The notes beneath the pieces were generated by a model. That model worked only from the letters and a program-made list of their open reading frames with translations, was not told the DNA's origin and made no database searches. Positions 1-46,575 of a stretch of DNA of 46,575 bases are shown in pieces; within the stretch, counting starts at the first letter, position 1, and the number at the start of each line of letters is the position of its first letter. The stretch lies in IMG/VR virus record IMGVR_UViG_3300030060_006253, positions 1-46,575 of that record; one strand, written 5' to 3'. Both the position numbers and the translations under genes were made by a program. Origin of the DNA: a virus.

Positions 1-1
1 C

Positions 2-37
2 AGCGGAGATTCACCCACTTGTCAACAGAACGGGTGA
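2..37 (+). CDS. possible 3' end of an upstream gene (partial)
   Basis: An open frame enters the window at base 2 and stops at a TGA at 35-37, just before the terminator at 43-67. Only 11 codons are visible, so no product can be assigned. The call rests on the stop codon being followed at once by a terminator; another frame could equally be the real one. Confidence 0.3.
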   Translation, partial: SGDSPTCQQNG

Positions 38-42
38 TGGAA

Positions 43-67
43 AACGGGGACGAAAGTCCCCGTTTTT
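43..67 (+). terminator. rho-independent terminator
   Basis: A perfect 9-bp stem (43-51 with 56-64) closes a GAAA tetraloop and runs into a T-rich tail (63-70). It separates the upstream transcript from the auxiliary gene cluster that follows. Confidence 0.85.
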
Positions 68-114
68 CTTTATACATAATACGTTATTTCATTACTTTTT
101 TATGGAGGTGTATA

Positions 115-336
115 ATGGATTTTAATTCTGAACTATGGGAAAGTCTGAAGCCAACTGAAAGTGTAATTCGTGGACTGAAGGCTAGATTACAATTTTGCAG
201 TCAAGATATAATTTGCACTCCGGCAAATCGGTGTGCATGTGATCAGATGTTGGAAGACTTAAAAGAATCACAAGAGTGGATTGATTCTCTTCCGGGTGAA
301 GCAAGTAGTTGTGATACTTCTAACAAATCTGATTGA
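115..336 (+). CDS. small hypothetical protein (73 aa)
   Basis: The start ATG at 115 is chosen because GGAGGT lies at a good distance upstream; the frame is open further upstream but that part crosses the terminator at 43-67. The protein is acidic with four cysteines: one at about residue 28, two closely spaced ones (NRCACD) near residues 37-44, and one near the C-terminus. I do not recognise a family. It is the first gene after the terminator and heads the auxiliary cluster. A nearby promoter is expected, but I see no clear consensus in the 70-114 interval. Confidence 0.6.
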   Translation: MDFNSELWESLKPTESVIRGLKARLQFCSQDIICTPANRCACDQMLEDLKESQEWIDSLPGEASSCDTSNKSD

Positions 337-363
337 CAACCCTAACACATAAGGTTAAAATAA

Positions 364-537
364 ATGAGTGATAAACACGGTGCTGGAAAAGGTGATCGTT
401 ACCGTCCAGTAGATCAAGATCGTTACAGAGAAAACTATGAAAAGATTTTCGGAAAGGCGAAAACAAATGGCAGAAAAGATTCAAATCGTAAGACTAACAA
501 CCGGCGAGGAACTTCTAACAAAGGTGGAGCGAAGTGA
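364..537 (+). CDS. small conserved phage protein (57 aa), overlapping the next gene
   Basis: This short ORF starts at ATG 364, with a weak AAGG upstream. It encodes a Gly/Arg/Lys-rich protein with an N-terminal KHGAGKGDRYRPVD segment and a YEKIFGK segment at about residues 25-31. Similar short proteins are, to my recollection, common in marine T4-like phages; their function is unknown. Its last 71 bases overlap the Sm-like gene that starts at 467 in another frame. The basic, low-complexity C-terminus may simply reflect that overlap. Confidence 0.6.
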   Translation: MSDKHGAGKGDRYRPVDQDRYRENYEKIFGKAKTNGRKDSNRKTNNRRGTSNKGGAK

Positions 538-808
538 AGACACGGTAACACTCAAGGACATCGCTATTCTCATCCCCGCTGGTGAGGGTAAACTCGCGTT
601 CGCTCCTTGGCTACCATATAGTGACGTAGACAGTGGTGTAGAGATTAACATGAAGGATATCATGTTCATCTGTAATCCTCAGTCCGAACTAGAGCAACAG
701 TATCTCTCTGCGATCACTGGCATCCTCGTACCAGATAGTTCCGTCAAGACTGCTGGTGACATGGGTATGGGTGGACCGCAGGGACAGGGACTTAAACTTA
801 CGACTTGA
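467..808 (+). CDS. Sm/Hfq-like fold protein (113 aa)
   Basis: The ORF can be extended to 437, but ATG 467 gives the compact N-terminus MAEKIQIVRLTTGEELLTKV that is typical of this phage family and has AAGGCG upstream. The pattern RLTTGEEL, a hydrophobic ILIPAG strand, WLPYSD at about residues 55-60 and DIMFI at about 71-75 matches a short beta-barrel of the Sm/LSm kind often seen in T4-like marine phages. The C-terminus is Gly-rich. RNA binding is a family-level guess, not seen directly. It is followed closely by the DUF6065 gene and is probably cotranscribed with it. Confidence 0.65.
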   Translation: MAEKIQIVRLTTGEELLTKVERSEDTVTLKDIAILIPAGEGKLAFAPWLPYSDVDSGVEINMKDIMFICNPQSELEQQYLSAITGILVPDSSVKTAGDMGMGGPQGQGLKLTT

Positions 809-823
809 AGGAGATGATTTATT

Positions 824-1693
824 ATGAGTGATGGTGAAAAAGTTTGTCCTGCTTTTAGTTTCTTAAATCCTGAAACAGTCTTCCCCCCAGAATTGGAAGA
901 TGAATATGATCTGAGAATTATTGCGTATGAGACAAATCCTGAAATGAAGTTCGTTAATCCATCCGGAAGACGGGACTGGATTAATAATACCGGTCCCATT
1001 GTTAACGATGAAGGTGAAGTCACTGGACATACTGGTTACGGTAAAAGATGTTTACCTTTGGTTGCAGCGAACGCACTAGGTTGGCAGGTTTTATCAGATC
1101 AGCGGTATGAGATTGTGTGGAACGGTGGAGAAGAGACAAAGGACATCCTAATCTCTTCTGAAAACCAACATCCCATGCTTTCTTCACACTTTGGTTCTGG
1201 TACAATCACTTGGCATATTGGATACATCATGTTCACAACCAAGGGAAACTTCATGTACTGTAAAGGACCTACTAATCATTTCAAGCATGGAGTTCAGGCT
1301 TGCGAAGGTATTGTAGAAACAGATTGGTTGCCGTTTACTTTCACCATGAATTGGATGATGACGAAACCACACGAAAAAGTCGTGTTTGAAAAAGGCGAAC
1401 CAATCTGTCAGTTGTTCCCATACCCAAAGGAATACATCGAACACTTCAAACCCGTGATTAGAACCAAATCGAGTATGCCTTCAGAACTTAATAAGGCGTA
1501 TGAGTACTACGTTCACTCCAGAGATGTATTTAATAAATCACCTAGAGAGGTTAATTCTTGGGAGGCTAACTACTTCAAAGGTCAGATTCATGATGGAACT
1601 AATGTAGAAGATCTCGGAAGAAAACACTACACTTCAATCAAAACTCCAAAGTGGATAACTGAGTCTTCTAACGCTCCATATCAGTCTGATTGA
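824..1693 (+). CDS. DUF6065 family protein (289 aa)
   Basis: ATG 824 is preceded by AAGGAG at 808-813. The protein carries landmarks I associate with DUF6065: GYGKRCLPLVAANALGW at about residues 71-87, VWNGG, SSHFGSG, GPTNHFKHG, and VETDWLPFTFTMNWMMT followed by FEKGEPICQLFP. The biochemical role of the family is unknown; it occurs in phages and bacteria and looks like a compact, soluble, possibly enzymatic beta-rich protein. No signal peptide or membrane segment is visible. It lies between the Sm-like gene and tRNA-Arg. Confidence 0.75.
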   Translation: MSDGEKVCPAFSFLNPETVFPPELEDEYDLRIIAYETNPEMKFVNPSGRRDWINNTGPIVNDEGEVTGHTGYGKRCLPLVAANALGWQVLSDQRYEIVWNGGEETKDILISSENQHPMLSSHFGSGTITWHIGYIMFTTKGNFMYCKGPTNHFKHGVQACEGIVETDWLPFTFTMNWMMTKPHEKVVFEKGEPICQLFPYPKEYIEHFKPVIRTKSSMPSELNKAYEYYVHSRDVFNKSPREVNSWEANYFKGQIHDGTNVEDLGRKHYTSIKTPKWITESSNAPYQSD

Positions 1694-1699
1694 TTTATT

Positions 1700-1773
1700 G
1701 CGCCCGTAACTCAATTGGATAGAGTAGCGGCCTTCTAAGCCGCAAGTTGCAGGTTCGAGTCCTGCCGGGCGTG
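1700..1773 (+). tRNA. tRNA-Arg (anticodon TCT)
   Basis: A full cloverleaf of 74 nt can be folded. It has a 7-bp acceptor with a G:U first pair, a 4-bp D stem, a 5-bp anticodon stem GCGGC/GCCGC around a loop with TCT, and a 5-bp T stem around TTCGAGT. CCA is not encoded. It decodes AGA, which is a frequent Arg codon in the genes of this window. Confidence 0.95.
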
Positions 1774-1791
1774 TTGGAAAGGAAAAACTAA

Positions 1792-2040
1792 ATGCCTCAT
1801 GTAATAACAGAAGCGTGCGTAGGAGTAAAAGATGGATCGTGTGTTGAAGTTTGTCCCGTGGAGTGTATCCACTCTGACGAAGAGTCCGGACAATTTTTCA
1901 TAGATCCAGAGGAGTGCATTGATTGTGCGTTATGTGTTGATGAGTGTCCAGTTAATGCAATTTACAGTGATGAAGATGTCCCCAATGATTTGATGAAGTA
2001 CATACAAATCAATTTAGATTATTTTGAAAAGAAGGATTAA
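1792..2040 (+). CDS. fdxA: 7Fe-type bacterial ferredoxin (82 aa)
   Basis: The protein has eight cysteines in the order C9-x7-C17-x3-C21-P-x2-C25, then C42-x2-C45-x2-C48-x3-C52-P. That is the pattern of [3Fe-4S][4Fe-4S] ferredoxins such as FdI/FdxA: C9, C17 and C52 would hold the 3Fe cluster, and C21, C42, C45 and C48 the 4Fe cluster. The C-terminus is short and acidic. It would act as a cytoplasmic one-electron carrier. Phage ferredoxins known from cyanophages are of the plant 2Fe-2S type, so this one is different. The start has GGAAAGGA upstream. The partner enzyme is not evident here. Confidence 0.88.
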   Translation: MPHVITEACVGVKDGSCVEVCPVECIHSDEESGQFFIDPEECIDCALCVDECPVNAIYSDEDVPNDLMKYIQINLDYFEKKD

Positions 2041-2042
2041 TT

Positions 2043-2204
2043 ATGCCAAACAGTAAAGCAAAACTTGTGAAAGCGAAGCACCGAAAGCGTAAGGAAAGAA
2101 TGAAGGCTGCACGGGTAGAGGAAATTGGAAATGCTAAGAAGCGAACTATGAGGGCTATGAATTCAAGCAATAGTTTGCCTAAGATCTACCAAGATCGCGT
2201 GTGA
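2043..2204 (+). CDS. small very basic protein (53 aa)
   Basis: ATG 2043 follows two bases after the ferredoxin stop, and the stop codon ends one base before the next start. About a third of the residues are Lys or Arg, with an N-terminal MPNSKAKL segment that I recall from short basic proteins of marine T4-like phages. Nucleic-acid binding is plausible from charge alone. The tight spacing suggests translational coupling with its neighbours. Confidence 0.6.
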   Translation: MPNSKAKLVKAKHRKRKERMKAARVEEIGNAKKRTMRAMNSSNSLPKIYQDRV

Positions 2205-2205
2205 G

Positions 2206-2574
2206 ATGGAATCTAGAATTGTAAAAACACTGGACTTTGCTAGGGATATTACGATTCAAAATCCTCGTCCCAAAAAGCACACTTCAATCATTCTGCGAAA
2301 GAATGAAATTGTTTCTGTGGGTACGAATCTGAACAGGACGCATCCTCTGGCAAAACAGTACGGTTATCTTTTCGATGAGGTGCATTCTGAACTGGATGCA
2401 CTTCTTCGTTACAAGGGACCTAAAGATAACTTGATTCTAATAAATTATAGGTTTAATAGGTTTGGAGACATGAGAATGTCTAAACCTTGTTGTAAATGCA
2501 CTCCGTGGTGTGTGGGTGTGTTTGATAAAATTTGGTATACCACGAACGACGGATTTCTGCAATTGGACTACTAG
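2206..2574 (+). CDS. cytidine/dCMP deaminase-like protein (122 aa)
   Basis: The protein has the two zinc-site motifs of the cytidine deaminase superfamily: H60-S61-E62 (within VHSELDALL) and P94-C95-x2-C98 (within SKPCCKC). The first would supply one zinc ligand and the catalytic Glu, the second the two Cys ligands. Between them lies a predicted beta strand (NLILINYRF). At 122 residues it is near the minimal size for the fold. The substrate (dCMP, cytidine or a nucleic acid base) cannot be told. It starts one base after the basic small ORF, and its stop abuts the ATG of the SET-domain gene. Confidence 0.65.
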   Translation: MESRIVKTLDFARDITIQNPRPKKHTSIILRKNEIVSVGTNLNRTHPLAKQYGYLFDEVHSELDALLRYKGPKDNLILINYRFNRFGDMRMSKPCCKCTPWCVGVFDKIWYTTNDGFLQLDY

Positions 2575-3006
2575 ATGTTAAAAAAAGTTTTAAAGAAACC
2601 ATCCAAGATAATAGTACAAGCCTCTCCTGTTGGTGGGTATGGTGTCTTTGCAACTGAACATTTAGGTGAAAATGAAATCATAGAAGAGGCGACATTTGTG
2701 ATGAGTGGGGTACGAACAAAACAAAAACCTGCTCCTGAATGGATCGGTCCTTCTATTTTATATCCATACCCATGTAAATGTGAGTCGTGTCAGGAGCATG
2801 GACAGCAGTTTTTGTTTTCAACTGGATATATACAACTATATAATCACTCGGATGATAATAATGTACTTTTTTCATTCGATCTAGATACAAGAATCATAAC
2901 AGTCAGAACAAATAGATCTGTTGGTGGTGGACAAGAACTATTCAACAACTACGGAAAAGAATATCAACATTTTGATTCAGAATGGTTAGGAACCTGTAAG
3001 TTTTAG
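2575..3006 (+). CDS. SET-domain protein (143 aa)
   Basis: The start codon directly follows the deaminase-like stop. The protein is a minimal SET domain: GYGVFA at residues 21-26 (cofactor-binding GxG), a middle with CKCESC at about 67-72, LYNHS at 88-92, and ELFNNYG at 121-127, the pseudoknot motifs that form the SAM and Lys sites. SET proteins methylate lysines. The target here, phage or host protein, is unknown. It lacks a full Cys-rich post-SET segment. The assignment to the fold is firm; activity is inferred. Confidence 0.78.
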   Translation: MLKKVLKKPSKIIVQASPVGGYGVFATEHLGENEIIEEATFVMSGVRTKQKPAPEWIGPSILYPYPCKCESCQEHGQQFLFSTGYIQLYNHSDDNNVLFSFDLDTRIITVRTNRSVGGGQELFNNYGKEYQHFDSEWLGTCKF

Positions 3007-3018
3007 AAAGGATAAACA

Positions 3019-3237
3019 ATGCATAGACTAGGTGAATCGGTGGTAAATAAATTAAACAAAAAAGTGGCTACAGTCATCTGCTTAGACTCCTCGATCAGTG
3101 AGAGCGATCAGTTGGGAGAGGAAGTAGTTCGTATTCGATACGAAGAAAGTGGTCTGGAGGAATGGGTGCCTGTTTCCTCAGTAGCAAATTTTCTTCTCGA
3201 AGTTGAACCTGATACGGGGAATTATCTTGAAGAGTAA
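3019..3237 (+). CDS. hypothetical protein (72 aa)
   Basis: ATG 3019 has AGAAAGGA upstream. The sequence alternates beta-like strands (SVVNKLNKKVATVICLD, EVVRIRYEESGLEEWVPVSSV) and could be a small SH3- or Tudor-like barrel, given the pattern of strand, charged turn and W-V-P near the end. No named family is recognised. It lies between the SET gene and two further small ORFs. Confidence 0.6.
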   Translation: MHRLGESVVNKLNKKVATVICLDSSISESDQLGEEVVRIRYEESGLEEWVPVSSVANFLLEVEPDTGNYLEE

Positions 3238-3360
3238 ATGTCCTTTGGTAAAATACAAGTCACATATGGTGTGTGGGGTGCTTGCGATATTGTGCCCCTT
3301 CTCTTTGTTTGTAACATTACCGGCACTTTTCGGTGTCAGCAGAGTAAGGAAAAAAAATGA
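3238..3360 (+). CDS. possible small protein (40 aa) coupled to its neighbours
   Basis: The ORF begins with ATG immediately after the TAA of the preceding gene and ends in a TGA that overlaps the next ATG (ATGA at 3357-3360). That gives a continuous chain of coupled reading frames. The middle is hydrophobic with Cys residues (GACDIVPLLFVCNITG). It has no separate ribosome binding site and no recognised homologue, so it may be a leader that couples translation or just an accidental frame. Confidence 0.35.
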   Translation: MSFGKIQVTYGVWGACDIVPLLFVCNITGTFRCQQSKEKK

Positions 3361-3692
3361 ACATCAATGAAGAAAGGTGGATTGATTACTTGTCGGATAA
3401 AGCAGAAAAAGGTCTTAGTTATTACGTTTGGGAAAACAGTAGACCTGTTTCTCCCGATGATGTCATTCGTATTTCTGGTGATCACGAATGTTTTGTCACA
3501 GGAGACACAATCAAACCACAAGATGATGCACATTGGACAGACGAATTTGACGCATGGGTTTCTGCCCGTGGGTATCAGATGATTCAGAACGCTCAGTCTA
3601 CAGGGGAACTCTCAAACAATAGAGAATGGGAACTCATGTTCGCTGAGTGGTACGCGAAGGACGAATCCATCGCGGGACTAGAGGAAGCGTGA
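3357..3692 (+). CDS. hypothetical acidic protein (111 aa)
   Basis: The start overlaps the stop of the preceding small ORF, and GTAAGGA lies upstream. The protein is acidic and Trp-rich (seven Trp), with repeated W-x-x-x-F/Y patterns such as ERWIDYL, HWTDEFDAWV and REWELMFAEWYA. These suggest a small helical protein. No signal peptide, no cysteine pairs and no recognised family. It is the last small soluble gene before the secreted PEP-CTERM-like protein. Confidence 0.6.
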   Translation: MNINEERWIDYLSDKAEKGLSYYVWENSRPVSPDDVIRISGDHECFVTGDTIKPQDDAHWTDEFDAWVSARGYQMIQNAQSTGELSNNREWELMFAEWYAKDESIAGLEEA

Positions 3693-3754
3693 CGTAGCGA
3701 AAAAATGGCGAAGTCACAGGATGATGCAGGACTACTGTAACAAAAGGAATTATT

Positions 3755-4186
3755 ATGTACGCAGCAATTTTATCTTATAGTATTATCGCAAGTGTTGTCC
3801 CACCCCCGGACTACTATGATTTTCAGATCCTAGAGACTCCAAACTTCACTCTCGAATATAGTGTGAAGTGGTGGGAGGAAAGCGATAAGTATCTTTACAC
3901 TTTGCTAAACACCCAAGACTCAACCATTGCAATTACACAATGGGCAGTGGGTGGAGCATTCGATCTAGATCTTGGTTTTGGAAACGATCTCGATCCCGGT
4001 GAGATGGAAAGCATCATTCTCTTCGGTAACGGATTTGGATATGAGAGTACGTTCGGTGTTGCGTTCTCTGATTATGATGTTACCAAGATTTTCTACGAAA
4101 CGATTGCACCCAACACAATCCCCGCACCCGGAGCAGCGATTCTACTAGGTGCTGTAGGACTAACTTCTCGTAGACGAAGAGTTTAA
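3755..4186 (+). CDS. secreted protein with PEP-CTERM-like sorting tail (143 aa)
   Basis: ATG 3755 has AAAGGA upstream. Residues 1-15 form a short hydrophobic export-like signal, and the middle (20-120) is an acidic, aromatic, beta-rich domain. The last 22 residues are the notable part: PAPG (123-126), a hydrophobic stretch (about 127-137), and RRRR (139-142). That tripartite arrangement is the PEP-CTERM/exosortase type, in a PAPG variant of the usual PEP motif. In bacteria such tails are processed by exosortase and place proteins at the cell surface. In a phage this suggests surface modification of the infected host, or a gene taken from it. Function is unknown. Confidence 0.7.
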   Translation: MYAAILSYSIIASVVPPPDYYDFQILETPNFTLEYSVKWWEESDKYLYTLLNTQDSTIAITQWAVGGAFDLDLGFGNDLDPGEMESIILFGNGFGYESTFGVAFSDYDVTKIFYETIAPNTIPAPGAAILLGAVGLTSRRRRV

Positions 4187-4193
4187 TTACTAA

Positions 4194-4278
4194 GCGGTCG
4201 TGGCGGAATAGGCAGACGCAACGGACTTAAAATCCGTCGAGGGTTAACCTCATGTGGGTTCGAGTCCCACCGACCGTA
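4194..4278 (+). tRNA. tRNA-Leu (anticodon TAA)
   Basis: An 85-nt cloverleaf with the long variable arm of a class II tRNA. The acceptor is GCGGTCG/CGACCGT, the anticodon stem ACGGA/TCCGT closes a loop containing TAA, and the T arm carries TTCGAGT. CCA is not encoded. It would read UUA/UUG leucine codons. Confidence 0.95.
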
Positions 4279-4282
4279 TTTA

Positions 4283-4356
4283 CAGAGTGTAGCACAGTTT
4301 GGTAGTGCGCCGCATTTGGGATGCGGAGGTCGTAGGTTCAAATCCTGCCACTCTGA
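4283..4356 (+). tRNA. tRNA-Pro (anticodon TGG)
   Basis: A 74-nt cloverleaf with acceptor CAGAGTG/CACTCTG, anticodon stem CCGCA/TGCGG around TTTGGGA, and T loop TTCAAAT. CCA is not encoded. It lies four bases after tRNA-Leu, and its last base abuts the stop codon of the convergent gene at 4357. It reads CCA and probably other Pro codons, which are heavily used in the proline-rich virion proteins of this window. Confidence 0.95.
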
Positions 4357-6180
4357 TTAGTAACCGCCTCCATAACCGCCGCCTGATGGTGGTGGACTCG
4401 GAGGTGGTGGACTTGGAGGGGGAGACATCGGTGGAGGCATGAACGGAGGAGGAGAAGTGAACGGAGGAGGTGACGGTGGAGGACTCTGAGGGGGAGACGG
4501 TGACGGTGGAGGAGCAGAGAAGGGTGATGGGGGAAGATCAGATACAGAGAACGGGTTGGTGGTTGTTGTTCCAGTAACAGGAATGTTTCCGCCTGAGTCT
4601 TCAGTAGATCGCAAATCACTGCCAATTGTGTCTTCGAGTTCTGGCTCAAAGAATCCAGTTAGTTCAAATGCTACGATTGGGTTTTTCCCATCATCGTTGA
4701 ATTCCCGGAGGCTTCTGACTTGGTTATCGTCTAGACCGCCTGGAGTTGTGGGACATTTTCTTGCCATGCATCTTCTAATTTTATCCCAGTGACCTTTTGT
4801 TCTACTATTTTTGTGACCACATGGACCTCCATTATGCATTCTTGCAAGATCTTCACATGTGCAACATGGTAAATCTCCGTCAGGATATTCGTGAATTGGT
4901 GTTCCAGTGCATTTGCATTTTGCTCTAGGATTTCGAGTGTATCTTCTTTGCCAACACTCTGTCATCCTTCTACCCTTTCTCTCTTTCTCTGCACAACAAG
5001 CAGCGTCTCCATTACATGGCGTGCATAGACTTCTAGCGTAGCCCGGTTGACATACCTCACAGCATCTATTGTTTCCTAGAGGACCGTCATAACCACCATT
5101 CCCATTAGAACAAGGTCCACCGGCTCCACATATATCCTGAAGCCACTGGTTATGTGAGATTTGGAACTGTCCACAGTCACATGATGTATCGCAAGGATCA
5201 CCGGGAGTGCAATCGGGTGATCCGTCACAGTCACTATCAAACTGTCTGCCTGGAGGGACACTGACTGGATCTGGTTTACCGTCCGGAGGGACATCCGTAT
5301 CACATCTACCGCAGTCAGTTGCATTTGGATCACATTTATTAGATGACTCGATCTCTTTCATGCAGTCCATCAAACAAGAGTAGTTACAACTTGGACATAC
5401 GTTCAGTCTTGGACCTGGTGCTGTTGTTGGATCCTCGGGACTGATTACTACACCTTCCTCGTATTGAAGAACAGGTTGATCTTCATCGGCTCTTCTCTCT
5501 TCAGGAGCCTGGTTTTGAGAGGGATCATAAAATCTACCATTACAACAAGGTCCAGAAACTTTAGTCTTCTTTCCAGTTATCGTATTTTTTATTATATAAA
5601 TTTGTCTCATTCCACCATCGGGACACTTTGCAAGTCCTATGCTCATGATTCCCAAACACCCTTGGGGATCTCCGATGTATGGTTCTGGATATGGTTTTGC
5701 AGTAAACTGAATACTAGGTTTTTCATCGTCTCTGAAGTCACCGATACATCCCGGTAAAACCACAGTGCATATTCCTATTTCAACATCCCAATATTTTGTA
5801 GATGATCGGAATTCAACTTCACCCTCTACATTCAATTCACCACCCATGCCTGGATGGTTAGAACAATAGTAATATAGTTTTGTGGGAGTTGATCTGTTTG
5901 GTGTCAATTTCAGTTGTGGGTTTTTGCTTGAGTCATACTCATCGTTCATAAACCTAACGTATCTTTTATATGAAACTTCTTTACCATCAATAATATATTG
6001 TACTTCACTTCCCTTATATGGAAGTCCCCCACTCCAAACACCATTGGGTGTTGTTGAAAATAATATTGCGTGTCCTGCTATTGAGTCATCGCTTAAATTA
6101 AAAGTATATGTTTCACCTATGCGAACTGTAGGAGTAGGACGATCTTCATCATTTAGTTGGTACTTATTTCCTGATGCCAT
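4357..6180 (-). CDS. virion protein: cupredoxin-like domain, Cys-rich middle, Pro-rich tail (607 aa)
   Basis: Residues 1-125 look like a cupredoxin-like beta-sandwich. H37 and the segment YYYCSNHPGMGG give C106, H109 and M112, the four ligands of a type-1 copper site. Similar domains are frequent in tail proteins of marine T4-like phages. Residues about 130-480 are very rich in cysteine (many CC, CxxC and CxCxC pairs), and a charged stretch follows. The last 60 residues are PPPSPPP/SPPPF repeats ending in GGGYGGGY, like a flexible adhesive stalk. Its ATG overlaps the stop of the upstream gene (TGATG), so the two are probably translated together. It is likely an exposed tail or fibre protein. 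Confidence 0.65.
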   Translation of the reverse strand: MASGNKYQLNDEDRPTPTVRIGETYTFNLSDDSIAGHAILFSTTPNGVWSGGLPYKGSEVQYIIDGKEVSYKRYVRFMNDEYDSSKNPQLKLTPNRSTPTKLYYYCSNHPGMGGELNVEGEVEFRSSTKYWDVEIGICTVVLPGCIGDFRDDEKPSIQFTAKPYPEPYIGDPQGCLGIMSIGLAKCPDGGMRQIYIIKNTITGKKTKVSGPCCNGRFYDPSQNQAPEERRADEDQPVLQYEEGVVISPEDPTTAPGPRLNVCPSCNYSCLMDCMKEIESSNKCDPNATDCGRCDTDVPPDGKPDPVSVPPGRQFDSDCDGSPDCTPGDPCDTSCDCGQFQISHNQWLQDICGAGGPCSNGNGGYDGPLGNNRCCEVCQPGYARSLCTPCNGDAACCAEKERKGRRMTECWQRRYTRNPRAKCKCTGTPIHEYPDGDLPCCTCEDLARMHNGGPCGHKNSRTKGHWDKIRRCMARKCPTTPGGLDDNQVRSLREFNDDGKNPIVAFELTGFFEPELEDTIGSDLRSTEDSGGNIPVTGTTTTNPFSVSDLPPSPFSAPPPSPSPPQSPPPSPPPFTSPPPFMPPPMSPPPSPPPPSPPPSGGGYGGGY

Positions 6181-7979
6181 CAGTCTTCCTCTATTCGCTT
6201 AACTGATATGTTGAATACAGTTGGTTCTTCATCAGTTACTCCGGTGCTTTCTTTTTCTGCACTATTAAAGTCTATTGATTCTGTAGCAACAGGCTCCTCT
6301 GGTTTAGGAACGGATCTAGTCGCTTCAAAAATTGTCTTTTGGGTAAGTGGACTATATCCTAAAACAGTTAGTGCAGCGGAATCAAAATCTTCCAGCACCG
6401 AAATAAGAAACAGTTTTGTTTTAGTGAAATTTCCCGTTAGTATAAGATCCGTGTACGATCCTATTTCTCCCGGAACTCCATTTTTAGAAACGATTATTCC
6501 TGACTCAAATGATGCCTCAATTTTATCACTCTCTGAAAATGTAATTCTTTTTCCCGCGTTGCTGGGGTGAGACTGATCAAATCTATAGACTCTACCTGAG
6601 TAAATGTCTGTCACCCCACCCAACTGAGCCTGTCGTCCATCAAATCTAACTTGTACTATACTGCTTAGATTCTTATCAAAAAATGCATTTGATGTCTTTC
6701 GTGTTACTCGACTTGCAGCAGATGAACTTCCGTAACTGATCTGTAATTCTGACACAGGATCAGAGACTGGAAATGTTGATGAGGGTGGATCGTAAGTAGA
6801 AGTTTCTCGATCTCGGATAAAATCACGTTCCTCTTGACTTATAGCGATTGTTCGAGATGAAACTGACGCACCCGATCCTGTTTCTGTTTCTCCCTCATCA
6901 AAACGAAATCTTTCGTCGGTGCTTCTTATTTGAGTGCAGCATTTACATCTTTTCAGACTGTCTTCGTCTGGTGAGTTAGCAAAAACTGACTCCCCGCAAC
7001 ACTCATCATTATAAGTGTCCTCGCAATATTTACTATTTCTATTGAAGTTTAAAACCGAATTGGTTTTTCGTGCTAACTGAATACATTCCCAATCATACTT
7101 ACACCCGCAACTATAAAGATCTCCTACTTCAAATACATGTCCGGTTTCTTTGTCCTCTTTTATTTCTTTTGTATATAAACAACATGATCCTCGTAGGGGT
7201 TCTTTTCCGTTTTGTCGTATCGCTCTTAGTGTTTGTTTATCCTCTGCGGACACTGAGGTTTCATTGAAGGTTCTATAGAATTTTACCGTAATAAGAGTAC
7301 CCATAAGATCCTCTTCTTTTAGTCTACCCGATACGGTAAGAACTTCAACACCATCTTCAACATGATAACCCTCTACTGGGAATCGTCCTTTGTTCAGTGG
7401 AGTTGATAATTCCACTAAATCACCCGGAACTATAGGTCTTGCATTCTTAAAAGAATAAACTGAATCTATACCAGAGTGATTTCTTATCTGGTAAGCGTAA
7501 TCGCCTGTTGCATTGTCAGTTGATTTTGATAATCTTGGTGTTGTTGTAAAATACTTAGACTCATATGTGTCGGTGAACGACTCTTTACCAGTTACGCTGG
7601 TGACATTCGCTGTTATTAAATTGTTCTTATAGGAAATGAATGTAAAAGATCCGCTAAGATCTGCCTCTATTTTATTTTTTCTTTCTTTTAGAAATGAGGC
7701 AGTTCCATCCTCTATAGAGAATGATGTCCCTGTGGTGAATCCTTTGAAGAAACTTTTGATTGACTGTAGATCTTTTCCACTCGCATGTGAGTAGTCGATA
7801 TAAACTTTACTTCCGGAGTCATAGAAAACAATCGTTGGGACAGTTTCTATTGGAGTGTTCTTTGTTACAACGTCATCTATTGTGTCGGTTATCTTTGCTC
7901 CGATTAGACTAGCAGAGTAATAAGGCGTAGCGACAGTACGCTTTGATTTCCTAGTTGTTCTAACGGATCTTTTTGCCAT
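6180..7979 (-). CDS. virion structural protein with Cys-rich module (599 aa)
   Basis: The N-terminus is strongly basic (MAKRSVRTTRKSKRTV), followed by a beta-rich region to about residue 260. Residues 264-348 form a Cys-rich module (GSCCLY...GDLYSCGC...CIQLAR...CC...CKCC) that closely parallels one in the gp8-like protein at 24228. Residues about 445-535 (VYRFDQSHPSNAGKRITF) resemble the cupredoxin-like domain of the neighbouring gene but lack the copper ligands. An AAGGG ribosome site lies upstream of the ATG. The stop overlaps the next start. Likely a tail or baseplate decoration; no T4 name can be given. Confidence 0.6.
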   Translation of the reverse strand: MAKRSVRTTRKSKRTVATPYYSASLIGAKITDTIDDVVTKNTPIETVPTIVFYDSGSKVYIDYSHASGKDLQSIKSFFKGFTTGTSFSIEDGTASFLKERKNKIEADLSGSFTFISYKNNLITANVTSVTGKESFTDTYESKYFTTTPRLSKSTDNATGDYAYQIRNHSGIDSVYSFKNARPIVPGDLVELSTPLNKGRFPVEGYHVEDGVEVLTVSGRLKEEDLMGTLITVKFYRTFNETSVSAEDKQTLRAIRQNGKEPLRGSCCLYTKEIKEDKETGHVFEVGDLYSCGCKYDWECIQLARKTNSVLNFNRNSKYCEDTYNDECCGESVFANSPDEDSLKRCKCCTQIRSTDERFRFDEGETETGSGASVSSRTIAISQEERDFIRDRETSTYDPPSSTFPVSDPVSELQISYGSSSAASRVTRKTSNAFFDKNLSSIVQVRFDGRQAQLGGVTDIYSGRVYRFDQSHPSNAGKRITFSESDKIEASFESGIIVSKNGVPGEIGSYTDLILTGNFTKTKLFLISVLEDFDSAALTVLGYSPLTQKTIFEATRSVPKPEEPVATESIDFNSAEKESTGVTDEEPTVFNISVKRIEED

Positions 7980-7999
7980 TATAACCCAACCCTTTTAAA

Positions 8000-9388
8000 T
8001 CAAGAACCGACAAACTGACAAGTGGATTGAACATTTCCAGTTGCGTCATCACTTATGACATAGACTTGATTGATGTTGCTTACCTCTAGGAACACAGATT
8101 CTCCTGGCTCTAATGTATATCCATTACTTCTTCCTCTACCTAAAGTATTGTTTCCAATTGCAATGGATCCAGATGATTTGGGTGAGTTTTTCACGTTGAT
8201 GCCGGATCTTAACTGTCGGTTTGATCCCAGTTGTTGGGCAGAGTTGGTGACAGTTAAGGATCCACTCACCAATCTACTTGGTGGGTTACTGCTTACAGTC
8301 GCTCTTATAACTCCTGATGCCAAGTCTCCCCGCAGAGAACCTATGTCTTCAGTATTTTCTCTTATGGACTGAAGGTTTCCAACTACTCCCGAGGATGGAT
8401 TTTCAATAGCATTTAGTATTGCAGCATCATTGATGTTGACTGTATTGTTTACGTTGGTGTTCAATTCATTACTTGATTGAATTTCAATTGCACCATTTGT
8501 TCCATTTTCACCGCGAATGATAACAGGATCATGTCCAGCACCCGCAGTATATCCTTGAACTCTAAGTGGAGAGAACTCAGGAGCGCCGTTTGTAACCCCA
8601 ACGGTTGAGGACACATTGACTGTTGCGTTAATATCTGCTCCACCGATCCATACCTTAGCGTAGTCGCCAGAGAAACCAAGAGTGGTTCCATCAGTGTTAA
8701 ATATATTTGTCTTTACAAAGTTTCCACCATCAGATCCAAATACCTTAACAGCATCTGTGGATGAAGTTAGAACTCTACCACCACTAATACCGATTGTGCT
8801 GTTTCCAATAAGAACACTGTCATGCTCGTAACTCAATCTTCTACCAGCGGTGACTGCGATTGGAACACCAAACCCATATCCGGGGAATACCTCTCCATTT
8901 ACTTCAGCAGTATTTCCGGCGGTGGCTCCCTGTACAAACAAACCTCTATCGTTTTGAAGGTTAGTTAACTGAACAGATCCAGTTACTTCGATTGCAGTCG
9001 CACCCTCGACACCATAAGCGAATACCTCTAGATTACTACCATATGTCGTTCCTGCGACCGCAAGGTACTCTACTGAACTGTTTAAAGTTGCGCCGTTTAT
9101 CGCACTTGGATTACCCTCAGTTGCCCAGTAATAACTTCTATTTCTGGTAAAGGTGATTCCATCACCCCGATCAACCGAAACTGACAACGCACCAGTTCCA
9201 CCTTGAATTTGGACTGGTAGAGGACGGTTGGATGTGACTCTCTCGGAGGTGTTACTATCACCCCATGCTAGTTTCATTACTTGAACATGTGCGTTAGTAA
9301 GACCAGCACCTGTTGTGTTGAAGTCAGTTCCCATCGAAGCGGTGTTTCCGCTAATGTCGATAGTGATGTTTGGATCTAAGTCTGCCAT
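8000..9388 (-). CDS. virion structural protein, repetitive beta-rich (462 aa)
   Basis: The ATG at the 9388 end is preceded by CCGGGGAG. The N-terminus (MADLDPNITIDISGNTASMG, then NAHVQVMKLAWGD and RPLPVQI) matches a protein type I recall from virions of marine T4-like phages. The rest is Gly/Asn/Thr/Val-rich with repeated strand-turn units, as in fibre or capsid-decoration shafts. There are almost no cysteines, in contrast to its neighbours. It is the first gene of the leftward block 9388-4357. An AT-rich interval (9389-9515) separates it from the divergent gp33 gene and should hold its promoter, but I see no clear consensus on this strand. Confidence 0.6.
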   Translation of the reverse strand: MADLDPNITIDISGNTASMGTDFNTTGAGLTNAHVQVMKLAWGDSNTSERVTSNRPLPVQIQGGTGALSVSVDRGDGITFTRNRSYYWATEGNPSAINGATLNSSVEYLAVAGTTYGSNLEVFAYGVEGATAIEVTGSVQLTNLQNDRGLFVQGATAGNTAEVNGEVFPGYGFGVPIAVTAGRRLSYEHDSVLIGNSTIGISGGRVLTSSTDAVKVFGSDGGNFVKTNIFNTDGTTLGFSGDYAKVWIGGADINATVNVSSTVGVTNGAPEFSPLRVQGYTAGAGHDPVIIRGENGTNGAIEIQSSNELNTNVNNTVNINDAAILNAIENPSSGVVGNLQSIRENTEDIGSLRGDLASGVIRATVSSNPPSRLVSGSLTVTNSAQQLGSNRQLRSGINVKNSPKSSGSIAIGNNTLGRGRSNGYTLEPGESVFLEVSNINQVYVISDDATGNVQSTCQFVGS

Positions 9389-9461
9389 TTTAACTCCCCG
9401 GTTGTTGGGCCTTGTACCTGTAATAGATGGTTTACTAATATATATAATCGAATTTTTCCTC

Positions 9462-9490
9462 TTGAAGCCTAAAACAATTCGTTATATAAT
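9462..9490 (+). promoter_or_regulatory. sigma70-like promoter for gp33
   Basis: TTGAAG at 9462-9467 is followed, after 17 bases, by a perfect TATAAT at 9485-9490. The predicted start is near 9497, about 20 bases before the gp33 GTG. This fits early or middle transcription by host polymerase. Confidence 0.7.
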
Positions 9491-9515
9491 TACAAAATCT
9501 AAGAAAGGAAACTAA

Positions 9516-9746
9516 GTGATAGTGAAACTAGACTTTAAAAATAGATTCTCGAAAGAAGTTGAAATGCATGTCCAGAAAAATGGAGGTGATTACATGGATG
9601 CCATCTTAGAGTTGTGTGAGAAACACGAAATAGAACCAGAGGTAGCAGGTAAGTATTTGTCAAAGCCTATAATTGAGAAACTACAGATTGAGGCTTCAGA
9701 CAGAAATTTGATCAAGCAGAAAAAAAGCGGTAAATTACCCTTTTAA
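9516..9746 (+). CDS. 33: late transcription coactivator gp33-like (76 aa)
   Basis: The start is a GTG at 9516 with AGAAAGGA upstream; no in-frame ATG fits the conserved N-terminus. The protein has the layout of short gp33 homologues from marine T4-like phages: a basic LDFKNRFSKEVE start, a DYMDAILELCEKHEIE helix at about residues 25-40, KYLSKPIIEKLQIEA, and a short basic end. In T4, gp33 binds the beta flap of host RNA polymerase and joins the sliding clamp and gp55 to activate late promoters; T4 gp33 is longer (about 112 aa). Its presence agrees with the TATAAATA late promoters seen later in the window. Confidence 0.72.
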   Translation: MIVKLDFKNRFSKEVEMHVQKNGGDYMDAILELCEKHEIEPEVAGKYLSKPIIEKLQIEASDRNLIKQKKSGKLPF

Positions 9747-9749
9747 TTG

Positions 9750-9777
9750 TTGACTGTGCTTATTTGTGCTGTACTAT
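9750..9777 (+). promoter_or_regulatory. sigma70-like promoter for gene 32
   Basis: TTGACT at 9750-9755 and TACTAT at 9772-9777 are 16 bases apart, just after the gp33 stop. It gives gp32 its own transcript in addition to read-through from gp33. Confidence 0.55.
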
Positions 9778-9788
9778 ATACTACATCG

Positions 9789-9835
9789 AACCGGGGAGTT
9801 CCCGGTGATTAATTTAGAACGGGGTAGTTCCCCGG
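9789..9835 (+). promoter_or_regulatory. tandem hairpins in the gene 32 leader
   Basis: Two near-copies of one element follow each other. The first pairs CCGGG (9791-9795) with CCCGG (9801-9805) around GAGTT. The second pairs CGGGG (9820-9824) with CCCCG (9830-9834) around TAGTT. The AAAGGAA ribosome site begins right after the second stem, and the ATG is at 9848. T4 gene 32 mRNA has a structured leader that gp32 binds to repress its own translation; this may be a counterpart with a different structure. Confidence 0.55.
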
Positions 9836-9847
9836 AAAGGAAAGCCT

Positions 9848-10726
9848 ATGTCATTTTCAGATTTTAAGAAGCGTTCACAGAACAGCATTGAAGATCTCCA
9901 AAAGAAGTTGGAGTCAACCGAGAAAAAGGAATCATATAAGGATGATCGTTTCTGGCGTCCAGAACTGGATAGTGCCTCAAACGGTTATGCTGTAATTCGT
10001 TTCCTTCCTAGTTCGGAGGGAGAGGATCTTCCGTGGGCGAAGTATTACTCTCATGGATTCCAAGGTAAGGGTGGATGGTTTATTGAAAACTGTCCTACCA
10101 CTATCGGTGGAAAGTGTCCTCTCTGTGAGGTAAACAACGATCTTTGGAACAGTGGATTGGAATCCGACAAGGATATTGCACGACAACGAAAGCGTAGACT
10201 TCACTACGTCTCCAATATTCTAGTGGTTACTGATCCCGCTAATCCACAGAACGAAGGTAAGATCTTCCTCTACAAGTATGGTAAGAAGATCTTTGATAAG
10301 ATTCAGGAATCCATGAATCCAGAATTCCAAGATGAGGATGCAGTCAATCCGTTTGACTTCTGGGGTGGTGCAGACTTCCGACTTAAGGTTCGTAAGGTTG
10401 CTGGATTTATCAACTATGATAAGTCTGAGTTCTCTACACCATCCGCTCTGATGGATGGAGACGATGCTAAGTTGGAGGAACTTTGGAAGAAGCAGTACGC
10501 ACTTGCAGAGTTTACCGATCCATCCAACTTCAAGTCCTATGACGAATTGAAGAAGCGTCTCAATGATGTTCTTGGTGGTGAAGTTCGTACGACTGAGATG
10601 GAAAATACCAAGACAGCAGAGGATGTCGCTGATACCCCTGTGTCAGAAACCCCAACAACCGAAACTTCAAGTGAAAGTGAAGAGTCTGACGCTCTTTCAT
10701 ATTTTGAAAAACTTGCTAATGAATGA
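9848..10726 (+). CDS. 32: single-stranded DNA-binding protein gp32 (292 aa)
   Basis: This is a clear gp32. The basic N-terminus (FKKRSQNS) serves cooperative self-association. The core has the zinc site H69-x12-C82-x7-C90-x2-C93, compared with H-x12-C-x9-C-x2-C in T4. The C-terminal 50 residues are Thr/Ser/Glu-rich and acidic, the tail that contacts replication and recombination partners. Length is close to T4 gp32 (301 aa). It coats ssDNA during replication, recombination and repair. It has its own promoter and structured leader and ends before a strong bidirectional terminator. Confidence 0.96.
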   Translation: MSFSDFKKRSQNSIEDLQKKLESTEKKESYKDDRFWRPELDSASNGYAVIRFLPSSEGEDLPWAKYYSHGFQGKGGWFIENCPTTIGGKCPLCEVNNDLWNSGLESDKDIARQRKRRLHYVSNILVVTDPANPQNEGKIFLYKYGKKIFDKIQESMNPEFQDEDAVNPFDFWGGADFRLKVRKVAGFINYDKSEFSTPSALMDGDDAKLEELWKKQYALAEFTDPSNFKSYDELKKRLNDVLGGEVRTTEMENTKTAEDVADTPVSETPTTETSSESEESDALSYFEKLANE

Positions 10727-10753
10727 TGTAGTGTGACTTCGGTTGTTTTAACT

Positions 10754-10785
10754 AAAGGGGGGAGCATTCGCTCCCCCCTTTTCCT
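10754..10785. terminator. bidirectional rho-independent terminator
   Basis: A 12-bp perfect stem (10754-10765 with 10770-10781) around an ATTC loop has A3 on one side and T-rich sequence on the other. It can therefore stop transcription from gp32 on the + strand and from the tape-measure gene on the - strand, whose stop codon is at 10786-10788. Confidence 0.92.
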
Positions 10786-12171
10786 TTACCCTAGCATTTG
10801 TCTCCATTTAGGAATGCTGTGTGTCTCTCTAAGTATTTCATTTATTCTGGTAGATCCCGCTGAACCTCCTCCTCCACCCGTCTGGTTTGAAGATTCCGAT
10901 GGAGTGGTTGGTGGTGTAACGACAGGGAGAACTGGATTACTATTATTAACCATCGCTTGAGACTGGTTTGTTGCGTCTTCTTGTTTGACGGTTTGATTTT
11001 CATTGGTTATGTTAAAGGCAGTCTGTGACGCATTCATGTTTGCCTTTTCTATTGTATTTGCCTCTGCAAGTATTTTAGGAACTTTGTCGAGTGGAGTGAT
11101 TATCTCAGGACTCTTCCTGTTCGGATTAGAACTGTTTTCTCCCACGATGGTGGGAGTTGGACTATCAACATAACCGCCCTCTTGCATGAAATTATATTCA
11201 GAGTAATCTACGTTGTCCCCATACGATGAAACAGGAACTTTTCTGCCAGAAATATTCGTTATAAAAGTCTTGTTGTTGTCTTTGGTTGTCTCAGAATTAT
11301 TCGATGTGAAGTTTTTGAACTCTTCAAAATCCCGGTAGATATCGTTCGAGTTTATTTGCTCAATTCGATTGAAGGTAGAGTCACCCTCAGTTTCAATTCG
11401 ATTGAATGACTTGTTATTCTTGTTTTCAAATGTCTTGAATATTTTAGTCGCTTCTTCGTTTGAGTTATCTGTGGTGTTCGTGATCTTCAGATCATTGGAG
11501 ACGTAATATTTTTTATCTAAGTTTCTAGATTTAGTATTGTCGCTCTCAAGCATATTTTGAATGGCAGTATTTACTTGTGAATGCATAACACTGTCTGGAT
11601 CTGATTTTGTTATCTGATAATTCTCAACCATGCTATTCGATATGAGATTTGGTGGTAAATAAGTAACTTCAGAATTGTTAACTATGCTATTTGAACTTGG
11701 TTGTAGAGTTTCAGATTCTGATTTTACTAACTGTTCTTTTTCTGGCACGGAGTATGTGCTGTTTACGAATAAATTCACAGACTTACTTACTTCTTCCGTG
11801 TTGTGAAGAGGAGAGTACTCAGTGTTCGTAACAAAATATCTGTCTGGTTGAACGTGTTTGATGTCTTGTTTGTTTTTGTTTTCTACAAAGTTATTAACCA
11901 CATTACTTGTTGTCAATTTATCGAGTTTATTAATTTTTTGATTTATATCATCTATGGACTTGAATATGTCACTGGTTTTATCTTCACTTATCTTCATACC
12001 ATCGTTGGGTAGATAGTCCTCAACCTCTGGAGAATATTCTAACTCTGGAAGTTGTGTGCTTTTCGAGTTATGAATATCAACTTCGCTTGGGAATAGCGGA
12101 TTGAAATTTATCAATTTTTCAGAGTCGTTAACGAACTCTGAGATTGCTTGTAGTTTAGATTCTTTGTCCAT
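10786..12171 (-). CDS. 29: tail tape measure protein candidate (461 aa)
   Basis: The ATG overlaps the stop of the preceding -1 frame (TGATG) and has CGGGGAG upstream. Most of the protein is hydrophilic, Asn/Ser/Lys-rich and probably extended. Residues 332-361 carry the landmark GG-x5-PT-x3-GE-x8-PE-x3-PL, seen near the C-terminus of many phage tape measures. A Gly run (432-436) and a basic IPKWRQMLG end follow. It lies just after a gp26 frameshift cassette, which is where tape measures sit in long-tailed phages. T4 gp29 (about 590 aa) is the counterpart by role; sequence identity to it cannot be shown here. No transmembrane segment is visible. Confidence 0.68.
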   Translation of the reverse strand: MDKESKLQAISEFVNDSEKLINFNPLFPSEVDIHNSKSTQLPELEYSPEVEDYLPNDGMKISEDKTSDIFKSIDDINQKINKLDKLTTSNVVNNFVENKNKQDIKHVQPDRYFVTNTEYSPLHNTEEVSKSVNLFVNSTYSVPEKEQLVKSESETLQPSSNSIVNNSEVTYLPPNLISNSMVENYQITKSDPDSVMHSQVNTAIQNMLESDNTKSRNLDKKYYVSNDLKITNTTDNSNEEATKIFKTFENKNNKSFNRIETEGDSTFNRIEQINSNDIYRDFEEFKNFTSNNSETTKDNNKTFITNISGRKVPVSSYGDNVDYSEYNFMQEGGYVDSPTPTIVGENSSNPNRKSPEIITPLDKVPKILAEANTIEKANMNASQTAFNITNENQTVKQEDATNQSQAMVNNSNPVLPVVTPPTTPSESSNQTGGGGGSAGSTRINEILRETHSIPKWRQMLG

Positions 12172-12368
12172 CAGGCTCCCCGCGATTTATTTCGTTGCTT
12201 TATCTTCCAGTTCTCTTCTTCTATATAGGCTGTAAGCATCGATAAATATATATCTTTTTCCCACGGGATCATGGACTCGATTTCGGTTAAACTATAGTTG
12301 TAATGTTGCATCAAGTTAAAGTTGATGCTGAAGTACTCCCCCAACCCTAAGTGGCTGAGGGCTAACCG
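12171..12368 (-). CDS. -1 frame extension of gp26 (gp51 position; 65 codons)
   Basis: This frame has no good start of its own: the only ATG (12311) lacks a ribosome site, and the frame is open back into the end of gp26. It encodes a conserved-looking segment (FNLMQHYNYSLTEIESMIPW, then EKDIYLSMLTAYIEEEN) and ends in a TGA overlapping the tape-measure ATG. Read with a -1 shift at 12368-12374, it would extend gp26 by 65 residues, as lambda gpG is extended to gpGT. In T4 the gene next to 26 is 51 (baseplate hub assembly catalyst), so this could be the gp51 equivalent. Similarity to gp51 itself is not verified. Confidence 0.65.
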   Translation of the reverse strand, partial: RLALSHLGLGEYFSINFNLMQHYNYSLTEIESMIPWEKDIYLSMLTAYIEEENWKIKQRNKSRGA

Positions 12369-12374
12369 AAAAAA
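12338..12374 (-). promoter_or_regulatory. programmed -1 ribosomal frameshift signal
   Basis: On the minus strand the gp26 frame reads ga-T-TTT-TTC (12374 to 12368), a canonical X_XXY_YYZ slippery heptamer. It is followed by a 6-nt spacer that includes the gp26 stop TAG, then a stem CCCTCAGCC/GGTTGGGGG (12361-12353 with 12346-12338; nine pairs, two of them G-U) around a 6-nt loop. All three parts are in the usual spacing. Confidence 0.75.
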
Positions 12375-13081
12375 TCCCCCAACCCCGAAAGCGTAACCTT
12401 TCTACTCTGTCCGTCCTCTGTCTCGTAATCAACTACAGATTCAAGTCTCGGTGCAGTAACAAAGAAGTTTAAGATCATATCGAACTGTTGCTTTGTCATG
12501 GAATCGACAAATTCTTTGAGTTCTTCGATCTGAACTTCATCTTGTTTCACTTTAACCTCGGGAGTTTCTATTGATTCGATGCAGTGAAGTATCATATCAT
12601 AGAATTCTGGTGTGTTTGTTGTGTCTATGTCTCCCCCAAACTTTTCAAGTATGTTTATAGAGGGATACTTCATCTTAACCACAAGATCTTTATCTAACTT
12701 TATGGTTTTTTTGTGTGCCTTTGACTTTTTCAACTCTAGTTCATCTATGTTTACATCCAACGTAACCTTTTCACCAGTCTCTGGACATACAATGATGGGT
12801 TGAACCACCTCACCTACGGACTTTGCTCTCAGTTTCATGAAAATATACTCTATGTCAAAGATTGGGAGGTCACCGGCGTTCGATATACCCTCCACACATG
12901 ACTCTATTATGTCCTTAATCGCAAGCATTATGTCTTTTTTAGACTGTGTTGACTGTGCGATGAGTAGTATTTTCTCTTCCTTCACCAAAAAAGGTCTAAA
13001 TCTAGTTGCTTTTCCGGTGGAAGGTATTGTTATTTCGTATTTTGGTGTTTTATCCAATAATAAAGAAGATAGTTTTTGCAT
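12362..13081 (-). CDS. 26: gp26-like tail/baseplate assembly protein (239 aa)
   Basis: The protein matches the T4 gp26-type baseplate family as I know it from marine T4-like phages: an N-terminal EITIPSTGKATRFRPFLVKEEK segment (about residues 16-37), repeated amphipathic helices, VVQPIIVCPETGEKVTLDVN at about 107-126, and a C-terminal FDMILNFFVTAPRLE. T4 gp26 is 208 aa. The last codons before the stop contain the slippery run TTTTTTC, so a fraction of ribosomes should produce a longer gp26-gp51-like fusion. By position upstream of the tape measure, this is the tail assembly chaperone of the phage. It starts 14 bases after the gp54-like stop, with AAGGAGAC upstream. Confidence 0.78.
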   Translation of the reverse strand: MQKLSSLLLDKTPKYEITIPSTGKATRFRPFLVKEEKILLIAQSTQSKKDIMLAIKDIIESCVEGISNAGDLPIFDIEYIFMKLRAKSVGEVVQPIIVCPETGEKVTLDVNIDELELKKSKAHKKTIKLDKDLVVKMKYPSINILEKFGGDIDTTNTPEFYDMILHCIESIETPEVKVKQDEVQIEELKEFVDSMTKQQFDMILNFFVTAPRLESVVDYETEDGQSRKVTLSGLGDFFG

Positions 13082-13095
13082 TATTTAAAGTCTCC

Positions 13096-13686
13096 TTAGC
13101 CATAAACGTATTCTTTGTATCCAAATTGCACTTGAAGTCGTGTAAAATCGTTTTGTGATGCGGCACTGTATGTGATCGGTAGAAGTGAACTTGGATATGC
13201 CTCAATTAGAGTTGTGCATCCCGTAACTTCACCATTGTAATCTAAACTTTTTATCTTAACCTCGCCTGTATAGTCACTATAGTTGTTTGTGGTATCTGGT
13301 TGGTTGTTAAACGCTGCTACTAAACCTTCAAATGGAGCAAAAGGGCTGTTTTCTCCTACTGCGAGAATCTTGTTGAACATGGTGTTCATCCACTGCTCGA
13401 AATATCTTCTAACGCTTTGATTGTCTTTTACAGCATACGTTATGATTGCGTCTTTTGCATACGATCTAGCAACTGGAATTTGTCTCGGTATACCCCACAA
13501 GAATTCTTCTTGAGTCACTACTGTTCTGGATGGGACTATGGCATCAACTATGTACTGATCAATTGAAAGTTCTCCCGCTGGACCTGACACCTCCACATGA
13601 AATCTACTAGGGGAATGGAATCTCCCCGTTATGATTTCATTTTTCATAATTGAAATGCTGTTTGATCCTTGTCCTTGTGCTGGCAT
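13096..13686 (-). CDS. 54: baseplate tail-tube initiator, gp54-like (196 aa)
   Basis: The protein has the tail-tube fold pattern: GRFHSPSRFHVEVSGP at about residues 21-36 as the first strand, a central aromatic segment with RRYFEQWMNTMFNKI (about 93-107), the late EVKIKSLDYNGEVTG strand, and a closing TRLQVQFGYKEYVYG. In T4-like phages gp54, gp48 and tube protein gp19 share this fold. Position next to gp4 and gp26 and close to gp48 favours gp54, but a gp19-type tube protein remains possible. AGGAGA lies upstream of the ATG. Confidence 0.65.
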   Translation of the reverse strand: MPAQGQGSNSISIMKNEIITGRFHSPSRFHVEVSGPAGELSIDQYIVDAIVPSRTVVTQEEFLWGIPRQIPVARSYAKDAIITYAVKDNQSVRRYFEQWMNTMFNKILAVGENSPFAPFEGLVAAFNNQPDTTNNYSDYTGEVKIKSLDYNGEVTGCTTLIEAYPSSLLPITYSAASQNDFTRLQVQFGYKEYVYG

Positions 13687-13708
13687 ATCTTTCTCCTACA
13701 ACTATCTA

Positions 13709-14143
13709 TCAAGAAAGTAAATGATCTTCTGTTAAAATGACAAATCTCCAGCCGTTTTGTTTACACACCTCTTTTGCTGCGTCCCACTTAGCCTCATTTA
13801 TCGCATATCTCAAACACTCCTTTATGAATACTCTTTTTTGTTTTTTACCTCTCTCCGGTTTCTCTGTTTGTTTTTTTGGTTTAACTTCTATGAGCAGAGT
13901 CTCTACGCTTCCATCTTTGTTTTTTTGTTCCACTATGAAGTCTGGATAGTACCTGTGCATCTTCTTGTCTACCGGAGAGTAATATGGTATTGAAAGTTCT
14001 TCACTTCCCCATCGGATTATATTTTTATTTTCATCTAAATACTTACACATTCTTCTTTCCCAAAGAGATCGACAAATAATGGAAGATAGATCACCCATAT
14101 ACTTGTCTTTGTTTTTTGGATTGAAGCGTGATTTGTAAGCCAT
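13709..14143 (-). CDS. 4: head completion protein gp4, nuclease-like (144 aa)
   Basis: The sequence follows gp4 of T4-like phages: an N-terminal FNPKNKDKYMGD, the IICRSLWERRMCKYLDEN helix at about 22-39, GSEELSIPYYSP, YYPDFIVE at about 69-76 and LLIEVKPKK at about 88-96. The E/D residues in SLWE, PDF and EVKPK are the catalytic pattern of the PD-(D/E)XK/TnsA-like nuclease fold. T4 gp4 (150 aa) acts after DNA packaging to complete heads before tails join. It is the first gene of the leftward block and is divergent from gp48. AGGAGG lies 5' of the start. Confidence 0.88.
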   Translation of the reverse strand: MAYKSRFNPKNKDKYMGDLSSIICRSLWERRMCKYLDENKNIIRWGSEELSIPYYSPVDKKMHRYYPDFIVEQKNKDGSVETLLIEVKPKKQTEKPERGKKQKRVFIKECLRYAINEAKWDAAKEVCKQNGWRFVILTEDHLLS

Positions 14144-14166
14144 AACTCTTATATAAACCTCCTATA

Positions 14167-14174
14167 TATTTAGT
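14167..14174 (-). promoter_or_regulatory. possible variant late promoter for the gp4 block
   Basis: On the minus strand ACTAAATA lies about 24 bases before the gp4 start, similar in spacing to the exact TATAAATA sites at 20661 and 27010. It differs from the T4 consensus at two positions, so this is a weak call. Confidence 0.3.
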
Positions 14175-14195
14175 AAGACTTTCGGAGAACAATAC

Positions 14196-15029
14196 ATGGC
14201 AATAGGAATAGACACCGGAATAGCAATGAAGAATAAACGAGCCTACTATCCAATGAATGTTGGAGAGCAGGACGAGGTTGAACTTTGGTTGAATGTTCGT
14301 GCGTTCAGTTTTTCTAGGATAAAGCAGTTAAGAAATTTTGAGACAGGAGCCAGAAAGTGCGATATGTGGTTTCCCATGCCTACTAAAATGGAAACCACTG
14401 GCTCGGTATCTTACAGTGCAGGTATGAAAGAGGACGGAATGCTTGCATCCGCAATAAACAAAGTTACAACCATTGGTGGGTTACAGGACATTGCTACCAG
14501 TATATTTGGGTGGTTTGAAAGTGCAACTGGAATTGCTAACACTGTTGGTAAAAGGGACATGGATCAAAGAGAGCAGATATTCAGCGGAGCAAACTTTAGA
14601 ACTCACAACTATGACTGGACATTCGTTCCAAAAGACGCTGAATCTTCAGCAAGACTATTTGCAATGGCATATAGATTAAACGCTTTATCTTATCCGGGAG
14701 CAGCGTTACAGACATCAAAAACATATCACCCTCCACTTTTCAGTCTTCAGGTATATCAAGGTGGACCTGGTGGGGGTAAACCTAGACCGGAATGGGACAT
14801 GAACCCACAACTTTCTATTCTAGAGAGTGTCACCATAGATAGAACGGGAGCGGGAAGAGCGTATGCGGTAGGTCCCACTGATTTCCTTCCCGCAGTCTGG
14901 AAGATCGGATTGAAGTTTAAGGAGTTTGAACCATTGGTGAGAACACAGAACACAACTGAACGTCTGGTATCTAGATCTGTCTCTGACAGCAACGGCGCTC
15001 TTGACGGATTTTTGGGTAGTCTTGGTTAA
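14196..15029 (+). CDS. 48: baseplate tail-tube cap gp48 (277 aa)
   Basis: ATG 14196 has CGGAG upstream. The protein fits gp48 of marine T4-like phages: an N-terminal YYPMNVGEQDEVELWLNVRAF, a WFPMPTKMETTGSVSYS segment at about 60-76, HNYDWTFVPKDAESSARLF at about 138-156, and a closing KIGLKFKEFEPLVR. The middle segment with Gly/Ala and small residues is probably surface exposed. gp48 sits on the hub above gp54 and starts the tail tube. It lies divergently from gp4 and leads the long rightward tail operon. T4 gp48 is longer (364 aa). Confidence 0.82.
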   Translation: MAIGIDTGIAMKNKRAYYPMNVGEQDEVELWLNVRAFSFSRIKQLRNFETGARKCDMWFPMPTKMETTGSVSYSAGMKEDGMLASAINKVTTIGGLQDIATSIFGWFESATGIANTVGKRDMDQREQIFSGANFRTHNYDWTFVPKDAESSARLFAMAYRLNALSYPGAALQTSKTYHPPLFSLQVYQGGPGGGKPRPEWDMNPQLSILESVTIDRTGAGRAYAVGPTDFLPAVWKIGLKFKEFEPLVRTQNTTERLVSRSVSDSNGALDGFLGSLG

Positions 15030-15044
15030 AGTGGAGTCTGGATT

Positions 15045-16136
15045 ATGAGTTACTTCAAAAAACTACCAAAAACAAGTTATACCTTTAGGTACGTCACGGA
15101 TGACGGGGTGAAACCGAAGAGCATTTCCGTGACTCTTCCCGTTGTAGATATTTTTAGAAAAGTAGCGTTTACAAAAGAATCAAAAGATAATCCTAATAAC
15201 TATGAAACTTTTACGATAACCAAGGGCGAAAAACCAGAGGACATAGCAGACTTTACTTACGGAGATGCTAACCTGTGGTGGATCATTCTTCTCTTCAATG
15301 ATGTTATAGATCCATTCAATGAGTGGGTTTATACCCCCTCCCAGATCAATGATAAATTTGATGATTTTTACAAGGGATCTAGTTACTTTTTCATGGAGCA
15401 AGTTGATGCAGTTCCGGGGGACATACTGATAAAGAGAGATTCGTCCATAGAAGGTGGGATTGACATAGACGCATTTGGGGTGATTTCTGATTATGATGCA
15501 TTATCTCATAGAATAGATGTTAGGGGTGATGAAAGCACCGGGAAAATTTCGGCGGAAGATGAGGTTTACATTTTTAGAAAAACCCAAGACGGTAACTATT
15601 CTTCTATAGGAAAATTTGGAACAACCGGATGTTTCCCCTCATTTGCTGGTAATACTTTTTGTAATGAGTTTGCAGGTCCATCTTCCGGAGTTGATAGCAA
15701 CGGACAATTTGATGGGAATTTTGCAGTTCCTCACTGTGCTACCGCAGGAGGAACATTTGGTATTGTGATGAAGAAGACAGACATACTAGACTCCCCGGTA
15801 GAGTTTAGTGATTCATTGGGAAATCCAGTTAGTTTTTACTCCGGAATAACTGGAATAGCATCTGGTGAAAATATTCCGTTTGGTGACTTCTATAGAGTTG
15901 GAAATATATGTGGACTAACCACCTCTGTATTATACAAATATATGACAGATTCCCTCCCGACGACTATCTCGACTAAGACGAGAAAGAGTAAATTACTAGA
16001 GGATAATGATAACAAAAGAACAGTCAAAGTACCAAAGGCGAATATCATCGGTAGAATTTTAAATGAAATTTCAGACATGTTGTCTTCAACCTCTGCGATT
16101 CCAAGAGGAACACGAAGATTTATTCAGTCTAGGTAA
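15045..16136 (+). CDS. 53: baseplate wedge protein gp53 (363 aa)
   Basis: The first 120 residues are typical gp53, with FRKVAFTKESKDNPNNYETF, the LysM-like ITKGEKPEDIADFTYGDANLWWIILLFND segment at about 58-86, then PFNEWVYTP. T4 gp53 is about 196 aa; this one has an extra insert of roughly 150 residues (about 110-280) with Gly, Cys and Phe and repeated short strands. gp53 closes the baseplate wedge and joins wedges to the hub. GTGGAG lies upstream of the start. Confidence 0.85.
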   Translation: MSYFKKLPKTSYTFRYVTDDGVKPKSISVTLPVVDIFRKVAFTKESKDNPNNYETFTITKGEKPEDIADFTYGDANLWWIILLFNDVIDPFNEWVYTPSQINDKFDDFYKGSSYFFMEQVDAVPGDILIKRDSSIEGGIDIDAFGVISDYDALSHRIDVRGDESTGKISAEDEVYIFRKTQDGNYSSIGKFGTTGCFPSFAGNTFCNEFAGPSSGVDSNGQFDGNFAVPHCATAGGTFGIVMKKTDILDSPVEFSDSLGNPVSFYSGITGIASGENIPFGDFYRVGNICGLTTSVLYKYMTDSLPTTISTKTRKSKLLEDNDNKRTVKVPKANIIGRILNEISDMLSSTSAIPRGTRRFIQSR

Positions 16137-16150
16137 CAGGATATAATATT

Positions 16151-19100
16151 ATGGCAGAAACCGGAAAAGCAACATCACAAGAATTTCAAATACAGTCCAT
16201 TGTGTTGGAAAATATAAATGGATCTCCTCTTGTAATATATCCAACACCAAAAGATGATGATGTAACTATGGATGTGTTTCACGGGATGCATATTTCAGAG
16301 AGTATCTTTGAACCAACCGTAAGAGGATCAATCACTGTTAGAGATTCTATGGAGGCTTTTGAATCATTCAATCCAGTTGGTGGTGAGTTTATAACGATCA
16401 AAGCGTTTACACCAAACCCAGATGGAGAACCGGAATCAGATTCTCACATCTTAGACTGTAAGTTCATTGTATACAACACCACTAAGATATCAAATGAGTC
16501 GTCCGAGTCAATCTCTGGACCTGCCGGTTCTAACTCTTACATCAAGATGGATTTTTGCACTCCCGAATATTACATAAACAAACAAGACGAAACTTATCTA
16601 GAGGATGACTTCATTGGACCTATCGTGTCAGAGGACGGTGAAGGTCTTATCAACATTCTCTCGAATAAGTATTTTGATAATGGTGACGGACAAAACAGAT
16701 CTACTCAGAGTGATAAAATAGAACCGACTGCTAACTCCATATGGTTAAAGAAAAATAACTTAATGTATCCGTGGGGGAAATCAAGAAGCAACCCCGATCT
16801 ATTTTCCATGTTAGACAATGTTGCGGAAAACTCTTTGTCTGCACAAAATCCAAATGCAGCAAACTATCTTTTCTATAACACAACAAAGGGATATGCATTT
16901 GAGTCCGTGAACAACATGATCATTCGTGGGAACAATGAAGAAATTAAAGAGTATAACGTAGATCTAAATAAGCCGGACGATCCAAACACTGTAGAGTATG
17001 TCGCGTCTCTGTCTGACTATGATCATATGGCTCTTTGGCAAAATGGTGGATACTCTTCATATTACACCAACATCAAACCAGATTTTTCTGATCCATATTT
17101 CGATCACTTAGATTACAACGAGTCACATAAAAAAATATTTGTTGACTATCAGTATCACAGAGACTTTGACAAAATAGAACATATCGAAGAACACAAACTA
17201 CTACCCGAAACTATTGTTGCAGATCGAACTAATGGAAAACAATTCTATGATACCATTTATGGATACTTCGGTGAGCATCATAACGAGGCGAATAGGCACA
17301 CAGATGTTACAATTCTAAATTATGAAGATGGTTATGGAAATCTCGTAGGGAAGCCTGACAAAAATACTTGGCAGAACATGTTCGACATCTCATCTTTACC
17401 CATTGATACACTAAAGACAATCAAGGAAATAAAAGAGCAAGTTGTAGAGAAAAAACAAGAGTACGCAAGACTAAGAAATTTAAGAAACAAGTTTGACACT
17501 TATGAGTGTAGTGTCTGTTGTCTAACACAACCTCCTGGCGTTACTGGTGCCATTGATGACTACAATATAGTTTCTGCTGGATCTTTCTCTGATGTTGTTG
17601 ACTGGAAAAAGGAACAACCACTAGGTGAACAATTCAGACTTAGTTACGAGTACGGTGAGGGTGCGACGGGACCGTGGAATGAAACTCTGGGACAATTTTA
17701 CTATCTCAAACGGGAGGTTCCTGACTTTTCAAAATATGTGATCGATCTGGAAATTACAAGGCTACAAACTGCTATTCTAGCCAACGAAGAATATTTAAAT
17801 GCTTGTCAAAATGGACCTTGGGGAACCGCTGATGACGTACCCGAGTGTGGAGATTGTTACACACCTGAAGATGTTCGTGGTTTTAAATGTTGGTATTGTA
17901 ATCCTGAAGCAACTGGAGATTTCAGTCAGTGCAATGGACTTTCAGGTCAGGATTACATCTTATGTGTAGACAATATTGATGAGGCTGGTGCTGCATGTGC
18001 AATAAGAGTAAATGCTGCTCAGAGTGCTTTATCGAGACTTAGAGATCGTTTGGAAGAATGGATTCAATACAAAGAAGAGTTTTTAGGTGCGTATGATAGG
18101 CACTGGAACAAACGAGCATATTTCATATCCAAGCAACCAGAAATAGATAAGTTAAATATCACTACCACTCCACATTCTCTTTTCAATGTTAAGAGTGTTC
18201 AACGAAAATCTTTAAGAGGTAGTCGCTATGAGCAGTTCGCAAGAAAATATAACGTAAGAGACGAGTTACTTGGTGAGTGGCTATACAATGCGTACCTTGG
18301 AAACGATCCATCGATTGATCCAACAGCACTAGGTGGACATCCAATATATGATCAAAAATATATGGACTTTGAAACCGCAGGACCTAGTGCATTTAGAGAT
18401 TCAACACAAAGGTGGTGGGGGGAAGTTAGAGGTAGGCATCAAAATTTCTATTGTAGAGGTTGTTGTCGCAACCCGGACGAATTTCCTTGTGACTACATTA
18501 CCTATAGTTGCCCGGCGCACGTTCAACCGGAAACCTTTTTCTATGGAGGTCCAAATGTAACGATGGAGGAATTGGATCAACACAGGTGGCAAGTTGGTTG
18601 GGAAGGAAATCCCTGTGAGTATGGTCCAAGCAGCGAGGTTTATCAGGACGATGAGCAAGGTCCTCCGTGGGGTGTGATAGCACCACAATGGCATCCAAAC
18701 AATGGAGAAATTCTTCTTCCTAATGGTTTCAATCCTTATGATTATTCTCAAAGGTATAATTTTTACATCAACGATATTGCTGAATACAAACCTGTTAGTA
18801 TAAAAAGAAAAGAAGTACAAAGTTACGTTCGAGTTGAATTTGAAACACCCATTGGATTGGAAACACTGGATGAATATCCAGAGGGATTCATCAGAGATGC
18901 TGGATACGAATACTTCCTTCCATATCTCGTCATGATAACTCCAGGTCCTTATGGTAAGCAGGGTGTTCACAGAAACATGGCTGTCATTGGTATTGATCCC
19001 TACGGATTCGACGTTGCCCTTGAACCAGACGAAGCAGAATATGGGGAAAATACAGCAGATGACTCGATGAACCTATATCCAACCGATGATTGGGAAACCG

Positions 19101-20650
19101 AGAGACCTTTCTATACAACAGCAGGAAACCGGGGTAACTGGTGGGGTGATGGATACGATTACTACGGTGATGGATACAATCCTGCTCCATACGCAGCAAG
19201 CCTAAACAGAAAGGGAAACGCATACTCATTGCTATCGAAGTCTAGTGTTGATGTTTCCTCAGGCGCACCAAACAGTTACTATCACTTTGAGTATAGTCCC
19301 CCGCCAGGTGTTTACTATAATGGTAGAAGATATTATGGATACTATGGTTACTATGGTGGATATAATTATGCTTGGTGGAGGTATCGATATCGTTATAGTT
19401 ATGGTTGGTATTGGAACAGATGGTATAACTACTACGACAACTATTTCTACGACACCTATCAATATCCTGAATTTGATGAAACGGATTCAGACGTTGGTAA
19501 CAATGCAAGTGGTCGTTCGTATGGACGCTACGGGTGGAGATGGAGATATTGGTGGAACTCTAGTTGGTTCTATGGATACTCATATATTTGGCAACGAGAA
19601 ACAGAATACTCATCGACACTCGGTGAGGAAGATGTCTGGAAGAGGGACTCAACTGGAAACACTGAATATGGAATGGTAGAGCCAAAACACGGTCATGACT
19701 ATTTCTTCCAAAGACAGAATGAAAAACAAGAAATGGGTAGAAACTTTGCTGCACAGTTTGTTGTCTTCTCTAGAAGAAACGTCAATACATGTAGTGATGC
19801 TGGATATCGTTGTGCGAACCCAGACGGACCTGTTAGTAGTCTAGGTTGTCCCGAAGATAATCCATATTGCAATTGTCCGTGTCAGGACTTGGTTCCCCGA
19901 AACGAAAGAGTTGTGTCAAGAGAGGAACTTTACGATCTGGGAATTGAACCTCCAACCACTGGTGTATTGAGTCTAACCGAGTACTTGTACTTCATAGTTG
20001 ATCAAGAAAATAATATTATAGAATCTTTCGAGGGACTTCCCGGATCCACCATAGATGAAGTTTTTGCTGGAGGATTGTTCAGTGGGTTCAGTTCTATTCA
20101 AGAGTGGTTAGAAGAAAACGGAAGTATTGCTAAGAAACCAACCGACGATGATTTGCAAACGATTCTGCAAGAAACTAGAGAGTGTGAATTGATATCAGAT
20201 GAGTTGGGTGAGTCTTGGTTAGGTTGTCTGTATAGTAATCTAGACGATTCTATAAGTTGCAACTGTCCTTGTCGTGGTGATAATTTCTCCAAGTATGTTG
20301 AGTATACCAGAACCTGGTCTACTTACTGGGATACACCTCTCAACACCCCTCTGATAAGAAACGCTCAGATGCTTCAACTCAGTTCACAAAAATGTGCCAT
20401 AGTTGTAAATGGTGACTTCTCTGTTCAGCCTGGAGATATCATACGATTGAACATTCCGTTGGTGACTGAAGGTGCAGAGAGACAGACAACTAGAACCTCT
20501 GGTAAGTGGTTAGTTTCTGCTATAGCACACACGTTCAGCACACAACAAACACATAGAATGATTCTATCTCTTGTCAGGGACACTTCTAGTGTCTCTCCAG
20601 ACGAACTACAAGAACCAAACTGGTTTGCTAACATTTTAGGTTTGGGGTAA
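16151..20650 (+). CDS. giant baseplate hub protein, gp27-like ends with large insert (1499 aa)
   Basis: Residues 1-300 look like the first gp27-type hub domains (MHISESIFEPTVRGSITVRD), and about 1375-1499 like the last one (MLQLSSQKCAIVVNGDFSVQPGDIIRLN and then GKWLVSAIAHTFS). Between them is an insert of about 1000 residues: a short coiled coil (about 417-450), Cys-rich blocks at about 453, 552-606, 765-790, 1213-1246 and 1344-1376, and a Tyr/Trp-rich stretch at 1041-1154. T4 gp27 has 391 residues. No lysozyme motif is visible, so this is not a simple gp5. It sits between gp53 and gp25, and should form the central hub. Only a weak CAGG precedes the ATG. Confidence 0.68.
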   Translation: MAETGKATSQEFQIQSIVLENINGSPLVIYPTPKDDDVTMDVFHGMHISESIFEPTVRGSITVRDSMEAFESFNPVGGEFITIKAFTPNPDGEPESDSHILDCKFIVYNTTKISNESSESISGPAGSNSYIKMDFCTPEYYINKQDETYLEDDFIGPIVSEDGEGLINILSNKYFDNGDGQNRSTQSDKIEPTANSIWLKKNNLMYPWGKSRSNPDLFSMLDNVAENSLSAQNPNAANYLFYNTTKGYAFESVNNMIIRGNNEEIKEYNVDLNKPDDPNTVEYVASLSDYDHMALWQNGGYSSYYTNIKPDFSDPYFDHLDYNESHKKIFVDYQYHRDFDKIEHIEEHKLLPETIVADRTNGKQFYDTIYGYFGEHHNEANRHTDVTILNYEDGYGNLVGKPDKNTWQNMFDISSLPIDTLKTIKEIKEQVVEKKQEYARLRNLRNKFDTYECSVCCLTQPPGVTGAIDDYNIVSAGSFSDVVDWKKEQPLGEQFRLSYEYGEGATGPWNETLGQFYYLKREVPDFSKYVIDLEITRLQTAILANEEYLNACQNGPWGTADDVPECGDCYTPEDVRGFKCWYCNPEATGDFSQCNGLSGQDYILCVDNIDEAGAACAIRVNAAQSALSRLRDRLEEWIQYKEEFLGAYDRHWNKRAYFISKQPEIDKLNITTTPHSLFNVKSVQRKSLRGSRYEQFARKYNVRDELLGEWLYNAYLGNDPSIDPTALGGHPIYDQKYMDFETAGPSAFRDSTQRWWGEVRGRHQNFYCRGCCRNPDEFPCDYITYSCPAHVQPETFFYGGPNVTMEELDQHRWQVGWEGNPCEYGPSSEVYQDDEQGPPWGVIAPQWHPNNGEILLPNGFNPYDYSQRYNFYINDIAEYKPVSIKRKEVQSYVRVEFETPIGLETLDEYPEGFIRDAGYEYFLPYLVMITPGPYGKQGVHRNMAVIGIDPYGFDVALEPDEAEYGENTADDSMNLYPTDDWETERPFYTTAGNRGNWWGDGYDYYGDGYNPAPYAASLNRKGNAYSLLSKSSVDVSSGAPNSYYHFEYSPPPGVYYNGRRYYGYYGYYGGYNYAWWRYRYRYSYGWYWNRWYNYYDNYFYDTYQYPEFDETDSDVGNNASGRSYGRYGWRWRYWWNSSWFYGYSYIWQRETEYSSTLGEEDVWKRDSTGNTEYGMVEPKHGHDYFFQRQNEKQEMGRNFAAQFVVFSRRNVNTCSDAGYRCANPDGPVSSLGCPEDNPYCNCPCQDLVPRNERVVSREELYDLGIEPPTTGVLSLTEYLYFIVDQENNIIESFEGLPGSTIDEVFAGGLFSGFSSIQEWLEENGSIAKKPTDDDLQTILQETRECELISDELGESWLGCLYSNLDDSISCNCPCRGDNFSKYVEYTRTWSTYWDTPLNTPLIRNAQMLQLSSQKCAIVVNGDFSVQPGDIIRLNIPLVTEGAERQTTRTSGKWLVSAIAHTFSTQQTHRMILSLVRDTSSVSPDELQEPNWFANILGLG
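19271..19612 (+). other. Tyr/Trp-rich low-complexity insert within the hub gene
   Basis: This stretch codes for about 114 residues of which about 30 are Tyr and 11 are Trp, in runs such as YYGYYGYYGGYNY and YRYRYSYGWYW, with Arg and Gly between them. The frame stays open and codon use looks like the flanks, so it is a real part of the protein. It could be a packed aromatic plug, an adhesive surface or a site for carbohydrate stacking. Confidence 0.8.
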
Positions 20651-20660
20651 GGCGTTTTAG

Positions 20661-20668
20661 TATAAATA
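20661..20668 (+). promoter_or_regulatory. T4-type late promoter
   Basis: An exact TATAAATA lies in the gap between the hub gene and gp25, 30 bases before the gp25 ATG, with AAAGGGGGAG as the ribosome site after it. It is the classical -10 element read by a gp55/gp33/clamp-dependent polymerase. Confidence 0.82.
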
Positions 20669-20690
20669 TCTGAAAGGGGGAGTAATAGAC

Positions 20691-21098
20691 ATGGCATCAA
20701 CTAAGTACAGTGATTATGATATAGACTTTGAAAAGAATAGTTTTACTGGAGACGTTTCTGTAAAGAAAGAGTCTAACGCTATTCGTCAGTCTGTCAGAAA
20801 TATCATAATGACAAGAAAGGGAGAAAAACCATTCAATAGAAACTTTGGTGTGGGTGTGCATCAACTTCTTTTTGAAAACATGGCAGGTGGACTTGCTGTT
20901 GCTACGTTGAGATCGGATATACAGGAGGCTTTGAATTCGTTTGAACCAAGAGTTGTTCTAACTGATGTAATTTTTGACGAGACTCTCGTAGACTCAAATC
21001 AACTTTCGATCACAGTGGAATACAAAATCCTAAACGAATCAGACATTGCAGCATCTCCCGTAGATAGAATAACAATCGCATTAACAAAGGTAAGGTAA
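20691..21098 (+). CDS. 25: baseplate wedge protein gp25 (135 aa)
   Basis: A full-length gp25 (T4: 132 aa). It has the IRQSVRNIIMTRKGEKPFNRNFGVGV core at about residues 30-55 and EALNSFEPRVVLTDV at about 82-96, the GPW/gp25 family pattern with an overall lysozyme-like topology but no catalytic site. It forms the wedge core with gp6 and gp53 and is conserved across contractile injection systems. It is preceded by its own late promoter, and gp6 starts one base after its stop. Confidence 0.95.
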   Translation: MASTKYSDYDIDFEKNSFTGDVSVKKESNAIRQSVRNIIMTRKGEKPFNRNFGVGVHQLLFENMAGGLAVATLRSDIQEALNSFEPRVVLTDVIFDETLVDSNQLSITVEYKILNESDIAASPVDRITIALTKVR

Positions 21099-21099
21099 C

Positions 21100-22836
21100 A
21101 TGTCTAATCCATTCATCCAAATAGGAAATCTTGAGTTTGAGGAGATAAAATCTTCTCTAATTGATTATTTAAAGAAGCAAGAGATAATTAAAGACTATGC
21201 CTTTGAGGGTTCTGCGGTTCAGGTGCTACTTGACATTCTAGCCTACAACACAATGTATCAGGCTTACTATATGAACATGGTTGCAAATGAATCCTTTCTC
21301 GATACAGCACAGAGATTAGAGTCTATCATATCACTCGTAAAACCTTTGGGGTATGTTGTGCCCGGGAAGGTTTCTGCGGTAGGCACTCTGAAACTCCGAC
21401 AGGGTGGACTTGGAACCATAATACCAAGATACTCTAGGTTCATTGGTAAAAATAGAGATGGAATAGCCTTTAACTTTTATAGTAATGCAAATGTAACTTT
21501 AGATCAAGATGGTGAGGGTGAAATAGAAGTCTATGAGGGTAAGCAGTTAGTTTCTGAAATACCCACTCAGATTGATATTTCTACACAAAAAGGATTTTTA
21601 TCTGGAGTTGACATAGATCTCAGAACTCTGAAGGTAGAGGTTAAAAAAGAAGATAGTGAAACCTACGAGGAGTGGGAATACTCTTCAAACATTAACACCA
21701 ACATAACAAACGAAAGTAAAGTGTTTTTCCTAGAGAGATCTGAACTAGGATACTTTTTAGTTTTTGCAGGAAGAAATCCAACCGGAGCAGAGGAACAAGT
21801 AGGGGAAAGAATCAATGAAAACGACTTGGTTAGAGTCTCCTATGTCGTAAGTGGTGGATCTGATGGTAATGGTTGTTCTGGATTCTCAATACCAGCGTCT
21901 TCTTCTATTCCAGGCACCATAGATACTGTCTATATTTCGTCCGGTGGATTGGATGAACCGGATATCGAGGAAATAAAATTCTTCGCACCGAAGTGGTTTG
22001 CTGCTCAGGACAGAGCGGTAACGGTGAATGATTGTAAAGCGATACTTGCAGAAAAGTCAGGTTTGACAAGAGAGGATTTCAATGTTTTTGGTGGAGAAGA
22101 ATTAGAACCTCCTCTTTTCGGAAGAGTGTTCGTCACCCTAACCGGAGATCAAAACCAGTCCACTGTATCAGCGGCTTTGGAGGCTTTGACTACTCTGAAG
22201 GAAAAATCAATAGTTAGTATATTACCTGAATTCATAACTACTACAGAAGTGGTTGCAAATCTAAACGGGACTGTTAATTATAGATCTGGAGATACGACGA
22301 GAACTGCTGACGAAATGAGATCACTTTTTGTATCTGCTGTTCTCAGTCAATACCCCAGATCAACTTACAACACCTCTGTGTCAATTTCTAGTTTAAATCA
22401 AATACTCTCTAGAGCAGACTCAGCCTTTTCTCTCAACCCACAGTCAGTAAACTTAACCATCAGTTCTGTAGTATCACCAGATAGAACTTTGTACTCTGTA
22501 AGACAACCAGTGCAAGAAAGTAGTTTAATATTTACTGCCTCTTCTTCTTTATCAGAGACATATCCGGAACTAACATTCTCTGCATATGGGACTCTTAACC
22601 GTAGAGGTGAGCAAAGAATTAGAGCGTATACGATAGATCCAAACACAGGTGTCATAATAGTTGTGTCTCCCGATGTTGGTAAGTTTGTTCCGTCTGAGGG
22701 ATCTTTTAGACTAACCCCCGACATAATAACTGAATCTGCTATCTACACAGTTACCCCAGAATCTCAAACTGTCGATGGTAAATTTGATTTAAAATTAGGT
22801 GTTAACGCAAACAATATTTCAGTAGTTGCAATTTAA
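21100..22836 (+). CDS. 6: baseplate wedge protein gp6 (578 aa)
   Basis: The N-terminus is typical of gp6 and the baseplate J-like family: DYAFEGSAVQVLLDILAYNTMYQAYYMNMVANESFLDTAQRLES (about 31-75), split here only by position, then VKPLGYV. A C-terminal beta-rich part (about 400-578) follows. T4 gp6 is 660 aa. In the baseplate, gp6 dimers form the inner ring around the hub. It begins one base after gp25, so the two are coupled, and continues the rightward tail operon. Confidence 0.93.
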   Translation: MSNPFIQIGNLEFEEIKSSLIDYLKKQEIIKDYAFEGSAVQVLLDILAYNTMYQAYYMNMVANESFLDTAQRLESIISLVKPLGYVVPGKVSAVGTLKLRQGGLGTIIPRYSRFIGKNRDGIAFNFYSNANVTLDQDGEGEIEVYEGKQLVSEIPTQIDISTQKGFLSGVDIDLRTLKVEVKKEDSETYEEWEYSSNINTNITNESKVFFLERSELGYFLVFAGRNPTGAEEQVGERINENDLVRVSYVVSGGSDGNGCSGFSIPASSSIPGTIDTVYISSGGLDEPDIEEIKFFAPKWFAAQDRAVTVNDCKAILAEKSGLTREDFNVFGGEELEPPLFGRVFVTLTGDQNQSTVSAALEALTTLKEKSIVSILPEFITTTEVVANLNGTVNYRSGDTTRTADEMRSLFVSAVLSQYPRSTYNTSVSISSLNQILSRADSAFSLNPQSVNLTISSVVSPDRTLYSVRQPVQESSLIFTASSSLSETYPELTFSAYGTLNRRGEQRIRAYTIDPNTGVIIVVSPDVGKFVPSEGSFRLTPDIITESAIYTVTPESQTVDGKFDLKLGVNANNISVVAI

Positions 22837-22853
22837 TGTAGAAGGGATATTGA

Positions 22854-24215
22854 ATGTCGTTAGGATCATATTTAAACAAATCTACAAAGACTATTGCTTA
22901 CAAACTCCTTGAGTTAGAGCAGTCGCTTGATATAAAATTACCAGCGGCTAACTCTGAACCAAGTGTTGTTGATGTTAAGCACTTGTTTCCTTTGTGGATT
23001 TTAGAGAGACATTCCGAAGCGTCGAATGTTTCTTCTTTTATGGTCGATTTTGTTCAGTCCTATTATGATTGGTTGTATAGTTCTCAGGGATATGGTTTTG
23101 GTAGATATGAACTTGGTGAAATTCCTTTTTTAAAATTAGTTGATATTGATGAAACACCAATAGAATACTTAGAGCGTTTCTCTTACTCATATACTACAGG
23201 TTTTAGTCAACAAGAGATAGCACAGTTTAACAACAATCAACCTCCATCTGAATTCCTACGAAACTTTATCAAAGGGATTAGAGACAATTTTTACCAGAAG
23301 AAGGGAACTGAAAGTTCATACGAATATTTCTTTAGATCCCTATATGGAGTTGAACAGTTTAGAGACAATTGGATTGAGTATCCCAAGAAGTTTGTTTTAA
23401 GATTGAATGGTGGTGCGCCTTATGGTTTCGCTCCAGCAAGAGGCGATATAGAGGGAATTGTATGGGAGCCGGGTTTAGGATGGGTTGAGGCTCAAGATGC
23501 TCCTCTTGGTACAGGACTTGATTATGACGTTATACGAGATCTAAGTTACAGCGTTCTAAATGTTCACGTTATTCAAGATAGTTACTGGTATCAGGACTTT
23601 TCATATCTCATAAAGACGGAGGTTGTAGATCCAGACACTGGGGAACCTCTATATTCAGACTTACTAAAAGAACTTGTTCACCCAGCCGGACTAAAGGCGT
23701 TCTATGAAGTTACTTTAGAGGACTACATACCCCCAGTAACATACGAGGAGGACTTCCAAGTATGCGAAGAACCAATGGTAGGAAACTATTTCCCATATAG
23801 GTTGTCGGACACCACAGGGTTCACTTCGTGTGTAGGTTGTTCAGGTAGTAACTACAAGTATGATGGTGACGGGTATGAATATGGATTAGATAACTCTCAT
23901 CCCAATGGAGTCAACTTGAACGGTAACTTTGGGTTCACCGGCGCTACGTTTAATATGCCTACCCACAAGTTTCCAAACTGGTCAAGAGGAATAAGTTGTG
24001 CTTTCGTTGAGGGAGACAACAGTGGTTATAATCAGGGTGTAAACCAAGCAGATCCCTTCTGTGCAGGAGTTGGTAGCATTGGAAACATATATATTGGTGA
24101 CTTTGTATTCATGTGCAACGCAAATGAAAGTCCAAACTTAGGTTTAACTGGATGTACCGGGGATAAACTAAATAATCAATCAAACTGCGATGCAGGACAA
24201 TGTTACGGATGCTAG
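22854..24215 (+). CDS. baseplate wedge/tail structural protein at the gp7 position (453 aa)
   Basis: It follows gp6 and precedes the gp8-like gene, which is the T4 position of gp7, but T4 gp7 is far longer (over 1000 aa). The first 170 residues have an aromatic helical pattern (FVQSYYDWLYSSQGYG, then FIKGIRDNFYQKKGTESSYEYFFRSLYG) that I recall from marine T4-like structural proteins. Residues about 300-453 are Cys- and Gly-rich (TSCVGCSGSNYKYDGDGYEYG and CTGDKLNNQSNCDAGQCYGC), another disulfide-rich addition. AAGGGA lies upstream. The gp7 equivalence is inferred from order. Confidence 0.6.
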   Translation: MSLGSYLNKSTKTIAYKLLELEQSLDIKLPAANSEPSVVDVKHLFPLWILERHSEASNVSSFMVDFVQSYYDWLYSSQGYGFGRYELGEIPFLKLVDIDETPIEYLERFSYSYTTGFSQQEIAQFNNNQPPSEFLRNFIKGIRDNFYQKKGTESSYEYFFRSLYGVEQFRDNWIEYPKKFVLRLNGGAPYGFAPARGDIEGIVWEPGLGWVEAQDAPLGTGLDYDVIRDLSYSVLNVHVIQDSYWYQDFSYLIKTEVVDPDTGEPLYSDLLKELVHPAGLKAFYEVTLEDYIPPVTYEEDFQVCEEPMVGNYFPYRLSDTTGFTSCVGCSGSNYKYDGDGYEYGLDNSHPNGVNLNGNFGFTGATFNMPTHKFPNWSRGISCAFVEGDNSGYNQGVNQADPFCAGVGSIGNIYIGDFVFMCNANESPNLGLTGCTGDKLNNQSNCDAGQCYGC

Positions 24216-24227
24216 ATAGGGACATAA

Positions 24228-26135
24228 ATGGCTAGATATACTTCAACAAATTCACCATCTAACTTAGCGGTTTCAGTTGCCCAAACCACATTTGATCAGA
24301 TTGCACTGAATGATCAGGAGCAGTTTGGTTTGGTTGTTGCGGGTGATGTTGGTTCGATTGAAACAGACAACACAGAGTCCTCTAAGGAAAATCTTCAACA
24401 TAACTTGGCATTTTATTCCAAGATAAAACAATCAGATGTGAGTAAGGTTGCGTATAGATCAAACTACTCATCTGGAAACGTATACAATGCTTGGTCACAA
24501 GACAGAAAACGAAGAAATTATTATGCGTTCAATCCAGTAAACAATATCGTATATTTGTGTGTATGTGGAGCAGGTAATCCTGATTGGAGATTGGATCTAG
24601 AGGGACAGTCTATCTCTACAAGCACACCAGATAATGTTTGTGAAAGACTTTATCCAGATAACTCTCGGTGGGTTGCTCTGTACAAAGTAGACGCCGGACA
24701 AGACTTGACTCACTTAGGAAAATATCTACCCTTCAGAAACTTAGGCGATGAAGATAGATTAACTGATTTTTATAGTTCGACGAATCCCAGAATGGAGTCT
24801 GCGAGCATTTGCGGATCTGGTAAACAGCAAAATACGGGAACTTGTTGTCTGTACCACAAAAAGGGCTGGTATGATGAAGTTACAGGAGTTGCTTATGATG
24901 CAGGAGATTTTTATAAGTGTGATTGCACTAAGTGTTATAAGTGCATAGACTTTGCAAAAAGAATGGACATGCGTTATGTCTTTACTCCCCACACAGATGC
25001 AGGACTTGGATCTGGATTTAGTGGAGATAAGTGTCTTGGATGTGATTTAGAATCTTTCCCAACATCATGTGGAGCCTGCTCTTGTAGATTCTATCAAGAT
25101 GCCACCGACACACCAGAGAAAAGAATCAGAGACAAATACGAACGAACAAATCCTTCAAGTAACATTGGAGTTCTTGGAAAGATATTATCAGAGTGTGACT
25201 TACCGGGAGGTAATATTCTATCCATGTTTATTGACTTTGGTGGTTTAGAAAAAGAACAATTGAAATTGAAAGGAAAGGGACCTTGGCCTCTTAAGATAGA
25301 AAGTGACACCGGATATGATGCACAATGGAATGTTGTTGGTTATACTGAAGACGGTGGAAAAACTTTCTATGCTAGAGGTTTGGAAAAAATTAATGGTGGT
25401 TATGGTTACTTAGATGTAACAATCACCAATCTAGATTCAATTTTTGAAAATGGATTTAGTTCAAACAGATTAGAAGTTAATAGAACTCCTCTGAACGGAT
25501 CTCTTGTTGGTAATTTGGACTCTGTTTTAGAGGATGTTAAGATCCAAATTGTAAAATCTTTCAGGAGTGACTATATCAGAGATAATCTAGGAGTCCCTCT
25601 CGACTCGTTCACTAGAATTGGACTTGTCAAGAATTTCAAAGTCTCTGATGCTAATAGACAGGTTGGGATAGGAACAAACTCGAATGAGGTAGTAGACAGA
25701 TCGTTGATAACTAAAGTAACAGGGACTCCATCAACAACATCTTCATCATCTTCTTCAAGTAGTAAATTTAGTTTTAATACTTTTGAAGAGGGTAAAACTA
25801 CGACATCGAATATCTTCTCACGCAGTGATGCTAAACTGAGCAACACAACCACGAACACCGATGGAACCTCTACACTAAGTCTTTTAACTCTAAAACCAAG
25901 TGATATAAGAGAAGCAACCAGTATAAAAGATGATACTACAGACATAACCTACACGCTAGACAAAACTAAAACAGAGGTTCCAAAGGACAGAGATGATATC
26001 ATTGATGTTTCTAGTGGAGACTATCTTTCAACGAAAGATGTAAACTGGACGATGCCTGCAAATAGAGGCGCTGGACAACAAGCGGAAAGAAACTTTACAG
26101 TAACATTCATACTACCGATGCCTGGAAACGTGTGA
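24228..26135 (+). CDS. 8: baseplate wedge protein gp8-like with Cys-rich insert (635 aa)
   Basis: The first 200 residues fit gp8 of marine T4-like phages (VYNAWSQDRKRRNYYAFNPV at 85-104, NIVYLCVC, RWVALYKVD at about 147-155). Residues 203-290 are a Cys-rich module (TCCLYHKKG, GDFYKCDCTKCYKCIDFAKR, CGACSC) absent from T4 gp8 (334 aa) and paralleling one in the gene at 6180. Residues about 490-620 are Ser/Thr/Asp-rich and probably flexible. The protein ends in FTVTFILPMPGNV. It belongs to the outer wedge. TAGGGA lies upstream. Confidence 0.7.
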   Translation: MARYTSTNSPSNLAVSVAQTTFDQIALNDQEQFGLVVAGDVGSIETDNTESSKENLQHNLAFYSKIKQSDVSKVAYRSNYSSGNVYNAWSQDRKRRNYYAFNPVNNIVYLCVCGAGNPDWRLDLEGQSISTSTPDNVCERLYPDNSRWVALYKVDAGQDLTHLGKYLPFRNLGDEDRLTDFYSSTNPRMESASICGSGKQQNTGTCCLYHKKGWYDEVTGVAYDAGDFYKCDCTKCYKCIDFAKRMDMRYVFTPHTDAGLGSGFSGDKCLGCDLESFPTSCGACSCRFYQDATDTPEKRIRDKYERTNPSSNIGVLGKILSECDLPGGNILSMFIDFGGLEKEQLKLKGKGPWPLKIESDTGYDAQWNVVGYTEDGGKTFYARGLEKINGGYGYLDVTITNLDSIFENGFSSNRLEVNRTPLNGSLVGNLDSVLEDVKIQIVKSFRSDYIRDNLGVPLDSFTRIGLVKNFKVSDANRQVGIGTNSNEVVDRSLITKVTGTPSTTSSSSSSSSKFSFNTFEEGKTTTSNIFSRSDAKLSNTTTNTDGTSTLSLLTLKPSDIREATSIKDDTTDITYTLDKTKTEVPKDRDDIIDVSSGDYLSTKDVNWTMPANRGAGQQAERNFTVTFILPMPGNV

Positions 26136-26156
26136 TAAACCCAAGGAGATATAAGA

Positions 26157-27002
26157 ATGCCTACAGATAGATTAACCAACCCATTAAGTGCGGAGTTTCC
26201 AATGTCAGGTCCTCCTTTTTTAAGTAGGGTTACTGAACATGAAATTTCTGGTGAACTTTCGGAGGGTGGTTCTAAAAATTACAAACATGTCATGTTTAGA
26301 CCTGGATATGCACTACAGGCTGCTGAACTAAATGAAATACAAGAGCAGTTTCAGATGCAACTAACATTAACAATGAACATGTATCATAACTGGTTATACT
26401 CTGGTAGACCTGAACTATGGGGAGATGCACCCGAGGGAACTTTAGCATTGGGTGACGGTGGATCTGGATTAACTACAATAGGAACTCCCGGATGGAAAGG
26501 AACTTGTCCACTCTTTCCTTACGACTCACCATACATCACAGGTGGATCTACAAGTCTGGTTGATGTAGAGGTAGGAACCGCTGCTGGTATTAGTATTCAG
26601 TTTAGACCTGGTTGGTTCTTAACTGAGGTTCAGGGTGTAGAGGCTGTTGGAGAGGATAGTCCATTCTTTAATGGATTAAAGTATTGGGTTTATAATAATA
26701 TTGCAGTAAATTTTGGTAGTATTTCTGTAGGTGTCCCCGATGAATTGACATTCGTTGGATTTAGAACAGCATACTCAACCATAACACCAGAGGAAGATTC
26801 TGATCTATACGATCAGGCTGGTGGTTACTCATCAGGAAATCCCGCTTCCGGGGGTGCTGCTAGATATCAGGTTAGACTTGAATCCATTGGATCGATCACG
26901 GCTGGTGATTCACAGGAAGACACGATTAGTAAGGTTCTTAAGATAGATCCTTCGGATAGAACTATTCGATACATGAACAATTTATTACTGGCTACTTATT
27001 GA
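26157..27002 (+). CDS. virion structural protein with RPG-x-ELNEIQ motif (281 aa)
   Basis: The ATG has AAGGAGAT upstream. Residues about 43-62 (KHVMFRPGYALQAAELNEIQ) match a motif of phage baseplate/tail proteins of the DUF4815 kind, where it starts a helical base before fibre-like strands. The rest is Gly-rich beta sequence. It has only one Cys, unlike its neighbours. No T4 number can be assigned; in T4 this position would hold gp9/gp10-type connectors between wedge and fibres, so a connector role is reasonable. Confidence 0.6.
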   Translation: MPTDRLTNPLSAEFPMSGPPFLSRVTEHEISGELSEGGSKNYKHVMFRPGYALQAAELNEIQEQFQMQLTLTMNMYHNWLYSGRPELWGDAPEGTLALGDGGSGLTTIGTPGWKGTCPLFPYDSPYITGGSTSLVDVEVGTAAGISIQFRPGWFLTEVQGVEAVGEDSPFFNGLKYWVYNNIAVNFGSISVGVPDELTFVGFRTAYSTITPEEDSDLYDQAGGYSSGNPASGGAARYQVRLESIGSITAGDSQEDTISKVLKIDPSDRTIRYMNNLLLATY

Positions 27003-27009
27003 ATAGTTG

Positions 27010-27017
27010 TATAAATA
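27010..27017 (+). promoter_or_regulatory. T4-type late promoter
   Basis: An exact TATAAATA lies in the 37-base gap before the fibre gene at 27040. It is 30 bases from the ATG, the same spacing as at gp25, and is followed by an AGAAGG ribosome site. It should drive the fibre block. Confidence 0.82.
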
Positions 27018-27039
27018 CACATAAAGAAGGTACTAATTT

Positions 27040-29421
27040 ATGCCAAATCCGAACGACAACAAGTATCAGATACCAACTCTGACTTCAACCACAACATTTT
27101 ATGATTGGGTTAATCACTACAATCAAAATGTTGTTGGTAAGTTAAACAACATCAAAATCTATGATGGTGTATCTGGTGACGGTGTAAATTTAACTTTAGG
27201 AACCACTGCGTCAAATGATCCGCAAGGTGGAGCGACTACCGGATCGGATCTGGACGCGGGTGTATTTAGAGTAACTATCGCAGATACCGTTAATAAGGGT
27301 GTAACTTTTTACGGAGACGTTAGTGTAAATGGAGAACTTAAGTTCTCTTCAGATCTAACAGAGATTCCTAATACTCGTTTCCGAGTTTATGGTCAAACCG
27401 CAGGATTTACATTTGGACAAGTGGTTAGATGTGCAACTGGTGGTATCACTTATGCTCAGGCTAACGGACAAGGTTTTGCTGAGGCGATTGGTATTGTTGC
27501 AGGGATTACATTTAGCGAAGTCGATACGTTCAACCCAACTCTAAACTATATTGAAATTGCCACCGCTGGTGTCGTTGAGGGTGTCTTCAAAAATACAGAT
27601 GGTGCAACTCTGTCCCCCGGATGTTCTTACTTCCTCTCAGCGGAGGATCCCGGTGGACTCACTGCAAGTGAACCAATCGTCTCTGGACAGGTATCTAAAC
27701 CAATGGTGGTTGGTGTTACATATGATGACGTAAGCGGAAAATCAAAGGCAGTTGTTGTTAACTATAGAGGACAGTATCTCTCAACTGGTCTTTCCGGATC
27801 TGTTGCGGGTGCAACTGCAAATAGTAACATGTTCACCGTTCAATTGGAAGGTGCGAACAACCAACACACAATCACTCCCGGTAAAGTTGTTGGATTCCGA
27901 CCGGGAAGTGGATTTAATGGTTGGTTTGAATTCACAAACAACTATGAAAACTTAGAACATGCCATTGGTGTTTGTGTGAACAAATTTGAGTTCGGAGGAC
28001 AACAGTATATCCAAGTAATTGGATCCGGACTCATTGATAACTACAACAATATCAACAGCAGTTATGGATTGCAGTATATTGGTGTCGATGGACTTCTCAC
28101 AGGTATCCCTCCAGGCGGAGCAGCGAAACCGTTTGCCTTTGTTTGGGAGCAGGGTGGTGACTTCAAAGCATTTGTCATCAACCAACAGTACACCGGGGAA
28201 ATTGAAGTTCCCGCCGGGGCTCAGCAAAGATCCGCAGGGGCTCGCGGTTCTGGTGGTGGTGGATTTGCTAATAACTATAGATTAGGAAACAATTCCGGTG
28301 CGACATACGGACAAGCAATTCAACCAAACTTACTAATAAATGGTGGGTATGATATCTGGCAAAGAGGTATCGGAACTCTTCCATATGGTAACACCGGAAA
28401 TACTTACCTTGCAGATAAATGGCTTCGCATTGATGGAATTACTGCTAAAGAAGGAACCGGCAAACAAGCAGCAACTTACAGTTCTTCCCCGAACATAGAG
28501 CGGGTTCCTTTCGCTCAACCTGTGATTGGAATAGAGGGAGATCCCACATATTACCTTAGAACTAAGCACAGCATTAGTGGGTATAGTGGACCTGCTGGAG
28601 ATCACGTTTACTTAGTGAACAGGTTAGAGAATAATGAAACTCTTGCGGGTGAAGACGTAACTCTATCTTTCTACGCAAAATGTGGCGTAACAGGATCAAC
28701 TATGGGATTCATGGTTTCTCAATATGACGGAACCTCGAAGAGAAACACTCCAATCGGAACATGGATGAATGGAGCCACTTATAACGATGGACTGGTTAGA
28801 GTGGGAACACAGTGGCAAAAATACAGTGTGGCATTTACAGTTCCGTCTGTTTCCACAACCTCATCTGACAGTTATGTTGATGTAGGATTCGATGTCACAA
28901 ACACAAATAGTCAATTAGATCTTGCACAGGTAAAACTAGAGAGAGGATACGTTCCGACTGTATTTGAACCAACAGATCTAAGACTAGAACTTGATAAGTG
29001 TAAGAGATACTATCAAAGATCATACGCACTGGATCAGGACACTCATACACCAACAATGATTGGTGGTATGGTAGATCCAACTGCTCTTCATATTCTAGCA
29101 TCTCCATCTTACTTTGATTATTACAGATTCCCGATTGAGATGAGAAGAGTTCCTAAAGTTAACTTCTTCTCTCCTGAGAGTGGACACACCGGAGACGGAT
29201 TCAACGCATCTGCTAATGCAGACATGAGACTCACATCCGGATCACAAAAAGATGGTTCGACTAGATCAGCACCGGGCGGAGTAGACACTGTTAGGTTTGA
29301 ACTCATAACAAATGATGGGTTTAGAGTATTCTTAAACTCTGGACTGGTGTTGTGGGACGATATTCACCTACACTATGTCGCAGACGCAGACTTCTTAGCA
29401 GATGATCAGGTAGTAAGTTAA
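27040..29421 (+). CDS. tail fibre/baseplate protein with carbohydrate-binding-like domain (793 aa)
   Basis: Residues about 1-115 form an N-terminal attachment region. Two related beta modules follow (about 118-253 and 261-388), with the recurrent pattern G-x-VV-R/G-F ... AIGI/V ... YFLS/YIGV ... KP. A single copy recurs in the next gene. A Gly-rich linker (RGSGGGGFANN) leads to a domain beginning LLINGGYDIWQRG (about 432) with LADKWLRIDG, typical of phage fibre galactose-binding-like/CBM folds. Then comes ELDKCKRYYQRSY at about 650-662, common in fibre ends. Likely a host-recognition or fibre base protein; the receptor is unknown. A late promoter precedes it. Confidence 0.65.
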   Translation: MPNPNDNKYQIPTLTSTTTFYDWVNHYNQNVVGKLNNIKIYDGVSGDGVNLTLGTTASNDPQGGATTGSDLDAGVFRVTIADTVNKGVTFYGDVSVNGELKFSSDLTEIPNTRFRVYGQTAGFTFGQVVRCATGGITYAQANGQGFAEAIGIVAGITFSEVDTFNPTLNYIEIATAGVVEGVFKNTDGATLSPGCSYFLSAEDPGGLTASEPIVSGQVSKPMVVGVTYDDVSGKSKAVVVNYRGQYLSTGLSGSVAGATANSNMFTVQLEGANNQHTITPGKVVGFRPGSGFNGWFEFTNNYENLEHAIGVCVNKFEFGGQQYIQVIGSGLIDNYNNINSSYGLQYIGVDGLLTGIPPGGAAKPFAFVWEQGGDFKAFVINQQYTGEIEVPAGAQQRSAGARGSGGGGFANNYRLGNNSGATYGQAIQPNLLINGGYDIWQRGIGTLPYGNTGNTYLADKWLRIDGITAKEGTGKQAATYSSSPNIERVPFAQPVIGIEGDPTYYLRTKHSISGYSGPAGDHVYLVNRLENNETLAGEDVTLSFYAKCGVTGSTMGFMVSQYDGTSKRNTPIGTWMNGATYNDGLVRVGTQWQKYSVAFTVPSVSTTSSDSYVDVGFDVTNTNSQLDLAQVKLERGYVPTVFEPTDLRLELDKCKRYYQRSYALDQDTHTPTMIGGMVDPTALHILASPSYFDYYRFPIEMRRVPKVNFFSPESGHTGDGFNASANADMRLTSGSQKDGSTRSAPGGVDTVRFELITNDGFRVFLNSGLVLWDDIHLHYVADADFLADDQVVS

Positions 29422-29435
29422 TCGGAGGAACATGA

Positions 29436-30698
29436 ATGTCATCATCTTGCAACAATAGTTCAAACATAGCGGGTAATTTAACAATCAACAGTCTACAGGC
29501 TGTTGGTAGCAGACTTATCACCGTTGTTCCTAACACACCAACAGTGCAGGGTGGTATCGTGGATGGTATCACTGCGGGTGATGTTGTTCGATATGATGTT
29601 CTAAGTAATCCAAAAATTTACACCAAAGCACAAGCGAATGATCCTGCAACCGCAGAAGTCATCGGTGTAGTCGAGGCTGTAACGGATGCGAATGTCACTC
29701 TAGTTCTTTCCGGACAGATGAAATATCCAGAGGGTGCTTTTGCAGTATTTGATCCTGATGGTGACGGTCCTCTAGGAAGCACTGGTGGTGCTGGTGGTAA
29801 TGACATCTACTTCTTGAGTGCGATTACTGGAGGTTTACTTCAGAGTTACGCACCATCCGAACCCACCAATATTGTAAAACCAGTTCTACAGATGGCAGAT
29901 AACGGCGACTTCAATGCTATTGTTCAGAATTATATTGGATATCAAGTCGGTGGAAATGTAGTTGCATCTGAGGGTGAAGACTCATTCGCAAAGTTGGGAC
30001 AGGTTATCGATGTCGTAACTTACGGTACAAAAAATTATCTTGGAGATGGTTGGTATAGAGTAGACGAACCTCTCAAGTTAGCGGTTGATGAGTTCTCTGA
30101 TTTTTACTCACTGTACGGGACGAAGTATGGTTATGCCGCAGTTATAACGACAGATGATTCATCAAGGGATAGTTTTTCGACAAGCATATTAAATACCCCT
30201 GGCATTTACAACCAAAAGAATGGACGAGAAACGACAAAGGGTAGAATCACTTCAGTAATTTCAAAAAATCAAGTAGAGATAGAAGTAAACCCTACGCTGG
30301 ATGGAACTTCAAATATATTTACTACAGACTCAACTGTTTTTGTTGATGGTAGATCATACGGGAAACCAACTAACGTAACTATTACTCATGTTTACACACC
30401 GGGAATTGTTAAAGATAACGATAATGAACGGATCATCGGTTATGGTGGAGTAAACATGAGAGAAACAACTGTTCCCTTTATGAAACTTAGGAACCTAAAC
30501 GCTGTAACTGTTCATGATAAACTTACTGTTTCAGAACTAGAAGTAACTAGTAAACTAACCGCATTGTCTCAGGGACAAGGAAAAACAATTTCTGACGTTG
30601 CTGCACTACTATCCGATCACGATAATAATATCGATACTCACTCTGGTAAATTTGGTGTGACGAGTAGCAAGACTGGTACATATCTAACTTCTACATGA
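29436..30698 (+). CDS. fibre-associated structural protein (420 aa)
   Basis: ATG 29436 has CGGAGGA upstream. Residues about 30-170 hold one copy of the beta module also found in the preceding fibre (GDVVRYDVL, AEVIGVVEAV, DIYFLSAITGGLL, KPVLQM, NYIGYQVGG). The second half is a beta-rich region with GRITSV and VFVDGRSYGKPTNVTI, and the end (ELEVTSKLTALSQGQGKTI, then VAALLSDHDNNIDTHSG) could be a short coiled coil with a terminal tip. It is probably a partner of the flanking fibres. Confidence 0.55.
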   Translation: MSSSCNNSSNIAGNLTINSLQAVGSRLITVVPNTPTVQGGIVDGITAGDVVRYDVLSNPKIYTKAQANDPATAEVIGVVEAVTDANVTLVLSGQMKYPEGAFAVFDPDGDGPLGSTGGAGGNDIYFLSAITGGLLQSYAPSEPTNIVKPVLQMADNGDFNAIVQNYIGYQVGGNVVASEGEDSFAKLGQVIDVVTYGTKNYLGDGWYRVDEPLKLAVDEFSDFYSLYGTKYGYAAVITTDDSSRDSFSTSILNTPGIYNQKNGRETTKGRITSVISKNQVEIEVNPTLDGTSNIFTTDSTVFVDGRSYGKPTNVTITHVYTPGIVKDNDNERIIGYGGVNMRETTVPFMKLRNLNAVTVHDKLTVSELEVTSKLTALSQGQGKTISDVAALLSDHDNNIDTHSGKFGVTSSKTGTYLTST

Positions 30699-30712
30699 AA
30701 AGGTGGTGATTG

Positions 30713-33700
30713 ATGCCAGTAATGCGAATCGGTTTACAAAGTAGTCACTTCAAGATAACCGGAAACACCGGTCCCACAGGTGGAACTGGTGGTAGAGGCG
30801 GAACAGGTCCCACAGGTCCCACCGGATTTGGACAAACAGGTCCAAGGGGCTACACTGGATTTGGTTTTACTGGTGGATTTAGTCCTCTTGGTACTAGAAT
30901 TGTAAACGGAAAACTTTATCAAGAGTTTTTCACCGACTCCGAAAATACTGGAGTTACTTTCGCATATACAACTCCCGGTAGAATTGTTGGTGCGACTGGA
31001 AGCCTAACAACTATAATTGGTGGTGGTAATACCTTTGATTCAGAAATCTCTGATGCTGATGTTTTAGGTGTTTTCAAAGATGATCCTGCACTTGATGAAA
31101 TTGTAATTAGACCTCTTAAGGTTCTTGGAAGAAACGCAAGAATAAGTTCAACAGACGAAGAAGTTACAATAACGATTGACAGAGGCAAAGCAGGCTATCT
31201 AGATGCTATTAGCGGAACTGCCGGACAGTTCTTAGTCTCTACCAAAAAGACATCAACAGGAAACCAAGACGTTGTAAAACTGGAAGGTGCATCTGGAACC
31301 TTTTATAATGAAGAAACAAAGTCTGCATCTTTCGTTTCATACGTTTACAGAGAAGGACAAGAAAAACTATTATCATTACCAGGCACAGACACAGGTCTTC
31401 CGGGAAATATCGCTACCCCTACATCTAAACATGGTTACTGTCAATCCCTTTGCATTGAGGGTGCAGGTGGATTTAGTTGTGGTATAGAGCATCAGTCAGG
31501 CGGAACAGCAGAGGGCTTATTTGTCTTAGATACGATGCAGATGGGTGGAACTTATGGACCACCTCCCGTTCTAGTAAATATCGCCCCACCAAACGATCCC
31601 AATATAAGCACTTCATTTAAGTTATTAGTTGTCGGTGCGACAGGAACTACTCCTATCATTCCTAGATGGTCAAGAAACATCAAGTGGCCTTATACTAAGG
31701 CTCCATGTTTTAGTGGTGCTGGTGATCTTTTTGAATTCATAAGTGTTCGTGATGAATGGTATGGAACAATTGCAAAATGGGGTATTGATCCAAATTTAGG
31801 TAGTATATTAGCACCCAACTTAATAACTGATTCTAGAACTAGAGTGGATCACAACGGAAATTCAATTGTGTTTGACTTTGCAGAGAATAAACAAGTCGTT
31901 TCCATTGACAACTGTTTTGACTGTAATGATTTCAATGTAGACGAAAATCCCAATTTGCTCACCTCTTGTGGAGAAGGTCCTATTGACGGAGGAATTGGAG
32001 CAACTGGAGCGTGTTGCACTTCCCTTCAACCGGGAATCTCAGAATGTTCAATTCAGTCTGCGGATATGTGTAGATACTTGGGAGGATTCTTCCGAGGAGA
32101 GGGAACAGTATGTGACGAAGCGTGTGATTTGATTGGATCCTGTTGTTACTTCGATACGGTAACAGATGAAGTTATTGAATGCAGAGAACCATATTCACTA
32201 GAGGATTGTTTGGCTGATGACGCTCCATTCCTTCAAACCACTTGGAGACCATTCAGTTGTGATGAGCAACCCTGTTGTGCATCCATAGATGATCCATGTG
32301 GTTCTTGTTGCATATACGATCTTGACGGGGATGGATTCTATTTCTGTACAGACGAGGCCAGTCCGGGACAGCCGGGCAGCCCCCCAATGACAGAAAGTTT
32401 ATGTGAGTTGCTTGGTGGTGACGGTGTAAATCAGGAATCCTACTTTACTCCGGGGGTAAAGTGTGACACGTTAAATAATTTAGGTGAGCCTTGTCTAGAC
32501 TGTGGACGCATCGTAGTATGGTGTTGTTCAAAATCAGAGGAGTGTGGCAGCGAACCACAACAGCCATGTGGTGTGGTTTATAGTGGTGGTTTAGACTCAT
32601 TTACTCCAGAGATTTTAGAGGAACTACAAAAATCATGTAACCTGTTTACTTGTGGTAATGAAGATCAGTCTGAGTGTTGTAATTGTGATGATACACAATG
32701 CTCGACGCCTGGACATCCGGGTTTTGATACAGTCGCCTCTCTTAGATGGAGAGTGTACAACGACTGTGATGTCTATGTTGATCCAGATTGTCCGGGTAAC
32801 ACCAAGACATGTTGCGGAGAGGAAGAAGATGGCTGTCTGTATGCAGATCTAGTTGGTGGTAGTGACGATGGTGATGGTGGTGGAGGTGGTCCTCCCGGTG
32901 GTGGTAATGGTGGTGGAGGTGGTCCTCCTTCTGGTCCGGAGGGATGTGAGTGTCAAGGGTTCCCAAACGTCGGACAATGTTGTTACTTTGGAGTTCCAGA
33001 TGACGGTGATGTAGTTGGTTGGAACACAATCAATTGTGTTACGGATTTAGAATGTGCGTTTAGACATAACCCGATTGCTCCATATCAAGACTGTAATTAC
33101 TCTTGGAGTGCGGGAACATGTGATCCGTTCCCTGCATGTGGTTCAGAATTATGGTTTGACACATACTGCGATCCAAGTGGTAATTTGAGAAGAGGTTCTG
33201 GTGAGGGTGGAAATGTTGAACCATTCTCCGTAAAGGACGTTAGTAAAAAGGCTGTCAATAGGGAATTGACATTTGAAGATAGACTCTACAGATCTCCAAA
33301 AAATGAAAAGAATAGAGGAGAAAACGTAGATCTACACAATCCAAAGAGAAAGTTTAGAAGATCAAGCAAACCTATTGGTGGTGGAAGTTCATCCAAGCAT
33401 CAGAGAAGAAAAGCAAAAAGAGGTGACACTAGAAGTTCGTTTGGAACCCAGATGAATCTAAACGTAGGAGATTTATACGCTGGTGGTATGGTAGCGGGTA
33501 TATTCAGACCTGGTAAGAGTAATCTTCTTGGTATGAGATCCCACTTTGGTGCTAATAGAAGCACCGACTGGCAATTTATGATGCAAGGATCCACGGGTTC
33601 CACTGGAAGCAATATAGAATATGTTCCGGACTTCTATAAGTCAAGAACAGACTGGCACGCTGGAGGATTCCCCAACCTTGGTGTAGATAACTGTAACTCT

Positions 33701-34702
33701 AGACTGAATGATTATGTCGTCATAGTCTCTCTAGATCCTGTTGCAATTACTGGAGACAGAGAATTTGTCAAGTTCTCAGAGGTAGGTGGTGCGACTAAAG
33801 AATTCTACTGGAGCGGTCCTAACAACTCTTGGGGACCTCTATATGACGATCTTGGTCATAAGAGAGAACTAAGTGACAACTACAATACTAAAATTTTCAA
33901 CTCCGAAGGTATTTGGTTTGATGGTGTAGACGGATCTACCGGATCCTTGGCAAACATACCGCTAAACACTTTCAACACATGTAACAACGCACTAATAAAC
34001 GGTGGTTATGCAAACCCCATAACTAGGCTGTTGAACAAACCACTTCAAACAGCGGATGGTTTGTGGCACAGAAACTGGGGATTGTATAATACCATTAGAG
34101 CGGTGAGTTCCGAGAATGCAAACTTCAAGGGTTACACTGGAGATGGTTATGTTGGTAGTGATTTTGCTGGACTTAGTGCAGAGTATATTAGTGCTTTCAG
34201 AGCAACCCGACTCATGCCTGATGGACTCACATCTGAGGTTCAGGGAGGAACTGGTAATCCTAGATCAGTCTCTTCTTGGTACTTACCGAGTCATGATGAA
34301 CTAGCATTCTTGGCTGAAAGAGTAGTCAATAAAGACCTTAACCAGAGACTCATAGATGCTGGTGGAACCCCAATAACTGGTTGGAACTGGTCATCTACCG
34401 GATCATTCAATGAACTCAAGGGATACACTGGTTCCCAAGGTGGTGAAGGTATCCTAGACTTCGGTGGAGTTGATGTACAAGAAGAAGGATCAGTGGCTTG
34501 GTCAATGTACTTTGATGCAGGAGGAGAGAAAAATAGATTTGGTGTAGGAAAGAAAGACAGAAATACTAATAAATATCATGTAAGGCCTATCCGTCTCATA
34601 CGAACAGACGGTAGATGGCCTCAGAGGGGCGGAACGGGAGAGTCAAACCATGCTAAACTTTGGTACATCCCCGAAGTAAAACCAGACGAGGATATTAAGT
34701 AG
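30713..34702 (+). CDS. giant collagen-like, Cys-rich fibre with Lcl/DUF1566-like end (1329 aa)
   Basis: ATG 30713 is chosen over a TTG at 30710 because AGGTGG lies at the right distance. Residues about 17-55 are collagen-like G-x-y triplets (GPTGPTGFGQTGPRGYTG). A beta region follows, then Cys-rich repeats at about 400-820 (GACC...C...GG...G...C, and CC...C pairs), split by a Gly run at 713-745. After a basic linker (about 838-908) the C-terminal domain starts at LNVGDLYAGGMVAG (about 914) and ends with WYLPSHDELAF (about 1189), WNWSSTGS and VRPIR, the pattern of Lcl/DUF1566 adhesion domains. Likely a long receptor-binding fibre, first of a paralogous set. Confidence 0.7.
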   Translation: MPVMRIGLQSSHFKITGNTGPTGGTGGRGGTGPTGPTGFGQTGPRGYTGFGFTGGFSPLGTRIVNGKLYQEFFTDSENTGVTFAYTTPGRIVGATGSLTTIIGGGNTFDSEISDADVLGVFKDDPALDEIVIRPLKVLGRNARISSTDEEVTITIDRGKAGYLDAISGTAGQFLVSTKKTSTGNQDVVKLEGASGTFYNEETKSASFVSYVYREGQEKLLSLPGTDTGLPGNIATPTSKHGYCQSLCIEGAGGFSCGIEHQSGGTAEGLFVLDTMQMGGTYGPPPVLVNIAPPNDPNISTSFKLLVVGATGTTPIIPRWSRNIKWPYTKAPCFSGAGDLFEFISVRDEWYGTIAKWGIDPNLGSILAPNLITDSRTRVDHNGNSIVFDFAENKQVVSIDNCFDCNDFNVDENPNLLTSCGEGPIDGGIGATGACCTSLQPGISECSIQSADMCRYLGGFFRGEGTVCDEACDLIGSCCYFDTVTDEVIECREPYSLEDCLADDAPFLQTTWRPFSCDEQPCCASIDDPCGSCCIYDLDGDGFYFCTDEASPGQPGSPPMTESLCELLGGDGVNQESYFTPGVKCDTLNNLGEPCLDCGRIVVWCCSKSEECGSEPQQPCGVVYSGGLDSFTPEILEELQKSCNLFTCGNEDQSECCNCDDTQCSTPGHPGFDTVASLRWRVYNDCDVYVDPDCPGNTKTCCGEEEDGCLYADLVGGSDDGDGGGGGPPGGGNGGGGGPPSGPEGCECQGFPNVGQCCYFGVPDDGDVVGWNTINCVTDLECAFRHNPIAPYQDCNYSWSAGTCDPFPACGSELWFDTYCDPSGNLRRGSGEGGNVEPFSVKDVSKKAVNRELTFEDRLYRSPKNEKNRGENVDLHNPKRKFRRSSKPIGGGSSSKHQRRKAKRGDTRSSFGTQMNLNVGDLYAGGMVAGIFRPGKSNLLGMRSHFGANRSTDWQFMMQGSTGSTGSNIEYVPDFYKSRTDWHAGGFPNLGVDNCNSRLNDYVVIVSLDPVAITGDREFVKFSEVGGATKEFYWSGPNNSWGPLYDDLGHKRELSDNYNTKIFNSEGIWFDGVDGSTGSLANIPLNTFNTCNNALINGGYANPITRLLNKPLQTADGLWHRNWGLYNTIRAVSSENANFKGYTGDGYVGSDFAGLSAEYISAFRATRLMPDGLTSEVQGGTGNPRSVSSWYLPSHDELAFLAERVVNKDLNQRLIDAGGTPITGWNWSSTGSFNELKGYTGSQGGEGILDFGGVDVQEEGSVAWSMYFDAGGEKNRFGVGKKDRNTNKYHVRPIRLIRTDGRWPQRGGTGESNHAKLWYIPEVKPDEDIK

Positions 34703-34703
34703 T

Positions 34704-37700
34704 ATGCCAGCACTAATCGGTAGCAGTAGAATCCCAGTCATAGGAGTGATAGGAGCAACAGGTCCAACGGGTGCTATAGGTCCCTCTGGTGGAACTGGTC
34801 CCACAGGGGAAACTGGTCCTATCGGTCCTTTGGGACTAACTGGTATCGGTATTACAGCAGGATATTGGACTGAGTTTGGTGAGTATGTTGCAGGAATTGG
34901 AGTAACCCTTTCAAGTGAAGATAATAATGTTCTTCTTCTAACTTTAAACAATGAAGTTGGGGACGTAATAGAAGTCTCCGGAATGATCGGTGGAGCGATT
35001 GATCCAACAGATGGTGGATTGACATCTGGTAATTTGTTTTATACTATCACTAATGCCATTGAAGGTGAAGAATTCCATCCCATATTCATAGAGCGGGATG
35101 GAGCAACTGCGTTCTTCAAGAGTATTAATATTGTCGGAGATGATGTCACTAGCGTGACAGAAACAGATACTATTTTAATAGAGGGTAGTACATTAGAGCG
35201 TGCTGGTCAAACTGGTTCTATATTTTATCTAACACCATCTGCTAACGGAGGTATGACTGCGATATCCGCAGAAAATACTTTCTATGTTGGAGGTGAAAAT
35301 CCAAGATTTTACGCTAGGGTTCATAACAATAGATTATACTTTAACCCCTTTATCTCTAATATAAACACTCTTACTGCTGGTCAACACGCACTTTCAAGTA
35401 TCATCCCCGGCTTGTTTTTTGATGTAGCACCCAAAACTCTTAACTCTGATGCAGACTTGGGGGGTGTAACTAGTGGGACGTTTACTCCTAGAAAAGTTAT
35501 CGGTAGAACCATTCCCCAGCAGGGTGAGGCGGTTGACGTATTAACTGCTATTAACAGTGTTCCAACTATTAACGAGGATGGAACATTCGATGGATCAAAT
35601 TTTGCAACTTTATTTAATGAAGTGTTTCTTGGTATTACCGGAAATCGTCCCGATTTTCCCGGAGACAATCTTTCAGCAAGAGATGTATTTGGAATAGCGT
35701 CCGAGCCAGTGTTTATCAGTCAGGTTCCAGGCTCCACTTTATCTACCGCTGGAGTAGGATCTTGTTGCTGGTGTGAGAAAAAGGCGAGGGTAGAGGACAC
35801 CAACGTAGAATATGACTACGGATGTGGTGACTATACAACCAAGGCTTTCTGTGACTCAATTGGTGGTGAATGGCAACGAAATACAACGTGCTTCCAGAGA
35901 CCTGGTGGGTGTGGATCCAATCGAGGGGTTTGTTGTGTAAATGGAAAATGCGTAAGTTCTACTAGAGAAAAATGCGAAGATATTTTTCAAGGGTATTACG
36001 TTGAAGATTATACATGTCAGGAAATAGAAGATGAATTTGGTGGTTGTCCAAACTTCTGTGATATCACGGGTGCTTGTTGTGTTGATGGTGATTGTTTAGA
36101 ATTGACTGAAGGTGAATGTGCATTAATAGACAATTCATTGTGGTTCCCTGAAGGTTGCGACAATGTAAACTGCTGCACTCAAGCAAACTTTGTTGGTGCT
36201 TGCTGCATAGATGAGTTCTGTTTTGATAATGTAACTCCATATGATTGTAAGGGACTTACATCTGGTAGTGATACTAGTGTTGGTGTTTTTCATGGTATTG
36301 GATCTGAGTGTGTCGTATCACCCAATAGACCTGACAACGCCTGTACATTTGATCCTAGCGGATTCTATCCTGGCTGTTACTTTGAAGAACTTGGACATGG
36401 ACTGGTAAATACAGGAACTGATATCTTTGGATGTTGTACGGATCTAAATGAGTTTTACAACCAGACTCCGGATGACGGAGAGGAAGAAGGATTCAGAAGA
36501 GGTGATAATAGAAGACAAAACCCACCAAACTCTGCTCCTAACAGAAATGCACTCAAAACAAATAATCCTAGATCCACTGGTGAAGAATTAGGTTGTATTA
36601 AAAATCCACTTATCATGGGACTTAATGTTGGGGATAAATTTGGAGGGGGAACACTTGTTGGATTCATAGGACACCCTGGTCCGTTCGAGGATTACGCTGG
36701 ACAAAAAATGATAGGAAGCACACCAAAATGCATAGAGTCATCGTGTGCCACTGATCCAGAAAATACCAATAACTTCACTTATGTTCTTCATAGTGGATAC
36801 AATGGTAGATGCTTCTGTGATCACACAGTTCCAATGCAAGTATCTAAAACCTTTAACACGGGTGATCCTCTTGGTTCATATGAGCCGGAGATGTTAGTAA
36901 ATGCTGCTACTGATTTTGGTGGCAACTTAGGACTTAAAGATATAACTGACAGATTTATGAGAGAGTCTGTATATGGAACAGATTTCGTCACACTGTCAAA
37001 CTCCACAAATCTGAAGTATAAGGGAGATTGTCCAGATAGATCAATCAAAATACACAGAAGATGGGCATTGATTGTTGCAGATGAAAACATTGAAGTAAAC
37101 GGGGATCAGAATCTGGAATGGGGTATGTCACAAAGTGCTGGACACTTCGTAGAAGAGAAAACCCAACCCATTCCTGTCGTCGGAACTTGTGCTGTTGATG
37201 GACTTTTGAATACAAGAATGTTTGATAAAACCAGTATTGGAAGAGCAAACTGGTTCAAGTCAACTAGTTGGAAGTACAATGAGGAATTTTCATATGAGGA
37301 CATGTTCTCGGTGGAGGATCTGTTATATAAAACATTCGATCACACAAATCAAAAAGACAGCGAATCATTTGGTTGGGACAAAAACACAACACCAGACACT
37401 TGGAAAAACACTGACGGATCTCTGAACATTGAAAAATGGAGGGGTGAATATTCCAAGATGTGGGAGTCCAACAACCCAGAGGATACTGCTGTCAAACAGA
37501 TATCAGTCCTGAATGAGAGTAGAGTTCTAAATGATAAATTTGTTGCCTTCTCTGACTGGTATATTCCTAGTGTGGTTGAACTTGGAATGATGTATGATGC
37601 TTGCAGAAACTATCAGTTAAATACTTCACTATTGTATAATGGAGCAACTCCAATGACAGGAAAATACTGGAGTTCCACAACTGCAAGTAGAGTGAATGAT

Positions 37701-37979
37701 AGAGGACAGTTCAAGGGAATAAATCCAAACTTAGAGTCTGCTGAAAATTGGGATGAGGAATATGATGCAGAGACTCTAAGAACAGTTGGACACGCACACA
37801 GCATGATCTTCCAAGATTTTGCAACGGGACAGACTGAAAGTACTTATAGAAGATTTGGTAAACTTTGTTCTCTAAGACCTGTAAGAAGAGTACCAGTTTA
37901 TGTAATGGAAATTGATACATATATGGACAGTACAATGGGCGGTTGTCCAGACTGCGAATCTCAAGAATGCAGATGTTGA
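34704..37979 (+). CDS. giant collagen-like, Cys-rich fibre with Lcl/DUF1566-like end, paralogue (1091 aa)
   Basis: It starts one base after the preceding stop. Residues about 11-50 are GATGPTGAIGPSGG-type collagen triplets. Cys-rich repeats cover about 351-577: GVCCVNGKCVSSTREKCEDI, GACCVDGDCLELTEGECALI and GACCIDEFCFDNVTPYDCKG are three clear copies of one unit. The C-terminal domain runs from about 637 (LNVGDKFGGGTLVGF) through WYIPSVVELGMM (about 952), YWSSTTAS (about 987) and LRPVRRV (about 1058), matching the previous gene. The protein ends in a short CPDCESQECRC tail. It appears to be a diverged tandem copy of the gene at 30713 and likely a receptor-binding fibre. Confidence 0.7.
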   Translation: MPALIGSSRIPVIGVIGATGPTGAIGPSGGTGPTGETGPIGPLGLTGIGITAGYWTEFGEYVAGIGVTLSSEDNNVLLLTLNNEVGDVIEVSGMIGGAIDPTDGGLTSGNLFYTITNAIEGEEFHPIFIERDGATAFFKSINIVGDDVTSVTETDTILIEGSTLERAGQTGSIFYLTPSANGGMTAISAENTFYVGGENPRFYARVHNNRLYFNPFISNINTLTAGQHALSSIIPGLFFDVAPKTLNSDADLGGVTSGTFTPRKVIGRTIPQQGEAVDVLTAINSVPTINEDGTFDGSNFATLFNEVFLGITGNRPDFPGDNLSARDVFGIASEPVFISQVPGSTLSTAGVGSCCWCEKKARVEDTNVEYDYGCGDYTTKAFCDSIGGEWQRNTTCFQRPGGCGSNRGVCCVNGKCVSSTREKCEDIFQGYYVEDYTCQEIEDEFGGCPNFCDITGACCVDGDCLELTEGECALIDNSLWFPEGCDNVNCCTQANFVGACCIDEFCFDNVTPYDCKGLTSGSDTSVGVFHGIGSECVVSPNRPDNACTFDPSGFYPGCYFEELGHGLVNTGTDIFGCCTDLNEFYNQTPDDGEEEGFRRGDNRRQNPPNSAPNRNALKTNNPRSTGEELGCIKNPLIMGLNVGDKFGGGTLVGFIGHPGPFEDYAGQKMIGSTPKCIESSCATDPENTNNFTYVLHSGYNGRCFCDHTVPMQVSKTFNTGDPLGSYEPEMLVNAATDFGGNLGLKDITDRFMRESVYGTDFVTLSNSTNLKYKGDCPDRSIKIHRRWALIVADENIEVNGDQNLEWGMSQSAGHFVEEKTQPIPVVGTCAVDGLLNTRMFDKTSIGRANWFKSTSWKYNEEFSYEDMFSVEDLLYKTFDHTNQKDSESFGWDKNTTPDTWKNTDGSLNIEKWRGEYSKMWESNNPEDTAVKQISVLNESRVLNDKFVAFSDWYIPSVVELGMMYDACRNYQLNTSLLYNGATPMTGKYWSSTTASRVNDRGQFKGINPNLESAENWDEEYDAETLRTVGHAHSMIFQDFATGQTESTYRRFGKLCSLRPVRRVPVYVMEIDTYMDSTMGGCPDCESQECRC

Positions 37980-38002
37980 TATTTTAAGGAAAGTAAAATA
38001 TA

Positions 38003-41000
38003 ATGTATATACCCCAGAGCAGCACAATCATACCACCGGGAGCAATAGCAGGACTTAGCGGTCCTACTGGTGCAACTGGTCCTGCCGGTCCTCGGGGTTC
38101 TACTGGTAATACAGGTCCAACTGGTCCAACTGGAAACATTGGTAGATACATTACAGATACCACACAAATCGATGGTGATAATGGTGGTAGTCTTCGTATT
38201 TTAATGTCAGATGGAACACATTATGATATTCCACAAAGACTGATTCGAGGAACAACAGCAAACTTTAGCACCAATATTATAGCGGGAGTCACTCTTGGTG
38301 AAGGTTCACAGAGCATATTCAAAACAGTAGAGGGTGCATCCTTTGTGTTTAGAGGTCTCAGTGCTTATGGTTCTGTACAAATACTACTAGACAACGAGGG
38401 GAACGCTTTAGGAATTAGTGCAGACACACCCCCTCTTGGAATTAGTTTTGCTGCTGGGGATGGAGTATTAGAAGAAGCACTTTCTTCTGGTGTTGGTGGT
38501 GTGGTATTCTTAAAGACTGATTCGGTAGCAAGAAGTTATGACGATGGTAGTGCTTTAGTTTATGATCAACTTGAACCAGATAATACGGGAAAAGTAAAGG
38601 GAGTCATCACAGGAGAACTTGGTGGTCAGTCATCGTCTGTTGTAGGTGCAACCGCCCCATTTAACTATGATCATGTTACAACTGAAATTAGATCAATTAC
38701 TCCCGGTGAACTCGTAGGTATAACCGGATCGAGTTTGCCGTGTGATGTTCTTGCTCCGGAGGGTGGAATATTCTTAGATACCAGATACACCTCTGTATTT
38801 AAAATCCAAACACCAATTGGTATAACTGGATTTACTGGAGACTGGCAAGAAGACGAGGACTTCTCCTTCACAGCAATTATTGAGGGTAATGATCTTTGGT
38901 CTTTCCCGAACAATGTTTACTTTGATCCACAGCAAGCATTTTTATCTTGTGGTTCAAACATAGTAACCTTTACCACCAGAGATAATGGACAAACTTGGTT
39001 TGCAGATGTTACCTCTAGAGGATATGATGTAGAAAAATGTTCTGCTACTGTTGATAGAGGATCATGTTGCTACACAACTTCGGATGGAGTGCCAGCATGT
39101 TTGGATTATGTAAACTCTACACAGTGCGATGAACTTGGTGGTTATTTTGCACCACTAGATACATGTAATAATAATTGTGGTTTAGAGGGTGGTGTTTGTT
39201 GCTCTGAAGGAGTTTGCATTGAAAATGTTGGAATCACCGAGTGTCAATACTATGGTGGACAATATTTTGGTCATTACTATTACCAGAATAATAATACGGG
39301 TAATGAAGAGGTTGATGACTTAACTGTGATTCCTCTACCAGAACCTTTACCGATTGAATGTTCTGGAGTTCTTCCCAACGGTGAATCTGCTATTGATCAA
39401 ATATGTGTAGATACATGCACAGACTTTAGTTCTTGTTGCAAGAACGGTAAGTGTATTGGAGATACCCAAGGAAGTAGCGAATTAGGTCCAATATCTGAAG
39501 CAGTTTGTAAATATGTTTATGGTGGTACTCCCGTTCCGAACTCCTTGTGTGGTGGTGTAGATTGTTGCGATCACATCGTTTACACCGGAGCGTGTTGTGA
39601 GGATAGTGAAGATGGTTTCTGTGAGGATTTTGTAACTCATAAAACTTGCGTAGAGAGTGGTAGAACTTTCATGGGTAATGGCACGGAATGTGCCACCACA
39701 AAGTGTTGTGAGAAACCCGGAAGATGCTGTATCACCGTAGAGGTAAATCCAGATGAATGTGGTGGGAGAACCACTGCAAGTAAGTGTCAACAAGTATCCT
39801 TCTCCGCGTGCGCCCAACTAGGAGGAACATGGATTGGTTACGGTGATTGTGCGGATGAAGAAGATTTATTCTGCAATTCCCCAGAATGTGCTGAAGGGGA
39901 TCCGGGTGCTTGTTGTAGATGCACAGGTGGACAGAACTGCAATTGTGCAATTTGTGTAAATTCTACCGACATTGGTTGCGCCCAAGCAGGGGGTAATTTT
40001 AAGCCGGGTACTCTGTGTGATAGTACTTACTGCCCCAACAATACATGTGCCTCTGAATGTTGCACTTGTTGTCCACCCTCACCTTCACCTTCACCCTCAC
40101 CACCGAGTCCTTCTCCTTCGCCAAGTCCTTCGCCTAGTCCTTCGCCTTCGCCTAGTCCTTCGCCTTCGCCTTCGCCTAGTCCTTCTCCTTCACCTTCACC
40201 AAGTCCTTCACCGAGTCCTTCGCCACCACCACCATTTTCACCACCGGGATCACCACCGGGAGGACCACCGAGCGGTCCTCCTTCACCAAGTCCTTCACCG
40301 AGTCCTTCTCCACCGCAACCACCGCAACCACCGCAACCACCGCAACCACCTCCGCCGGTTGGATGTGGGTGTGATTGCTGTAGCACATGGACAGTAGAAC
40401 ACTATCCAAGAACTGTGAAAGATGCTCCGGGATCGCCTTTTTCTCCGGGTGGTGGTTGGTCGCCTGGTGATGTTCCACCTCCATCAGTGGATCAGCCTGG
40501 CAACGGTAACTTCAAAAAATGTTTAGATGATTATGATGGCGCTCCACCGTGGGCTCCACCATGTTTGGGTGGAGTTGGGCCTGGTTGGGTATCTCCGTCA
40601 ACAGGAACTCCGGGTGGTATACCTTCAAGACCAACAAAATTTAATTGTTCTTCGTGTCGTGCTAATATAGACAAAGACGCATGTACGGGACAACAGGATC
40701 TCCCTACTAATTGTCCAGAACGCTGTCCGGGCAAAGGTGGAGAACCAGCACCGGGCAGCACTCCAAAAATGAGTCGTTCTTGTGGAGATTGTGATAAATG
40801 TGGACGAGGAGGAGATGATCGACCTGGAGATCCTGCACCCCGTCAAGATCCTGATGGATCTCCGCCGTTCAATTCCCCACCAATTAGCACATTTGGTGGG
40901 TGTTATCAGGAATGCAACTGCCAGCAGATCGTGTCACCGTCACCGCTTCTTCCACCAAGGTATGGTCCATCGACAGAACCGACAGGTCCCTATACCCCAG

Positions 41001-41845
41001 TCCCACCGGGCTTCCCCTATAAACCCGGAGATTGCATATGCAATGATCCTAACAACCCCATAGGGAGAAAATGTTGCACAAATGCCTGTGGTGACTGTAT
41101 CAATAATGATTATACTCCGACTTCACCGGAAGCAAATTGTCAGAGAGAAATATACGCATCTATTTGTTATGGTAAACCATTCAGTGCGGGAGGCGGTTTC
41201 ACTATTCCAAAGGATGACATTCCCAGTGAATGTCTAAAGAATCCAGGCGCTCCATCATGTAGTTGTCAGAAGTGTATCTGTTCTCCAGATGCCGATCCGG
41301 ATTCGAGTCCATGCAAAGGAGGTGGTGAATCGTGTAAAGATTACCCCATGATTCCTTGTGGGTGCAATCAAGCCCCGCAGTGCGAAGCAAACTGCAATGA
41401 CGGGAGAACTCAAGGTACTGGACAGTTTGGTGAAGCAGATCCCTGCTGTCCTCCTGTAACGAATGTGAGTCCAGCAACGAAGCAGCAATGTGTTATTGCT
41501 CAAGGAGATTATTCGTGTGCAGGTCCGTTTGAGTGTTGTCCTCCTGGCGCTCCTCCATCGTGTGCTGAACAGAATCGGGATAAAGCAGATGATTGCCCAA
41601 CAAAGAGTTCTCCGATGCCTATGCCTTTCCGTTCTGGTGGATCATGGTCTGAACCCGGTCCTAGAACAAGAACTTTCATTGATAACCAAATCTTTAATAA
41701 CATTCCCTCGATGGAGGAAAGCACTCTACATGAGGTGAAGTGCGTAAAGATCCCAACCGGAAAGCACACATCAATAACCTCCTATGTTACATGCACTGGT
41801 GGACCTGACGATCCTTGTGCTAAATATGAAGAATGTGGAGATTAA
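38003..41845 (+). CDS. giant collagen-like, Cys-rich and Pro-rich fibre (1280 aa)
   Basis: AAGGA precedes the ATG. Residues about 13-47 are collagen-like triplets (GPTGATGPAGPRGSTG). A beta region is followed by Cys-rich units from about 352 (GSCC, GVCC, GACC, each with C..C..GG..C), then a PSPSPS/PQPPQPP run at 691-785, then a Cys/Pro/Gly-rich half with many CC, CxC and CxxC pairs. Unlike its two upstream paralogues it lacks the Lcl/DUF1566-like end. The next gene has that end and lacks a collagen start, in the same reading frame after two consecutive stops. It is likely a rigid stalk or fibre shaft. Confidence 0.68.
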   Translation: MYIPQSSTIIPPGAIAGLSGPTGATGPAGPRGSTGNTGPTGPTGNIGRYITDTTQIDGDNGGSLRILMSDGTHYDIPQRLIRGTTANFSTNIIAGVTLGEGSQSIFKTVEGASFVFRGLSAYGSVQILLDNEGNALGISADTPPLGISFAAGDGVLEEALSSGVGGVVFLKTDSVARSYDDGSALVYDQLEPDNTGKVKGVITGELGGQSSSVVGATAPFNYDHVTTEIRSITPGELVGITGSSLPCDVLAPEGGIFLDTRYTSVFKIQTPIGITGFTGDWQEDEDFSFTAIIEGNDLWSFPNNVYFDPQQAFLSCGSNIVTFTTRDNGQTWFADVTSRGYDVEKCSATVDRGSCCYTTSDGVPACLDYVNSTQCDELGGYFAPLDTCNNNCGLEGGVCCSEGVCIENVGITECQYYGGQYFGHYYYQNNNTGNEEVDDLTVIPLPEPLPIECSGVLPNGESAIDQICVDTCTDFSSCCKNGKCIGDTQGSSELGPISEAVCKYVYGGTPVPNSLCGGVDCCDHIVYTGACCEDSEDGFCEDFVTHKTCVESGRTFMGNGTECATTKCCEKPGRCCITVEVNPDECGGRTTASKCQQVSFSACAQLGGTWIGYGDCADEEDLFCNSPECAEGDPGACCRCTGGQNCNCAICVNSTDIGCAQAGGNFKPGTLCDSTYCPNNTCASECCTCCPPSPSPSPSPPSPSPSPSPSPSPSPSPSPSPSPSPSPSPSPSPSPSPSPSPPPPFSPPGSPPGGPPSGPPSPSPSPSPSPPQPPQPPQPPQPPPPVGCGCDCCSTWTVEHYPRTVKDAPGSPFSPGGGWSPGDVPPPSVDQPGNGNFKKCLDDYDGAPPWAPPCLGGVGPGWVSPSTGTPGGIPSRPTKFNCSSCRANIDKDACTGQQDLPTNCPERCPGKGGEPAPGSTPKMSRSCGDCDKCGRGGDDRPGDPAPRQDPDGSPPFNSPPISTFGGCYQECNCQQIVSPSPLLPPRYGPSTEPTGPYTPVPPGFPYKPGDCICNDPNNPIGRKCCTNACGDCINNDYTPTSPEANCQREIYASICYGKPFSAGGGFTIPKDDIPSECLKNPGAPSCSCQKCICSPDADPDSSPCKGGGESCKDYPMIPCGCNQAPQCEANCNDGRTQGTGQFGEADPCCPPVTNVSPATKQQCVIAQGDYSCAGPFECCPPGAPPSCAEQNRDKADDCPTKSSPMPMPFRSGGSWSEPGPRTRTFIDNQIFNNIPSMEESTLHEVKCVKIPTGKHTSITSYVTCTGGPDDPCAKYEECGD
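40073..40357 (+). repeat. imperfect tandem repeat coding for Pro-Ser and Pro-Gln runs
   Basis: The DNA is built from short units such as ccttcgcctagt, ccttcaccaagt and ccaccgcaa, which vary in third positions while the coding stays P-S or P-Q-P. A Gly/Pro break (PPGSPPGGPPSGPP) divides the two parts. The silent variation suggests selection on the protein rather than recent slippage alone. The opposite strand is open too, but only as a Gly/Glu-rich shadow. Confidence 0.85.
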
Positions 41846-41848
41846 TGA

Positions 41849-43414
41849 ATGAAATTTAGATCTACAATTTCTTATACGGATCAACAAGGCTCGGTTGGTT
41901 GCTGTTGTCAGGTTGATGAAAAAAATGATACTCAATTTGCAGAGAAAACCAGTTGGAATGAGTGTGTATCTCGTAACGGATATTTTACACCGCAGTACGA
42001 CGAGGAGTTTGACTGCTCTGAATTTGAATGTCCACCTGTTGGGACAAAAGGATGTTGTTGTGCATGTTCACATATGAGTCAAGATCAACGAAGAACTTGG
42101 TTGGAGAATCAGGATCAACCAAACTTTGGAACCTTAGATGATATCACTCCATGTGAATGCACAAAACGAGGTGGAAACTGGAGTGAATTTTCTTGTGAGG
42201 ACACTGAAAACTTACCGGGAGGAAGACAGTTACTTTGTTACGCAGCAGGTGATGGTTCACCTGTGCCTGGTTCACCTCAAGACGTAAGGTGGCCTCATGC
42301 GTGTTGTGTCTATGATTTAGAGACAGGTGTAATTTCTTGTAAGAATGTATGTGGACCAGATGAATGCGCCTCCTATAACACAGAGACATCTACTTCAATA
42401 TACTATGATGATGGAAGTGTTTGTGAATTTGTCGGACCTGAAGGTCAACCTCCCAGATTTTGTGGTGATGGTCTACTCGGGGAACCGGGGGATTCTATCC
42501 CAAGGAATGGAGTCGCCGAAGAGTCTACTAGAGTGGCATCATGTATTTTCAGAGACACCGTTAATGGTAAATTAAACTGTGGTAATTACACGAAAGAACG
42601 ATGTGATGTCCTAGATGGATTCTTTGTTGGATTTGATAATGAAGGTAACAATATCCCATGTGGAACATACCCGGCAATAAAAACAAGAGAGTCTGTTGGA
42701 CCTACCACAATTAGTTCGAGTGAACTGAGTAAATATTCTATTGGTGATGATTTTCATAATATAGGAATATATTGTGGTGTATATAATCCAGAGGAATCTC
42801 TGATTCAATATACGGACTCACTTAGCGGTCCAACCAATACTGAAAACTCTGTTGCTAATGGTGTTGGGGGTAATAAGGGAGAGCGATGGGCGATAATACT
42901 TCATAATTACGATCTGGGGGATGGTAACTTTGGTTTGAATAGTAATACCAGAGAAACCTCAACATGGTCCGGTGATTACAATTCTAGGTTGCTTGCAGGA
43001 AACATATCTAACTCAATAAAAAATTACAAAATAAACGGAGTGGATGGTTGGAGAATACCTTCTATTAAAGAGCAAGCGTTTATTCAGAAAAATCTTCTAG
43101 AGGATCCTGAAACATATTTCAAGATCTCAACTAGAAACCTTATGAACACATATACTGATCAATATACGAAATTTGATCTTCCGATTAAGAGATCATACTT
43201 GTCATCAACTATAGTTAAATTAGGTGATTCATTCTTCGTTCAAAGTTACAATTTTGTAAGTCATGAAGATATACCACTGGATTTTTCAGATTTAACTCCT
43301 GATCGTGTTGGAAGAATTAAAAAGTTAGGATCATTTCCTAGCATCCTTCTTAATGATCTAAATTTTCAAGAATTAGAGGTCAGACCTATAAAGATACTAA
43401 AAGTAGTTGACTAA
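41849..43414 (+). CDS. Cys-rich protein with Lcl/DUF1566-like end, likely split from the previous fibre (521 aa)
   Basis: It starts with ATG 41849, in the same frame as the fibre at 38003 and immediately after tandem stops TAA TGA (41843-41848); GGAG at 41836-41839 could serve as its ribosome site. Residues about 15-260 are Cys-rich (GCCCQ, GCCCACSH, CCVYD). From about 296 (SIGDDFHNIGIYCG) the protein follows the C-terminal domain of the genes at 30713 and 34704, with WRIPSIKEQAF (about 400), YLSST in place of YWSST (about 450), and EVRPIKIL (about 510). It lacks a collagen start. It may join the 38003 product as a separate tip subunit. Confidence 0.65.
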   Translation: MKFRSTISYTDQQGSVGCCCQVDEKNDTQFAEKTSWNECVSRNGYFTPQYDEEFDCSEFECPPVGTKGCCCACSHMSQDQRRTWLENQDQPNFGTLDDITPCECTKRGGNWSEFSCEDTENLPGGRQLLCYAAGDGSPVPGSPQDVRWPHACCVYDLETGVISCKNVCGPDECASYNTETSTSIYYDDGSVCEFVGPEGQPPRFCGDGLLGEPGDSIPRNGVAEESTRVASCIFRDTVNGKLNCGNYTKERCDVLDGFFVGFDNEGNNIPCGTYPAIKTRESVGPTTISSSELSKYSIGDDFHNIGIYCGVYNPEESLIQYTDSLSGPTNTENSVANGVGGNKGERWAIILHNYDLGDGNFGLNSNTRETSTWSGDYNSRLLAGNISNSIKNYKINGVDGWRIPSIKEQAFIQKNLLEDPETYFKISTRNLMNTYTDQYTKFDLPIKRSYLSSTIVKLGDSFFVQSYNFVSHEDIPLDFSDLTPDRVGRIKKLGSFPSILLNDLNFQELEVRPIKILKVVD

Positions 43415-43417
43415 ATA
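43410..43417 (+). promoter_or_regulatory. possible variant late promoter
   Basis: ACTAAATA overlaps the stop of the preceding gene and lies 38 bases before the start at 43455. The same octamer lies before gp4 on the other strand. Two mismatches to TATAAATA make it a weak candidate. Confidence 0.25.
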
Positions 43418-43454
43418 GTAGTAGGTTCTTTACATATTTTTAGGAGATTTGATT

Positions 43455-43955
43455 ATGGAGTTTAGAAAAGAAGAACAAGCAGAAAGTAACAAAGGCGTTA
43501 CTAAAAAAATTAGTATGGTTCAAAGTTTTGCGATGGCTCTTGCATCCCGAGGACTATCTAACAAGAAAATTAATAAAGCAACAAAGCAGTTGAGAGTTCT
43601 TAGTTGTTTGGGGAACAGGGAGTCTGGTGGAATTCTACCTCCGTGTGATCACCTAATGGACAGTGAGACTGAAGGTAAAAAGTATTGTGGTGCTTGTGGT
43701 TGTGGAGACAGGGAGGGGACTTGGTTGATTGCAGAGGCGGATAAGTATAGTAAGTTAGACTATCCTAAAGTGGCGTGTCCTCTACAAATGCCTGGTTTTA
43801 CTAACTACGCTCCAAGTAGACCTGACGAGAGTGAAGAACCAATAACAAGAAAATACTATATCGAGCAGGTTGATTACAGCATTCTTGAGAGAGTAAATGT
43901 TGTTATTGGGGAAGAGGAAGAGAAAAACGAAGAAGAAGAGACTCAAACGGAATAA
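43455..43955 (+). CDS. Cys-rich, probably metal-binding protein (166 aa)
   Basis: ATG 43455 is chosen since AGGAG at 43442-43446 is well placed; a TTG at 43449 would also be open. The first 60 residues are basic and helical (FAMALASRGLSNKKINKATK). The middle has CGACGCG at about residues 75-81 with further Cys at about 50, 64 and 108 (YPKVACPLQMPGF), a spacing that suggests a zinc or Fe-S site. The last 20 residues are Glu-rich. No family is recognised. It lies between the fibre block and the neck genes, where T4 has wac/fibritin, but shows no fibritin coiled coil. Confidence 0.55.
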   Translation: MEFRKEEQAESNKGVTKKISMVQSFAMALASRGLSNKKINKATKQLRVLSCLGNRESGGILPPCDHLMDSETEGKKYCGACGCGDREGTWLIAEADKYSKLDYPKVACPLQMPGFTNYAPSRPDESEEPITRKYYIEQVDYSILERVNVVIGEEEEKNEEEETQTE

Positions 43956-43979
43956 ACCGCCTACATTAAACCAATAGAT

Positions 43980-44020
43980 CTCCCCGTGGTTTATACATAC
44001 TATAAACTACGGGGAGTTTT
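43980..44020 (+). terminator. long hairpin before gp13: terminator and possible translational control
   Basis: A 16-bp stem with one G-T pair (43980-43995 with 44001-44016) closes a 5-nt loop and runs into TTTTCTT, so it should terminate the fibre transcript. The 3' arm ends in GGGGAG (44011-44016), which is also the only good ribosome site for gp13 (ATG 44024). Read-through RNA would therefore hide that site, while a transcript starting inside the hairpin would expose it. Confidence 0.75.
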
Positions 44021-44023
44021 CTT

Positions 44024-44830
44024 ATGTCAAAACTAAGTTCAAGAGATGATATAATTGATTATGCCTTACGGAAATTAGGACATCCTGTAACTGAAATCAA
44101 TGTAGACAGACAGCAGTGTGAGGATAGACTAGATGACGCACTAGAGTTGTTTCAAGAGAGACACTTTGATGGTGCTGAAAAGGCTTTCTTTTCTCATAAA
44201 ATAACAGAGGATGACATTGCGAATGGATACATCTCTACAAATGATTTAGGTCCTATCAACGGTCCCGCTGGTGATGCACCCACGGGGAAGGATATATTAT
44301 CTGTGGTTAGTGTTTTCCAGTTTGGTGATTTTTCAAACATAAACTTGTTTGATGTCAGGTATCAAATGGCATTAACAGACTACTTCGGGATAAACCGAGG
44401 ACTGGGTATGAATGCAAGTTTAGGTCTTGCTTCTTACGACAGCACTAAAAGGCATATTGGATTGATTCAAGACTTCTTTCAACCACAAAGAAGAATTAGA
44501 TTTAACAAAGTTTCAAACAGACTTCATGTTGATATGGACTGGAGTAGAGAGGTAACATCATCAGAATATCTAATGATAGAAGCCTATGTTGCACTTAATC
44601 CAAATATATTTACTGAGATCTTTAATGATCGCTTGTTAAAAGAATATATCGTTGCTCTCATAAAAAGGCAGTGGGGACAGAACTTATCTAAGTTTGAAGG
44701 TGTTCAACTTCCCGGTGGTGTCTCTCTCAGAGGAGATGCAATCATGTCAGAGGCGGTTGAAGAAATCAGACAAATAGAAGAGAAGTTTCAGTTGGAATAT
44801 GAAGAACCCATAGACTTCATGACGGGGTGA
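44024..44830 (+). CDS. 13: neck protein gp13 (268 aa)
   Basis: It is a clear gp13 by sequence and by order before gp14. The N-terminus DYALRKLGHPVTEINVD with DDALELFQERHFDGAE (about 12-52) and the later region with EAYVALNPNIFTEIFNDRLLKEYIVALIKRQWG, given here only by its position at about 190-222, are family landmarks. T4 gp13 is 309 aa. With gp14 it closes the head-tail neck after DNA packaging. Its ribosome site is embedded in the upstream hairpin. gp14 starts three bases after its stop. Confidence 0.93.
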   Translation: MSKLSSRDDIIDYALRKLGHPVTEINVDRQQCEDRLDDALELFQERHFDGAEKAFFSHKITEDDIANGYISTNDLGPINGPAGDAPTGKDILSVVSVFQFGDFSNINLFDVRYQMALTDYFGINRGLGMNASLGLASYDSTKRHIGLIQDFFQPQRRIRFNKVSNRLHVDMDWSREVTSSEYLMIEAYVALNPNIFTEIFNDRLLKEYIVALIKRQWGQNLSKFEGVQLPGGVSLRGDAIMSEAVEEIRQIEEKFQLEYEEPIDFMTG

Positions 44831-44833
44831 TAA

Positions 44834-45502
44834 ATGGCAAGGAATCCTCATTTTAGGGAAAATGTTTCTGGTGAACAGAAACTAATAGAAGATCTTTCCA
44901 TTGAAATAATAAAAACAATGGGAAAGGATATGATCTATATCCCAAGAACTCTCGTAAACAAAGACGACTTGTTCGGGGAGGACGATAGTTCTAAATTTTC
45001 TAACGGCTATCCTGTGGAGATGTACATACAGTCCATTGATGGATTCGAGGGTGAAGGAGACATTCTAGGTAAGTTTGGTATTGAAATCAAAGACAGAGTG
45101 ACTCTAATCATAGCAAGAAAGAGATTCAATGAGGCAGTCGGATCCTACGCTAATTTAGAAAGACCTAAAGAGGGAGATTTGATTTACTTCCCTCTCAGTG
45201 ATGGTTTATTTGAGATCAACTTTGTTGAACACGAAAACCCATTCTACCAATTAGGAAAACTTTTTAGTTACAGACTGGACTGTGAACTATTCACCTATAG
45301 TCACGAAGATTTTGAAACTGGAAACAGTGAAATTGACGATACTGAATCTGATAGACAACGACAAGTTGACGATTATATTGTCCCGTTAGATCCATCTACA
45401 GGTGCAACTGCCGGTGACAATGATTCATATGAGGACTTTAAGAACATAGATAATATCTTTGACTTCACCGACAAGGATCCATTCTCGGAGGGTAACTACT
45501 GA
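44834..45502 (+). CDS. 14: neck protein gp14 (222 aa)
   Basis: The N-terminus (MARNPHFRENVSGEQKLIED) and the DMIYIPRTLVNKDDLFGED segment at about 36-54 are typical of gp14, followed by VEMYIQSIDGFEGEGD and RVTLIIARKRF. The C-terminus is acidic. T4 gp14 is 256 aa. It forms the neck with gp13. GGGGTGA serves as its ribosome site, and its stop overlaps the gp15 start (TGATG). Confidence 0.95.
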   Translation: MARNPHFRENVSGEQKLIEDLSIEIIKTMGKDMIYIPRTLVNKDDLFGEDDSSKFSNGYPVEMYIQSIDGFEGEGDILGKFGIEIKDRVTLIIARKRFNEAVGSYANLERPKEGDLIYFPLSDGLFEINFVEHENPFYQLGKLFSYRLDCELFTYSHEDFETGNSEIDDTESDRQRQVDDYIVPLDPSTGATAGDNDSYEDFKNIDNIFDFTDKDPFSEGNY

Positions 45503-46269
45503 TGTTCACACCATTCTACAACGAGTCCCTCCGTAAGTTGGTAATAGCCTTTGGATCTTTATTTAATGAGATAAAGGTTACTCGGGACAATGGTGAACAG
45601 ATCAGAGTTCCCCTCGCATATGGAGCAAAAGAAAAGTTTATAAGAAGAATAGAGGAGTCTAGTTCTATCACAGATGATGTTAGAGATGTTGGTATTACAT
45701 TACCAAGACTCGGATTTGATATAACTGGATTTGCATATGATCCCTCTAGAAAGGGAAACAAATTAAGAAAACGAATAATGAGAGATTCTACTTCTGGTGC
45801 TTCTCACTCATACTCAGAAGTCCCTTACAATGTTTCTTTTAGTTTATTTTCGTTCACTAGAACTATGGATGACAACCTCCAAATAATGGAGCAGATTCTC
45901 CCATACTTTACACCAGAGTTTAATGTGTCGATAAACATGAACAGACTAAATCAATCGGTGGATGTTCCGATTGTTTTGGGTGGTGTTCAAACCACGGAAG
46001 ATTATGAGGGAGACTTCTCTGGAAGAAGAACAATAGTAACATCCTTTGATTTTACCGCAAAGTCTTACATATTCAACCGTATCAAAACAGGAAAAATTAT
46101 TCTCCAATCTACAGTTGATATATTTGGTAGTCACGAAAAGTTCTACGCAGACACGGATGAAACACAGGATCTTAGAATAACAGCGACCGGTTCCTTTGAG
46201 GGTGCAACAGGAACAGAAGGATACACGGCTGGTAATCGTGTTTATGGACCTATAACTTATGAGCAGTGA
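45502..46269 (+). CDS. 15: tail completion and sheath stabiliser gp15 (255 aa)
   Basis: It shows the gp15 pattern: MFTPFYNESLRKLVIAFGSL at the N-terminus, RVPLAYGAKEKFIRRI at about 32-47, LPRLGFDITGFAYDPSRK, and the ILPYFTPEFNVSINM segment at about 131-145. T4 gp15 is 272 aa. The hexamer caps the tail tube and binds the neck. The start overlaps gp14 by one base, and the 3' end overlaps gp16 by 11 bases. Confidence 0.95.
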   Translation: MFTPFYNESLRKLVIAFGSLFNEIKVTRDNGEQIRVPLAYGAKEKFIRRIEESSSITDDVRDVGITLPRLGFDITGFAYDPSRKGNKLRKRIMRDSTSGASHSYSEVPYNVSFSLFSFTRTMDDNLQIMEQILPYFTPEFNVSINMNRLNQSVDVPIVLGGVQTTEDYEGDFSGRRTIVTSFDFTAKSYIFNRIKTGKIILQSTVDIFGSHEKFYADTDETQDLRITATGSFEGATGTEGYTAGNRVYGPITYEQ

Positions 46270-46575
46270 TAAAAAAAGTATTGATGAAAAAATATCAGAA
46301 GCACTTGATGTGGAGTTTGATAAAACAGAAATAGAACCAAAGAAACCAAAAGAAATTTCTGTACCAAAAGAGGAGATGCTTGCTCTTCGTGAGAAACATG
46401 CTAACAAAGATTATGCAGATGCTAGAGCGAGTCTCAAAGATCTAATCGATGTTGGTAGAGATGCAGTTGATGGTATTCTAAAGGTAGCATCCGAAGGTGA
46501 TCATCCAAGAGCCTATGAAGTAGCATCACAGATGCTCAAAACTGTATCTGAAATGAATAAAGATCTGATCGGTTT
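46259..46575 (+). CDS. 16: terminase small subunit gp16 (partial, 3' end outside the window)
   Basis: ATG 46259 lies inside the end of gp15. The visible 105 codons begin with a charged, acidic-basic stretch. Then comes DYADARASLKDLIDVGRDAVDGIL (about 54-77 by position) and HPRAYEVASQMLKTVSEMN, the helical core of the gp16 family, which forms a ring to load the large terminase onto DNA. It is cut by the window edge. Overlap with gp15 implies coupling. Confidence 0.92.
   Translation, partial: MSSDKKSIDEKISEALDVEFDKTEIEPKKPKEISVPKEEMLALREKHANKDYADARASLKDLIDVGRDAVDGILKVASEGDHPRAYEVASQMLKTVSEMNKDLIG

Follow-up and report, generated by a model that had tools for sequence, protein, structure and literature searches.

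Why should a phage encode a protein whose C-terminus resembles the sorting tail of the bacterial PEP-CTERM system? The question is raised by a gene at positions 3755 to 4186 of the window, the 46,575-nucleotide stretch of viral DNA analysed here (positions 1 to 46,575 of IMG/VR record IMGVR_UViG_3300030060_006253, the full length of which is 52,459 bp). PEP-CTERM proteins constitute the cargo side of a sorting system with an exosortase, EpsH (Haft et al., 2006; PMC1569441). Many Gram-negative bacteria deliver proteins to the outer cell surface by means of this C-terminal tag. The available parts of the literature joining PEP-CTERM and phage contained no account of such proteins in phage genomes. 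An initial annotation had proposed a phage-encoded protein with a PEP-CTERM-like tail and an N-terminal export signal, and had suggested a profile search of the C-terminus, structure prediction and a search of related phages as checks.

The window gene and its phage

The carrier of the gene is a T4-like phage. PHROG matches on the record comprise gp32, gp6 and other baseplate proteins, and its T4-type terminase (Terminase_6C, E = 1.1e-15) has its closest relatives in Synechococcus T4-like phages, with 58% identity. A T4-type major capsid protein was found on two of the larger records, one bearing a member of the window family and one a member of family b, described below. No late-promoter motif TATAAATA was found near the window gene; exact copies of this T4-type motif occur only twice in the window, at 20661 and 27010 (+), both in the structural-gene part. 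The gene and its surroundings are composed of the following features.

3744–3748 (+): Shine–Dalgarno-like AAGGA, 6 bases before the ATG, likewise present in L004
3755–4186 (+): gene for a 143-residue PEP-CTERM-like protein, including the stop codon, from the translation; its homologues are five distinct phage protein variants
3755–3799 (+): hydrophobic N-terminus, residues 1–15, a putative, atypical export signal without basic residues (mean Kyte–Doolittle value 1.86, charge 0)
3800–4120 (+): core, residues 16–122, conserved (dN/dS 0.02–0.09) and probably beta-rich (low-confidence model, pLDDT 42)
4121–4183 (+): putative sorting tail, residues 123–143, PAPG / hydrophobic / RRRR, from TIGR02595 scores and a signature present in six distinct proteins
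4169–4180 (+): terminal RRRR, residues 139–142, from the translation
4194–4278 (+): tRNA-Leu (TAA), directly downstream of the gene, the same neighbour as in L004 (ARAGORN)
4283–4356 (+): tRNA-Pro (TGG) (ARAGORN)

The arrangement that had been described for residues 123–142 is indeed present in the translation: these residues read PAPGAAILLGAVGLTSRRRR and are followed by a final V143 (residues 123–143, PAPGAAILLGAVGLTSRRRRV), so ordered that P-A-P-G precedes a 12-residue hydrophobic stretch and RRRR. The proposed export signal was borne out only in part. The N-terminus, MYAAILSYSIIASVV, is hydrophobic, as are those of the homologues, but Lys or Arg is found there in none of the six distinct family proteins (net charge 0 or −1), and inspection of the window protein revealed no classical cleavage site. 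Searches of Pfam, PHROG and PDB sequences with the core returned zero matches, and the structure prediction gave a poor AlphaFold model (mean pLDDT 42). Among the open reading frames of at least 50 residues in the window and in positions 46300–52459 of the record, no second one has a C-terminus in which Pro-x-Pro occurs together with a hydrophobic stretch and terminal basic residues.

Several other genes in the window and on related contigs were recorded. Upstream of the gene lie a DUF6065 protein (824–1693, +; PF19541, E = 1.9e-64) and a SET-domain protein (2575–3006, +; PF00856, E = 4.7e-9), while the minus strand at 4357–9388 holds three adjacent large open reading frames of 607, 599 and 462 residues with no Pfam match, the first of which is Cys-rich and ends in Pro-rich repeats. 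A 1091-residue protein (34704–37979, +) gave weak collagen-repeat and Lcl_C matches, both below the curated cut-offs. Related phage contigs carry host-like genes for HSP20 (L043, 3564–4043, +), a UDP-glucose/GDP-mannose dehydrogenase (L004, 8119–8982, +) and a phosphate permease (L015, 288–1232, −; PF01384, below its cut-off), and a ribonucleotide-reductase-like gene at L012 1–2753, read by eye, is seemingly interrupted by an intein.

Relationship of the tail to PEP-CTERM

With the cut-offs curated by NCBI, 16 bits for TIGR02595 (PEP_CTERM) and 20 bits for MYXO-CTERM, the profile search had a divided outcome: the window protein reached 12.3 bits against TIGR02595 (14.4 in the genome search), below the cut-off, whereas its homologue in L002, 87% identical to it, reached 19.6 bits and lies above it. 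The L004 homologue had no match to this profile, and the L043 homologue none at E up to 0.1. Scores above the cut-off were obtained for ten of 29 phage records, which had been chosen by tail pattern, versus none of 14 control genomes. A hydrophobic stretch followed by a C-terminal arginine cluster is found in all six distinct proteins; the eponymous Pro-Glu-Pro is replaced by Pro-Ala-Pro or Pro-Thr-Pro in every member of the window family. A MYXO-CTERM identity was rejected because the window tail is devoid of Cys, which is described as invariant in that motif (PMC11980579); the score, 14.7 bits, is below 20. Taken with the conserved pattern and its recurrence in further protein families of related phages, the L002 score upholds the description of a phage-encoded protein with a PEP-CTERM-like tail.

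Homologues and selection

The search of related phages yielded both homologues and further tail-bearing families in IMG/VR. Close homologues of the window protein are encoded by L002 and L003 (identical proteins), L004 and L043, and distant ones by L011, L015 (31–32% identity) and L027, the protein of which equals that of L015; the match of the window protein to L011 has a BLASTP E value of 2e-7. Core dN/dS is about 0.02–0.09 between the window protein and its three close homologues and 0.13 for the pair L015–L011; for the tail, the same pairs give 0.4–1.0. Absence of the tail from close relatives had been named as grounds for abandoning the annotation, and the relatives were found to keep it: P-x-P-G, a hydrophobic stretch and at least three terminal basic residues are present in all six distinct proteins. 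Under unconstrained mutation of the window tail to the observed divergence, this signature survived in 574 of 200,000 trials (0.29%), under a simple null of equal base changes in one lineage with the signature picked by the analyst. The retention of the tail signature in six divergent proteins exceeds chance.

The tail as a separable module

In L002, L011 and L015 the gene is preceded by common DNA that is the end of another gene. In L002, L003 and L015 this upstream gene reads as RecA/UvsX-type (351 residues) and is surrounded by polymerase-, helicase- and primase-like genes, all named from sequence and size. The window and L004 carry the gene at another locus, just before tRNA-Leu(TAA). Between L002 and L015, 88% of the tail DNA is shared but just 55% of the core DNA; between L002 and the window, 95% of the core DNA is shared but just 65% of the tail. 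The simplest reading is that cores may have been swapped between loci, each locus keeping its own tail, although the same picture would arise if the end of the gene had been replaced in some lineages. Because the signature is kept despite divergence, and the tail goes with the locus while the cores differ, the tail is a selected, separable module.

Other tail-bearing families

In a scan of IMG/VR, a DNA pattern encoding P[AT]PG-x3-LLG-x3-L-x3-[RS]3 hit 30 viral contigs; our own estimate of the number due to chance, calculated from base frequencies with a size assumed for the collection, is about one. Clear tails were seen in 28 of the 30 matches (27 of 29 aligned, plus the L003 copy, identical to that of L002), and they fall into the window family and a family b. 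Proteins of family b, about 221 residues long, carry textbook signal peptides and occur on 54 contigs; the form P[AT]PGxxALLG recurs in them behind unrelated cores. The family b model (pLDDT 60) consists largely of beta structure, is of moderate confidence in its central part (blocks of 65–86, residues 61 to 150) and had no significant match in the PDB, the best being jelly-roll or carbohydrate-binding-like (E = 3.9e-3, TM 0.2–0.3).

A third group, family c, which ends in VVPAPSALALLAVAGIVGRRRR or similar and has classical signal peptides as family b does, provides a second tail-bearing protein in three of the pattern records. L015 likewise has a second tail-bearing open reading frame (9199–9903, −), ending in VIPAPSALAFLLMFPVMRRRRR and with no Pfam match. 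Scanning for classical VPEP tails added 15 contigs, and about 13 of the 14 aligned look like real tails; the two that were scored, in L110 and L108, reach 30.0 and 26.0 bits against PEP_CTERM, well past the cut-off. These VPEP-type contigs (L097, L104, L106–L108, L110 and others) are viral by record and may be temperate phages or host DNA. Among the 50,697 described phage records of INPHARED there was no relative of the window protein or of family b, the L015 protein having only chance-level matches there, and the plasmid search gave no match to family b or its tail. The sequences thus point to several exosortase-type protein families in uncultured T4-like phages, with apparent signs of modular exchange.

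Source of the exosortase and probable host

No exosortase gene was found on the 29 phage records, and the host must therefore supply the enzyme. Type I dockerin domains scored above the cut-off on six of 42 records, and in one case the dockerin gene immediately follows a family b gene. The record that holds the window has no dockerin. A dockerin-like repeat was noted by eye in L043, where Pfam gave no hit. Because of these domains, and because cohesin and dockerin surface modules are reported in freshwater Phycisphaerae (PMC6461901), the host is likely to be a planctomycete, putatively Phycisphaerae-like. Genome scans with the window protein found no relative, and those with the tail, a query too short to inform, returned 588 pattern stretches, none of which was confirmed. 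A cyanobacterial host was also considered, since the terminase is closest to those of Synechococcus phages; a psbA-type gene is missing from 15 larger records, which is mildly against such a host, and it is not favoured.

Discussion

The exosortase-type tags on these phage proteins suggest that the phages re-coat the cells they infect. In the reading to which we assign a probability of about 0.6, the window gene encodes a small phage-made surface protein that is exported by the host through Sec, sorted by an exosortase and left with its core on display, the changed surface being the benefit. The host Sec machinery would export the protein during infection, a host-supplied exosortase would recognize the C-terminal PAPG / hydrophobic / RRRR tail, and the core, of about 105 residues, would be displayed by the infected cell at its outer surface or in its matrix; the tail would serve as a reusable sorting module and the displayed core as a variable payload. 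The most likely benefit would be a surface altered against competing phages, through superinfection exclusion or receptor masking; alternatively, aggregation or the matrix may be altered. We infer each of these steps: export, exosortase processing, surface location and benefit. The weakest link of the mechanism is the N-terminus of the window family, which lacks basic residues, a problem of which families b and c are free. Also counting against display are the window score below the cut-off, the Ala or Thr in place of Glu and the shortness of the 12-residue hydrophobic stretch.

Alternatively, the protein could belong to the inner membrane. The short hydrophobic tail followed by arginines would then be a generic anchor obeying the positive-inside rule, and the core would act at this membrane or in the periplasm, for instance by preventing DNA entry or peptidoglycan degradation as T4 Imm and Sp do. 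The sub-threshold window score and the atypical N-terminus agree with such a protein; a generic anchor, however, has no need of P-x-P-G, the L002 homologue lies above the PEP_CTERM cut-off and P[AT]PGxxALLG is found again in family b with unrelated cores, which leaves this explanation unlikely. That the protein decorates the virion or associates with the phage tail, its hydrophobic end being incidental, is very unlikely. Virion proteins often have beta-rich cores, although the present models are of low to moderate confidence. Against this reading, the gene is located beside replication genes (L002, L003, L015) or tRNAs, away from structural genes, and no late promoter precedes it, both of which favour a function in the infected cell over one in the particle; the signal peptides of families b and c are, moreover, of the classical type.

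Retained tails, exchanged cores and several tail-bearing proteins per phage would also suit a decoy, a high dose of which would occupy the exosortase and keep the host from displaying its own surface proteins, which may include receptors or defences; strong conservation of the core (dN/dS 0.02–0.13) is not something that a decoy would require, and the chances of this reading appear slim. The resemblance of the tails to bacterial PEP-CTERM tails could finally reflect host cargo acquired recently and of no benefit to the phage, an explanation that is disfavoured by the strong purifying selection on the core, sits badly with family b on 54 phage contigs and is highly improbable.

Small phage proteins that reside in the envelope of the infected cell and cause superinfection exclusion include T5 Llp, the lactococcal Sie proteins and T4 Imm and Sp, which rely on lipoprotein or membrane-anchor signals. 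The window protein is likewise small, phage-encoded and putatively placed in the envelope, but differs from them in bearing an exosortase-type tail. With the PEP-CTERM proteins of the EpsH system the window family shares a hydrophobic N-terminus, a C-terminal Pro-x-Pro, a hydrophobic stretch and an arginine cluster, and the phage proteins share with them cores of no known family and the occurrence of unrelated cores behind shared tails. On the other hand, the phage protein is encoded by a T4-like phage with no exosortase on the record, has Ala or Thr for the Glu of PEP and an N-terminus without basic residues, and in the window copy falls below the cut-off. MYXO-CTERM proteins, of the myxosortase system, resemble the window tail in the hydrophobic stretch and terminal arginines, and differ from it in the Cys and in the score.

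Surface display may extend beyond this one protein. A wider proposal, tentative and somewhat less likely than not, is that T4-like phages of planctomycetes carry an exosortase-sorted display set with a fixed tail and swappable cores, some phages having two such proteins, and dockerins being encoded on the same genomes. With this set they would re-coat the infected cell by way of host sorting, a takeover of the surface of which no earlier description was found. PEP-CTERM/exosortase sorting is widespread and the role of most of its cargo is not known; T4-like phages with strongly selected cargo would show that the pathway matters during infection, and phage-borne PEP-CTERM proteins would give compact, conserved test proteins for it. 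If a planctomycete host is confirmed, they would also offer a handle on phages of Planctomycetota. The constant tail with exchanged cores provides a well-defined case in which the idea of a modular coat made by a phage can be tested.
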